Assembly (NCBI GenBank): GCA_039704465.1
Contig: JASFAU010000003.1
Span: forward strand, 930,001 to 994,000
Length of the DNA stretch: 64,000 bases
Source of the DNA: Plasmodiophora brassicae
Taxonomy: Eukaryota; Endomyxa; Phytomyxea; Plasmodiophorida; Plasmodiophoridae
Direction of reading: 5' to 3'
A program made the translations under genes and the position numbers. Below, one piece after another: positions 1-64,000 of the stretch; position 1 is the stretch's first letter; each line of letters begins with the position of its first letter. A model generated the notes under the pieces. The model had not been told where the DNA came from. It searched no databases and worked only from the letters and a program-made list of their open reading frames with translations.

Positions 1-1243
1 CTCATGCACTGGGCAATCGACCCTAACTCTGCGGAATCGGAACCGTACAGGGACATCTTCGCCCCTCTCGCCGAATCCGATACCCTGCGGAACGACCTTG
101 TACGCGTTGCGAATTCTCGAGTTAGGGACCTTGGACTGGGTCGGTAACTAACCTTGCTGAACTTATGGATCTCGGTGCTGACATGTGCTTGTTCACCAGG
201 GACGTCGCACTTCGAAAAGTCGATCATATCCGTCGAAGACGGTGTCCCCGTTCTTGACGTGAGTCTCACCCTGGGTCATATCGGCTGTCCACGAGCTAAC
301 CTGGCCCGTTCCAGGCACTCAAGTTCGTTATAGCGGCCAATGTCAGCGTTCTCGCTGTCGTCGACAAAGCGGGCAAGTTGCTGAATTCACTGTCCGGATC
401 GGATCTGCGGCACCTGACGAGTGCCACGGCCAACTCCCTGACCCGGCCGATCAGCGAGGTTGGAGCAACCGGATCCCGTTGACCGCCTCGTATACCGACG
501 TAACGCGCCTGCATAGTTCCTCGCTGCGGCCGCCGACGTGAAGCCCCCGCTCGCAACTATAACGCGAAAATGCACCTTACTGCATGCACTGAACTCATTC
601 GCATCGCCACATCGCATTCGTCCCATCCATCATCTGTGGCTGACTGACAAAGAAGGGCGCGCCGTGGGCCTAATGTCGCTGACGGACCTGATGCGGATAT
701 CGACGACGTATCACCTTCCTCACGACCACAGTGTGCACAAGGAGAGAGTCATTGGGCAGCTGTCCGTCTCCATATTGCTTGCACGGAACCTAAAGCCGTC
801 CAAGAACCTCAACCGGAAGCTGCGGTCGACATACGTTGTCGTCAAGTATCCCTCGCAGTCACCCGTGAAGACGCCTGTCGTCCCCAACACTCTGTCCCCT
901 TCGTTTCGCAATGCCACGTTCTCGTTCACTGTCAACAGCACTCAGTTGGGCAAATTCCTGACAATCTCACTGTACGACCGACGATCATTCTTCCTGTCGC
1001 CAGACAAACTGCTAGGCAGCATCGAGATCGACATATCTGTAAGGCTCGGCGTCTTGAATCTGTTTGTATTGCGACGACTGATTCTCGCGCTTGCAGTGGA
1101 TAGCCAATGGTTTCGGCCGAGGAAGGACAACGGGGTCCACCATGGAAATCAAGAAGTGGATCAAACTGCAAGTGGATGGCAAAGTCGAACCCGCAGGCGA
1201 ACTTCTCGTCAGGCTCTCGTACTCACCCATCGCCAGGGCATAG
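1..1243 (+). CDS. CBS-domain plus C2-domain protein (5' partial)
   Basis: Exons read as <1-139, 200-258, 315-458, 517-1038 and 1097-1243; an ATG at 4 is in frame, but the gene probably starts outside the window. The middle matches a CBS pair: a first module around ALKFVIAANVSVLAVVDKAG and a second around HHLWLTDKEGRAVGLMSLTD, as in AMPK-gamma-like nucleotide sensors. A C2 domain follows (about 745-1230), starting near GQLSVSILLARNL and ending near ELLVRLSYSP, which would bind membranes or calcium. The four introns are 56-60 nt. CBS domains usually bind adenine nucleotides, so a membrane-attached energy or ligand sensor is an inference. The exon frames agree; the first intron's donor (GTCGGT) is the weakest call. 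Confidence 0.72.
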
Positions 1244-1443
1244 GTCCATGCGTGGTGTCCTAACTATTCATATCCCTATGCGTCCCTGTTAATATATGAG
1301 TGACAAGTATTTCCATTGCAGTAAGTAACGATTCCTGATGTGCCATCGTAGTGAATTGTCTGGAATGTCGCAAGGTGCTTATCTCGAATGACATTAACCG
1401 ACATGCCAAGCCGTCGCTGGTGGGTGGGCTCGGTCACTGTCTG

Positions 1444-2356
1444 ATGGATTACCCAGCCAACACGCTGTCGCCTCTCGATCTGCAGGCGAAAGCCTTGACG
1501 GAACTAAACGAAACGGAAGACTGTCGCAGACAGGGGCTGGCGTTCCTGCGCGATGCGATTGCCGAACCTAAGTACGACGGCCTGTTCGCCTACCATGAGG
1601 CCCGACGCGATCTGTTCCTTCTGGCGTTCCTGCGTTGGAGGAAATTTGATTGCAGGCGCGCTCTGCGCTCCCTAGTCCGGTTCAGCAGGTTCAGGACCGC
1701 CCACCCGGCCTTCTTTACAGGCAATGTCCACAACTTGGCGCTGTTCATGGATCATGGAATGATTCGCATCTTACCCAAGAGGACTCCCCAAGGTGTGCCT
1801 CCCGACTTCCGAAGCGTGCACGGCTACTGATAGCGCAGCGACAGGTTGTGCCATCGCCGTTTGCGACTGGGCTCTCTTCAACCGCGACCGCTTCACGTAC
1901 GAGGACGAGATGAGGGCCGTGGTCCAGCTCGCCTTGTCGCTTATCTCCAGTGTGCAGACCCAGGTTGCCGGGGTCGTCCTTATCGAGAACCTGCACGGGT
2001 TCCGGATGCCTCCGATGGCGGAGGTACTGAAGACCATGGAGCTGGTCCAAGGCTGTCTTCCGCTTCGCCTACATCGTATCCCCATTCGTCTGTTCCTTTT
2101 CCGAACATCACAGCCTGAGCTATAGTCAGGTGTCCATATCGTATTTCCGCCCTGGTACATGCCGATCCTGTCCAGTATCATCTTGCGCATGACGACGAAG
2201 AAGATACGGGATCGAATTCTTGTACATCAGCATGGCCTGGAAGGCCTTCGAATGGAGATCCCCGACGCGCTGCTGCCCCACGAGTTGGGCGGGAGTAATG
2301 ACGACCCAGATTGGCGGAAATCAATGGTTATTAGGTTACGCAATGAAGATCAGTAA
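1444..2356 (+). CDS. CRAL-TRIO (Sec14-like) lipid-binding protein
   Basis: Exons 1444-1792, 1845-2075 and 2130-2356 give 268 aa. The N-terminus has the CRAL-TRIO N helix pattern (AFLRWRKFDCRRALRSLVRF). The lipid-binding fold follows, with VVLIENLHGF, then HIVFPPWYM and LLPHELGG, which match the family's conserved late motifs. Proteins of this kind carry tocopherol, retinaldehyde or phosphoinositides between membranes; the ligand here cannot be read. The start is the first in-frame ATG; the frame is open upstream to about 1351 without another ATG. The length is close to that of alpha-tocopherol transfer proteins. Confidence 0.8.
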
Positions 2357-2432
2357 AACCGAGAAGCACCAGCGAGAGGCAACGATTTGTATCGATTCGA
2401 GAATAGGAGGGTGCATGAATGCAGACGTAGGC

Positions 2433-3978
<1,546 letters not shown>

Positions 3979-4084
3979 TCACACACCCCGCTCACTCCGT
4001 ACCTTGCCAGCCGTCGCCGACTCACCACCACCCATCGTCATCGCACCGACCGGATCCGCACAACCGAACACGAATGTGGTTCAC

Positions 4085-4330
4085 AGGCTGGCACATGCCC
4101 CCCACGGGCCACGGGCCACGGGCCACCGCAGCTATATTTGGAGCCCCAACCGGTGCAGCTCGCTCTACCGATAACCAAACCGGGCGGACAGCAAGTGCAG
4201 CTCGAGACACGCACAGTCAGATGACAGGTGTAGCTCTGACAGCAGTGGCTCTGGTACACGCGCAGTCCAGAAATTGGGCGCAGCTCCGATGCGCGCGCGG
4301 ATCAGACAACTGGTGCAGCTCTGACTGCGA
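4085..4330. repeat. Degenerate GCAGCTC repeats in a divergent promoter
   Basis: The 461-nt gap between the ADH and SPATA4-like starts has no convincing ORF. It holds a GGGCCAC run in tandem near 4106-4128. After that come five copies of a TGCAGCTC/TGTAGCTC-type word (about 4155, 4196, 4230, 4279 and 4314), several followed by CGA or TGA, spaced roughly 35-50 nt. This could be a cluster of transcription-factor sites or a decayed minisatellite. Confidence 0.5.
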
Positions 4331-4352
4331 GTGACTGTGAAGGGTGATGTAT

Positions 4353-4375
4353 ATTTACGTACATACTACGTAAAT
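4353..4375. promoter_or_regulatory. Perfect 9-bp inverted repeat centred on TACGTA
   Basis: ATTTACGTA and TACGTAAAT are separated by CATAC, 50 nt upstream of the SPATA4-like ATG at 4425. Each arm contains the palindrome TACGTA, a core bound by bZIP factors in other eukaryotes. The spacing suits a dimeric operator; that role is inferred. Confidence 0.45.
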
Positions 4376-4424
4376 CCGGTGCGAGGTACCCGGTGACGAT
4401 CCAGGACGATTGTCGGTCATCATC

Positions 4425-6759
4425 ATGTCGGGATTCCCTCGCGACATCCTGCGCTGGCTGCAGAGCCTGGACCTGTCATATTCGGTGAAGAACCCGAGGC
4501 GCGACCTGTCCAACGGGTTCCTGGTCGCCGAGATCTTCTCCCGGTACTACCGGGCCGACATCTCCATGCACTCGTTCGACAACAGCTTCTCGCAGAAGCG
4601 CAAGGCCGACAACTGGCACCACCTGGAACGATTCTTCGGGCGCGCCTCGGTCCCCATTACCCGTGCCCTGATCGACCGCGTCATCGTTGCGGAACCCGGC
4701 GCCTCCATCCAGCTCATGAAGATCGTCTACACGTTCCTGACACAGAAGCGGGTGCCCACGCCGGAGCCGCTTGACGAGCAGGCCCTGAAGCCGGCCTTCG
4801 CCAGGACGACCGCATCCGTCGCCGTTAAGGAAGTCATCTCTACGACGAACCCGATCACGATCGATGGAGTGCAATCGCGAGCCATGGCGGCAATCGCCGC
4901 GCACGAGACCGCCCTACGACAGGAGCGAATCACGAACCCGGGCAGGTTCGAGCGGCACCCTAGCCCGACCGCCCCAGCTCGTATCGCACGTGTTCCCCAG
5001 CGCCAACTCGAGATGAACGCGTCTCCTTCCCCGTCTTCATCGGCCAAGCCATCCGCGACGCAATTCGTCAAGCAAGTCGTCGTCAAGCAGGTCGTCGACG
5101 TCGTGAATTCGCCCGGGTCGCCAGCTCGACGACCAAGCGCCCCTCAGGCGAAAGTGTCCACGTCTGCACCGGTCACTGTCGCCGCGCACATCGCCGAGCT
5201 GGCCGACGCGCGTGGCCTTCCGCGCCTGGCGTCGATAGTGGAGCGCGACGTCCACCACCAAGGCGAGGAATTGTTCGCGTTACTCGATGCTATTCACGAC
5301 GACGCGGACACGATCGCGACGCTTGTGCACGCTGGTGGCCCGGCCCAGTTGCACGTGCTTCTGTCGTACCTGACGCCGTTACTGACACCTCGCGATCGTC
5401 GCCGCCCATGCTTCGCAGCGTCCATGGGAGCTCTGTCCGCGATCGCTCAACGAATGGTCGTCGCTGACCCGTTCCGAACCCGGGCCCTGTTTACAGATCA
5501 CTACCTGCCGGCGCTTGCACGGACGGCTCAACGCTCACCAGCGACGTTCCTCGACCTAGTCCCGCTTGTGTTCGCGTTCTCGCAGGACACGCCGGATGCG
5601 CACGTGGACGCCGCCCGGCTCGTTCACGACGCGTTGCGCGGCGTGCCTGACGCCACGGACCTGTTCGTCGCGTGCCTGGCGCGACTGGCCGCACTGGAGC
5701 GACGGTTCACTGCGCGCAGCACGGACTTGTACCTGTACTACCTGGTCATGGGCCTGCGGTCCACGTCGCCGGACACGCGCGCCGACGCACTGAGGATCGG
5801 CACCGTGCTCGCCCAGCACGGGTGCGAACCGCTGACGGCTCTCCTCGACCAGTTCACGGATTGCATCGGCGACACCTGGTGGCGCGTCCAGGTACCTTCG
5901 CGTGTCGGGCATTCACCGTGCGTCGTTGACCCCTCACACACATGCGCAGGTTGAGGTCGTGCGCGTCGTCACAGCGGTGCTGCTGCAGCTGCCAGCGACG
6001 GCGTTATCAGCTCGTGAGCGCTGCGTCCAGATCGTGTCGTGCGTTCTGGAGCCCGGTGGTATGACGCCGCCGTTGGTGCTCCAGCTGGGCGTCTGTGCAA
6101 TCGCACGGGGCGTACGCGACAATGCCGATCTACGCCGACACCTGCTCAACGTCGTCGATGACGACCCTGATCTTCGGCAGTTCCTGGTTGATGTGGCGCA
6201 CGGCGCCCAACGACCTCGCCATTACTACGGGTCGGAACGCATTGCCAGCCTCGGATGGCACCCGCTGTCCATCGTTAAACAGATCGCCGACGACCTGGTC
6301 AACGGGCATGCCGACAATGTGACCAGCGCCCAGCTGGACCTGCTGGTGGCGGCCGCCGGCGACGAACGCGCGGCGCTCCCACTGGAGGAAGCCGAGCAAT
6401 GGGCAGTCATCATGCACGACCTCCTCGACTACGTCCTTGTGGAGCTATGTGACCCTGAACACGCCGACAAAGCAGTTGCGATCGTCAGGAAGGCGGCGGG
6501 CGACCCAGCGACGAACGCGGTGGTCCGGGCGACGTTATCCCCAGGTGGCACCATGCTCGGCGTCGTTAAGCACGTCCTGGAAGCCGACGACCCGCAATGC
6601 GTTCGTCAGATGGCGTCGCTACTGACAGCGCCTGCTCTCGAGGCGGGTCTGGTCGGTTCGGTGCTGGCCACGTACGTTCGCGATCAACCTGTGCAGGTCG
6701 ACGCCCTTAACCGACTGGAACGCGCTGGCCTACGCCACCTATACAATCAGGTGGCGTAA
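4425..6759 (+). CDS. SPATA4-like CH-domain flagellar protein, extended
   Basis: Exons 4425-5891 and 5950-6759 give 758 aa. Residues 1-110 match the SPATA4/SPEF1 type of calponin-homology domain (WLQSLDLSYSVKN, DLSNGFLVAEIF, DNWHHLERFF). Such proteins sit on ciliary or microtubule structures. After a Ser/Pro-rich linker (about residues 160-250) there is a long helical region resembling ARM/HEAT repeats. Animal SPATA4 is only about 300 aa, so the C-terminal 500 residues are an extension or a different architecture. A TTG upstream is in frame, but the ATG at 4425 fits the conserved start. With the STPG gene at 46.9 kb it indicates a flagellated stage. Confidence 0.75.
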
Positions 6760-6809
6760 TAGACGTCCTTGAATGAGCAATGGTTCATTGGAAAGAGACC
6801 GAGCGCGGC

Positions 6810-7868
6810 CTATGTAGCAGGGTACGGAGGTGGTTGTTGACTAGGGCGGACCATCTCCACGACAGCGTACGACGACGCTTGCGGGAACGGCATGGCGTAC
6901 TGGACGGTGACGACAGGCGTCGGGCCGGGTGCAGGCCCGGTAAACCCGCATGCTTGCAGTTTCTCCTTGATGATCTTGTTCAGCGCCTTGTCCGACTCGA
7001 ACGAGCAGTACTGGAACACGTTCACTGGGGCCAGCACATCAGCACAGCAACAACGAGCAGCGGGGCGCTACGTTACTGTTCAGGCTCTGCGTCATTCCTG
7101 CGATCGCACACCGAACGAACGGGTACGCTACGATCTGAACGCACACGGTGTGACCCATCATGGAGGGGAGGGTCGCATGAAACGGTCGCCGTACCAGAGT
7201 GAACACAAGACAGAGTCGGACACAGATGTAGACGATCTTGGTGATCAGGGCAGGCCCTGGGACCTGCTTGGCGGCCACGAGGATCGGCTGGGGCAACTGA
7301 CAGATCAACAGCGACTTCCAGGCGAGGACCTCCTCGCGCAGGTAGATCATCGCCCGGATGCCGCGCGGCAGGCGCTTGTGGACGGCGACGAACAGGCAGA
7401 ACGTGCCGAGGTTCTCCTGGCTGGCCAGATCCCGCGCATGGTAATCTGTGAAGCAATCGCTGACGACCCCTAGGTAGTCCCATAGTTAGACGCGGCACGA
7501 AGTGTTTGACGGCGTCCATACGGGTCTGGACTAAGGCATAGCCGCGACGGCGCGCCTGGATGATAAAGAGCAGGTCTAGGACGCAGAGCACGGTGTAGAC
7601 GGCAATGATCGCCGGTGGATACTGGTCTTTCAACATGGAGTTGACCGCCCAGGCATCGAGCGCGGCGAGCACTGGCACCTGGACCAGGAATACCGTCTTC
7701 GCCAGGCGCCACCAGGTCGACTGTTTCTCGTCGACGAATGCCGCCAGGTTCAGGTCTTCGAACTTGAACTCGGTGAGACCTTATCGTCGTGTCAGCATGC
7801 GACTCATTGCACGTAATACGCCCGAAACCCCCACCGTTGTCCGCCCAGACCTTCAGGTCTTTGCCCAT
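6810..7868 (-). CDS. Multi-pass membrane protein, family not recognised
   Basis: Exons 7820-7868, 7522-7779, 7077-7469 and 6810-7024 give 304 aa. Hydrophobic stretches occur near residues 40-60 (AKTVFLVQVPVLAALDA), 70-92 (PAIIAVYTVLCVLDLLFIIQ), 125-140 and 175-225, so at least four membrane spans are likely. The C-terminus is cytosolic-looking and Pro-rich, ending PSQQPPPYPAT. The first intron is only 40 nt. A further in-frame GT-AG interval of 63 nt, inside exon 3 where CLVFTL is read, may also be removed. I do not recognise the family, and no catalytic motif is visible. The gene sits 55 nt downstream of its same-strand neighbour. Confidence 0.55.
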
Positions 7869-7922
7869 GACGACGCCGATGGGTACGTCTGTCGATCTGG
7901 CAAGTACCGCTAGATGGTTTAC

Positions 7923-10615
7923 TTATGACATTGTCTGGAATTGGGTGATGCTCGGAGCCGTACTGGTCGGCGTATGCAACGGTGACGAGTGGGCCGCTTC
8001 TTCCAGGCCTGCATCCGCCAGCGCCTGCAATCGCTCCAGGATGGCGTCCGTCGGCCGCATGGCGTGCAGCGATCGAATCGTGGCGCTGGCGTCGGCCCAT
8101 TGCCGATCGCGAATCAGCTCGTCGATCTTGGCTCGGACGGCATCGCCTGTGTCTTCCGCGTTGGCCATGGCCTGTGCCTTGTCCAGAAGGATGCCGTAGC
8201 GGTTCGACGGTCGCTGCTGCATCGCCCGTGTTAATCGCTTGACCGCCTGTCTCCAACTGCAGTCTGCCATGGCGTCCATCGCACAGCTGAACTCACGTCG
8301 GGCACGATCCCGGATCCGCAGGAGGGCGTCGACCTCCTGCGATAGACGGCGAACCTCGGGATAGTTCCCAGCTAGGCGGGCGGCGCGTTCCACGATGCGC
8401 TTGGCAGTGACGAGCCGGTCGCGTCCTATGGCCGCCTTCGCCGAGTCCAGCAGCGTCTTCACGGACGCGATGGGGTCGTCTTCCGGCGCCGTCGATGCCG
8501 GTTGACTGTCGGTCGACCGCTGGACGTCGATCGGGTTCGGGACCCCTGGTGTCTCCCCGATCAGCTTGGTGGCTCGCGCCCAGAGTTCCCTAGCGGTCGC
8601 CGCCGCCGACGCGGTGACCGTCGCCTGCGCTGCGATCGCCTCGCATTGCAGGCGGCATTGGCACCCTTCGATCAATGCGGACGACTCGGCGAGGATCGTC
8701 GCCAGGTCGCTGTTCTGCGCATGCCGTTGCGCTTGCTGCAGGAGCGTGAGCGCGACGACCGTCTGCCCGCCCGCCCGCAGCTCCTCCACCGCGTGGCGGC
8801 GGAACGCGCTCCAGACCCGGCCCGACAGGTACCGTTTGGTCAGCGGGCCGATCAGCTGCGCCAGCGACGCCGCGGACGGGTGCAGGTCGTGCAGGTCACG
8901 GAGTGCCGCAATGGCGCGCAGTCGGCTCGGTTCGGTGTCCGGCTCGGCCAGCGCGGACTGCACCGCGACGACGGCGCGGCGCAGCGCGTCAGCGTCCGCG
9001 CCCAGCTGCGCGTACGCGGACGCCGCGGAATCCCATTCCGACTTCACGACGGCATCCTCCGCCTGCCGACGTAACATGGCCGCCGATAGCTGCGACGACG
9101 ACGATGCCAGGAAGGCGTCCCGCGCGTTATGGATGTCAACCCCGACCTACGAGCGTGTGTCAACGTACGGGGTGGTGTCTTCCGCAATACGGGCGAACCT
9201 TAGAGATGGCGGCGGGTGGTAGGCCGGCGACGTTGCAGTCGATGACGCGGACGGCGAGGTCGTGGAGCCAGACGGCTTCCGGAGGTGGAAGCGTTTGTGC
9301 CATTGCCTGCAGCGTCGACGCGATTGCGAACGCGTCGCAGGCGGCGCGAGCCTCGATGGCCTTGGCGTAGAACGCGATGTTGCTCGGTGACCGTTGGGAT
9401 GCGTAGGCAAGCTGAGCGTGCGCGTCCGTAATGGACCCTTTGCGAAGGTTGGCGCACCCAGCGATGAACTTGCTCATGGCCTGCCGCTGCTCCTCCATCG
9501 TTGTCGACTTGTTGAGAGTGTTCGCATTACGCTGCACTGTCGTGCACAGTTCCAGGTACTGCTGATCGCGATCGCTGTCTCGGGAGGCGTCGCTGGCGAA
9601 TTGCATGCACAGGTCGGCGAACTCGCTGCTGTCGGGGCTGGGCCGGTTGAACAAGCGTGCCAGGTCGACCAGGTTGCGGACAGAGGGACGCAGTAACGAA
9701 GGATGCAACGGGTCGTCTGTCGCGAACTTGGTACAATCCGACGGTTCCATTGTCTTGCGAAGTGCTTCGATACGCTCGACCACAGCGGAACGGCGAGGAG
9801 CCAGGTGGGTCTCGTGACTGGTGGCAATAGCTTGGGTGACCGACTGTACAAGTTCCGAGAATCGAGCGTCGAAATCGATGGACCGGCAGAGACACAGCGT
9901 GGCAAGTGGGGCACCTAGCGGTAAACAGGCACCGGTCATCTAACAGTTCAACCAAGGAGACCGCTCAGCAAATTGTCACCAATGGAGTCGAGCGGTGGAC
10001 GGCCAGACAGGCTGGCACAAATGTCCAGACAGTGAAGGGCGGCATGCGGTAGACCGGACTTGAGCAAGTCGGCGGCGTCGCCGCCGACAAGTTCAATGAA
10101 GTCAGCGGCAACCGCATCGATAACGTCTGTGACTTCGGTAGAGGCTAACGTGAACAACCCTGCTCAGATGCAGAACCCAGACAGTTCTTCTAGGCATCCG
10201 ACCTGTGCGCATGAACCTCGACCATATCTTCGGTATGATGGGTCCCCAGTAGTCGTTGGACATATACCTGTGTACGGGTTAGGAGCGCGAACATCGCTAC
10301 CATGGCAACAGAGGGGCGCTCTAACGCTGATAAATTCGCCAGCCGTCGGACCCGGACGTTGTCAGGGTCTTCCTCGAGCAGGACACGACACTTAGCAGCC
10401 GCTAACTGGAACATGCCGCGATCCATGAGCTCGTTCGCTGACAGCTTCTCGAGGCTCTCGCGACGATTGGCCTCTGGGTGCAAAGTCGCATCCGACGGTG
10501 ACAACGCCACCAAGGACGACAACGACGCTGTCGAAGCGGTCTCTTTCGATAGAGACTCCTGCAGCGTGGTATTAGATCTCGACCAGATGAGCAAGTAATG
10601 AAGACGTGCCTCCAT
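7923..10615 (-). CDS. Large alpha-helical (TPR-like) protein, unknown
   Basis: Exons 10326-10615, 10203-10267, 9962-10144, 9199-9914 and 7923-9146 join in one frame to 825 aa. A TPR-like helix pair is visible near residues 65-100 (MDRGMFQLAAAKCRVLLEED). The rest is Ala/Leu-rich helix-turn-helix with no membrane span or signal peptide. TPR or HEAT-like scaffolding is likely. Family and partners cannot be named. The start ATG lies inside CCATGG, so a short plus-strand ORF begins on the same six bases. A trafficking-complex or ciliary subunit is possible but unsupported. Confidence 0.55.
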
Positions 10616-10931
10616 GGGTGGGGTGACCGTGAATTGGGCTGAATTCGGGGACTGCAAGCGCTTCATTCGGGACGCGCTGAACGGGCTCAGCACGTTCAAC
10701 GCGTCTGCAACGGGGCGCATGGGCGGCAGCGTCGCCGCCAGCGCAGCACCTTCGACCTCACCGAGCGTATCATCTGGGGAACAGCGTCAGCCGACGCCTA
10801 CGGTTGCCGGAGGGTTCGCCCCACGCACACTTCCGATGCGAGGGCGAGACCTTCGTGGCAACCCGCTCCTGCTGCTGGTCGACAGCCAGCGGCACCGGCG
10901 CCGACATCCGGTCGCCGCCGCTCGCCAATGA
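10614..10931 (+). CDS. Doubtful ORF in the 626-nt divergent gap
   Basis: An ATG at 10614 opens 105 codons, first resembling ordinary coding sequence (VNWAEFGDCKRFIRDALNG) and then Ser/Pro/Ala-rich. It could be the first exon of an unplaced gene or an upstream exon of the gene that starts at 11241. From 10932 to 11240 I find no convincing exon, though the frame upstream of 11241 is open for 120 nt. Confidence 0.25.
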   Translation: MGGVTVNWAEFGDCKRFIRDALNGLSTFNASATGRMGGSVAASAAPSTSPSVSSGEQRQPTPTVAGGFAPRTLPMRGRDLRGNPLLLLVDSQRHRRRHPVAAARQ

Positions 10932-11240
10932 CCTCCGAACCTAATGCCCCGCAAGATACCAGCGTTTGGGAATCGCGATCGAAACGTCATGCCTACATCC
11001 GCCAAAATATCTGCCTCCCCTTCGAGTTCGCACTGTGGTCTCTGGCCCAGTACCCCGCGCTCGGCGCTTCCATGACTGCACACGCCCCGCAGCAATCTGG
11101 AAGGCAGGCAATGGGTCGGATTGGACCTGGCGATAACGTCCAGCTGTACGTTTTCGTTACGTGTGGGGGTGGATGGCGATGGCATTTTTCGAGACGGCGG
11201 CCATGGAGCGGTGAGGGCGGCCCGGGTCGGACGAATCGGA

Positions 11241-13245
11241 ATGTCGGGGCGGCTGTACGCGGGTCCGGCTGAGGCCCCGTTGTACCCGGGCACGCTGGTC
11301 GAGCCATGGAGCGGGTCGTTCGCGCGGCACGTCGCCGGCATCGAGTCGTGCCAGGCCCTGCCGATGCAGCTGCGGATGCTGGAGGACCTGAAGGTGATGT
11401 TCGACAAGCATTCGTTCTCGTACCGGAACGACGCCGAGTTCGTGTCGGGCGTCAACGCGATCCTGCGTCTGGCCAGCTTGGTTCTGGAGATCCTCCAGAA
11501 GTCGTTTGGGGTTAAACGCGACGTCCTGGGCTCGTTGCTGATACGTTCGCTGGAGCGCAGCGAGCTCCGTCTGTTCATTCACCCGTCTGCTGTGAAGCTT
11601 GCTGAACCCTTACGCCCTCTCTATATCAACCTGCTACATCGCGTTTGGGGTTACGTTAAACAGCAGGTGACGAAGCCTGTCGATTCGAAGGCGAGAACGT
11701 CGTTCTGCCTGAGGATATCTGGAATCCTGTACTTGCGGCTGCCTGCCGCCCGATGTGGAATACTAGAGGCGCTGGATCTGTATGCCGATGTGGATCCGGC
11801 GTCGCTATCTGAACCAAACGCTGCGCTTCTGGCCGAACTGGAGGACGATCTACTGCGAACGCGGCCAGCCGTTCGCGACAGCTTTATGCAGTGGTATAAT
11901 CTTCTTCAACATCCTGACGAATGGGGTTCGTCGACTGCCGAAGGACAAGGTCAGGTCCAACATGCCGATCCCATCGTCCCAGACTGTGCCGCTGTGCAAT
12001 CCCTGAAACAGTTGGCTGAGAAGGGACCCCACTCGTTCACGCTGTCGTTCGTTGCGGGCCTGTTTCGTCAACTCCAGCTTATATTCACTGGCCTGCACCC
12101 AGTTCGATATGATCTCATCGACTCGTCCGTCTTTGCTCGGTTGCAGCAAGAAGTGTCGATTCTAATTGATCATGTCTGTAGATATGGCGTCGTGGTGCGC
12201 CGCGCGTTTCTAGCCTTCATCCATCTCGGAAACGATGATCGTGCACATGTTTCTGCGTTCGCGAAGCCGATCCAGCTGCTGGCCTTGTGTATCAGGGCGA
12301 CACTCTACGGGACTCGAGTTCACGACCGGGCGCAAATTGGCATGTGCCTTGACACGTTAGACGTGCTGATTGAAGGCTGGGCTAAGCAGGACCCCCTGCT
12401 GGGCAACCCGCGTACTTGCCTGCCGTTTCCACAAACTGGATTTTGCTTTGATGAACTTCGCCGAGCGCTGTCTATTCTGCTTGCCGACGAGGATTACCAG
12501 GTGGGGAGTTATTGAGATGCTGCCTCACTTGCAAAGCCGCTCACGCGTGTCCCAGGTTCTGATCAGGACTCTTTGTTTTATCTCGGCCCATTTGTCGAGG
12601 TACTACGGTCGACCTAGATTCGACCTGGTTCAAGGCCTCTTGATCGACACACATTTCTTCAAACTGTTCCTGCACTGGCACCGCCTCGTTCGAGAAGCGT
12701 ACCATGTTCTGCTCGTCTTCAAAGTGAGGCGCGGCACTTCCCAACCGGTTTCCAATGCGACGTCGAATCCAGCTAGGACGTCCACCGAGAAAGGTCTTCT
12801 TGCGTCTTTCCTAAGCATGTTCATGAAGCCAGCCGAGTTCCCGACGACGGCTCCGCCGAAGGACGACATCATCGATTCCGGTGCCCATGAACAGCTGAGT
12901 GTGCTTGAGACGCCTCTGGAACGGGTTATGCGCTTGACGAAACAGCGAGATGCGGCCCAATTGCTCGACATGTGCCAGTTCGATGTGTGCCGCTGTGACA
13001 TGGACAGCGATGACGAAGCCATGGACGCGGCGTTGTGGATCAAGATCGAGTGTCACGTCAACATGGTCATGAAAGGTCCCGGCTGTACGCTCCGTTTGGC
13101 CCGGGCTGCTGCCGAAGAATTCAAGCACGTACAGGACCTGGCGAAATCGTTGCAGATGCGCCACCTGCCTAACCCGGGCTCCTTCGAGACGCTTCACCCC
13201 GTGCTTACGTATGAGATCAGGACCGCTCTGAATGACGCCATATAA
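11241..13245 (+). CDS. 649-aa helical protein, not recognised
   Basis: Exons 11241-12500 and 12556-13245, with a 55-nt phase-0 intron, give 649 aa. The protein is helical and Leu-rich throughout, without signal peptide or membrane span. A Ser/Thr-rich loop near residues 490-510 and a Cys-containing segment (DMCQFDVCRCDMDSDDEAMD) near residue 575 stand out. The C-terminal 80 residues look compact. I considered gamma-tubulin complex and SCAI families and could not match either. A soluble scaffold is the best description. Confidence 0.6.
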
Positions 13246-13314
13246 CGAGCTGGTGAATCCCGGCTTGCCCCTCATAATCTACTTCAATCCATTCTGACGA
13301 CCGTGCTTTCGCTC

Positions 13315-16300
13315 ATGTGCAGTCGAGCTGCACATGTGGGGTCCATTTTTCAAAAGAATAGTCGGGTCGCGATGATGATGGCGACGGGTGTGAGGCAATG
13401 CAGCGTGCCTTTGAACGGGGTGCCATGCGATCGTGGTGCGCTGGGTCACCCTGAAGCAGGGTCCGGTCCTGTCGTCCCGCTTGTGTTCGCGTCGTCGTGC
13501 GGTCGAAGGACTGTCTGTCTTCACTGCGCGATCCAGCAGCTGGGGTCGCGGGACAACGCCGTCGACTGCGATGCCAAATCGAAACTTCTGGTGGATATCG
13601 TTAATGTAAAACGGGAAATGGGCAAGCCTACTGTAGGTAGGTGACATCAGTTCCTCACACGCGGCTTAGATATTCGCCGACGGGGATCTGTTCGAAACGT
13701 TCTGGGAACATTCGGCTACGTGCGAGGCCATTCTCGTGGCGCTGACGGAAGGTGGGATATTGATGTCAGCTGTAAGCCCTGCCGACGTGATGAAGTTCTC
13801 CCTAGGACTATGTCACGTAGTCTCGACAACCACTGAGTTCTTTCTGTCTGCGCTACGCTTATTCGTCGATCGTTGTCCCACGGCCCGTATATCGAACGCC
13901 CTGCAGGCCATCTGGCATCAAATAATGCAATCGACGATGAGTCTACCTCGTTTTAACGAACTATTCAGCAGGAATGATGCACTCGTCACGTTGCTGGTCT
14001 ATACTCTGCAAGTCGGTGCTGATTCTGGATGTGACGTCCCAGAGGTGGTGCTCGCGTTTCTTGATGGTCTATATGATGAACTGGCCAGCTGCAAAGCTGG
14101 TTGCTCTGCCTCCATGGCCGAGCTTCTCCTCTGCAGTATCTCGTTGCATTCAAATCGGTTTGCTTATTTGCTCGACACTGGAAAGCTTTTCGACATTGTG
14201 GCTGATGTTGCTGACGACCGGTTTCGTGAATCTTTCGTGCACTTCATGTTTTCTGTCATAGAAAGAAGCCGCGAACAGACACGCTGGACAAGGTCTGTTA
14301 TTCCTAAATGCTGTCGACTGGTCTGCGATACAATACGCTGCCGCGGCTTTTGCGAGGTACCTGGGATCGTGTTGTACTGAGCGCATGCTTCCAAATGACC
14401 GTTATTGCAGACATGTGTATATGGCCTCGCTCAACTCGTGCTGAATTACGAGACGGACATTATGGATATGACTGATGCCTGTGCACTGGAATGCTTGGTG
14501 GATTTCCTTCGTAGTGAGACCTCGCAGTCGCACGCGTTTCCCCATGTCATTGATGCAATCGTCGCGCTTGCTCCTCATCGGCGGTTCCCAGACCATCTGG
14601 ACTATGGTACCCGATACAACCAATCCGCTACCCTGACTGACTATGCCGTAGTGCTAGAGACAGTTCTTGATGCGGCTTGCATGCTGAATGGTCGTGCACT
14701 GTCAGCTGTCCCACGGGTCGTAAACCTGCTGAATATTCTGGCGGCTAACCATAAGCCTGACCTTGTTATCGCACTGAATACGTGCCCTCGGCTGTGGGGG
14801 CGCACTCTGGACCTCCTCGAGGTTTCACTTCAAGGTAACGGTACAGAAGATTCTGCGCATACATACCTCCATCTTTCTCGCGTCATCCATGGCCTGGTTA
14901 GTGGTAAGCTTTTGTCGAAATGAACGCGAACGAAGGTCCACGACGGCAGTCTTACTTTGGTGCAGCTATGCCTGTGGCATATCTTCCGCTCGTCCACAAT
15001 CTTCTTCTCCTTGCCATGAAGTGCTCGCGACAGTGCAGCCGAATGTTGCTTAACAATGTAGTCACCTTCAACCTGTTTTATCGAATCCACTTCTAACTGT
15101 CTTGTAGGACATCTGCCAAAATTGTTTCTCAGCCCTTGCTGACATCATAACCGCTGGGTTTGACGCCGGCATCGTCCTTGGCGACGACACCACTTTAGAA
15201 TCGATCGGCCATGTCCTTCGTAGACCTGACATCCAAAACGTGACTATCGATTCAGCGTTTGCTCTGGCTCTGGTAATTGCCAAGAGAGCCCCTGCGCAAT
15301 CTGACCTCACTGCTGCCTGCCGGATGTACGGATTGTTCGATATGGCATGCGATGTGCTGTCCACGAGGTCTGCAGCCTGTGAACTCGTACATGTACGCCG
15401 CTTTGTGTCGGTTTCAGTACTAGCAGTGTGTCCCCCATTTGTCACCAACGATGAGAACCACGATGCGGTTATGCTGTCATCCGGCGACTGGACGCGTAAG
15501 AGACGCTCTTTCAATGCGATTCGTTTCGTCTCTGACCGTCCGTTCAGTTGACGTATCTGGGTTATGCATGCGGATTCTGCAAGCACGGGACGTGTCGCAG
15601 TGCCTAGAGGCAATTCAAGTCGTCATTTGGCGCATCCAAATGACTCGATTCGAACGAGTACGTAGAGGACCCTTGCGTTCGGTGTCCACTAAACGTGCAT
15701 ATTACAGCATGACGCAACGACAATCCTCCTGTCGCTTGACGAGCTTTGCCGGCAGAACAATCCCTTACGCTCACCTGTATTCTGGCTTTGTCTTCTGCGA
15801 GTCATTGCCCTGGTCGAGACTGAACACAGTGTCCGCTCTGTCCTTGTGATAGACATTGCTGCAGGGCACGTCTGCGCAATGATGTGCACGAAGGTATTGC
15901 AGTGGATGCAATCCTGTGAACTTCTTTGGCGATGGACATGGCAGGATGATCCCAGGGGTTCACTTGGCAGGCTTCAGATCGCAATTCTCTGTACGTTAGA
16001 CAATGCAACCAGTTTGCCGTGCACGTCGCAAGTATTGCGCTCACTCCAGAAAGCCATCGTTGTCAGTGCGGATATGCACGAACGAGCATCACTCGTCAGT
16101 TTAACTTTGGGGCTCCTCGATCGTCCATCCGTTGCGGTCTCTGCGGAAACCTGTTCATCGTTTTTCGAGACGGCCATCGAACTCTTGACAACCGGATCCC
16201 ATGCGACGTTTCGCCAACAGCTTTGCAGGACGTTAGCAACGATCGCGCTTGCGCACCCTCATTTGTTCCCGAAATCGCAATTCGAGCGTCACGCGTCGAG

Positions 16301-17189
16301 GTTCGTGTGTATGGGCAACCCTCTGGATGACATCAGGGACCTGGAACTGCTTCGCATGGTCCTTCCACATCATGCCCTCGTCCAACCAGGGCACGTTGCC
16401 GTTCTGTGGGACATTCCTGGTCAGCTCCTATCAAGGTGGTCGCTCTTAGGCGCCTCCACATGTTCGTCTGCGTTGAGTCTTCTACGAACCCATCTGGCAT
16501 GCCTCCCGGTGAACGCAGCTACGTTTACTTGTTTGAAGGCACTGATCAACCTTGCGCTTGGCCACATGAGCACCACGGTACGAAGCGGCGGATTCGAGCT
16601 CGCTTCGTCTCTTTTATCGCGGTGCCCTGCCATACTTACCGACTTCGAAGAAGGGGTATCGTGGGTATCCCTTGCAATGGTTGCGGTGGCTGCTGGCGAT
16701 GACGCAGCTGTTTCGTTCGTTCTCCAGTTTCTGTCTTGTTGTCCGATGCAGTGGCTCACTGCTAGCGTCGCAAGCATCATCGCGTACATGCCTGGGCTGC
16801 TGGCTGATCTTCCCGAGCGGACGCTTCGGCTGATCCACCTCTTGCAAGCTCTCGTTGCGTGTGACCCGGATACCGCCCTTGTGTTTCTTTCTGACACCGA
16901 CGTCGACGTCTTAATGAACGCTGTCCAACGGTCTGCCAACCCGGCATACATTGTTGCTCTTCGAAGCGTTCTCTGGGCCATTGATGGCGATTCACCCAGG
17001 ATCCACCAACTCAGCGACTGGCTCATCCGTCAACCTCCTACCATTGACGATCCGGACGCGGTACCTTTCGTCGAGCTTGTCGAGGCCATACAGAATCGCA
17101 CCTCCATCGAGCTGAGAACGCCTGACTCGCCTGCTTTGCCATACGCAACCCCGGTCGACCATAATACAATAACTGTTCCAGCTTTATAA
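13315..17189 (+). CDS. 1192-aa ARM/HEAT-like protein, unknown
   Basis: Seven exons (13315-13632, 13670-14356, 14411-14896, 14950-15057, 15108-15495, 15548-15657, 15708-17189) join without a frame break, which strongly supports one gene. The first intron is only 37 nt and the others are 50-54 nt. After an N-terminal Cys-rich stretch (about residues 25-90) the protein is helical repeats rich in Leu, Ala and Cys. No enzyme motif, coiled coil or membrane span is obvious. The C-terminal exon alone codes 493 residues. The function is unknown. It ends 48 nt from the convergent DP gene. Confidence 0.6.
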
Positions 17190-17237
17190 AATAGTGATCG
17201 TGAAATAACTTATGTACATTAGCGCCGTCGGATAGCG

Positions 17238-18463
17238 CTAGTCCTGGAGCAGAACTGGATCGGTTCGCAGAGGAATGGGGTAACCGAACACCGCACGTGG
17301 TGACAAGCACGTTTGTGGGTAGAACGGGACGATCTCCTTCGGACAGATTCGCACCAGATCGTCAGGCGAGACCTGAGCGCACCCCATTTTCAGCAGGAGC
17401 TCTTTGTCGTCTCGCAGCGTGAACATCTTGTTGCTGACCACTCGAACCTACCGGGCCCCGCATTAGCAGAGCAACAAGCCGTTTAGCCGAGCATCGTACC
17501 TTGCGTCGGTTGTCGCGAAGTTCCGCTTCCACGATGCCGTCCTTCGGCGCACGTACCAACCCAAATGGCATGTACAGTCGTTGCTGATGATCAGCATGGT
17601 TGCACGACCTTCTATTCCGCTCCTGGAGGTTACGACGGCCAACGTAGTACTTGAGCAGATCGGCCAGCTGGCCGCGTTTTGCAGCAACAGCATTCCTGGC
17701 AGAGTCCCGTTCCGCCACGAGTCGTTGCCGGTCTAGCAGGGGTTCCGCAGATGGAAGGCCAACCCATGTGATCTGTTTCCGTTCCTTCCTGATGACGCCG
17801 ATCGCCAGCAGAACGTTGAGTGCATCGTACACCCGTCGACGAATGTTCTTTGCTTCGCATTTCTGATTGCACTGTTAGGCGCGATCCCCGGCCTACATGG
17901 GATGAGGAGGTAACCTTTCCGGACTGCCCAAGGAAGGTTGGTCCATTCTGCTGCGTTAATTCAATGACGAGCTCGTCGGATACCTGGCAGGACCATATCA
18001 GCCGTTGCATGTAGATGGGAACGGACGCACGACGTACAACGTGATACGTTGTCACTTGCAACTGTCGAAGCTTCTCGCAGACGATTAGGCTGAAGTGACG
18101 CAGCCCTTTCTGCTTCGACGACGACACCGCTCTGGCTGGCTGCAACACAGACGGAGGCGACGTCGCCTCCGTGGTCGTGTCATCTTCGTCATCAGCATGC
18201 ACAGAGAGTGGAGGCGGCGGTTGCGTCGTCACTTCAGCAGGCAACGCTGTCGGCACGAGGCCCCCGGCCACCTTCGTCTTGCGTGGAGGCGGAGCGACCG
18301 CGTCGCTGGCGATGCGGGCCGGCGGTGCCATCAGTCGTTTCGCATGCCTGAGGGTCGCAGGCGATGACCCGGTCCCGATCCCGATAGCAGAGGCGAACGC
18401 ACCCAGGTCGAACTCATCGATAATCGGGCCGAACTCCCTGGACAGGAGCTGTTCGGTCTCCAT
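17238..18463 (-). CDS. TFDP: E2F dimerisation partner, DP family transcription factor
   Basis: Exons 18041-18463, 17915-17983, 17500-17871 and 17238-17447 give 357 aa. The DP signature is clear: GLRHFSLIVCEKLRQLQVTT, then NIRRRVYDALNVLLAIGVI and ITWVGLP form the winged-helix DNA-binding domain with the RRVYD motif. A coiled dimerisation region (LADLLKYYVGRRNLQERNRR) and the DP C-terminal domain (YMPFGLVRAP) follow. With an E2F partner it would bind TTTSSCGC-type promoters and drive G1/S genes. The N-terminal 100 residues are acidic and Pro-rich. The first in-frame ATG was used as the start. Confidence 0.9.
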
Positions 18464-18984
18464 CCGGCAATCGCCAACCAGACGTTGCGGCGGCGACGTC
18501 CGTGCCGCGGACTGCCACGGACCCGCCAGTCGCAACTTTCCCAAAAATTCGCCCCAGATTTCGCTTCCACTGTCGCGCAGCACGTTTATGCGTATCCCGC
18601 CCGCTCAGACGGAACCCCCGTCCTCGTCGTGTGACCCACGCGGTGCAGTGTGATGAATGAGTGTCCTAAACGACGTATCAACGCGAGTACTGCTGCTATC
18701 TGTCGGTGACGACTAACATGCCCTGTTATTTGATTACGAGGCTATCCTTTGCCGACACCTGAGACACTTGTCCTGCAGAAACCGAGGCTGTACGACGCTG
18801 CATTCTGCGGCGCTAATTATAGCGTGCGCACGACGATTTGCCGGCCGACCGACAACCGCCGCCTGCCGCCGAGGATTTGTAGTCAAACGCAATCGGGGTC
18901 ATTTGCAGTCCTAGAGAACCCCGTGACGGCACCGGAGCTGCCGCCTGACGAGTTGCAGGGTGCCTGCTGGCTCGGCCGTCCGCC
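18464..18984. other. Intergenic 521 nt, divergent promoters
   Basis: This lies between the DP and J-protein starts. The DP frame stays open upstream to 18583 without an ATG, so a 5' UTR or a non-ATG start is possible. No repeat or RNA gene was seen. Confidence 0.4.
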
Positions 18985-20031
18985 ATGCTGCTCTTCGCGT
19001 GCCTTCTGCTGATCACGTGCCGCGGTCTTGCGGGCCCTAGTAGGTCCGACGGCGCCGATGATGATGTGGGGCCGACGTCCAGTGTCGTGCCTGGCTCGGG
19101 AATCGAGGCGCCCGACGTGGAAAACAATGGTGCGAAACGAGACCCAACGATCGACCCAGTTGCGTTTCGAGCGGCGATGCGTAGGCGGTTCTGTGAGGTG
19201 GCCGTCGGCGCTAGTCCATCCAAGGAGAGGGATATTCAACGGGCGTACCTGAGAGAGAGTTTGCAGTGGCATCCGGACAAAGCACCGACGACAGACGCTC
19301 ACGAATCGTACACGATGGCGTTCAACATCATGAAGGAAGCACGCGATGAAGCCTGTGACCGGGTCGTATTCGATCTCAAGTACCCCGGCTTTGACGCGGC
19401 CAGCGTCATGACGCCCGGCGAGGCTAGCGACGTGTGGATCCAGAAACCGCTATGCCAGGACTATGGAGCGGCCCCCGAGGTTCGTCGTGGAGCGAATGCC
19501 ATTGTCCAGGCCGCCATTATGACGACCGTTTGGCGTGCGCAAGATATCATTGAGCACATGACGTCCCTGCCTGTGGCGGCCCCGGACGCTAGGCCAGGCA
19601 TCTCCGCCCCCGTTCCCGACATTGGCAACCTAATTCTTTCGAAATACCTGGAGCAAGCTGTGAAGGCGAGGCTGGCCCCCGATGAGGACGCCGCATACAG
19701 GGACGTGTTCCTGCCCGCCATGCGAAAGCTAGCGAGGTACCGTGCCGTCAAGACGATCGGCATTCGAACGATCGATATTGCGTCCATCATGCCACGCTTC
19801 TGGTTCCGTCTCGTACGATGGACGTCGCTCGGTCAACGCGTATCCGAACTGGCATCGAGGCTGGCGCCGGGTCAGCCACCGATGTCGACACCTGAGGCCA
19901 TTCGCACACTGGTCACTCTAGCGCGCATGCCGACCTGGCCGGACGCCGTTGCTGACCTTCTTACGTTCGTCTACTTCAGTGTTGCTTCCAACCAGCTCCG
20001 CCAGATCGTCATTCCCAACAACCGTTTCTAA
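18985..20031 (+). CDS. Secretory-pathway J-domain-like protein
   Basis: A single exon of 348 aa. It begins with a signal peptide (MLLFACLLLITCRGLAG). A J domain follows at about residues 62-125: helix II, YLRESLQWHPDKAP with the essential HPD, and helix III, AFNIMKEARDEACDRVVFD. The last 200 residues are helical and unlike known DnaJ C-terminal domains. J proteins stimulate Hsp70 ATPase; a lumenal (BiP) or secreted partner is inferred. The protein lacks a G/F region and zinc fingers. It is intronless, unlike most neighbours. A retention signal is not obvious (it ends NNRF). Confidence 0.65.
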   Translation: MLLFACLLLITCRGLAGPSRSDGADDDVGPTSSVVPGSGIEAPDVENNGAKRDPTIDPVAFRAAMRRRFCEVAVGASPSKERDIQRAYLRESLQWHPDKAPTTDAHESYTMAFNIMKEARDEACDRVVFDLKYPGFDAASVMTPGEASDVWIQKPLCQDYGAAPEVRRGANAIVQAAIMTTVWRAQDIIEHMTSLPVAAPDARPGISAPVPDIGNLILSKYLEQAVKARLAPDEDAAYRDVFLPAMRKLARYRAVKTIGIRTIDIASIMPRFWFRLVRWTSLGQRVSELASRLAPGQPPMSTPEAIRTLVTLARMPTWPDAVADLLTFVYFSVASNQLRQIVIPNNRF

Positions 20032-20102
20032 AATGCACATTCTCCTCGATCATGAGTCAGAACTGAGTTTATACGCTGAGAAGTATACTGGCGGTCCCTG
20101 CT

Positions 20103-23100
20103 TTATTGATTGGTAAACCGTCGCAGAACTTGCATGGGATCATCGCACGGCGTGTTGACGGCAGCAAACAATGCTGCCGTATCATCGACAGGAAGTAGGT
20201 CACGGGTCAGCCTCGTACACAGCGCGTCCAGCCCAGAAAGCATATCCTGATGATGTAGCCGGATGTACCGTTGGACGCGATCCCATGCGTTTGCCCCATC
20301 GGTGGCCTACAACGGATTGACCATTAGAAATGAAGGTCATGGTTCGCGAAGGAAACGACCTACATCGATGGCCTGCTCGTGTTGGACAAGGAGGGAGTGA
20401 ACTGAATCGACAAGAGCCCAGAAAATAACGACAGCCTTAACGGATGCATCGGCTGGCATGCTCGAAGACCGACTCGTACGCCTGCGCTTGGAAGGTGGGA
20501 AAGGTCGACTGCTGCATGCGGCATGGAGAAGTCGACGAAAGGCCACATCACGACAGGTCCGCCATTCACGAGGCTTCAACGCAATCAGCGATGTGATGAC
20601 GGCGATCTCAACAGTGATCAACGCAGAACCAGCCCAGGCGCGTTCATCCGGTTCCCCTATAGCAGCGAATGTCGTCTTCCGCAGCCGGCTTTTCATATCA
20701 GATGGGGAACTGCCGATTAGGAAGGCACCCATTTGCAACAGGTAGGGAAGAAAACGGATATTGGACTGCCGGGCGCCACCGCGGGAGAACTCAGAGAACG
20801 ACCTATCTTGCGCGAACCTTTCAAGCAGCATTCGCAGATCATGAAGAAGGACATCGAGTTTTGTAATCTGCTGCTCTGTCAGTCATATTGTTCAATAGCA
20901 GAGACAATAACGCCAGATACCTGGAACGCCGCCCGAAACGCAATGTTGCGCCAGTAGTCATCAACCCGAAGCGCGTACTCGTCGAACGAGTTGCTCTTGT
21001 TGAAGATGGGGAACAAATTATTGCACAGCGTCTGGGCGTTTCGCAAAGTCGCACCCTCCCATTCCGATTTCGGTGGCCTCAGTCTTCGATCGGCACGTGC
21101 CGCTTCCGCATGGCAGCTGAAATGAATAGTGTTGAAATGAGTGACCGACGTCATGCCGATCTGCTCGTCAGAAGCGTCGTTGAACGAGGGAAGTGTCGCT
21201 TCTCGAACAAATACGTAGAACCCGAGCATGTCTCGAGGCTTGTCAAGGTACCCTTCTTGGCACACCATGCACGTAAGGCCCGTATCTTCAGCAATGTTTT
21301 CCATCCCCTGGAGGCGCCGAGAACCGACACTGGTTGACTCCAGACGGAGCGCATCCACAAGGGCACGCCGCTTGGCCAGAGCAACCTGCTTGCGAGCTTC
21401 CCTAGTCTGTTGCCGAAGGGCCTTGACGATCGAGGACACTTCCGGATTATCGTCGCACAGAGCCTCCAGCAGATTCTCGGATAACGGCCCGACCTTGTTG
21501 GTCGACGTAATACGCTCTGCATACTGGATATCAGCCGCACAAAGGACGACAATTGTCATTCACCATACCTAAACGATGTAGCATCGGTATGGCGGGGACG
21601 GCTGCAGTCTGAGCAGGAGCACATTTGCGGACAAGGCCGGTCAGGATTCGCAAGACGAGCGGCAACGCGCGCCGGTGTTGCGGATCCGACGACTCGATTG
21701 ACGACAGATACTGCAAAGCAGACGGGACGACGGATTCGTAGGTCACAGATCGTACGCCTAACGCAACAGTCAGACCAATCCGACCAGGCGTTCGTTCGGA
21801 TGCGATTCACACTGTACCAATGCAAACAACTTCAGATGCGCTTGCGAGGCTCTCAGCAACAATAGCAAAGCATTCTGCAGGGAATTGCGGATAATTATCC
21901 GCCTCGAGGTTCTGCCATTGAAGATGGGCTTCAAAGGCAGCAACCATGGAGCGCACTGGAGCTGGGAGACCTCGAGTTACACGAGGTAAGAGCACGGCTA
22001 AGCGAGGCCACAACGAAGGGGGCTCTGTCTGTGACATGTGTTTCAGCAGGTAATCAGAAATCTCACACGTATTGGAGTTGGCAACGTCAACTTCGACATC
22101 TTGCTCAACAACCACACCAAGAATATCGAGAAGATTAGCAGCAACAGGTCCGTCTGTGGGCGAAGATAACCTCGCAAGCAGTTGCGACAGCATGAGCCTG
22201 TATCCTGGTGACAGAGCCTCTCGGCATTCGGGAAGGTACGCACACTGACTTAGAATGTGGACAACCATGCCTGTGTACAGGCTTCCAATATCGTCATTTC
22301 CCGAAACTGATTCCAACTGTTCAAGAAGGCAAGCAATCCCTCCGCACTCAGGCATAACGCGAAGAGCAGCAAATTTGACTTTCGGGTCCACCTAGCGTCT
22401 AGATCAGTGCTTTTACAACCCGATTTTCGAACAGCCAAACCTTGTCTGCATCCGCCTCTGGAAGTCGCTCGATAAGGTCCTCAGTTGCTTCTCCATCAAG
22501 TCCCTAAAGGCGGTACGTTATTACCATCGCCGATGGATCCACGGCAGAGTCTTCATAATCCGAGTCATAGTCGACAACTGCAACAGTGCCCCCAAGCACA
22601 GCCGGTTTCCATATCGCATTGTAAACGCCAAGGACGGGGAGAGACAGGTCAATAATACAACCGTTGACCAGAAGTTCGAACATTCCATGTGCATCAGCAA
22701 GGTCAAGATCCCTGCATATCTTATCTCGGACGTCGGCCATAGTCTTGAATCCCTCAGACGAATACGCCGACTTCAGCATATGCCCTCTGATGAACTCTTC
22801 TTGACTTGGCGCTTTCCGAAGAAGTAACTGACAGTGCTGAGATGCATCGAGAGCTGGATTGACGATACGTTCAATGCGTTCCAGGATACAAATGCGCGAT
22901 CGGACGGATGTCTGACGCCGGAAAGCGTCAATGTAGACACGAACTAGCTCACTCCGGTCACCGTCCGCGAATACCTCATCAATTACCTGGAGCAGCATGG
23001 ACGATGCGTCTTGCGTCAGCTTAGACCGGTGCAGAAGGAGCCCGTCAAGACACAAATACGCGTCGACAATTGCTGTTATGACACCTGGTGTTCGAGCCAA

Positions 23101-26100
23101 GCTCGTTCTTGCACTGCTGTCTCCAGATATGACCTGGACAAGAAAATAAACAAACATCATCATAAAAGCACTTAGCAAATGACAAACCTGGTGAAGGATG
23201 CCAACGACACCACCAAAGACGGTACCAGAATTATCAGTGGCCTCTGAGCACACGAAGCGGCACTCTCGACGTAACAGAGCAATAAGAAGGTTAAAGACAT
23301 AAGGCTGAGCAAGATAATGGCTCCCCTTAGCGAACTCATAGAGTATATCGAAAAGCTGGGACGACCGTGCATCCAGGTTAGCGACAGTCAAGCAACGTAC
23401 TAGGGCAGGAAGAATGCGGTCCCGAGCTGCTGCGCTTCGAGTGCAGAGTTGCCGAACAAGATCGGCGGTTCGCGTACGTACATCAGCTGAGGGCGATAAT
23501 AAAATAAGTCGCCGAAGCCAAGCATGATCTGTGAACGGCGTCAGGGTGTGATGCACCAAAACCGATGGGCGCCATCGGTTCAGAGCTTTCCGGGCCAGAA
23601 TGAGATCCTTCGAGAAAGACGCTGAAAGCAAATTCAAAATGTAAGTTCTCGCCCCCGAGGACGCGGTGACAGGGCTCGGACGAGAACTTGGGTTTGATGA
23701 TCTGCGAGGTGCAGACGACCTGGCAGACGACGCAGGTGAAGACAGAGTCGTCCGACGCTTCCTAGAAGATGCAGAGCTTGCGGTTGAACCAATGCGGACG
23801 AGAAGTCGAGTCAAGAAGTCCAAGCACGGAACGATAACGTATTGAGAAACAAGAACGTTTCCGCTACCACAGCTGACCGCGATATGGAAAACGCGCAAGA
23901 GCAATTGGATGCGGGAAGCCCATAAATCCTGCTTCGCAGAGTCAACAGAGCAGACGCTGAGCAGGACACCCATGTAACACGACAGTCCACGGGCGGGTTG
24001 AACCTAAGACGCAGGGGTAAGAACACATGATTATGACCAGGAACTAGGGGTTATACCTGGGCCACATTCTCAATCAAAAGTCGTAGCCTCGCCTCCAGTA
24101 ACTCGTGAAGCTGGCGTTCGCCTGCGGGACACGTCTCAGCGAGTCGTGAAAGAACGGCGCGCGACCGATCCCGGTCTGCAGGTGATTCGGCCCAGGCCGC
24201 CTTGTGCAACAAATTCGGAAGAACGTTTGCCTCTACCAGCATGGACTGTACAGATACGGATTGGGACAGCACGTTGAGGATTTCGCTAGACAACTGAACA
24301 AATGAGCGTAAACACACGAAGCACGCCGTCTGGAGTGCAGGACATCGGTACGCCGATCGTGGCGCATCATACAGTTGCAAAGCACGACGGACAGCTTCAA
24401 CAACCTCGAAATTCATACAGACAGCACGATGCGTGCTTCGAGTTTCGCGATAAACGCGAGCCACTCGAGAATGCGCGACAGACTCGCTGTTAAGGAGCTC
24501 ACATACTTCAGCGCGCTGTGCTTCAATTTCGTCGAGGGCACTCTGCAACTCGGAAGCATGTGTCGCCAGAGTGGTGTCCACTGCATATCGCCGTTGAGCT
24601 TCGGCGCGTATCGGCGACATGTGGAATGCCGGGCGTGACGAAATCGAGATTTGAAGCTGAGCGAACCGGCAGAACCCGCATTCGTTACACAGAAACCCGT
24701 CCAAGTGGTCATAGTTGATGTTGCGGCACTGCCTGCATTGCATAGCGTTTTCTTTGCATTGGGAGCAGATCCCATGCCGCGAGGTTACGGCAGACCGGCA
24801 TCTCGGACACTGAATGATTTCAACGCGACCATCGGCGCTTTCGAAGAAATCGACGAATTCAACCATGAGATTGTAGGCGAAAACAGGGGCCCCAGGCAAC
24901 AAGACGATGTCATTAGCCCAAGGGGCTGCTTTAACCGTGGCAGCAAGTGTCCACAAGTCCCGCTTATCTTTGAGTGAGGCGAGGCTGTCGATTTTGTCGG
25001 CATTGAAATATAGGCGGACGGTCTTAACGCTGCGGATGGAGCTCAGCTCTTCCAGATGAATCTGAACGGACGCAATACACTGCATTTGCTGGAGGCGAAC
25101 CATTCGCGTGCAATGCGTAAACCGGGGTTCACATTCAATGTCACGAATCTTGACAAGGTTAAACGCCATCGGCATTGAACAGCAAACACGACAAGGCTCT
25201 GCCTCAAAGTAGTGTCCGAATACCTCAGAACTGAGCATACTGGGTGCTTCACTCGGTGGATTGCCACCCTCAAGTGCGACGATTTTACCGATCTGCGCAT
25301 ACAGTCGGGAGTTACGATGCTGACTTAGGGCGTCCTCGCTCTGCCGTGCGACATGAATGAAATCCGCAACGGCTTTCGTCGCTTTCGATGTCGTACCCCC
25401 ACATGCAACAACTGTCCTTGCCCAGTAAAGAGCGAATTGGGATGCACGTCGGCCCTCGACAGGGAGACGAGCAAGCCGAGGAGTCATGGCTTCGAGCACA
25501 GCATTACGGTCAGCGCTTTCAACGATCAGCGCGGCATCGTCCCGCATCTCCTGAGTTGGAGACGTCAGCAACAGCTCAAGCAATTCCGAGATGTCGTCCG
25601 GGTTCAGAAGAAGGCCGTCCGTGCCCGCCAGAGCCAGCAAGCGGAGAAACATTGAAGAAAACTCGTCGCACGAAAAGACCCCCTGGTCACAATACCGTCA
25701 GAATACATATAAGACGATCTTCGGTCGGGTCATACCGAGAGAAGAAATCGAAAAACGTCTTGTCCGCGCTCAGCGGCAAACGAGCGCCAAATTTGGGAAT
25801 TCGTGTAGGCAACATTAATTAGCGACGCAAGGGACGACTTCAGCTGGACGCGAGTGCTGAAGTCATCAAGAGTTTGCGACTCCCGCGATCGACGGATGGA
25901 GTCAAGCAGCATGTCAAACTGGAAGACCTGATATTCTGATGGAGTCGCTAACGAGGCAAGTAGCCTGTCTGCAACAGACTTCATCGCTTCATCACCTGCA
26001 GGCGCGCAGGCACGAGCAATGCAGATCGGGCGAGCGAAAGCCCTATCCGTAATTCCGATGTGCTCAGCGGCATCCAAAGCAAACAGAATGGCCTGCATTG

Positions 26101-26754
26101 CAAGAGGTGATATTTCAGGTCGATTTGACACACAGCGTACCAGACCAGATGTGGACAGGATCTCAGAGTCGCTGCTTGGCAAGTTTGCGACGAGAATATT
26201 GAGCAGGAGACTAGACAGTGAAATATGTTGCGAAGAGCCACGTGGAGGTGCGGTGAGGGTTGACACGGTCGAGAGAGTCAGAATGACAGCCCGGCCAGCA
26301 TCATGCGCCATAGAGGCAATCGCAGCGGTGGATGGAGCGTTCGACAATACGCTGGCACAGAACTCCAGCGCTGGTTCGCTGCTGTCGAAGTTTGTGTGAA
26401 GCGCGCCGAGAAGCTGAAGCGGTTCGCTCAGCTCAGAGCTGGCAGACGGTGCCGCCCGCGCCAGAAGGCATCGCGACAGCATCTGCGAAACCGTTCGTCG
26501 AGAGGTGTCACGTGTCGAACTCGATGCGCTAGGCGGCGACGGCGCACGTCGTGTTGAACGTGCCGTTTCCGAGACTTTACTACTCATCGCCAACGCCAGC
26601 TTCAGCAGCGTTCGCTCGTCCTCCGGGTCGACGCCGCGAGGCACCCTACACGGAGCACGTCAGCCAGCACCCCTACACGTCGACATGCATCTCCTCACAA
26701 TAGCCGGTTCAGGGCATCGAGCTGCCGCTGCGACAGGAGGCCGTCAGATGTCAT
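20103..26754 (-). CDS. UBR4: UBR4/BIG-type E3 ubiquitin ligase, short form, with in-frame TAG
   Basis: Ten exons: 26699-26754, 25736-26645, 24057-25682, 23188-24003, 22441-23133, 21818-22391, 21564-21757, 20921-21523, 20364-20873 and 20103-20306. They sum to 2062 codons with every junction in phase. Codon 1346 (22504-22506) is TAG. The UBR4 cysteine-rich block is at about residues 613-665 (QCPRCRSAV, QCRQCRNINYDHLDGFLC). The VITYRL/GLDGEATED motif surrounds the TAG. The hemi-RING E3 module lies at about 1708-1760 (LTCMVCQEGY, HFNTIHFSCH), followed by the conserved VIFWALVDS. Plant BIG and animal UBR4 are about 5000 aa; the N-terminal half, including the UBR box that reads N-degrons, is absent. 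The intron at 23134-23187 is 54 nt and in frame. Confidence 0.85.
22504..22506 (-). other. In-frame TAG inside the UBR4 coding frame
   Basis: The frame reads TYRL-TAG-GLDGEATED. Plant BIG proteins, as I recall them, have TYRLQGLDGEATE here, so a single C-to-T change of CAG to TAG would explain it. The frame continues correctly for five more exons, and the next residues are highly conserved. No GT-AG interval of intron length removes only this codon. Confidence 0.85.
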
Positions 26755-27005
26755 GGCCACCGACGACCGCCGGCGGAATCAAACGTCGCCTCGGATCGGA
26801 CTGCGCCGAATGCCATGTCGCGCATTCCATGACAGCCGGTCCGGGCTGGCACTAATCGGTACAGTACCGGTTTCTGGTCGTCCTACAGGTCGCACGATTC
26901 GCAACCCGCAGTGGCACTGGGCTAGGTCTTCCATAGAAAGCGTGTGGGTGTCGACTGGGGCTGGATCGCATTTCCAGAAGGGCCGAAGCGACATGTCAGA
27001 TATCG

Positions 27006-27494
27006 TCAGAGATTGCCGAAGCCGACGAGTCCACCGATCCTGTCGTTGCATGACGCTTTCGTCGGTAATGACTTTCGTTCGTCGCTGGTGTTTATTACGA
27101 TACTCTCCTGTAGTTGTTCTTGAGCAGACCGCACTTCGCAGCAACGATGAGCACCCTGCAGAACATGTCCACATGCATTCGGGGAAGTGGGACCGCGCCC
27201 ACATTTGGATTTACTGACATGGACGACGTCCGCCAGCACCCAGTCCAAGGTTCGCGGGCAAACGTCGTGCGTCCAGTTTACAGGTGATTGTGGCGTGTCC
27301 GAATCCCTGGGAGTACCATTCGTTCCCTCCTCACGACAATGCAGCTGGCACAATATGGTCCCGTTCAGAGTCTCCCCGTAGACCAGGCAAATGTTATCAT
27401 TTGATCGACAGCCGGTCCTGACAGGCCGGGGATGGGATACAATCAACCGATCGGGTCCGCTCCTGCTGCATTCCGCAACGAAACATGATTCCAT
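27006..27494 (-). CDS. Doubtful Cys-rich ORF between UBR4 and the RNF4-like gene
   Basis: An ATG at 27494 opens about 160 codons with 12 Cys in the first 130 residues, often in pairs (CFVAEC, CQLHC, RCC). There is no signal peptide and no recognised fold. It may be a fragment or chance. The remainder of 26755-27596 shows nothing else convincing. Confidence 0.25.
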   Translation of the reverse strand: MESCFVAECSRSGPDRLIVSHPRPVRTGCRSNDNICLVYGETLNGTILCQLHCREEGTNGTPRDSDTPQSPVNWTHDVCPRTLDWVLADVVHVSKSKCGRGPTSPNACGHVLQGAHRCCEVRSAQEQLQESIVINTSDERKSLPTKASCNDRIGGLVGFGNL

Positions 27495-27596
27495 CGCCGA
27501 ACTAGACGTCAGGATTGACACGTGTTGGCGGGTCGAGGTTCTCGACAGCAGCGGTACTGAGCATATCGGGATTTGCGATATCGATTAAATTTACAA

Positions 27597-28125
27597 TTAC
27601 AAGTAGATTCTATGGATGTCACGTAGATTGAGCTTCCGTTGGCAGGAAGGACACCGATGGTGAATGCGGACCGCTTCCCGTATGCAGGTGTGGCAGAACT
27701 GGAGCAACAGCGAGCAGTCAGAATAATGACCCATGCATCGACCGTAATGAGCTTACGACGTGGCCGCAGGTGGAACTGGAGAGTTCCTTGATTGGATCCA
27801 AACATATCGGGCACGACAGTTGTCTAAGGATTTGATCGCTGACGCCGTCAGCAAGGCCATTTACATGGTTTGCTTTCGGTTTGGTCCCGTCTTCATCTGA
27901 TTCGACGGTCAGGTCGATCGTCGCCGCCCTGACCTTCGACCTCTTCCGTCGCGACGGCCGAGACGCCGACGACGCGCTCGACGACGACGTCTGCCTACGC
28001 CTCCTCGGACTCCTCGTGTCCTCAATGATCACCACCTCGAGATCGTCGTCGTCGTCGTCGTCGTCGTCGTCATCGACGACGTACACGGGCTGGTGTTGCC
28101 TCCGTCGTGCTGGTGACGCCCGCAT
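27597..28125 (-). CDS. RNF4-like SUMO-targeted ubiquitin ligase
   Basis: Exons 27757-28125 and 27597-27698 give 156 aa. The C-terminal RING reads CPICLDPIKE, CGHVFCHTCI and CPSCQRKL, followed by HRIYL, the tail typical of RNF4. Upstream are three candidate SUMO-interacting motifs next to acidic runs: PVYVVDDD, LEVVIIEDT and IDLTVESDED, separated by Arg/Ser-rich stretches. RNF4 proteins bind poly-SUMO chains and ubiquitinate the modified protein in the nucleus, in DNA repair and protein quality control. An 11-Asp run is encoded by a GAC repeat (about 28045-28076). The start is the first ATG in frame; the GTG-only extension upstream was not used. Confidence 0.85.
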
Positions 28126-28240
28126 TTCTGACAGGACGACGGACTGGCGATCTGGACAACCGCGACTCCCGCACCAACCACTCACAAAACGCGCCCCTGG
28201 CCGTTTTGCGGGAGGGACGTATTCGTAGGATAACCCCACT

Positions 28241-28288
28241 GCGACCGTATTCTGCTGGGAGCGACCGTATACTGCTGGGAGCGACCGT
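28241..28288. repeat. 20-bp tandem repeat, 2.4 copies
   Basis: The unit GCGACCGTATTCTGCTGGGA occurs at 28241-28260, again at 28261-28280 with one change, then partially to 28288. It lies 5' of the RNF4-like gene in the 303-nt gap before the LRR gene's stop. Confidence 0.8.
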
Positions 28289-28428
28289 GCCAGCTGATAT
28301 TTGCGTGTGTTCGGGTTATCGTTGGCAGACGCCTGTATCTTGAAGGTCGGGCATTTGCACGCGCGCACTCGCAGGCATATAGTTCATAGAGGCATAGGGC
28401 CGTGTACGTAAATGATGACTATGCTCGA

Positions 28429-30945
28429 CTAGGTACTGTTGTTGCCCTTGCTCGACATTAGCATACGACGAGTGCGTCGTTCCGTAGGCCGCTGCATCAG
28501 TCCCACTTGCCTGTCAGATTCACAAAGACCTCGTACTTGATAGCGACGGCACGTACCTAGGAACGCGATACGAGTCATTCCAGTTCCTGCACACAGGGTT
28601 ACCAGTGAGGTCCCTTGAAAGCATATTCAACGATACGAAAAGCAATCTGAGGGCATCCAACGATACATACAATACGCGCAAAGATAGCAATCCCTTGAAA
28701 GCATCCGTTTCGATCGCCGAAATATCATTGTGCCCGAGCAACCTGTACAGCAGTTAGATAAGGGTGCCCCAGTGGAGTGTAAATACAGCCATTATTCATA
28801 CAGAGTCTTCAGCGACGGCAATCCAATGAAGTCGCCAGTAGCAATGGTCGTCATTAAATTGTGGGCCAATTGCCTATATACAAGTCAGACACCCGTACCG
28901 AGTACTGGCAAGTCGTCACAAGGGCACACACAGGACGGCCAGAGCCGGCATTCCAGCGAAGGCGCCCCTCGTGATCCGCGTGATCCGATTGCACTCCAGA
29001 TCCCTGCATCATTCGTTCAAGCAATTACACAGTTCGGCAGGCATGACAATGACGCATACAGCGTCTGCATCGCCGGCAACCGACCGAAGACTCCCATCGC
29101 GATCGTCGTGATCTGGTTGCCGCCCAGATCCCTTTGCATTAATCAGCTAGTGTTTTTACTTGCACACAGGCTCAAATGGCTCATACAGATAACGAAGAAA
29201 TGGCAATCCCGCAAAGACACCCAGTCGAAAGGATGACATCAGGTTGTCTTCCAAATATCTGCACAGCGCCCATTTAGGTCGGTTGCTTCGAATAGCATCA
29301 CACTGATACATACAGGACTTCCAGAGACAGCAATCCGGCGAAAGCGCCCGTCGAGATCATCGAAATCGAATTGTCAGTCAAACGCCTAACTACCAGTTAG
29401 ATACGCCCGGCCCATCGGTAGCTAGACTGTCTCGGTTTAACGGACAGGATCCTCAGCGTCGCCAACGTCGCGAAGGCACCCATCTCGACCGTCGAGATCT
29501 GATTGCCCTCCAAATCTCTGTACACCAATAACGATTCGATATCCTTGGAGGAAGCCAAACACATACAGAAATTCCAATGATGACAGATCGTCCAGGGCAA
29601 GCGCCTCGATCGTCACGATCTCATTTACGGCCAAAGACCTGCACATCGATCAGAAGAACCGTGCGCTTTACGGAAAGACACAGCGGACGCACAGGTCCTT
29701 CAGCGACGGCAGGCCGGTCAGAGCTCCCCTCGAGACAGTCGAGATCTGATTGCTGGCCAAGTCCCTGTACGCAGTTACATGTGTGCTATCCTTTGATCAG
29801 GCGGGCACGAGTGACGCATACAGTGTGTGCAACGACGACAATCCAGCGAAGGCGCCGTCCGTGATAGCCGAGATTCGGTTGTGTGATAAATCCCTGTGCA
29901 CCAGTCAGGACGGTCACTGGCCGGCAGGCGTAAGTACATACACCGCCTGCAACGAGAGAAATCTGTCGAAAACGCGTTCGCCTACGATTGCTCCGATGTT
30001 GTTGACGCCGACATCCCTGAGGGCGCCCATGAGTCAAAACGATTGCTCGCACTCAAACATCGGGTAACGGGTTGGCATTGTACACATGTTCCACAGTTGC
30101 GCATGTCAGGTTGGAAAACCAGTCTTTCTGCAGGAAGCCCCATATACCCTTCTCGCGGCAGAAGAGGGTCTTGCCATCCAGAATGGGTGGGCAGCTTCGT
30201 CGAAAGTACATCACGGCTATTCGAGAGGTACACTTCTCGATGAAATTATCTGGCAGATCGCAAACGCCCAACCTGCATCCATACTGTTATCATAGTAGGC
30301 CTGGGAACGTAAGCGAATACGTATGCACACGTGATAGCATAGTCTGCTAAACGCTGCGCGACAATCGAGGCCGAATACTGGCCGTTCGGAATTGCGATTT
30401 GCCCTTCAAGTGCCATACAGACGCGGTCGAGAACGTGGTCACCATTGACGAACAGAATGGCTGGTGCCATTTGCAGCAGAACCTTATGGTTCACATGAGG
30501 TGGAGTTCGGTCGCTTGACAGTAGTTCAATCAGCTGCGCTAGCATCAGTTGGACATACGACATGACAATTCTGGCACATTGCACCGATTCCATCAACGCA
30601 GCATCGACAGGGACCCGAATGATGATATTATCCTCCTCTGGGTCTGACAAATCGATCATCCCGCGTAGCAATTCGTATCGTCGCGCGACATCAAAGCGGA
30701 TGGCACGCGTGTCGCCATTTGTCGCCTCCAGGTAAACGGTACGTGTGCTTAACGCATTTCTGGGTACCGATCAAATGTCGCAATCTACTGACAAGCAGGC
30801 GCAATGAAACGTACGGCTCCCGCGGCCGCGACGTCATGACCTCAAAGGTGCGCTTCCCAAGAATCGCTGTGCTGTTCGGAGACGAGCAAATCACCACCAA
30901 CAACATCGCCACGGTCAGATGCGGTAGGGCCATCTTTGGGAACAT
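28429..30945 (-). CDS. Signal peptide / BTB-like / leucine-rich-repeat protein
   Basis: Sixteen exons join in one frame to 560 aa: 30815-30945, 30331-30759, 30084-30272, then eleven repeat exons between 30016 and 28671, then 28557-28613 and 28429-28510. The start at 30945 gives a hydrophobic leader (LTVAMLLVVICSS). Residues 45-185 resemble a SKP1/BTB-POZ fold (VYLEATNGDTRAIRFDVAR, IIIRVPVDAALM). A Cys-containing region precedes the repeats. Each LRR follows the pattern DLxxNxIxxIxxGAFxGLxxLxxL, ending in an LRR C-cap (DLTGNPVC). No kinase or membrane span follows. A BTB-like domain behind a signal peptide is odd, and the BTB call is the weaker part. LRR proteins bind other proteins; the ligand is unknown. 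Confidence 0.78.
28671..30016 (-). repeat. Array of 72-nt LRR exons, one repeat per exon
   Basis: LRR exons, 5' to 3' of the gene: 29942-30016 (75 nt), then ten of exactly 72 nt at 29822-29893, 29693-29764, 29567-29638, 29446-29517, 29314-29385, 29187-29258, 29060-29131, 28932-29003, 28802-28873 and 28671-28742. All junctions split the codon after two bases, so repeats can be added or lost without a frameshift. Introns are 48-60 nt, giving a period near 127 nt. Confidence 0.9.
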
Positions 30946-31399
30946 CGGTCCAGCGGAACCTGCAGCAGCAGCCACTGATCGCGCGGCGCACGTCCAAGCT
31001 CGATTTTCAGACTGCTCAGCTCCATCAGGTGGATGCCGCCGTTTCTCTTAAAATAGACCGACTGTTCGGTTTATGGCCGTTGGCCACACTGAACATCGGC
31101 CATTATGCCCATTGGTCTACCTTCACCATGTAGGCAACCGAATGGCGTGGCTGTGACATGCCCATACTCTGGTTTTGCAATTTTCTTATTCGATTGTATG
31201 TATGAGACATCTCGTTCTTGCACTCGGTAAGCAATGACCTGCGCGCACGTTGATTAGGCACCACTCCACTGAGGCGTTCCTCGTTGTCTCGGACCTGCAT
31301 GCGTCTCGCAGTGAAACAGCGAGCACACTTAGATTTGCTATTGTCTTCGCCGTGATTTCTCTTGCAAATTCCTGAGCAATTCAACGCTCGCACCATTTG

Positions 31400-31731
31400 G
31401 CCAAACGTTGATAGGAAGTGGCAAAACGGCGCGTGCGACGACGAGCAGCGTTTAGATTAGCGATAGCGAGCCCCATTGGGATAACTTTTGTGATGGGCAG
31501 CTCGGTAAAGAGCGCGTTGCGGCTGACAAGATCCGGTTGCGAACAAGATATCGAGCCGATGACAATCCAGAGCCGCTGCCAAGCGTGATCATCATTGCAT
31601 GGTTGTCTCCCCAATCCGGACTTCCTAGCGCACTCGCAATGCAACCCAACGGTACGAACAGTTCCGTCAGCAGCGACAGCTCGGTAAAGAATTCCGACGG
31701 GATCGTCGAGACCCTATTGCCTCCCAAATTC
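31400..31731 (-). pseudogene. Relic of a second LRR gene
   Basis: 31660-31731 is another exact 72-nt LRR exon with GT-AG borders (NLGGNRVSTIPSEFF). Next on this strand, 31440-31545 resembles an LRR unit (YLVRNRILSA, then LFTELPITKVI) broken by a one-base frameshift and lacking an acceptor. No full gene can be built. The rest of 30946-32183 holds the inverted repeat listed separately. Confidence 0.6.
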
Positions 31732-31860
31732 CTGCGTCCTGGCAGTTTATATCGCTGATAAGTGATAATCTTCCGCGGTACCTCGACGCTGACATGCCAA
31801 GTACTGCGGCACAGCGTCGGTTTGACATGCTGATGAAGACCTTCCGTCAGAAAGAGATGG

Positions 31861-32087
31861 TGTCGCTTCGAACGTCTGTCCGGCACTGACGAAGAATTCG
31901 AAGAGCGGGAACGGTATCTGACCGAGCTCAAACAGATGCTATGCCTCACCTGGTTGTTTGCTATATGCCCTCTGTTTCAGCTCGGCGGTTTCGCGCTTTT
32001 CACACAGGCGCCTCGCTGCAGCTTGGTCAGATACCGTTCCCGCTCTTCGAACTCTTCGTCTGGTCCGGACAGACGTTCGAAGCGACA
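31861..32087. repeat. 67-bp inverted duplication
   Basis: 31861-31927 and the reverse complement of 32021-32087 match at 62 of 67 positions. Both read RFERLSG.DEEFEERERYLT in one frame, so a coding fragment (probable coiled coil) was duplicated head to head. The spacer is 93 nt. Confidence 0.85.
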
Positions 32088-32183
32088 TAAGTGTCCTCAT
32101 GGTGAAAAATCAAATTCCCCGGAATCTTCCTAATAAACACATGTCCAACAAACACAGTTTCAAATGTACAGAATGGTCCAGTC

Positions 32184-34945
32184 TCAAAGTTGTATTCCAC
32201 TGAAGAACGCCAGCATGGCCTGGGCGGAATGAAGCATCTCTTCCGCGTGACGCCATGCAGAGCACGTACGGTCGTGCAGGACGCTGATTCGAGAAGCGAA
32301 TGCCGCGCTGGACAGCAAGCCTTGATGAACAGACAGGAAGCGACCCAGGAACGCTTGTACGAGTTCGAAGCTGGAACGCTTCTCAACCGCGTGGATCAGA
32401 TACTCAACGGTGCCCAGCAATTCGTCCCCCTCGCTGTTAACGTCGAGTCCAATGCTTCGAACAATCAGGTCAAGCGCAGACGCCGACTGCACCGACGCGA
32501 GCAACGCGGTCACTTCCTCGTACCGTCCCGACTGGACCAGAGCCTTGAAACTCGACGACAGCTCGTCAGCGGCATCCGACCGCATGCGCTTCGATTTACC
32601 ATCCTGCGCGTCATCGACATTCTTCCTCATTTCGGCAAGTGCCAAAGAGGGCGTTAGCCCAGACACGGTCGGCAGGAAGAACGGAGCCGTCGGTGGAGCC
32701 TGAACAGGTTGCGTCGGCCGGTTGCGTTTCTTGATTTCATCGAGAACGCCAAGGTTCCGCCAGGCAGATTCCGGTACAGACGACAACGTCAGCATGTTGG
32801 CGACGGGACCTCGCGCAGGGAGGAGTTGCTCAAACGCGACGATGTTATCGGCATCGTCGTGTGGACCATCAACGTCGACATCGTCGGCATCGGCCGTCTC
32901 CATCATATCGCGGGAGTTCGTCGATATCGCCATGGACCGTGGGCTCGAGCATCGCTTCATGAAGACAGTCGAGAAATGCGCATTGTTGGCCCAGACGAAG
33001 ACAGCAGGGCTGCCGGCGTGGGTCGTGCAGACGAAGTCACCCGCGGGTGACACCGACAGGCTCGTCACCTGTTTCGTGAATTGCATCCAGTCGAAGCATG
33101 CCCCGGTGGGCATATCCCACGCCCGAACACTGCCACCTGTGCACGCCGACACGACAATGCCGGCGTCAGCGCTGAACGCCACATCGGTCAGACTTCGTGT
33201 GTGGCCTGAAAACCGTCGAACGATCTTGCGCGTGGCCAGGTCGATCACGCGAATCGTCATATCGTCGCACGCAACGGCGATCAACCCGCTCGCATGATGA
33301 ATTCGCAGGAGCGCGATGGGGCTGCCCATCGGCAGTGTTTCGATAACGGACAGGCGACGGAAATCGCAGATGCGAACGCTGCCACCCAAATCGGTCACGA
33401 CGACGTTCGTGTTCATCGCGTCGCATGCAACACCGGTGATGCCCTGTGACACGGCCGGATACGACCCCCTGAACATGCCCGATTGCATGTTGAACTTGTG
33501 GACGGCACCGCCAGCGGTCCCGACGAACCCAAAGTTGCCACAGGCGGAGATGCAGACACAGGTGGCGATATCGTTGTTCGGGCACGTGAACGATTTCTTG
33601 CCTCGAGCCATACGGGCGTACGACCACGTGTACACGGTGGCGTGGTCCTCATGACAGGTGAGCACATTGTCCCATTGCTTCTCCTTGGCGTCGCTGCATG
33701 CAACGGCAGTGATTGGAGGCAACTTGGTACCGCCATCAGACAAACGGCAGTTACGCTCGTCACGAATCAGTGAGATTGTTCGAAGGTCGGTGCCCGCATA
33801 GGAAAGAAGTTGGCTGCGGTCATGGAACAGTACGCGAGACGGCGGCGACGTATGACCAGAACGGGATTTCAGCAGGCGGATACCGTCGCCGTCAAATACC
33901 CACATGGACAAGCGGTTGTCGCTACCGGACGTGAGGAGAACGGGCTCCCCTGGGAACGTGGCACACGAGACAACGCGTCCGTTGTGCGCAGAGGCATGCC
34001 GAGACAGCATTTGGCGATGGGCGAGATCCCAGACGATGAGGGATCCATCGGCTCCTCCCGATACCATCGTTGCCACACCGTCGGTTCGAAAGGCAACAGC
34101 GGTGACGGGCACGCCCGTGCCATGTGTTAAGGTGGCAACATGAGTGTCGGTCAGGATGTTGTGGATAACGATGTCGCCATTCGCCAGAGCGAACGCGATA
34201 ACATCGACGATGGGCGATTGCGCCATGCGCAGGATAGCAGATGGGAACGGCTCCCGAATCCGATAGACTAGTCGACCGGAATGGATGTTGTAGATTTGGG
34301 CCGCACCCGACGTGAACCCGATGACAACCTTGTTCAGGTAGGTTTCCGGGTGACAGATGCAGGACGGTGAATCGTCATGTGGGAGGTCGATTACGCGGAT
34401 CGGATGCGGGGCATGGTCGGACTTCGCGTCGACGGCCGAAACGACATCAGCGATGTCCCAGACGCACAGTTTCCGGTCGGAACCCATGGATAGTAGTGAC
34501 GACCCTGTTCGAGCAACGATCAACCCAGAGAAAACAATGCACAGGAACTGACGGACCTATTGAGTAAAGATGGGTGACATCCGCAGTATGGCAGGACAGG
34601 GTAGCAATGATATCGCTTCGCCTATGGATGGTTACATCGGGGCCGTTCGCGGTGAACGTAAGATCGCCACGCGGGCCGGAACTAATCGACGAAATGCGAT
34701 GGGGAACGGAGCGCCCAACATTCACGAGTCGGAGTCGGTCACACTGTTGGCCGAGATTCCAATAAGATCGACGCGGACAGAAACCTCACATAGATCCAAC
34801 CGACATTGTAGACATGGAAGAACTTGTCGAGCGCAACCGTCACGAAATGCTCCGTGCCGAGTTTTGTCACATGGAATGGCACAGACCCGGACACCAGCCC
34901 GACTGCCCGGTAAGGGCTCAGCAGCCTGGAACCTTGGCTGGACAT
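32184..34945 (-). CDS. UTP21: UTP21 / WDR36, small-subunit processome WD40 protein
   Basis: Exons 34805-34945, 34557-34743 and 32184-34504 give 882 aa, close to yeast Utp21 and human WDR36 (about 950). The start matches the family (YRAVGLVSGSVPF, DKFFHVYN). WD40 blades run to about residue 600 (SDRKLCVWDIADV, SGGADGSLIVWDL, GGSVRAWDMPTGACFDW), forming two propellers. The Utp21 C-terminal helical domain follows (about 640-880), starting after APFFLPTVSG. The protein belongs to the UTP-B complex, which binds the 5' ETS of pre-18S rRNA in the nucleolus. Two introns near the 5' end are 61 and 52 nt. Confidence 0.9.
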
Positions 34946-34973
34946 CTGCAGCGTCAACGCGTCTCCCGCAAGT

Positions 34974-34994
34974 CCGTGGCGGAGTCCGCCACGG
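34974..34994. promoter_or_regulatory. 9-bp inverted repeat upstream of UTP21
   Basis: CCGTGGCGG and CCGCCACGG are separated by AGT, 29 nt upstream of the UTP21 start. This could be a dimeric factor site or a 5' UTR hairpin. Confidence 0.35.
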
Positions 34995-35210
34995 AATCAG
35001 AGCGGAGTCTCACCAAAATAAGGTCAACTGAAATCGCGAGGGTGCAGAGCCGGCGCCTCTGCGGTTTGAGGGCGAACGCTGCTGATGTGGGTGCGCCCCG
35101 TCATCCGGTTCCCGTGTGGGTCTGTTTAAACATTTTCCTTGGTTGCTTTCGATACAGTAGTGTTCACGGCAGACCCGTCTGCCCGCATATCAACCGGCAA
35201 ACTCGCAACC

Positions 35211-35339
35211 ATGTCGACATTGGAACCTCCGTCAGATTCGACAAAACAGAGCCTATTGCCAGAGGAGATTCGCAAACAGGCGTTAAAACGGTACCCGGAC
35301 GTGTTCGTCGAGAAGCAGTATCTGATGTTTGGTCTGTAG
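35211..35339 (+). CDS. Short hypothetical ORF or first exon
   Basis: An ATG at 35211 opens 42 codons (PEEIRKQALKRYPDVFVEKQ looks coding and helical). A GT at 35334 and an AG 33 nt later would extend it to 35555, but that intron would be very short. It may instead be a 5' exon of the polyQ gene, though I could not join it in frame. Confidence 0.3.
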   Translation: MSTLEPPSDSTKQSLLPEEIRKQALKRYPDVFVEKQYLMFGL

Positions 35340-35598
35340 TGCGACATGATGTGCGCAGACCAAGGGGTCATGGTATATGAGTTTATGACCCCAATCCGTC
35401 CGACCGGGCAAAATAGTTCTGGCAGATGCGCGCAGTTTGGCACCAATGCCGTGTCCCACGGACTCGGCGCGATGATTTTCTGCGAGACGGCGTCAATCCA
35501 TTGTCGCGGGTCGTCCGGTCTCCGTGGCGCCCGTGAGGTGTTAAATCGTGGCTAACCGCGCATCGCCATCGGGACTGCCATTGCCAGCAGGCAACGCG

Positions 35599-36761
35599 AT
35601 GGCCAGTACAGCGACAGCAGCGGCCACGGCAACCAGCCCGGCTCCGCCGGCCGCCAATCCGGTCCCGGTTAGTAACGGGCCCGGATCTGAAACCAGCAGC
35701 GATGACGAATACGAGTTGGTGGGCGCCGACACGGTGACTCCCGCCGTGCGTTCGAACGCGGCACCGGCGACATCGAACGCGCCGTCCGGTGGGCAGCAGC
35801 GGGGTGTTGAAAGCGAAGATATCGAGGCCTTGATGGCGCTTGCTGAGTTTGCGTCTGCACCGGCGGTGGCCGACGCAACAAAAAAGCGTCCTCGAATCGC
35901 TGAACAGGGCAGCACTGGATCTGTCGACAAGAAGAAACCAAAGAGCACAGCGAGTGCAGCAGCGAAATCGGTCGCTGTTGGGCAGGCCGCCGCCTACACT
36001 GAGCAGCAGGCACAACAGTGGAGACATCAGCAAGCCCAACAACAATTCCAGCAGCAGCAACAACAACAAGCCCAGCAGCAGCAATTACCGCCTCCACAGC
36101 AGCACCAACAGCAACAGGTAATGGTACTTTGTTACCGTTGGTTCAGATGACAACGTTCTGATGTTACTTCAAATGGACAGGCTCGAAAGGCGGGCGCTGC
36201 TCAGCCCAGCGTTACTGCTGCGACCGGGGCCACAGGGTCACGTGCCTATGCGTCTGTGATGCCAGCTCATAACAGATGCAGTCGTCATGTTGCGATTGCA
36301 TATTACATATACTACCAGCAACGAGCCGCGCTGATGAAACAACAGGGAGCACGCGCCACTCAAGTTATTATGGACCCGACGCTTGAAGCCCGGCGTCTCA
36401 AGGAGAAGAGCGAGTGGCTGAAACGGACTCAGCAGCAGCAAATCGCTGCTGATCAGGGCATTCCACCTGGGGCCCAGTACATCATGGGATATGGACAGGG
36501 TCCGTATGGCGCTCCAACGCAATTCGCCCAACAGCAACAGGTAAGGTCCCGTTTGTCGTTACGAGCCTCCAATGCTGATGCTGACGTTGCATAGGCCTTC
36601 CAAATGTCGATGATGCAGCAGCCACAGCAGTACATGCATGCCTACGCGTCACCCTACTACGCTGCCGGAGCGATTCCCGCGCAACCGAACCAGCAACTCA
36701 CCAACCAATACCTTGCCTACGCCGCTCAGCATCAACAACAGCAAATGATGCAGCACCACAT

Positions 36762-36793
<32 letters not shown>

Positions 36794-37209
36794 CAGGCGG
36801 TGGCGGTGCCGTCCCACAGCTTGCGGGAACGCAACCCCAGGCTGACCAGCTTCGCCCTGAACAGCTGCTCACAGTTCAGAACGCGTACGCCCAACACGTG
36901 GCACTGGCCCAGGCTCGATTCTCCCAGACTCTGCGGGATCACTCTACACACGTTCAAGCAGCCAGACAGATGGACGCAACGGGTGCTCCAGTACGCCAGG
37001 CTCCGTTACATTCAGCGCCAAGTTCAGCCGCCAGCGCTGCTGTCAAACCAGCAGCCGCGCCTGCTTCCGTGCAGCAGGCGCCCCAGCCTCCGCAATCGTT
37101 GCCGCCGGCTCGCTCACCGTCTCCGCCGAGCAAACCGCACCCGTCGCCACCACCGGTATCGTCATCGGCTGAACCACCTGCATCCGCTGACGACGCGACT
37201 GAAGAGTAA
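35599..37209 (+). CDS. Gln-rich low-complexity protein
   Basis: Exons 35599-36117, 36181-36540 and 36595-37209 give 497 aa. It has an acidic start (SSDDEYELVGAD), a basic Lys/Arg patch (TKKRPRIAEQG) that could be a nuclear signal, several CAG-coded glutamine tracts (about 36000-36117, 36530-36540, 36765-36795) and a Pro/Ala-rich tail. Gln-rich nuclear proteins are often transcription coactivators, but no domain can be named. A 63-nt in-frame GT-AG interval at about 36256-36318 may be a further intron. The first in-frame ATG after a stop at 35542 was used. Confidence 0.6.
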
Positions 37210-37283
37210 ATAAATGCAGTATAACCGATTCCGAACCATGTTGTTCGTGCGATCGCCTTCGGGTACGCTACTGTGTAGTGAGT

Positions 37284-38168
37284 ATGATGTCTTCCCGATG
37301 CATAGCTTGCTATGTTCGGGAGACCCTGGAGAGGAAGTTCGTGCCGGAAGCCGTCGCCCGGGCCAGCATCGCCGCCGGGTTCGTCCTCGCGCGCGACCTG
37401 TCCCTCGTCGAAGGCGGCCGTTGCGACAAATGCCTGAACGATAGGCGGACCGTCTTTCGGGGCCGAATCGTCGAATGTCATGTGGACAATGGCATCGTCC
37501 CGACACGAGTCGCATCAACACATCGGCCAGTGCATGACACGAGGCCAACTGCTCCCGATCACATATCCGTCAGCTCTCAGCAGGACGATGACGAGCAAGG
37601 CGGGCGTGATTCCACTCCAGTGGCCCTCTCCACAGTCATCGGCAATCCAGAAACGGACCTTGAGGGGATGCCACAAGCGGTGGGGCACTGTACCGGTGCG
37701 GAGTGCAAGCAGAGCAAGCTGGAACAGGACCTGGAGCTGGCGCTCGAGGCCGAGATGCGTACAGGCGAGCGTTTAGGCCGGGCCCGGGAGACTCTTCGAG
37801 GGCAGGATCTCGCTCTGGCCGCGATCCGCGACGAAATGGAACAAATACTCGGCGGGCTGCTCGACGCGAACGCCAGGCTGATCGTGGAACGCGACTCCCT
37901 GCAGCAGCAGCTACAATCGGAGCGCACGCGCGCCCGCGAACTCTGCGCCGACCGGGACGCCGCCCTGGACGACGCCGCCAGATGGCACCGGAAGTTCGCG
38001 CAGGTCGCCGACGGCCTGCGACAGGCCGCCGCCCAGTCCCGCCAGCTCGAACAGCACATCGTCGACGAGCGACAGTCCCGATGCGCCGAGATCGCCGCCC
38101 TGCAGTCCCGCATTGGCCACCTGGAACGGCACTGGCCACGCTACCGCTTGCAGCACAGAATAGAATAG
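37284..38168 (+). CDS. Coiled-coil protein with N-terminal Cys pairs
   Basis: A single exon of 294 aa. Two Cys pairs near the N-terminus (CIACY and CDKCL, about 40 residues apart) may bind zinc. Residues 140-290 form a long coiled coil rich in Arg, Gln, Glu and Ala (LEQDLELALEAEMRTGERLG). No family is recognised. It is intronless and GC-rich, unlike most neighbours. A cytoskeletal or centriolar role is possible, without direct support. Confidence 0.6.
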   Translation: MMSSRCIACYVRETLERKFVPEAVARASIAAGFVLARDLSLVEGGRCDKCLNDRRTVFRGRIVECHVDNGIVPTRVASTHRPVHDTRPTAPDHISVSSQQDDDEQGGRDSTPVALSTVIGNPETDLEGMPQAVGHCTGAECKQSKLEQDLELALEAEMRTGERLGRARETLRGQDLALAAIRDEMEQILGGLLDANARLIVERDSLQQQLQSERTRARELCADRDAALDDAARWHRKFAQVADGLRQAAAQSRQLEQHIVDERQSRCAEIAALQSRIGHLERHWPRYRLQHRIE

Positions 38169-38298
38169 GAAATACGAACAACGGGGGGGCTGTCATCGAT
38201 CTGCACGGGTCGGCACGCGGCGGTGATGATCCCGCTGGCACAGCTGGACTCGGGCCAGGACTGGAGTGCAGTCTCGGGCAACTGCGTGGGCGGCGACG

Positions 38299-39678
38299 AT
38301 GAGCACGTTCGGTGCCGTGTTCCGCGTGACGACGTTCGGCGAGTCGCACTGTCGGGGCGTGGGGTGCATCGTCGATGGGGTGCCGCCGCGCATGCGCTTG
38401 TGTGAGGGCGATATCCAGGGGCAGCTGTCTCGGCGGCGCCCGGGGCAGTCGGCGATGACGACGGCGAGGTGACGACGACGCGCTCGGAGGTTGCTGGTAG
38501 GATACAGGTTGATGGAGCCGACGCAGGGATGAGAAGGATGCGGTGAAGATACTGTCGGGTGTCGAGCATGGGTGGACGCTGGGAACGCCCGTAGCGCTGT
38601 TCGTCGAGAATTTGGACCAGCGTCCTGGGGATTACTCCGAAATGGCTGACATCCCGCGGCCGTCGCATGCCGATTTCACCTACCAGGTAGGTACATGCGG
38701 GGGCGAAACGATTGATAATAACGACATCGAGCATTGCCGTTCGTGAATGTAGATGAAGTATGGGATCCGGGCGTCAAGCGGCGGGGGTCGATCGAGCGCC
38801 CGCGAGACAATCGGCAGGGTCGCCGCCGGTGCCATCGCCGAGAAATGGCTTCGTGAAGCATTCGGGGTCGAAATTGTCGCCTTTGTCTCATCGGTCGGGG
38901 ACATTAGCCTGGGCGGCGATGTTGGTTGCTTCTGGAAGCTCCATATGCCGTCGACCATCGCTGACCGCTTTTCAGGCAGTCGAGGCGAACGCGAAAACGC
39001 TCACGCGCGAACTCGTTGACATGTCACCGGTACGGTGCCCGAATGATGAGATATCGTCTCGTATGGTCTCGCTGGTTGCGTCCGTCAAGGCAGACAACGA
39101 TTCGATTGGGGGCGTCATCACATGCGTTGTGAACAACGTGCCATGTGGGTGGGGAGAACCCTGCTTCGACCGTCTGGTACGGCATGTTTCATCGATGTGG
39201 GGATGGTTGCTGATCAAATGAACAGGAAGCCAGCCTAGCGCACGCCATGCTGTCCATTCCTGCAACTAAGGGTTTCGAGATCGGGTCCGGGTTCGCGGGG
39301 ACGCGCATGAGAGGTTCCCAGCACAATGACATGTTCACTGCGGCGCCGGCTCCAGGTGGCTCTTCCACCTTGGCGACCGGGACGAATCGTAGCGGGGGCG
39401 TTCAAGGCGGCATTTCGAACGGTCAACCGATCGTCTTCCGCGTCGCCTTCAAGCCGCCGGCTACTATAGGCAAGGCCCAACGCACAGCCACCTTCAGCGG
39501 CAACGACGTTGTCCTCGAAGCCAAGGGCCGTCACGACCCCTGCGTCGTCCCTCGTGCCGTCCCCATTGTCGAGGCCATGACCGCGCTTGTCCTGGCCGAC
39601 GCCGCGATGATCCAGAGCGCCCGGCTGGCCAGTTCGTCCGCCTATCCTGCTGTCGGCCCTGCTAAATGCCCGCAGTGA
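38299..39678 (+). CDS. aroC: Chorismate synthase
   Basis: Exons 38299-38468, 38527-38686, 38753-38920, 38976-39176 and 39226-39678 give 383 aa, full length. Signatures are [18 protein letters not shown] at the start, [34 protein letters not shown] and [18 protein letters not shown]. It catalyses the last shikimate-pathway step, turning EPSP into chorismate with reduced FMN. There is no obvious transit peptide. It stands alone and is not fused to other aro domains. Introns are 49-66 nt. Confidence 0.95.
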
Positions 39679-39973
39679 ACCTCGTGTGGCCATTACTGTT
39701 TATTTGGCAGAACTTCGTCAGTTATTGCGGGACGGTGCAGGGGGTCGTCGGCCTTCGGCAGACCCTGGGCGCCACGACGTCGCCCACGCGGCAACGCCTG
39801 TGCGGGGGGCTCCGCCAAAAAAAAAACCGTCGATGACATGGCGACGTACCCCAGTCGACGCGGCACGTAGGAGGGTCCGTCATCACGCTGTGTTGACGGG
39901 GCGACGGGGGCCCTCATCGGAATCAGCCGGGACCGCGCCAGCAGACTTAGACTCGGAGTTACCTACGAAACGC

Positions 39974-41145
39974 ATGTCGTCCTGCGCTCTCGAGGGCATC
40001 CAGTCCATGAATGGGCGGGACCGTGCTGTCTGCCACCTGCCCGTTGTGCCGATCGTTACCCGGGTCAAGATGATGGCGCGTGCCCCGCCGATTCTGGTGC
40101 CGACTCCGATAACGCTTGCTATCCCGCACTGTCATACGCAGACGTCGGCCCATGTTCAGCTACCACGTGAGGTTCCGCGGCATTACCAGGAAGCCGGGGA
40201 GCAGGCCGAACTTACTGATCGTACCCGAGTGGCCGAACGGATCAACTACACGTCGAAGCAGGCCTCGCTGAAGGACGCCGACTCTAATCCTGTCCTAGAG
40301 AACCCTGGGCGGCCTGCTCACGAATGCCCGGTCTGCGCCAAAACGTTCACAAGACGGGGTGATATGGGTTAGCCGATGCGTCAGTGTTGGTGCACCCGAT
40401 GACCTATAACGATGGCAACAGTATCACATTTCAGGGTGCATGGCGGTGAGAAGAGGTTCAAGTGCTCGCACTGCGGCAAGGCCTTCCTGCGCAGTGGCGA
40501 CTTGAAGAATCACCTGGTACGCCGACCATGATTGCGATGTCTGCGCGTTGGTCGTAAAGGTGGCTTCCCTACAGGTAATCCATACGGGAGAACGGCGTTT
40601 CACATGCCCCGTCTGTCAGAAGACGTTCACACGGAGCGGGCACCTGTCCACCCACGAGCGGATCCATACAGGAGTGCGTCCGGTAACAGAAACGCGCACC
40701 GGGACATCGGGCGATCCAGGTTCGCTAATTCTCTGCGGTTGCTGCCGGCACACAGTTCGAGTGCACGGTGTGCAAGAAAGCGTTTGCCAAAGGCGACCAC
40801 CTGAAGACTCACATGCGCATCCACACCGGCGAGCGGCCGTACAAATGCTCAACGTGCCAGAAGTCGTTTACGCAGGGTTCATCGTTAAAGATCCACATGC
40901 ACGTGCAGTGAGTCGCGACGCGCCCTGGTCGCCTGAGATCGCCATCTGCTAACGCTGTCACATACAGCACTGGACTGCGGCCGTACCGATGCGCCGCATG
41001 CGACAAGACCTTTAGTCGACAAGGCGATCTCAGGACGCACGAGAGGGTCCACACGGGTGTGCGCCCGTTCGAGTGCACCACCTGTTTTCGACGCTTCAGC
41101 CGGAGCGGCGTCCTGAGGAAGCATATGGACCGGGTCCACAAGTAG
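39974..41145 (+). CDS. C2H2 zinc-finger protein, six fingers
   Basis: Exons 39974-40367, 40422-40516, 40575-40682, 40756-40907 and 40968-41145. Six fingers lie in the C-terminal half, joined by HTGERP-type linkers: [48 protein letters not shown], then CTTCFRRF, which is a seventh partly degenerate finger. Introns fall inside or between fingers. It is probably a sequence-specific DNA-binding transcription factor. The frame is open upstream to 39686 with another ATG near 39836, so the N-terminus is uncertain; 39974 is the conservative choice. The 39679-39973 stretch otherwise shows only a run of nine A. Confidence 0.82.
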
Positions 41146-41212
41146 ATTGGTACAAGGGCAGGCCTGGAAACGTCATTGTCGTTGGTTTAGTTAGCGTAAA
41201 ACGTACATAGGT

Positions 41213-44200
41213 TCAGTCATCTTGTGATTCCTCTGTTGGGTCGCACTGCGAAATGGACACTTTGCGCCCCGCTGTGTAGCAGGCGTCGCAAACCTTCACA
41301 GACGACATCTCGATGAGCTTGCCGTCCTTGTTCAACTTGGGCAGCACGACGCGTCGCGACTGGCACGCCGAGTCCACGGCCTGGTCGCACATGACGCAGA
41401 CATGCTTGCGGTTGAACACGTTGAAGTACTTGAGGCACAACGCGCACGTGTCAGGAAGGGCGGATGAGTGGGTTCGTCCCGTCTTCGCCTTTACCGCTAC
41501 GCCAGAGATATGTTAGAGGCGACATCGTCTGATGCCCGCACGAGCCTGACCTTCTTGCCGAGCAGTGTGCTTGTGGACGGCCACTGGTGCCAGTTCGGTA
41601 ATGGTCTTGGCCCAACGGGATCGCTCTTGCTCAGACTTGCAGAACAGGATCAGCGTCTTCTTGACGTTCGTGATTTGCAATGCAAGTTGCAGCGCAGACG
41701 CGTTGGACGAGCGCAGGCGCGACAGCATCCCGCTCGTAACTTCAACAGGTTCGGCGCGGCAAAGGATCAGGTGGATGACGCGCGGCTTCTTGATAATCGT
41801 CGACGATTTCTCAATACTGCCATACAGGATGACATCGTTGAAGAGGTGCACCCTGTGAAGCAACGCAGCACGGCCGCCCTGGCATAGACGTAAGAATTCA
41901 CCCGTCATCACCAGTTGCCTGCCGCTCTGATGCAACGCCTATTTGACAGGTGTCAGCGTGTCCCCCAAGTTCAGCAACCACAGAGCAGATAACATACTAT
42001 TGGGGCGGAAAGCGTCAGCTGGACTTGGTTGAGTGCTTCCATCATGCTCGACTGGGTCATGTTGGCCTTGATTGTCTGGATAACGTCCACGAGCTGCTCG
42101 CATGCCGCCTTGACAGACGTTTTACATGAAGCCGCGTGCTTGACGACCCATTCCTGCGACATGTAATCTCCTGACAGCAACACGAGCTTCTGCTTATCAG
42201 CGCTGTCTTTCGTCGTGTAAATGTACGACACCCGAGCCAGTATCGACAGGAACGATTGCGTCTCCTCAGGCAGCGACAACCTGCGTTCAGGTTCGTCAGG
42301 GCACGGCCGCGATGGCACGGCTGTCGCGTTACGGACAGTGTCGAAAGAATCACGCCATGCATGAGGCCCGTCGCGACAGAGAACGACTGCGACGATTTGT
42401 TCCGAATGTTCGCCTCTACATGGGCAGCGAAGCACCCCAGGAATTGGACCCAGGTCGCCTTGAACATCGCCAGCATGATCGATGGGGTATCGCTTTGCGT
42501 GAAGCGTCGTCGGAAGTACGCCTGCAGAGCGCCCATTAGTGCCCTGCATTGTATGCCATATCGTGATGACGTGCCTCGTTCCTGATAACGGCTAGAGCGT
42601 TGTGTACGGCGGTTTCTGAGTGCATCAGCAAAGCGTTCGCCACCTGGGAGGCCTGCCCGCGAATATGAGAATTGGGTGTACAACGATGCCAGGCCGAGGT
42701 ACCTCGAACTTGCGAGCGGACAGACGATCCGCTCGAACGTTCAGCGGCTCCGATGCGATCTGGTCGAACAGGTCGGCCGCCTGCGATTCGGGAACGCCGT
42801 CGCTGATACGAGCGGCGATCCAGGCGGCCCGGTCAGGCAATGCCTCGCACCTATCGTGCGTGTTCTGGCTCAGCTCGATCGCTTTGTTGGCGAACAGGAT
42901 GGCAGACTGCACGGTGCCGAACGCGCCCCGGTTGTCACGACAGAACGCTTCAGCGAACGCTTCGATCAGCCTATCGCGCGCGGCAACGTCGTCCGGGATC
43001 CAGAACCCGGAATCGCTGAGGAACGTGCGAAGTGACGCTGTGAACGATCGCGACGTGAAGTCCAGCATGTCCATGTAGGCGCGCCGAAGATCGCGCATGT
43101 CGTCCCGTTCGAACACTTCGTCGCCGTCCGACGACAGCAGCAGCCCGACGTCGGCCTGCGACAGCGACGAGCTCTTGTAGAGGAACACGGCGATCGGTCG
43201 CCAGTGAATCCCTTTACCGGGCCGCTTGCCTTGTTGGCGGCGCGCGTTCTCAGATAGGACCAGGAACCGGACGGCGTCCTTCAGCGACTTTGTCGACGCA
43301 ATCGTCAAGGCCTTCTTGTAGGCGGCACCTACATCGGCGTTGCCCTTCTCGACGCGTTCGCGCCACGACGACCGTCTCCTGCTCTCGCTAGGCGACGGTA
43401 TCGTCAGCGTCGTCTTGCGAATCGATTTCCTGGGCGATAGGTCACGTTTCATGGACACGGAATCATGCAGGGCCTTCAGCGATTTAGGAGTGTCCGCCTG
43501 CAAGAACGTTGGCGTTAGTCTGTGGCCAACCAACAGAGCAGACGTTCGGTCGTACGCTGGATTTCGTGGGACTCGACGGCGACAGAGGCGGGGACGCACT
43601 CGGCGAGACCGATGCAGGCGGGTTTGGTCGCATCCGAGAAGGCTGGGATTGGTCGTCCACAAGAGACTTGCTTGCCAGCCAACGCGACTGCGTTTCCAGA
43701 AGGCGAACCATCATGTCGAGCGCGGCCTGCTGGAGCAAGCCGGCATCAGGGGCTAGGGTACCCTGCGAAGGTGCTGCGAGTTTCGCAAGGATGGAGATGA
43801 AGCGCTCGTAGATGAAGACCTGATCGCCAGCGGCGTCGTAGTTGGCATAGAGGTCCATGAGCTGTGGCGCGCTGTTCAGGACGATCTCGAACGCCTCGAG
43901 AATGTCCGTTCGCTGAAGGGAGGAGCAGGATCGGTGGTCCAACAGCTCCAGGAGGACGGAGTCGATCCATGCGCCCAGCTCGACGTTCAGCTCTCTGGCG
44001 TAGTGCTTGTACATGTGGATGAAGCACTTCAGGACGCGCTGGAACTCCCCGCGCCGATAGAAACCGGTGATGCAGCACTCGATCAGGTTCGGGACGAGGA
44101 CGCGTCGCAGCAGGAAGATGCAGTGGGGCGAGGCGCGCAGGAACACGTCGGCCTTGTCCAGGATGCGAAGCAGGTGGTCCAGCAGGCGCCCGTCCTCCGG

Positions 44201-46727
44201 TCGCGAACAGTCCTCGCTGGTGTACGACGCAGGAGGTTCGGAGACCTGCTTGCAGATCGCGATCGTGATGGCCAGCAGCTGCGCCTCCTCGTTGCGAGGG
44301 AACGCGCGCAGGCGCGACAGCATGGCGCAGATGTGATCGCGGCACCGTTCGTCCACCGCGTCGAACTCGTGCAGCGTCACGACGTCGTTCTCGGCCTCTT
44401 TGACCATGACCACCGTCTGTGTGGGCATCGTCAGAGCCGGCATGGCGAGCGTCACCGTCGCACACGACGTCGCGTACCTCGACAATGTCGGCAAGAACGG
44501 ACTCTCGGATCCAGCGGCGCACGTTGCGACCGAGTCCCGCTGTGGACTGGCACCGTCGGCACCGCTGCTTGCATCGCCCGGTGTCGGCGACCGGCGAGCA
44601 CGTGCACGCGTTGCGAACCGGCGACGACTCCACGAGCCGGTCGATCACGGAATCGCACAGCCCGAGCTCGACGTCGTCCGTCGAATACGTCATCGTCGTC
44701 TGCAGGAAATGGATCGCGGTGCGGGCGTCGATGCTGCGGACGTTCTCCTGGTACAACTGTCGCGCCGTCTTCAGGGCCAGTCGATGCAGCTGGCGGCCCT
44801 CGCCGTGCCCCGATAGCAGCGACGGGCACAGGTCCAGCAGCGTTTGCAGCATGATGTTGATCGACGGGCCCGTCATCGTCAGCGGCGTCAACGGGACGCT
44901 GGTGCTGCACCCGATCCTCAGCATCGACTGCAACGACGCGTGCGTCAGGACAGAATTCGGCGTCATCACGCAGGCACCTGCGATAAGGGTCAGGCAAGGT
45001 TCACCGAGCGCTCTGTGCGCCCTCATCGCATCACGATCCGCGTACTGAGGAGGGCCGCTGCCTGCCGGAAGTACAGGTCCTGGACGTCGTCGGGGGACAG
45101 TTCCCCCAGGTCGCCAGGTTCCTGGTCGCCCTGTGTGAAGCGCGCGAGGACGTCCCTGGGGCGGCTCTCGTAATGCAGGAACCGTCGGCCGACCGGGATA
45201 CGGTCGTCGGAGCCGTCGTCGTCGAAGTTGCTCGATAGGTTCGCCCAGCTGCCCGTGGTCGTCCGTTTGACCGGCCGGTAGCCAGCTGGGCAGTCGGGCG
45301 CCAGGGTGATCGACGTGATCGGCGCGCTTCCACCTTGCCGGTAGCACAGGTAGACGGGCTTGCCGCCGGAACCGAAGTTGAGCGACGCAGGCAGGCCCGA
45401 TACGGAACGAATGATCTGCGAACGGGCGGGGGCCGCTCTCAGACACACAGCTCATCGGCGCGACGCTTCATCGCGTACCTTCTGGAATCCCGGCGGTGGT
45501 GGCGTATCCAGATCGGCAACTTGAAGAGCAACGTCTGTGATCGGGGCCTCATCCGGCTGCCGACTGACGGCCAGGTAGAGCTGGCGATCGGGGCAGGTGG
45601 CATTCAGGTCCGCTGGAGCGCCCTCGTGATAAACCAGTTCGCTGTCGTCGTGCGGCACCTCGCCTTTGAAGTGAATAACAATATCAATACGCGTGATGGG
45701 GAGCCGATCGCCCCGGTCCAGTCCCTCGATCTGGTCGCGAAACCGCCCGTTGTTCTGCATGACCATCTCGGTGGCCTCCAGGAGCTTGCCACCTGCGTCC
45801 AGCGTTAACAGCATGTGGTGGAGCTGCCTCAGCACGTGCAGAAGGCCCCGTTCGGGTCGTTTGGCATTGTAGTCGGGTGACCTGGGAAGGCTCACTATGG
45901 AGGAGCGGACGAGCCTGGAGGCCGTCGCCTGCAGGTTCAAGATCGTCTTCCGAGCCAGGCTCTGCCTTGGCGGGGCGGCTGACGTCATCGACGCCGACGA
46001 TGTGACCGACTCGTCGAGTCGGCTGGAGCCGGCGTCGTCATCGTCACCGCTATCGTCCATGATCGGGAACAGGCGCCCGAGGACGGGAACAGGTTCCACT
46101 GGCGTCCCGCTGACGCCCACCAGGGCACTGTGTGAGACGGAAGGCCCCCGCGCCTGCGAGATGGACGCTCTAGCGAGAGCAAGCTCCTTCGGCGTGTAAC
46201 GCGCTGCTGCGGCGTCGTCCACCGGCTGGTACGCCAGGAGACCACGCTCCTGGTGCCCGATGACGATCAGGTCCTCCAGGCAATCCAGTACGGCGGCAGG
46301 CGCGCGCCCATTGAGGAGGTCGTCCGCCTCGAACGTTCGCACCGTTTCCATTTCGCGCCGCAGGTACTCCAGGAGGGCGTCGACGTTCTCGCGCGCACGA
46401 ATCGACCCAGGAGGAGCCGAATACGATATGTCGACAACGTCGGCATTGGGGTCCACTGCCCGTACTAGCTGGTACAGCACCTGCCAGGCGCGCGTATCGT
46501 TAGCGTTTCGTTCGGCAACCCCCAGGGTGGATCAACCCTACGACGCCGTTCTGGAGTTCGCCGATGAGCTTGTCCGGATCGATGTTCAGTGACAGCTGGG
46601 CGTTCACCCATTCGGTCAGGCGTACGCGCCGGCGGACGTCGCGTGATGTCCAGTCGGACGTCATTGTGACAATGAGCGACGTCGCCGCCGGGCCGGCATG
46701 CGTCGCAATCGACGCCGTTTCCGACAT
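41213..46727 (-). CDS. Giant Arf-GEF: CH, MABP-like, DCB-HUS, Sec7, PH, FYVE-like
   Basis: Eleven exons: 46542-46727, 45479-46480, 45046-45415, 44478-44977, 43556-44416, 42703-43497, 42590-42643, 42337-42521, 41998-42280, 41551-41938 and 41213-41496. They join in one frame to 1635 aa. Residues 18-150 read as a CH domain (LTEWVNAQLSL, LQNGVVLYQLVRAVDP). Residues 330-470 match MABP repeats (LYLAVSRQ, GSGGKPVYLCYRQGG). Residues 490-970 resemble the DCB and HUS of large Arf-GEFs (ITGFYRRGEFQRVLKCF, LYANYD). The Sec7 domain is at about 1060-1235, PH at about 1415-1530 and a FYVE-like zinc finger (CALCLKYF, HVCVMC, VCDACY) at the end. Large Arf-GEFs load GTP on Arf at Golgi and endosomes. The exon frames support fusion; the CH and MABP calls are from pattern only. 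Confidence 0.8.
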
Positions 46728-46940
46728 GCTCGATCAAATGACTGTGACGGTAGTAGTACGTAGTATACAGATGCCCTCGTCGGCAGCCGGTGGTGGTGGC
46801 CAGGAGCGCCAGGAGGATTGCATGTACCGGGTCCAGTTACTAATGGACGGGCAGGGGTACAGTCTTCGGTCCCCGCCGCATGGCGATAAGGCTGCCCGTT
46901 TGCTCATCATAGCACAGGTACTGGTCGACGGCGCGACGAT

Positions 46941-48357
46941 ATGATGGCGGAACGGCCAGCGACCTACAGACAGGCGGGGACGCCTCGCCATGGGGCGCTA
47001 TTCAGAGGACCGCCTCCTGCTCGCCCGGTGGGGAGTAAAGACCAATCGTCAACGTCGCGTTCGGTCGCATCGATTCCGTCTCGATACGAGACCGTGTTCA
47101 CGCGGCCTAAACGCCCACTACAGAAGGGATTCAGTAGCACGACGCAGAGGTTCCCCAAAGACAAGGTGAGCGTCGTCGGCACACACGTGCATGCTTGAAG
47201 GCCTTCCAGTTACGTGGCTCATGCTTGCAGCGGGAGGACGGACCGGCACCAGGACAATACCATACGCCGACGTCAGCGGTGTGGGATTCTGTATCCCTTT
47301 CGAAGAAGGGATTTGGAACTGGGTTCGCATCGAAGGCAGGCCAGGCAGTCAGGCGCATCGGGCGATCGTGCGTTCTGAATCCTTTTGACGCAGACCGTCC
47401 GTTCCCTGTCGTTTGCGGCTAGCACAGGCGCCCAGGTGCCCGGCCCGGGATCGTACGATGTCGACCAAAGCACGTCGTTTACAATCGACAACCGGCGCCG
47501 ACATTTCAACCGGCGCAGCAACGTCACGTTCGGCTCCGATCAGCGCTTTCGCAGCACGACGCCCAGCGGTCCCGGCCCGCAAGACTACCACGTCGGTCGC
47601 GATCACGTGAAGCAATTCGAACGGCGGCTGACGGTTACCCTGACAGTCAGAGAGACCGCCCGGGAGGAGCCCGGGCATCTCGTTCAGCAAAGCGCCGCGA
47701 AAGATGTTCACCGCCGCCAACAAGCAGGACGCGCCACCGCCGGGACCTGTGGACCTCGGCGCGGACGTGCACGTCCTTGACGAAGGCGCCGACGAGGCGC
47801 AGCGACAGCCACCGGCTCCTCACCCGTCCTCCATGTTCATGGGAGCAGAGTCGCCGAAGAAATCGCCCGCGTACGTTCCGCACGTGACCCGGCCCGCCCA
47901 TCGTCCACGACCTGACAGCTGTGTACGTTGTAGGCCGGGACCGGGCCCCGCCTCCTACGACGTCGACAGGAGGTTCGGGTCCGACCTGTTCCAACGAGGG
48001 TCGCTCGGGTTCTCCTCCATGTTCTCGTCCACGACCGTCCGTCGCCGACGCACCGACCAGGACAACGAACGTCGCGCGATCATGCAGGCCACGTTGGCCG
48101 CCCAGCAGCAACGTCGATACGAGAAGCCGCCCCCTGGCCGCACCATCGGGTGCCATCCGCGCCAGATCAAGGTCATGCAGATGCAGAGCGACGGGCGCGG
48201 GTGCGAGACCCGGGCGTTCCGCCCCGACACGCACCCGAAGCAGAGCGGCGGCGACGACACTGGCGGCCCCGGCCCCGCCCAGTACGACGTCGCCGCCAGC
48301 AGCGTCGTCAAGAAGTCGTTCCGGTCGCGGCGCATCCGCCACTGGGTCGGCAACTAA
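46941..48357 (+). CDS. STPG (SHIPPO/PG-rich repeat) flagellar protein
   Basis: Exons 46941-47165, 47231-47347, 47394-47591 and 47647-48357 give 416 aa. At least five PGP-type repeats are visible (PAPGQYH, VPGPGSYDV, GPGPQDYH, GPGPASYDV, GPGPAQYDV), with SFSKAPRKM between them. Proteins with this sperm-tail PG-rich repeat lie inside or along axonemal microtubules. It is divergent from the Arf-GEF with a 213-nt gap. The third intron was placed where the frame and a GTCGGT donor agree. Confidence 0.82.
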
Positions 48358-48379
48358 TACACGACGAACGAACGCGGAC

Positions 48380-48427
48380 GGGGGGGGGGGGGGAGGGATG
48401 CACAGGCGGCGCCGCCCCGCCTGTGCA
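48380..48427. promoter_or_regulatory. 14-G run followed by an 11-bp stem-loop
   Basis: 48380-48393 is a run of 14 G. 48399-48409 (TGCACAGGCGG) pairs perfectly with 48417-48427 across CGCCGCC. It lies between the STPG stop and the ABC transporter start. Possible roles are 3' end formation or 5' UTR structure. Confidence 0.6.
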
Positions 48428-48514
48428 GAGCGGGTGGCGCGGTCCCATCAAAACTGGCCGTCGTCGTGTGCTGAGGCCGCCGTGGGCCACGCTCGGGGTT
48501 GGGGGGGCGGGCCG

Positions 48515-50413
48515 ATGGGCGATGCAGGACCGGACGTGGCGTCGTCCGACAACCGCCTGGACGAGCCGATCTACGTGCGCAGGTCGAAACGGATGGTGCG
48601 GGGGCGGGCGACGGCGTCGTCGTCGTCGGCGCTGGCGCGGATCGGGGCCGTGGTCTGGGCGGGGCGCTCCTGGCAGCTGGGGGCGGTCAGCATCGCGCTC
48701 GCCGTGATGTACGCCTGGTCGTACAACTACTTCGCCGAGCTGACCGGCGACTTCACGCAAGCGGTCGTCGACCGGGACACGCGGCGCTTCTCGGCGGCCC
48801 TGTTCTGGCTGGCGCTGACCATCGTGATCGGGTCGCTGGCGTCCACCGCCATGCTGTACGTCGGCGAGCGCATGACGCTGGGCGTCTGGCGTCGCCGCCT
48901 GACCGACCACATCGCCGATCGGTACTTCCGCCCCCGGGTCAGCTTCCAGATGACGCTGCTGGACGGGCGTATCAGTGACGCCGACCAGCGCATCGCGTCC
49001 GATGTGACGGCGCTCTGCCAGCACTGCAAGATGGTCGTGTTCGGCGCGCCCATGTACATGGGCGTCCTGCCCGTCGTCATATCGACGGCCTGGTTCTGCA
49101 CGACGCTCTGGATCAAGGTCGGATGGTTCTGCCCGATCGCGTCGATCGCGTTCTTCCTCGTCTTCGCTGGGGTGAACCGGGTCCTGATGACCCGCGTCCA
49201 CGACGTCGTCAAGAAGGGGCTGGGCGCCATCGGCGCGTACCGGTTCGCCCACACGTACCTCCGCCTCCACGCCGAGACGGTCGCGTTCCTGGCCGGCCAC
49301 GATCGGGAACGGCAACGCAGCGACGCCTGCCTGGACAACGTGCTCGACTACTCCATGCAGGAATCGCGATGGCATGTGCCGATCAACTTCAACGCCAACG
49401 CGTTCTACTGGGGCACCGGCGCCATCGCATACATCGTCCCTGGCCTGGCGTGGTTCATGCTGAAGCAGGACCTCGACGTCAACACGTTCGTGGCGGTCGC
49501 CACGATCATCTCGTCGATGCTGTACCAGCTCGCGTACCTCATCCAGCTGTCCCAGGAGATCACACAGCTGCTGGCCGTGGCCGATCGCGTTGCCGAACTG
49601 CTCGACGTCCTGGACGACATTGCGGACGCCAACCAGCGCAACGACCTGCTGACCGATGACAGCTCCGACGAGGAAATGACGGCGATGATCCGGATCCAGG
49701 TGGACGGGAAGCGGACCCCGCTTCGAAGGACCAGCCCGGGCAAGTTTGTCGCCTACGATCGCATCGTGTTCGATATGGTCCAGTTGAAGACGCCAACTGG
49801 GCGGATCCTGTTCCCCGGCGGCGTCAGCTTCGCGGTCGAAGCCGGTGGCAAACGAAACGTGCTCGTGATGGGCCCGAACGGCGTCGGCAAGTCCAGCCTG
49901 CTGCGCGCTCTGGGCGACCTGTGGCCCATCCATTCGGGCCGCATCATGAAGCCGCCCGCTGGCGTGTACTATCTCCCACAACGCCCCTACCTGTCGCTCG
50001 GCACGCTTCGCGAGCAGATTGTATACCCGCTCGGCGAGGAACTCCTGAGCGATGCGGAGGCGACCAGATTGCTGACGGCCGTCCAGCTGTCGAACCGGGC
50101 AAGGGACCTGAACTTCGTATGCCCTTGGCCGGAGATCCTGTCGGTCGGCGAACAGCAGCGCCTTGGCGTTGCGAGGCTTCTGTTCCACAAACCGCGTTTC
50201 GCCATTCTGGACGAATGCACGTCGGCAATGGATGAGGACGTCGAGCAGGACATTTACCAGCTGCTGCTGAACAGCGGTGCCGGTCTCCTGTCAGTTGCGC
50301 ATCGATCAACCGTCCTACGATTTCACCACGATCTAGTCAAGATCGACCGCGATGGCCGCTGGCACATTCAGCGCCTTGAACCGCCCAAGGTCGATCTGGT
50401 TGGTGTTGTATAA
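48515..50413 (+). CDS. ABC half-transporter, ABCD/YddA-like
   Basis: A single exon of 632 aa. The ABC_membrane_2 transmembrane region spans about residues 50-345 (SWQLGAVSIALAVMYAW, FTQAVVDRDTRRF, YVGERMTLGVWRR). The nucleotide-binding domain has Walker A GPNGVGKSS, Q-loop YLPQRPY, signature LSVGEQQRLG and Walker B FAILDECTSAMDE, then the switch His in SVAHR. Subfamily D proteins import acyl-CoA into peroxisomes or cobalamin from lysosomes. The signature with GEQQRL resembles the bacterial YddA/SbmA group more than peroxisomal ABCD1-3. It is intronless and very GC-rich, unlike neighbours, so bacterial origin is possible. Substrate and organelle are unknown. Confidence 0.88.
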   Translation: MGDAGPDVASSDNRLDEPIYVRRSKRMVRGRATASSSSALARIGAVVWAGRSWQLGAVSIALAVMYAWSYNYFAELTGDFTQAVVDRDTRRFSAALFWLALTIVIGSLASTAMLYVGERMTLGVWRRRLTDHIADRYFRPRVSFQMTLLDGRISDADQRIASDVTALCQHCKMVVFGAPMYMGVLPVVISTAWFCTTLWIKVGWFCPIASIAFFLVFAGVNRVLMTRVHDVVKKGLGAIGAYRFAHTYLRLHAETVAFLAGHDRERQRSDACLDNVLDYSMQESRWHVPINFNANAFYWGTGAIAYIVPGLAWFMLKQDLDVNTFVAVATIISSMLYQLAYLIQLSQEITQLLAVADRVAELLDVLDDIADANQRNDLLTDDSSDEEMTAMIRIQVDGKRTPLRRTSPGKFVAYDRIVFDMVQLKTPTGRILFPGGVSFAVEAGGKRNVLVMGPNGVGKSSLLRALGDLWPIHSGRIMKPPAGVYYLPQRPYLSLGTLREQIVYPLGEELLSDAEATRLLTAVQLSNRARDLNFVCPWPEILSVGEQQRLGVARLLFHKPRFAILDECTSAMDEDVEQDIYQLLLNSGAGLLSVAHRSTVLRFHHDLVKIDRDGRWHIQRLEPPKVDLVGVV

Positions 50414-50528
50414 AGTCGCGCTGGAACACAAATCATTTGTACATAATACAAAATCAAACGATGAGGTACATTGCAACCGTGGTTGTGTATGTTCCTGTAG
50501 AATAATGAAGCGTTCGCGTGCACGTCTA

Positions 50529-53172
50529 TCACTCGACGGCGACGCGGAACTCATCAGCCAGCGGATGAATTGCACTCGCGCGGCGCATGAACTCCTCGAC
50601 GTCCGACCGTTCAAAGTGCTTCTGAAGAACGCCACTAGCCGAGCGACATACATCGAGGGACGCACCACCCGACGACGAATCGTTCGGGAGCGGCATTATC
50701 AGTGACAGCGCTGATCTGGACTCCCCACCGGACACTAGAAGGACTTGGGCGGCATGCAGACGATCTGGGTACTCGCCATCGCGACAACGCTTGACAACGC
50801 TCTCAGCCCAGGCTTCGACGGACGAGAAGGACGGCGGGAGCAGGCCGCCACGTTCGGCATCGATAACGGTCGAGACGATGTCGTCCACTGCCTGGAGATG
50901 ATTGTGGAGAGCATCGATGGCAGCAAGCTCGTACACAGGAGATGTCACGCCGACGAGACCGCGAAGTTGAAGGAGATGGCGAACCACGAGAAGGGGGCGC
51001 TTCATCCGCGAGTAGACCTCACACGACAGGAGATGGGTTGTGGGCCATTGCGCAGAGAACGACTGGAGCCCATGAAGCAATTTCGTGGCATCGGCCAGTG
51101 GGGTCGCCGTCTTGGCTAACTTCTCACCGAGAGGGTCGGGATCAGACGGCTTCGATGAGGCCGTCGCCTTCTGGGCAGCTGCCTCTTCAGCCTTCTTCGC
51201 GGCGCGTCTAGCCTTCGCCGCTGCTCGTTTGTCCAATCCGTTCGGCGTGCCGCTACCGTCTGTTGCAGACGATGCCGCTCGCAGCGACTCGTCGAACAAG
51301 CCGATGTAGGCAGAAATGGCACCCTTCGCTGCCCGACGATAGAATCGATGACCGGTGAGCGTATCCTCCCACTGCAACATGGAGATGTAGGATGAGAGAG
51401 TTTGCCGACGAATGCAGTACGTATGGAAATCGAACTGGTCTTCCTGGATGTCCGCAAAGTGGTTGAACACCTGACACGAAACCATCAGAAACGTGAGTCC
51501 TCTGACAGCGAGAACGATGACGATACCGATGTGAACTTCTTTAGGGCCGGACCGATTTCCTTCGATGCAACCAGCGCTTCGGCCAATGCAAGCTCGTACC
51601 ACATGCACTGCATATCAGTGAGGGATATGAGCGTGTCGCCGTCTCTCAAGAACAGGGCAACAACACGGGCGGCTTCGTCGATGAGACCGCAACGGAACGC
51701 ATACCGTACGGTTTTCGTGTTCAGGAACCGGTCCTGCAAATCGTTGACGCGCGCGGATTCCATCGTTTCATGGGCTTTCGCAAGCGCGCCGCAATGCTTC
51801 AGCAAGCGCGCCTTCAGGATCAGGAGGTCGATGCGGTCAGATGCCGACGCGTGTTCAATTGCCGACTCCAGCGCATCGAGACCTCGTCGCGGCTCACCGA
51901 CGAAATCGTAATGCTGCGCAAGCAAGGCCAGAGCCCAAACGCTAGATTCATCGGCTTGGGCGGCTTGGATGATATCGGAAAGGGCTTGGCGTTTAGCAGG
52001 GTCGGCGTAGAGACGTCGCAGCGATCGGAAGAGCGAAGGGATCCCTTTGCGGACGCCAGTCGCAATGTAATCAGCAGCAATTCTTTGGAAGATACCGTCA
52101 TCGGTAATGACATCAAGCGGGACAATCTTGCAGAGATTCGATTGGGGGTGCGAGCTGGACAGCCGCGCGTACGTTTGTTCAACGTCGTCATCCGAGCACT
52201 GGCGAGAGCGTAGGCACTCGACCAATCCGTCGTGGCACGCCTGATAATCGGGGTTCTTCTCGATCAGATCCTTGTAGATGCGCTCGGCGGGCTCCATATC
52301 GCCAATCGATCGGTAAAGGTCTGCCTCATTGAGCGACAGCTCAAACTCATCGAGGACGTACGGCCGAATCTGGTCGATCAGTTCCAGGGACTTTTGCAAG
52401 TCGCCCGTTTGTCGAACGAGTCGAAGCTTATACATGAGCATCTCGGAATGCTCGATGGATCGCTCGAGCGTCAGAGTGGACTGGTAGGTGTCCAGAATCG
52501 ACAGGGCACTCTGTACGTGACCATTCAAGTAGGCGCCGACGCTGTACGAAATCCAGTTGATTCGTTGAGCGGACTGCATGACGAGGATCTTCCTTCGCGT
52601 CTCCTCGTATCCCGGTGTGTCCCTCATCTGCATCTGAAGCAGAGACAGGTCACGAAGGATCTGCACGTTCTCAGGATCGATACGTAATGCGTTCAAGTAG
52701 CACTTAATCGCCTGACCGTAATCTACATGCCGAAGAAGCACGAATCGTTAGCGAACAATGCGGTGGACGTAGTCAATCAACCGGTGTCAGTACCTCTATT
52801 GGCTCTATGGTAAAGGCCAAAGACGTGCCAGCAAACGTGCGATTTGATATTGAAACGTAGCCCTCGCTTGATATCCTCAAGGGCTTCATCGCCACGTCCG
52901 AGGCAGTTCAGGACCAGGCCCCGCATGGCACACGTCTCGCCATGTTGCGGGTGCGCCTTCAGAATCGTATCGCATGTTCGCAGACCCTTCTTATACTGTT
53001 TCGTCTCGTAGGCCTTGACGACCTGCTTGAACAGCGTCTGGTGCTTGGACGGAAGATTCTGGTCGGCCACCGCGGGGGCGGCCTTTGCGGGCGCCGCCGC
53101 CGAACCCGACTGCTGGGGCGCTGCATCGGCGGATGCCTGGCCACGAGCACCGCGGCCACCCTTCCGGACCAT
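50529..53172 (-). CDS. NAA15: NatA auxiliary subunit NAA15
   Basis: Exons 52794-53172, 51527-52722 and 50529-51470 give 838 aa (human 866). Conserved blocks are LPSKHQTLFKQVVKAYE, NIKSHVCWHVFGLYHR, DYGQAIKCYLNALRIDPENV, ILRDLSLLQMQMRDTPGYEE and DQFDFHTYCIRR. TPR helices run the whole length, with a Lys/Ala-rich basic segment near residues 610-660, as in the family. It anchors the catalytic subunit NAA10 to ribosomes for co-translational N-terminal acetylation. The Ala/Pro-rich first 40 residues are lineage-specific. Confidence 0.93.
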
Positions 53173-53297
53173 CGATGAGGATTCTTCAAAGCTCTGACGA
53201 TTGTCCCCTGCAAAGTCCGTGCGGAGTCGCTGACATGCAGCACCTGTTTTCGCCCCCGGGCGGGGCACCCCGCAGCAGAGAGGGTTGAGGGTTCACG

Positions 53298-53504
53298 ATG
53301 AGCGCTCACAAGGGCACGACGGTTCCGGGACGTAGCCAGCCGGAATGGCTTTCGCCGTGGGCGCGTCGCATGAACAACATCCGAGGCAAGCTCAGTGCAT
53401 ATCGTTTGCAGCAACGCGCTTCGTACCACTGCACCACATATTTGTTACACCATGGTGCAAGCTGGAAACTCTCGGTCACTGTGGTCGACATCCAGCAACG
53501 CTGA
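53298..53504 (+). CDS. Short hypothetical ORF, 68 aa
   Basis: An ATG at 53298, 125 nt from the divergent NAA15 start, opens 68 codons that end 23 nt before the convergent TAF6 stop. The sequence is basic with a WLSPWARRMNNIRGKL segment. There is no domain or signal. Position between two genes makes it plausible, but it could be chance. Confidence 0.33.
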   Translation: MSAHKGTTVPGRSQPEWLSPWARRMNNIRGKLSAYRLQQRASYHCTTYLLHHGASWKLSVTVVDIQQR

Positions 53505-53526
53505 CGTAGGGAACGCCAGACTGAAT

Positions 53527-55007
53527 TTATATAAAGGTAGTAGCCAATTGGGAATCTGAATTCAGCATGTAGGGGTGCATGGCTTCGCCAAATAAGTCGC
53601 GAAGAACGCCGATCGTTTCAAAGCCATCCTCAGCGTCCGCAGCACTGATCTCCTCGGACGAGGGACTCTCTAGGATGTGATATCGGTACAGCACGCCACA
53701 CGCATGCTGAAGAGCACCGGTGCAGTACTCGGCTTCAAGGCGCTTCGTCGGGTTCTTGGTGTTCTGCAATTCCGGTTCTAGCAGCTGATAGAACAGAGGG
53801 ACATGCGGAAGAACAAGAACCCGCATGACGTTAGGGCCCAGCGCTTCCAACCCACGTATTGCGCCATAATGGGTCGTTAGAGGCCGTTTCGGATCCAGCA
53901 ACGCCTTGGCAAGCGTCTTGGTGATTCGCGGCTGCAGGTTCTGGTACAGCGGGCCGTACTGTTTGCAGATGTGGGCGACCAGTGTTGCGCTGGTGTCGCG
54001 CAGAGACCAGTGATCTTCAGTGGGTAGCCGGCACAGATGTCTGCCAACCAGACAGGTCAGGATCGGCGGCATCAGCTGATGCAGGTAGGGCTCAATCTGC
54101 ATGTGCGGGCTCGACAGCATTGCATGCGCCAGACGCATGGCCGCCCTGAGCTGAAGCAAGTCACGCAGGTTGGAGTTGACTTGGTCGGCGATGAACTGGA
54201 CAAAGTACGGAACGAGTTGGTGCAGGCCCGCATCACGTTGGACGCTCAACAGAACCGCACGCTGTAGCTGAGCATCGCCCGAGCGTAAGCCAAGCGTCAC
54301 TTGCTCGTAATACATCTGCTGTTCCTTGGAAAGTACATGTCTTACAACGCTCTTCACAGTTGTCTGCTCGCCGTCGCCATTGGGCACGTTATCAGCCTGA
54401 GACGATGGCGTTGGGTTCGGTGGAATTCTTGGTTGTACCCCATGGACGGCAAGCCAATGGACAGAGAACGTCGTATCAGCAGGTGCAGGAGGCAGCCCCT
54501 GAGTCAACACTGATTCCAGTGCGACGTCATCATCGCACACGTAGAACAGATCCGGGTACCTACATGCCAATGATCAGTCCTTATCTTCCCTTGTCCGCAA
54601 ACGGTGAGACGGCAGACCCTTCAACTCGTCGAAACGACAGTTGATTGGAGCAGTTGTATCCATACAGTGGCTAAAACTTTGATCAGCGGAGCAGTGAAGC
54701 GTCCAGAGCATAACACACATACAGGAACATTTCTGAGGCGTAAAGCGCTGTCAACGTCCTGCACGAGAAGTTTGTCTCGATAGCAGTGGTTGGCAAACTT
54801 CAGCGCGTCCTGCGTGATCTGTCTCAGGCGATACTCGACTTCGGCGGCGACTGCCTCGGCCAGGGCCGCATCCAGGTTCTCAATGCCAATATTCTCAGCG
54901 ATTGCCCGCACGGAATCGGATCGAATGATGGCGCCCTCTACGCCGCCACCGCTGGCATCGTCGGCGGCGGTGGCCGACGTGGCTCCGGCTGCCGACGCCG
55001 CCAACAT
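53527..55007 (-). CDS. TAF6: TFIID/SAGA subunit TAF6
   Basis: Exons 54729-55007, 54603-54670 and 53527-54559 give 459 aa. The histone fold at about residues 30-95 reads SVRAIAENIGIENL and QDALKFANHCYRDKL, with DVDSALRLRN at the end. The linker PLYGYNCSNQLSFRRVEG matches TAF6. The C-terminal TAF6C HEAT domain has LLPYFVQF-like and HLCRLPTEDHWSLRDTSA blocks. TAF6 pairs with TAF9 in TFIID. One intron is only 43 nt. The ATG at 55007 is the first in frame before the histone fold. Confidence 0.92.
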
Positions 55008-55190
55008 ACCGTTCCAGTCGCCACGGACTTGACAGCGTGATCGCCGTGTCCCGCTGCCGAGCAAGCTCAGATGCGGAAGCACCCAGCAGTTGATGACGAC
55101 ATACAGAAGTTATACTATACGCCCGGGGGGCGATACGGGCGTTTATATTCTGGTTTATCGCTGTGCAATCTCGTGCAAACAGGCGTTGTC

Positions 55191-55544
55191 TCAGCAGCGG
55201 ACGCCAGCCAGCCGCTTGATGAAGTGTGCTGGGCGCCTGGGCCGTCCAACCTCTGAACTGACGTGCGACTCCTGGTCGTCATAGTCAAACGAATACTTCG
55301 TCTGTCCGAACGCGGTTTCTGGAATGAAGTCGTTGTCCATATCCCTGGCAATGCGGCGGCAGACTGCCTGATTTGCTAGGGGCAACTCGCGATGATGGCA
55401 GAGGCGTAGTCGACAAGACGAATAGGGATTTGTGCGCTGACAGTCAGGTGCAAGCTAACGCAGGATCTGGAGTCCCTTCCATTAGGACGTGTGGTGAAGC
55501 AGGCAAGCGACCAGCTCGTGGAAGGTGGTTGGACAGAACGTCAT
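55191..55544 (-). CDS. Small protein, 92 aa, not recognised
   Basis: Exons 55512-55544 and 55191-55436 join in frame. The central part (DMDNDFIPETAFGQTKYSF) looks like genuine coding sequence, and five Cys sit in the first half. The first exon is only 11 codons and its intron is 75 nt, so the start is uncertain. It is divergent from the 55780 gene. Confidence 0.4.
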
Positions 55545-55605
55545 AGGACTGAATTCCTGTGAACGCCACCTCGGCTTGCCACAGGTTAGCAGCGACCAGA
55601 GCAAA

Positions 55606-56685
55606 TAGAGTTATCCGTAAACCCCCTATACTGACAGCGAGTCACAGTCTGTTCACCATCAGAATGCGTGCGCGGCCTCGTCAGGAGGTTCCAGATATAG
55701 ACTCACAGTCAAACTTTGAAAGGCCTCTGGGACGGTCCCCAAAAAGTTTTCAACTTCACTGTGAGTTGCGGTGGACGCCATGGACACGCCTTCGTCGTCT
55801 TCCAGCGAGAGCAACACCTGTGGTCAAGTGGCTGCGGGACCAGAAGGTCATGACCAGCCCGAGCAGTCCGAATCCAAGCCGAAAGCAAAGAAGCTTCGGG
55901 AGTTGCGACGGCCGCAAGAAGGCGTGACGCAAGTAGTTCCAGGGGCGGTCTGGAAACAGGTCAGGTTCATGAGGGCCTCTCGTGCTCTTGTAACTGATTT
56001 GCGTTTCAAGGTATACGCTGACTACCGACAAAAGTTTGCCGCTTCGACGTTCTGCGAGGCGATTTTTAAAGGTTCGCCTTCGCGACACGCTCCTCGAGCG
56101 AAAGCCCGGTACTTCAAACACGGAGAACGTACCGAAACGGGAGCTTTACGCCAAGTCGGTGATCGAGACACTGCAAGAGGAACGTCATCCAATTGCGTGA
56201 CTCGATCGTGCAGAGGCAGATGCCGGAAAAGACGAAGCCCCGGGTTGAGTCGCCATCTCCCCCCGACACGGCGGCTCTCAAGAACAAGGCGCAGGCTCTG
56301 TTATCCCAGGCAATGGCGTTGACGCAGATCGCGAAATCGATGCACGATCGAGGTCGCCTAACCGAGGCCCGGATCAAGCAAACGCAACTCGCAAACCTGA
56401 AGGAGCTCCGTGTTGCGGGCGTCATTTCGGACGAGGAGTTCAGGCAGCAGACCCGTATCCTTATGGGGCTGTAATGATCAAGTGTATTCGATAAAGGCCC
56501 TTCGCACTTGTCAATAATCTCCATCCCATACGTAGAGGTTCTTGGCGTACCCACGCTGGAGTCTCAGACTGATAGTCAGTCACACTAAGTTGATCAGGTT
56601 TGCGGATAAACGAAAAAACTGAGTGCCAGCTGTAACTGAAAGCCACAGCTGTGAGAAACTGACAGCAAGTTTACGGATAACTCTA
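55606..56685. mobile_element. 1.08-kb segment bounded by 17-bp terminal inverted repeats
   Basis: 55606-55622 reads TAGAGTTATCCGTAAAC, and 56669-56685 is its exact reverse complement. The outermost TA could be a TA target duplication, as in Tc1/mariner elements. A related word, GTTTGCGGATAAAC, sits inside at about 56600-56613, and CTGACAG/CACAG words recur near both ends. No transposase is inside; the segment contains the spliced gene at 55780-56474. Confidence 0.5.
55780..56474 (+). CDS. 192-aa protein with short C-terminal helical domain
   Basis: Exons 55780-56010, 56072-56158 and 56214-56474 join in phase 0. The N-terminus is Ser-rich, then basic. The last 75 residues are helical and end DEEFRQQTRIL. 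That end resembles SHOCT-type oligomerisation modules, where a helix precedes GxIsxeEFexkK. The role is unknown. The gene lies within the inverted-repeat segment. Confidence 0.5.
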
Positions 56686-57383
56686 ATGACTTTTCATTGA
56701 TCGGATGAGGCAATACTTGGAACACGCTTGGAGCACGGCGCGATCACGATCAACAGCAGAATATTCGGAATGCCTCGGTCGTCGAAATCACAGGCGACGG
56801 ATTCAGATGTGCAAATGGCGGTTACCAGCCGTGACAAGCGCCCATTCCGAATTCGAGATTGCGTCTGCAACCTGAGCAGTGGCAGGCAGAGCTACCGCAT
56901 TTAACAGGGCGAACGCGCGTTGCCCGGCAGTGGAACCCTGGGCTGGACATGTTCGAGAGCATAGAAGGCGCGATGGCTCGTCGGGCGACAGCACGAAATG
57001 CCTCTGCAGGATGCGTCTTGCAGTCGGCAACATCCAGATCGTATTGGACAACGCTTGCAACGTGAACTCGTCTGATCTCTCACGTCATCGCCCAAGGACA
57101 CCCATGTACCGGCAAGTCACAAGTCCCAACGCACAAGCCCGGCGACGCAGACAAGTCCGTTGGGAGTGCGGCTCCGAAACGTTACCGGCCCGCACCACAG
57201 CGGTGAGCCGTTTCGGGACGGGTCCCTCACTGGTTGGCATCGAGCGCGGGTCCCGTGCGCGTTTGAAGGCATGCATGACCGGCATGACCGGCATGCATGG
57301 CGGACGTGCCGTGGACAACCGGCCGCGCATAAATTCGCGTCACGGCAAGGGCCGACCTCCGGGCGACAGCACTTTGTTCTCGC
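56686..57383. other. Intergenic about 700 nt
   Basis: No gene is supported here. At 57269-57300 a GGCATGACC unit is repeated and flanked by GCATGCATG palindromes, about 85 nt before the phosphatase start. Confidence 0.4.
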
Positions 57384-59328
57384 ATGCTGGTCATGATGTG
57401 GGGGATTGTGCTGCTGACAGTGCTCGTCAACTGCTATGCGTCGTATCCGATCACGTCAATGACCATGGTCGTCGGTCCAGACAGCGCCTGTCCGGAAGGT
57501 ACAACGCGGATGTCGGACCCGCTCGGGTCTCCAGGGTTGTGGCCCGGTCCACTCGTCTACTTGTGCCTGGGGCGTGACCCGGCGAAACCCCACATAACGT
57601 CGTTGACGTTTATCGAATCGGTTTGGCAGCGTCGCGTCGCGAGATGCCCTCCGGGATGGGAGCGTATCGGCGCTGTTAATCGTCGACGCTTCTCCTACTG
57701 GCTTCTGCTCTGCGTGTCCTACGACTCGCCTGACCAGCACGGCATCGAAGACCTTTCCGTCGTCACTGGTGGTGATCCATGTCCGCACGGTTTCACCCAG
57801 ATGTCCCAGAATCTCAATGCCGGGTGGATTACTTCAACGTCTGCGTTCCTCTGTGTCGCTGGCAGTTTGGCCGCCCCACCTGCCATGATGCGCCTTGCGA
57901 TTATCAACCAGACAGCCGTGTCGGTCAGTTGGACAACTTGGCGCGGGTTGACATCGTCGGCGTTGTACAATCCAGTGGTCGTATTTGGGAACGGGACCGG
58001 GCGACACGATGAGAAGGTGGCAGGTACGACGCGCTCGTACTCTTCCGACTACCATCACGACGTCGTTATTGCTGGGCTGAAACCCAACGGGCGGTACTTT
58101 TACCGATGCGGTGACGAGGGCCGCGGCCTATCCATCGAAGCGTCGTTCGAGATGCCACCTGACGGGAACGCACCATTCACTGCGGTTGTTGTTGGCGACA
58201 TGGGCACTGACAACAGCCAATCAACCCTGAAGCGTATGCTTGAGAGGCGTGACAGCTCGAGTTTCTTCATGCACGTGGTAAGGTGATCCGCATTTCTCTT
58301 CGTAGGTCTCTTGCGATCTAACCGTGTCCCCGTTGGTAGGGCGATCTTGCTTACGCCGATGACAGGGACCACATTGGATCCAATCCAGACTTCGAGGTCA
58401 TATGGAACGACTGGCAGGCAGCAATAACACCGATTGCGTCGGTCAAGCCGTACATGGTACTTCCAGGCAACCACGACGTGTCATGTCATTCTTTCGGAGA
58501 CATATGGTATCACGTTTGACGTCGCTCCTCGTAAACACTTCCCCAATATAGTCGTACAGGTGCCACAAATCAATGACGAATTTCACTGTATTCAATACCC
58601 GGTTCAGAATGCCTTCTCTCGAGTCTGGAGGCGTCTTGAACCTATGGTACTCATTCGACTATGGTCCAGCACACTTTATTGCAATCAACACCGAGTCCGA
58701 CTACGAAGGTGCGCCAACAACCCCTCGCACCGTCATCGGGAACCGAGGTGATCCATCTCTTCTTTCTGTGGTATGCGCGGTGGTATCTAATTGTTGCTTG
58801 GTCCCAGGTGGTGGATTTGGTAATCAAATTGCATGGCTGCGAAAGGACTTGGAGCGCGCCGCCGCGAATCGGAAGGCGAGACCATGGATCATCGTCATGG
58901 GTCATCGGCCATTGTATTCCAGTCACGTCAATGACTTCCCCAGACGGCAGCAGGAGAAAACACGAGCTACTTTTGAGGGCCTGTTCTTGGAGTTTAAAGT
59001 AGATCTGTACCTCAGCGGGCACGTTCACTCGTACGAGCGCTCGTACCCTGTGGCGAAGTCGCAAACGCTGGGCGCTCATTACACGAACCCTGCTGCTCCG
59101 GTATACGTTGTCAACGGCGCTGCAGGGAACATTGAAGGACATGATCCGTTACCTGACGATGCCCCTAGCTGGTCAGCATTTCGCCTATCGAACAAGTACG
59201 GATACGGCGTTCTCGACATCTTCAACCATACCTGCCTTCGCTGGCAGTTCTACTCTGCAGATTCCGACCTTCTCGAGGACGCATTCAGCATAGTCAAAAC
59301 CCCCATTGCACGCGTCGCTGCAATGTGA
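57384..59328 (+). CDS. Secreted purple acid phosphatase with N-terminal MABP-like repeats
   Basis: Exons 57384-58277, 58340-58506, 58560-58747 and 58808-59328 give 589 aa. A signal peptide (MWGIVLLTVLVNCYA) leads. Residues 20-165 hold three related beta units with PITSMTM, CPEGTTRM and LVYLCLGRD, then ITSLTF, CPPGWERI and LLLCVS, then CPHGFTQM and FLCVAGSL. These resemble MABP-type repeats. The fibronectin-like PAP N-domain follows (AVSVSWTTW). The catalytic domain shows all metal motifs: VVGDMGTDN, GDLAYADD, GNHDVSC, VMGHRPLYSSH and SGHVHSYERSYP. It would hydrolyse phosphate esters outside the cell or in vacuoles. The added N-terminal module is unusual. Confidence 0.88.
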
Positions 59329-59425
59329 CCACGGTTATGATAAACGGATGTGCGGATCGCTTCGTCATCATGGTCGTCATTGTATCGAATAGCGTCTCGT
59401 TTCAAAGTCCAACATCGCGCATTGT

Positions 59426-60140
59426 TCAGACGTCGAACGTTCGGAACACGAAGAGCATGACAACGGCCCAACAGAGTGAGTACAGGACGTGAACCGCGAC
59501 AGCGCCGCTGCTGTGCGCACCGCCAGAACCGTTGCTGTTGCCATTGCTGTTGGCGTTCACGCTTGCGGAGGCATCCGCATTCGCGGCCTGGATCTGTGCG
59601 GCAGTTGGCATGCAGTAGGTTGGGTCCCATTGTGACACCTTGTAGGACACGTACGTCGTCAACGCAGCGGTGCAGAGCGATGTATCGGCCAGGAACTGTT
59701 GCTTCTGTGGGTCCTTCAGGCCTTGGACGGCGAAAAGGACGTCGTTGTAGCCGGCGGTGCTCGTAATGTTCAAGTAGATGCGCATGTACGCGTACATCTG
59801 GGCGGCTGGGCCTTCACACGAATCGGGGCATTTGTTGGCGGCCGTCGCACCGCAGCTCATTGTGTCCTGTATCGCCTTCTGGAACCCCGGCCCAAGCCTC
59901 GGGGTGCACGCCATCGCCCGATCGAACTCGCAGGCGCCATTGGTGAAAGTGCACCCGATGCCTGCCCAACCGTCACCGCACGAAACGAATAGTACACGTC
60001 TGGCCGGGCTCACCCGTAGTGCAAGTCGTCATGTCGGCGAACTTAGCACAATACGGATCCAGATCGGGAAACGAGTAGTCGACGGCAGCGCTCACGAGCA
60101 CGGGGATTGCAATCGCCAACGTGGCCCAACCTTGCACCAT
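59426..60140 (-). CDS. Cys-rich surface protein, probable GPI anchor
   Basis: Exons 60014-60140 and 59426-59961 give 220 aa. A signal peptide (ATLAIAIPVLVSAAV) opens it. About twelve Cys lie in residues 28-150 (FTNGACEF, CPDSCEGPAA, DPTYCMPTA). A Ser/Asn/Gly-rich stalk (about 165-190) and a final hydrophobic stretch (VLYSLCWAVVMLFVF) with almost no tail follow, the usual layout of a GPI signal. The fold is unknown. It would sit on the cell or cyst surface. It converges with the phosphatase gene (97-nt gap). Confidence 0.7.
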
Positions 60141-60547
60141 CGCGTACCTGCCCCGCAAAGCAACAATCTCGTTACGTCCTAGATCGAAACCTATCTGACG
60201 CAATGTGCCAGGGCACGCGCCAGGCACAGCAACGAGATCCCCACACGCTCACGACTCTACGTGATTCCACGCCCAAACGATCTTGTCATATCGGCAGGTG
60301 TCCAGTTCAACCCGGTTAGTTGGTTTGTGTGCGGTCGTGACATGCAGGTTCTGGTGAACTCCGGGGGAGGGTCGTGCTGCTGCTGCTGCTGCTGCTGCCG
60401 CTTGTCGCGTGTCAGTGTGCCCATTTTCGTCGCGTTACAGTGACTGCGACTGCGTCGTTTTGCGCGGCGTTGCGTGTGGGTAGGTCGTACCGCGTACGCG
60501 GCCCACGGCGCTGTCGGATACCCGCCTCCGTGCGCCGCCCCGCCGCG
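60141..60547. repeat. Divergent promoter with a CTG run
   Basis: This 407-nt gap contains about seven CTG units at 60375-60398, 150 nt before the DnaJ start; the same gene has CAG repeats in exon 2. Nothing else was recognised. Confidence 0.5.
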
Positions 60548-61893
60548 ATGTCCATCGCCAACCGGGACGCCAGCGTCCAGTGCCTGGCGCAGTCCAGGGA
60601 GGCGTTCAGGAGGAACGATCTGGCAAAGGCGCTGGCGCTGTGCGAGAAATCCGTCAGACTGTATCCCATCGAAGAAGCTAAAACTGTATGCTGGGCCTTG
60701 AACAGCGCCACCTTGTTCGCTGATGCCAATTTGATGTCATAGTTCTTAAATGCTATCAAGCTGAAATTGGAAAAGGAACGACAGCAGCAGCAGCAGCAGC
60801 AACGGTCGCAATCGTCCCAGCAGACATCGAAGGATGCGCGTTCTTCTGAGGAGAACGATCATCGGAAGCATGGTCCAGTTCGTGGCGACTATACAGAGTA
60901 TGTATTTCGATGCTGTACCGATCGCCATCTAACCGTGATTTGTATTTCGTCCATGCAGGGAACAGCAGCGACTTGCTGTCGAGATCCGCAGTACGAAATG
61001 CTATTATGCGCGCCTTGGCGTCGAGAAGAATTGTAGCGACATTGAGCTCATTAAGAAGGCATACAAGAAGGTGAGGTGGACGCTTTCCTTCGTCTGACTT
61101 CCCGCTGACGTCCCTGCAGAAAGCGTTTCAGTTCCATCCCGACAAGAACCATGCTCCAGCGGCAGACGACGCGTTCAAGGCCGTCAATCAGGCGCATGAG
61201 TGCCTAACTGATCCTGATCGTAAAGCCGCGTATGACAGGTATGGGTCAGAGGATCCGAACCGGTCGTCGTCGCCGATGAGGGGCGGCTTCAGCGGCGGCA
61301 TGTTCCACCCGCAAGACGACGTGCTCACGCCCGAGGACATTCTTCACATGTTCTTCAGTGGTGGCGCGCATGGCATGCCTCATCGAAGAAGAGGGCACCA
61401 TCGAGCCCGGCCTGGCCCTTGGGCCCATGCCACGAACGCTAATGCTGACCAATCCGCGTCGTTGCGGCAACTGCTGATGCAATTCCTGCCGATTATCCTT
61501 CTGTTCGTGTTCTCGATGTGGTCTGGTCCAAGCAGCAGCGGGGCGGGACGTGTGGGCGTTGCTGGAGGTGAGGGCGAGGTGTTCACTCTGGCTCCCGGCA
61601 ATGGATTCATCACGCAGCGGACTACGGCGGATCAGGGCCTGGTCTACTACGTCAAGCCACAGTTCGTGCACTGGTACGGGCACGATAAACGAGCCCTGGC
61701 AAGAATAGATCGTCTTGTTACGGTCTCCCACATGGCGGCCTTGAAGGCGGAGTGCACGAAGCAGACTCAGGAGCGTGAAGACGCCATTGAGCGTGCCAAG
61801 GAGGCGGCGACCGTTAACTATGGCGACCTTCACGCAGCCCATGAGCGCCCCCTCACTGCTTGCACCAAGCTCAGCGAAATCTATGCCACGTAG
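60548..61893 (+). CDS. ER-membrane DnaJ, DNAJB12/DNAJB14 type
   Basis: Exons 60548-60685, 60743-60897, 60959-61070 and 61120-61893 give 392 aa. An N-terminal helical region typical of the family (DLAKALALCEKSVRLYPIEE) precedes a polyQ linker. The J domain is at about residues 110-175 (YYARLGVEKNCSDIELIKKAY, FHPDKNHAPAADDAFKAVNQ, YDRYGSED). After a G/F-like part (GGFSGGMFHP) there is one membrane span (LLMQFLPIILLFVFSMW) and a DUF1977-type lumenal tail. These proteins hold Hsc70 at the ER for quality control and ERAD. The intron in the J domain lies just before the HPD. Confidence 0.9.
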
Positions 61894-61977
61894 AAGACTG
61901 GTCTGTATAAATTCTCCGGTTGAGTATAATCCCTACTGGCGGAAGCCACAAACGATTCACGAAGTGCAATCAATCAG

Positions 61978-64000
61978 TCATGTTAGAAACCCCGAATCGT
62001 CTACCGCTGGCTGACTGCTGGTCGATCGTTCCTGTGTCGCCGTCAAGAACGACAGGTCAATCAGAGGTTCGCTTGTTTGAGGGTTCGATGCCGATGCGAA
62101 ATCTAGTACGATGATGTCTTGCTGTTGAGACGTGTCGGCCCACGGGTGCCGAAGCGAGCAACCGCTGTCCGGACTCCATAACAGCTCTTCTTTGCAAACC
62201 GCATCGTTTGGAAGTTCCCTGATCATTTAAACGCGTTCAGCTCGTTATGGCCAGTATCAGAGACGCACAGAGGAGACGAACCATATTGGACTAGCGCCCG
62301 ACACGGGCCTGAAATGCCCTAGGAAGACTTGCGTTGCTCGGTTCTTTTCGATATCGGTTACAGCGTTGCTGTAGAATCGCTAGGAACCCGATCAGTTGGC
62401 GTTACGCGTAGATGTCACCCAACGCATGAGTAAACCTTGATGGCTGTAACTGCATTGTGGTTGACAGCGTTGGTCTTCAATTTCCCGAACGTCGTGAAAA
62501 CCTTATCCTTCACTTGGTCGACCGTTACTTGTGCGCCTTTCTTACCAGGCGACTTTCCATTCAGTCCAGTGGGGGAAAGGGTATCCCCTTGCGGCTCAGT
62601 ATCCTCTGTAGGAGACGGAGGTACGTCTCGCGAGCCAAATGCGTGCTTGTGCATTGCACCACTTCCTGTGATTAGACTCTGCAAATTAGCTATTGTTTCA
62701 GACGCACCGTTGCAGGAGAGCTGACCTGCGTACTGGTTGGCAATGCGATCGCCGTGGCTCATGAACAGATCTGGCACGAGGAGGGCTTCAGTAGCAGCCG
62801 ACCACGACAACGGTGACGTGTTCAACCTTTTAGGGCAACGCTAAGGCTGGGATCGGTAACCTCCCAGTCATCACCACGCGCAATGCCGAGCGCTTTCAAC
62901 AGATCGGGTATTCCAGCGCACGCTGCCGTGTACTGGGCGAAGTTGGTGCGGTCCAGGCAGTCAACACCTAATGCGACAAATTACGATCGGCCTCTTTGAG
63001 AGTCCAGCCAACTTACAATTCGTCCGGATAACACCAGCTTGCATTTGCTTAGGGCGAGACCCCGCACGAACTACTTTGTTGTCGTGAAGAAACCCAACGT
63101 TCTTCACGCTATCGCGAAGCAGATCCCGAAGTTCCTCGTCGATACTGAAACCAGCCTTCTGCCGACCAAGAAAATCGTACGGCATGTAAATGATATCCCT
63201 AGGCGTAAACCGCGAGCGCTCTGCGAACGCCTGGATGGCTAACTGGAACTGATCTCCCAGAAGTGCCTCCTTGTGCGCCCCCTGTGGAATGAGTTGGAGC
63301 ACGTTCAGATGCCTGACAGCAAGTACGAATATGGCACTTCACCTGTCGAATCAGATTTACGCAAACGATCGGGGCATGATATTCGTCGAGCATTCTTTGG
63401 AAGTGTACTTCCGTCGAAGTGAAATCCGTTTCTCGTCGGGTGAGACGAAATTCTATCGCACGGACGGACTCGCTCAGGGTACAATACAAGGCATTGTCAT
63501 GTCGGTACCTGGTTTAGGTTGAGTAATTGTTGATTGATCGTGCCCCCAGAAGATCGGAATGGAGCCGCGATGCAAGCAGACAGCCGCATACTGGCAGAAT
63601 TCCGACCAGGAGTCGCCCAGTGAGATGAACAATTCGGTTTGCACCTCGTTAGCAACATGGCCGCGGCCGGAGGACGACAGCCCTCGGCGTTGGTACCGTG
63701 TCCCCGCCATCCAACGTGAACGTCGACAGAGCAGCGTAAGGGTGACGACATCGTTAGATTGCCTATCTCGAGCGTCAGTTGAGCAAGCGCTCTAATGCAC
63801 TGCATGCCGACGAACAGTTCGACAGGCTTTTGTTGAAAGAACCCATGGATGACCGGGGTGACCCAGTAACTGGGACATGATAGTCGAAGGGCATTCTGTA
63901 TGGATGTCCAGTTCCAGCAATACATTTCGTTAACCTGAGTAGATGGGTCAGGCGCTGGGAGAGCCCCTGAACGCAGAAACACACATGTTCACTGTCTTCC
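61978..64000 (-). CDS. SAC-domain phosphoinositide phosphatase (5' partial)
   Basis: Exons 63816-63934, 63509-63762, 63343-63452, 63017-63281, 62827-62967, 62436-62770, 62282-62379 and 61978-62218; the first exons lie beyond the right edge, and 63935-64000 is intron or an unresolved exon. SAC landmarks in order: WVTPVIHGFF, RRSRWMAGTRYQRRG, HVANEVQTE, PIFWGHDQS, then the catalytic RTNCVDCLDRTN (the CX5R loop), MSHGDRIANQYAG, TQVFLGHF and SPIWELPND. The AN-V-TE form resembles FIG4 and plant SAC1-5 proteins more than ER SAC1, and the C-terminus has no membrane spans. A role on PI(3,5)P2 or PI4P in endosomes is inferred from the family. Confidence 0.87.

What the first reader, a model, noticed from the sequence alone, without database searches (positions are those of the whole stretch)
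41213..46727. One gene joins CH, MABP-like, DCB-HUS, Sec7, PH and FYVE-like modules
Eleven exons keep one frame over 1635 codons. Known large Arf-GEFs (BIG, GBF1) have DCB-HUS-Sec7-HDS, and small ones have Sec7-PH. I know of none that also carries an N-terminal actin-type CH domain, a membrane-binding MABP-like module and a C-terminal FYVE-like finger. The protein could couple actin, phosphoinositide sensing and Arf activation in one chain. This is the best candidate for an undescribed architecture in the window.
Basis: partly seen in the sequence, partly recalled or inferred. Interest (0 to 1): 0.78.

Follow-up and report, generated by a model that had tools for sequence, protein, structure and literature searches.

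The report
Mosaic Arf-GEF relative with altered catalytic residue
The clubroot organism Plasmodiophora brassicae has one protein that joins membrane-binding, cytoskeleton-type and Arf-activator modules in an order I could not find described, and the residue that normally drives Arf activation is changed, so it may be a regulator rather than an activator.

Summary
The minus-strand gene 46727..41213 has 11 exons and encodes 1638 aa, equal to the deposited hypothetical protein PBRA_002744 of Plasmodiophora brassicae except for 3 substitutions. CH, HUS, Sec7 and FYVE pass Pfam cut-offs. MABP is confirmed by homologues.

The fusion is real. A paralogue on contig C13 carries MABP to PH and the start of FYVE in one uninterrupted 1494-codon exon, and aligns collinearly with the window protein (two-sequence E 2e-31 and 9e-41). 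A third gene (C11) shares four of seven segments.

The same change in ARNO (E156D) attenuates exchange (PMC3314957, passage). I read it as a membrane-targeted, probably weak or pseudo-GEF that diverged from an active MABP-type Arf-GEF. 'Actin-type' CH and 'Arf activation' are unproven. New variant of a known kind.

The parts
41213..46727 (-). whole gene, 11 exons: 46727-46542, 46480-45479, 45415-45046, 44977-44478, 44416-43556, 43497-42703, 42652-42590, 42521-42337, 42280-41998, 41938-41551, 41496-41213 (stop included)
   Evidence: splice search; identical to PBRA_002744 but for 3 substitutions with these exons
46268..46622 (-). CH domain, aa 36-133, split by intron 46541-46481; its C-terminal half lies in the same exon as the first half of MABP
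   Evidence: Pfam PF00307 3.6e-8, over cut-off; PDB Nav2 0.001
45164..45709 (-). MABP module, aa ~320-480, three repeats by eye, split by intron 45478-45416
   Evidence: homologues with DUF2464/MABP, best E 3.9e-42; alignment to several repeats of P0003; collinear with the C13 paralogue, which passes the DUF2464 cut-off
44478..45076 (-). region in the DCB position, aa ~510-686
   Evidence: position between MABP and HUS; similarity to the C13 paralogue 88 against a shuffle maximum of 52; identity as DCB not shown
43829..44173 (-). HUS domain, aa 768-882
   Evidence: Pfam PF12783 3.8e-13; same place
42850..43200 (-). Sec7 domain, aa 1073-1189 by Pfam
   Evidence: Pfam PF01369 1.7e-15; six-frame genome search 7.4e-16; PDB cytohesin-1 2.3e-11
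42988..42990 (-). codon of D1143, at the position of the catalytic Glu (PGEAQ -> PDDVA)
   Evidence: opposite the Glu in 32 of 32 alignment settings for 4 of 5 comparison proteins and 26 of 32 for the fifth
42193..42515 (-). HDS1 region, aa ~1262-1350
   Evidence: two-sequence profile match to full-length fungal Sec7 8ucq runs on from Sec7 (profile 1175-1487, chain 690-996); the window protein alone matched 8ucq only over Sec7; naming it HDS1 rests on position in the BIG/GBF scheme
41591..41902 (-). PH domain, aa 1428-1531
   Evidence: Pfam 0.003, below cut-off; profile with paralogue: FARP2 2.6e-10, P-Rex1 4.1e-6, FGD5 8.1e-4
41270..41452 (-). FYVE-like finger, aa 1560-1620, seven Cys and one Asp at the eight zinc positions
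   Evidence: Pfam PF01363 5.5e-8, over cut-off; alignment with the paralogue

Best explanation
A membrane-targeted relative of the large Arf-GEFs. It has a BIG/GBF-type core (DCB-position region, HUS, Sec7, HDS1) with an MABP module in front and a PH-FYVE tail like that of FGD-type RhoGEFs behind; a CH domain was found in this copy only. Shown here: the modules, their order, the paralogues, and the change at the catalytic Glu. Inferred: MABP, PH and the FYVE-like finger hold the protein on acidic or phosphoinositide-bearing endosomal membranes. The Sec7 domain has little or no exchange activity and instead binds Arf-GDP, or the protein pairs through its DCB-HUS part with the active C13 paralogue, so that it acts as a brake or scaffold (BIG3 is a precedent for a BIG-type protein without the Glu). 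CH gives a link to the cytoskeleton or to a partner.
For: Modules. Collinear paralogue with intact PGEAQ and LNTD. Catalytic Glu kept in 5 of 5 other Sec7 loci found in the genome and in a chytrid BIG, Asp only here. The deposited protein has the same PDDVA sequence. [quoted passage not shown] E156K and E156A give abortive Arf-GDP complexes (PMC2823772, passages). BIG3 lacks the Glu and is proposed not to be a GEF (PMC4096751, passages). A RhoGEF-PH-FYVE gene in the same genome resembles the tail.
Against: Asp keeps the charge, so slow exchange is possible. DCB identity was not shown. HDS1 and PH rest on the joint profile with the paralogue: alone, the window protein is below the PH cut-off and matches 8ucq only over Sec7. 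No transcript, localisation or binding data. Both AlphaFold models were too poor to use (mean pLDDT 35.3 and 47.0). Activity of the C13 paralogue is itself inferred from its residues. The role of CH is a guess.
Confidence: 0.5

Rival explanations
1. A working Arf-GEF with an Asp finger: the same membrane targeting, but slow or partner-dependent exchange, perhaps on a diverged Arf or Arf-like GTPase.
For: The Sec7 domain is clearly recognisable, Asp is acidic, and the frame is intact in two sequences with 3 differences in 1638.
Against: The second motif is also changed (LNTD -> LSQN) and residues around the finger differ (PGEAQK -> PDDVAA); E156D in ARNO is attenuated.
Confidence: 0.27
2. One reading: an actin-linked, phosphoinositide-sensing Arf activator in one chain.
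For: CH, MABP, PH and FYVE are all present.
Against: Single CH, not a tandem pair; catalytic Glu changed; FYVE lacks one zinc Cys and parts of the PI3P signature (signature recalled).
Confidence: 0.12
3. A decaying copy of the family on its way to a pseudogene.
For: Catalytic and zinc-binding residues are changed here and kept in the C13 paralogue.
Against: 1638 codons are open, with third-position GC of 0.70-0.88 in 11 of 11 exons (no non-coding control run); only 3 substitutions against the deposited protein; the copy carries an additional CH domain.
Confidence: 0.08
4. Two or more genes wrongly joined by the splice model.
For: Ten introns, and two splice sites are ambiguous.
Against: The C13 paralogue has MABP to the start of FYVE in one exon with collinear similarity; the CH C-half and MABP N-half share exon 2; the deposited protein agrees.
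Confidence: 0.03

Closest known systems
BIG/Sec7 and GBF/Gea large Arf-GEFs
   Same: HUS, Sec7 and HDS1 in the same order; the two-sequence profile matches full-length fungal Sec7 8ucq at 3.9e-46 over HUS and Sec7-HDS1
   Different: No HDS2 or HDS3 found; MABP in front, PH and FYVE behind, CH at the N-terminus; catalytic Glu is Asp
BIG3 (ARFGEF3)
   Same: BIG-type protein whose Sec7 lacks the essential Glu; proposed non-GEF (PMC4096751, passages)
   Different: The passages seen name only Sec7 and DUF1981 as its domains; presumably an independent loss
Cytohesin, EFA6 and BRAG small Arf-GEFs
   Same: Sec7 followed by a PH domain
   Different: The passages of Mouratou 2005 name PH for these and DCB/HUS/HDS for BIG and GBF; here HDS1 lies between Sec7 and PH, and the solved PH domains found were those of RhoGEFs
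FGD-type RhoGEFs (DH-PH-FYVE; order recalled)
   Same: PH then FYVE at the C-terminus; a RhoGEF-PH-FYVE gene is in the same genome (L042)
   Different: Sec7 core instead of DH
MABP/DUF2464 proteins (MVB12; USP-type proteins of oomycetes)
   Same: MABP/DUF2464 repeats
   Different: 17 of 18 other proteins carry a ubiquitin-hydrolase domain and none has Sec7 among its precomputed Pfam domains

Membership tests
Sec7-domain protein | Sec7 domain over the curated cut-off | tested here: met
   PF01369 57.5 bits, cut-off 22
active Arf-GEF | catalytic Glu of FRLPGE | tested here: not met
   D1143; 5 of 5 other loci found in the genome have Glu
active Arf-GEF | GDP/GTP exchange on Arf | not testable with these tools
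   needs biochemistry
BIG/GBF | HUS domain | tested here: met
   PF12783 50 bits, cut-off 27.3
BIG/GBF | DCB domain | tested here: inconclusive
   no Pfam DCB; hhalign E 0.09-0.12; conserved with the paralogue
BIG/GBF | HDS1 | tested here: met
   joint profile with the C13 paralogue aligns with 8ucq through chain residue 996, and the window segment resembles the paralogue's (100 against shuffle maximum 52); not seen with the window protein alone
BIG/GBF | HDS2 and HDS3 | tested here: not met
   no Sec7-like_HDS or BIG2_C Pfam match, whereas the chytrid BIG has both; PH and FYVE follow HDS1
MABP protein | MABP/DUF2464 repeats | tested here: met
   not by Pfam on this protein alone (0.96)
CH protein | CH domain over cut-off | tested here: met
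   34 bits, cut-off 26
actin-binding CH protein | F-actin binding, usually a tandem CH pair (recalled) | not testable with these tools
   only one CH found
FYVE protein | FYVE domain over cut-off | tested here: met
   33.2 bits, cut-off 27.8
PI3P-binding FYVE | eight zinc ligands and WxxD, R(R/K)HHCR, RVC (recalled) | tested here: not met
   seven Cys plus Asp; RKHVCV and KVC; no W seen by eye at the expected place

The most novel reading that the evidence does not exclude
A plasmodiophorid (perhaps wider rhizarian) family of Arf regulators, MABP-(DCB)-HUS-Sec7-HDS1-PH-FYVE, in which one member kept catalysis and another gained a CH domain and became a dedicated non-exchanging partner, so that Arf activation is set by an active/inactive pair on phosphoinositide membranes.
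Probability: 0.3. Interest if true: 0.62.

Novelty: new variant of a known kind. Interest (0 to 1): 0.5.

Why it matters
Arf-GEFs are usually sorted into a few architectures. This genome has at least two genes that merge the large-GEF core with a PH-FYVE tail and an MABP module. A pair of otherwise matching proteins, one with the Glu finger and one without, is a natural test of what that residue is needed for and of how pseudo-GEFs arise.

Tried and rejected
Two-gene reading: rejected because the C13 paralogue has MABP to the FYVE start in one exon. Chance similarity of MABP: rejected. AlphaFold of exon 10 (PH) and exon 6 (Sec7) alone, without an alignment: mean pLDDT 35.3 and 47.0, so I ran no fold search. 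DCB by profile comparison: E 0.09 and 0.12, inconclusive; HDS against a small BIG set 0.012; two mismatched controls 0.83 and 0.57; HDS1 was later supported. Orthologues elsewhere: the full-length search found the protein itself and one chytrid BIG at E<=0.001 (only the 7986 candidates sharing most words were scored), and the HUS-region search only itself at E<=0.01 among 237 candidates. The method needs shared 5-residue words, so distant orthologues in Spongospora, Polymyxa or other Rhizaria are not excluded; no call tests them by name. CH at the paralogues: 24 CH matches in the genome, none at the C13 or C11 gene; but the window's own CH, split by an intron, was not listed either, so a split CH there is not excluded. 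For C11 the third-member claim is partial: MABP, Sec7, PH and FYVE beat 100 shuffles against the window protein, DCB, HUS and HDS segments did not (4 of 7), and Pfam found there Sec7 and PH over cut-off, FYVE below it, and no HUS or DUF2464 at E<=1. In that same call the C13 FYVE was below cut-off because my first model misplaced its splice site; the corrected tail passes.
Full report
What is there. The window is G000:C3:930001-994000 of a 25.3 Mb genome in 21 contigs. The gene runs on the minus strand from 46727 to 41213. A splice search with GT-AG introns of 40-139 nt, with codon scores trained on stretches of the same region, gave 12 exons; I dropped one two-base exon by hand, which leaves 11 exons and 1638 aa. 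The best database match is PBRA_002744 of Plasmodiophora brassicae, 1638 aa, named by its sources 'hypothetical protein' or 'FYVE-type domain-containing'; taxonomy places the species in Rhizaria, Phytomyxea. Two splice sites differed from my model; with the choice implied by the deposited protein only 3 of 1638 residues differ. The numbering below is that of the deposited protein; Pfam positions in exons 5 to 9 shift by four.

Modules. Pfam gives CH, HUS, Sec7 and FYVE over their cut-offs, PH below it. MABP: on its own the protein gives only a chance-level DUF2464 match (0.96). A search with aa 318-482 returned, besides the query, 18 proteins at E<=1: one metagenome protein (E 3.9e-42; DUF2464 over its cut-off) and 17 with ubiquitin-hydrolase domains, 16 of them named as Phytophthora, Hyaloperonospora or Achlya and one whose organism name was cut off; 15 of the 18 carry DUF2464 in their precomputed domains and one more is named with 'MABP'. 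The module aligns to several repeats of the metagenome protein. HDS1: a two-sequence profile of the window protein and the C13 paralogue matches the full-length fungal Sec7 structure 8ucq at 3.9e-46 in two stretches, HUS (6.7e-8) and Sec7 running on through about 150 further residues (1.8e-35); the window protein alone matched 8ucq only over Sec7. The BIG/GBF order DCB-HUS-Sec7-HDS1-HDS2-HDS3 is from Mouratou 2005 (PMC553965, passages). The same profile finds PH domains of FARP2 (2.6e-10), P-Rex1 (4.1e-6) and FGD5 (8.1e-4), and FYVE of Vps27 (1.9e-4). DCB is a guess from position. CH: the best solved relatives are Neuron navigator 2 (0.001) and a Ras GTPase-activating-like protein (0.009).

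Is it one gene? Searches of the same genome with Sec7, HUS and DUF2464 all met in one 1512-codon open frame on C13. Its exon of 1494 codons, read alone, has DUF2464 (3.9e-6), HUS (2.5e-16), Sec7 (6.5e-40) and PH (7.9e-11), all over cut-off, and with the next exon it makes a FYVE (3.3e-11 with the intron removed). BLASTP aligns the window protein to it in two collinear blocks, aa 324-912 (E 2e-31) and 1033-1618 (E 9e-41; E-values for a two-sequence comparison), about 24% identity. 7 of 7 segments exceed the maximum of 100 shuffles made in blocks of 20 residues. A third gene, on C11, matches the window protein in 4 of 7 segments (MABP, Sec7, PH, FYVE, in the same order) and passes Pfam for Sec7 and PH only. 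So the architecture from MABP to FYVE is shared by at least two genes of this genome and is not a splice artefact. CH was found only in the window gene: 24 CH matches elsewhere in the genome do not lie at the other two, though a CH split by an intron could be missed, as the window's own was. CH and MABP are tied by exon 2, which holds the second half of one and the first half of the other.

Catalytic site. The genome search for Sec7 gave 8 matches at six loci. At the Glu finger the five other loci read PGEAQ (C13, C3:420595), PGESQ (C1), PVEAQ (C16) and PVETQ (C11); the window reads PDDVA. The second motif reads LNTD in four of the five, VNTG in C11, and LSQN in the window. D1143 lies opposite the Glu in 32 of 32 alignment settings against four proteins and in 26 of 32 against the fifth. 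The deposited sequence has the same residues. In ARNO the same substitution, E156D, is described as attenuated and did not trigger Arf1 recruitment to beads (PMC3314957, passage); E156K and E156A give abortive Arf-GDP complexes (PMC2823772, passages); Arf-GEFs are said to share the Glu (PMC1950683, passage). BIG3 is a precedent for a BIG-type protein without it (PMC4096751, passages).

FYVE. The paralogue has C-x2-C ... C-x2-C-x4-C-x2-C ... C-x2-C, eight Cys. The window has Asp in place of the fifth Cys, RKHVCV where RKHHCR is usual, and KVC for RVC (the usual forms are recalled). PI3P binding is therefore doubtful.

Where the parts come from. Among other genes of the genome, the PH-FYVE stretch also hits a gene with RhoGEF, PH and FYVE (C3:1657899-1658408, E 2.7e-6; L042: RhoGEF 1.2e-34, FYVE 2.6e-9, PH below cut-off). 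Inference: the tail was taken from an FGD-type RhoGEF and joined to a BIG/GBF core cut after HDS1.

How it may work. Shown: modules, order, paralogues, changed catalytic residues. Inferred: coincidence binding to membranes by MABP, PH and the FYVE-like finger; Arf-GDP capture or pairing with the C13 paralogue instead of exchange; CH as an extra link.

Print record. Full-text searches for Sec7, calponin homology, FYVE, Arf GEF, domain architecture (3 papers with four of five terms), Plasmodiophora with Sec7 (0 papers), 'MABP domain' with Sec7 (0 papers) and Sec7, FYVE, PH domain, Rhizaria, novel domain (4 papers with four of five terms) showed no description of this architecture; a broader search gave 349 papers, of which 20 were listed. 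From these I read passages of PMC8358228 and PMC8923023 and only listings of the rest. The most relevant survey, Pipaliya 2019, is not held, so I cannot say that the architecture is unreported.

Noticed in passing
40729..41145, + strand: Two C2H2 zinc-finger open frames (40729-40911, 40912-41145; Pfam); the second ends 67 bp from the end of this gene, convergent.
   Followed up: partly
47888..50413, + strand: Open frame with ABC_membrane_2 and ABC_tran; a peroxisomal-type half transporter by recall.
   Followed up: no
L042:2694-4415 (G000:C3:1656693-1658414): RhoGEF-PH-FYVE gene whose tail resembles the window protein's PH-FYVE.
   Followed up: partly
G000:C6:494562-494990, C2:288288-288515, C9:470970-471353: HUS matches on contigs where the Sec7 search listed nothing; possible Mon2-like or further diverged members.
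   Followed up: no
P0003 (metagenome protein, 1468 aa): A protein with many MABP-like repeats, after a stretch with an SMP-like match below its cut-off.
   Followed up: no
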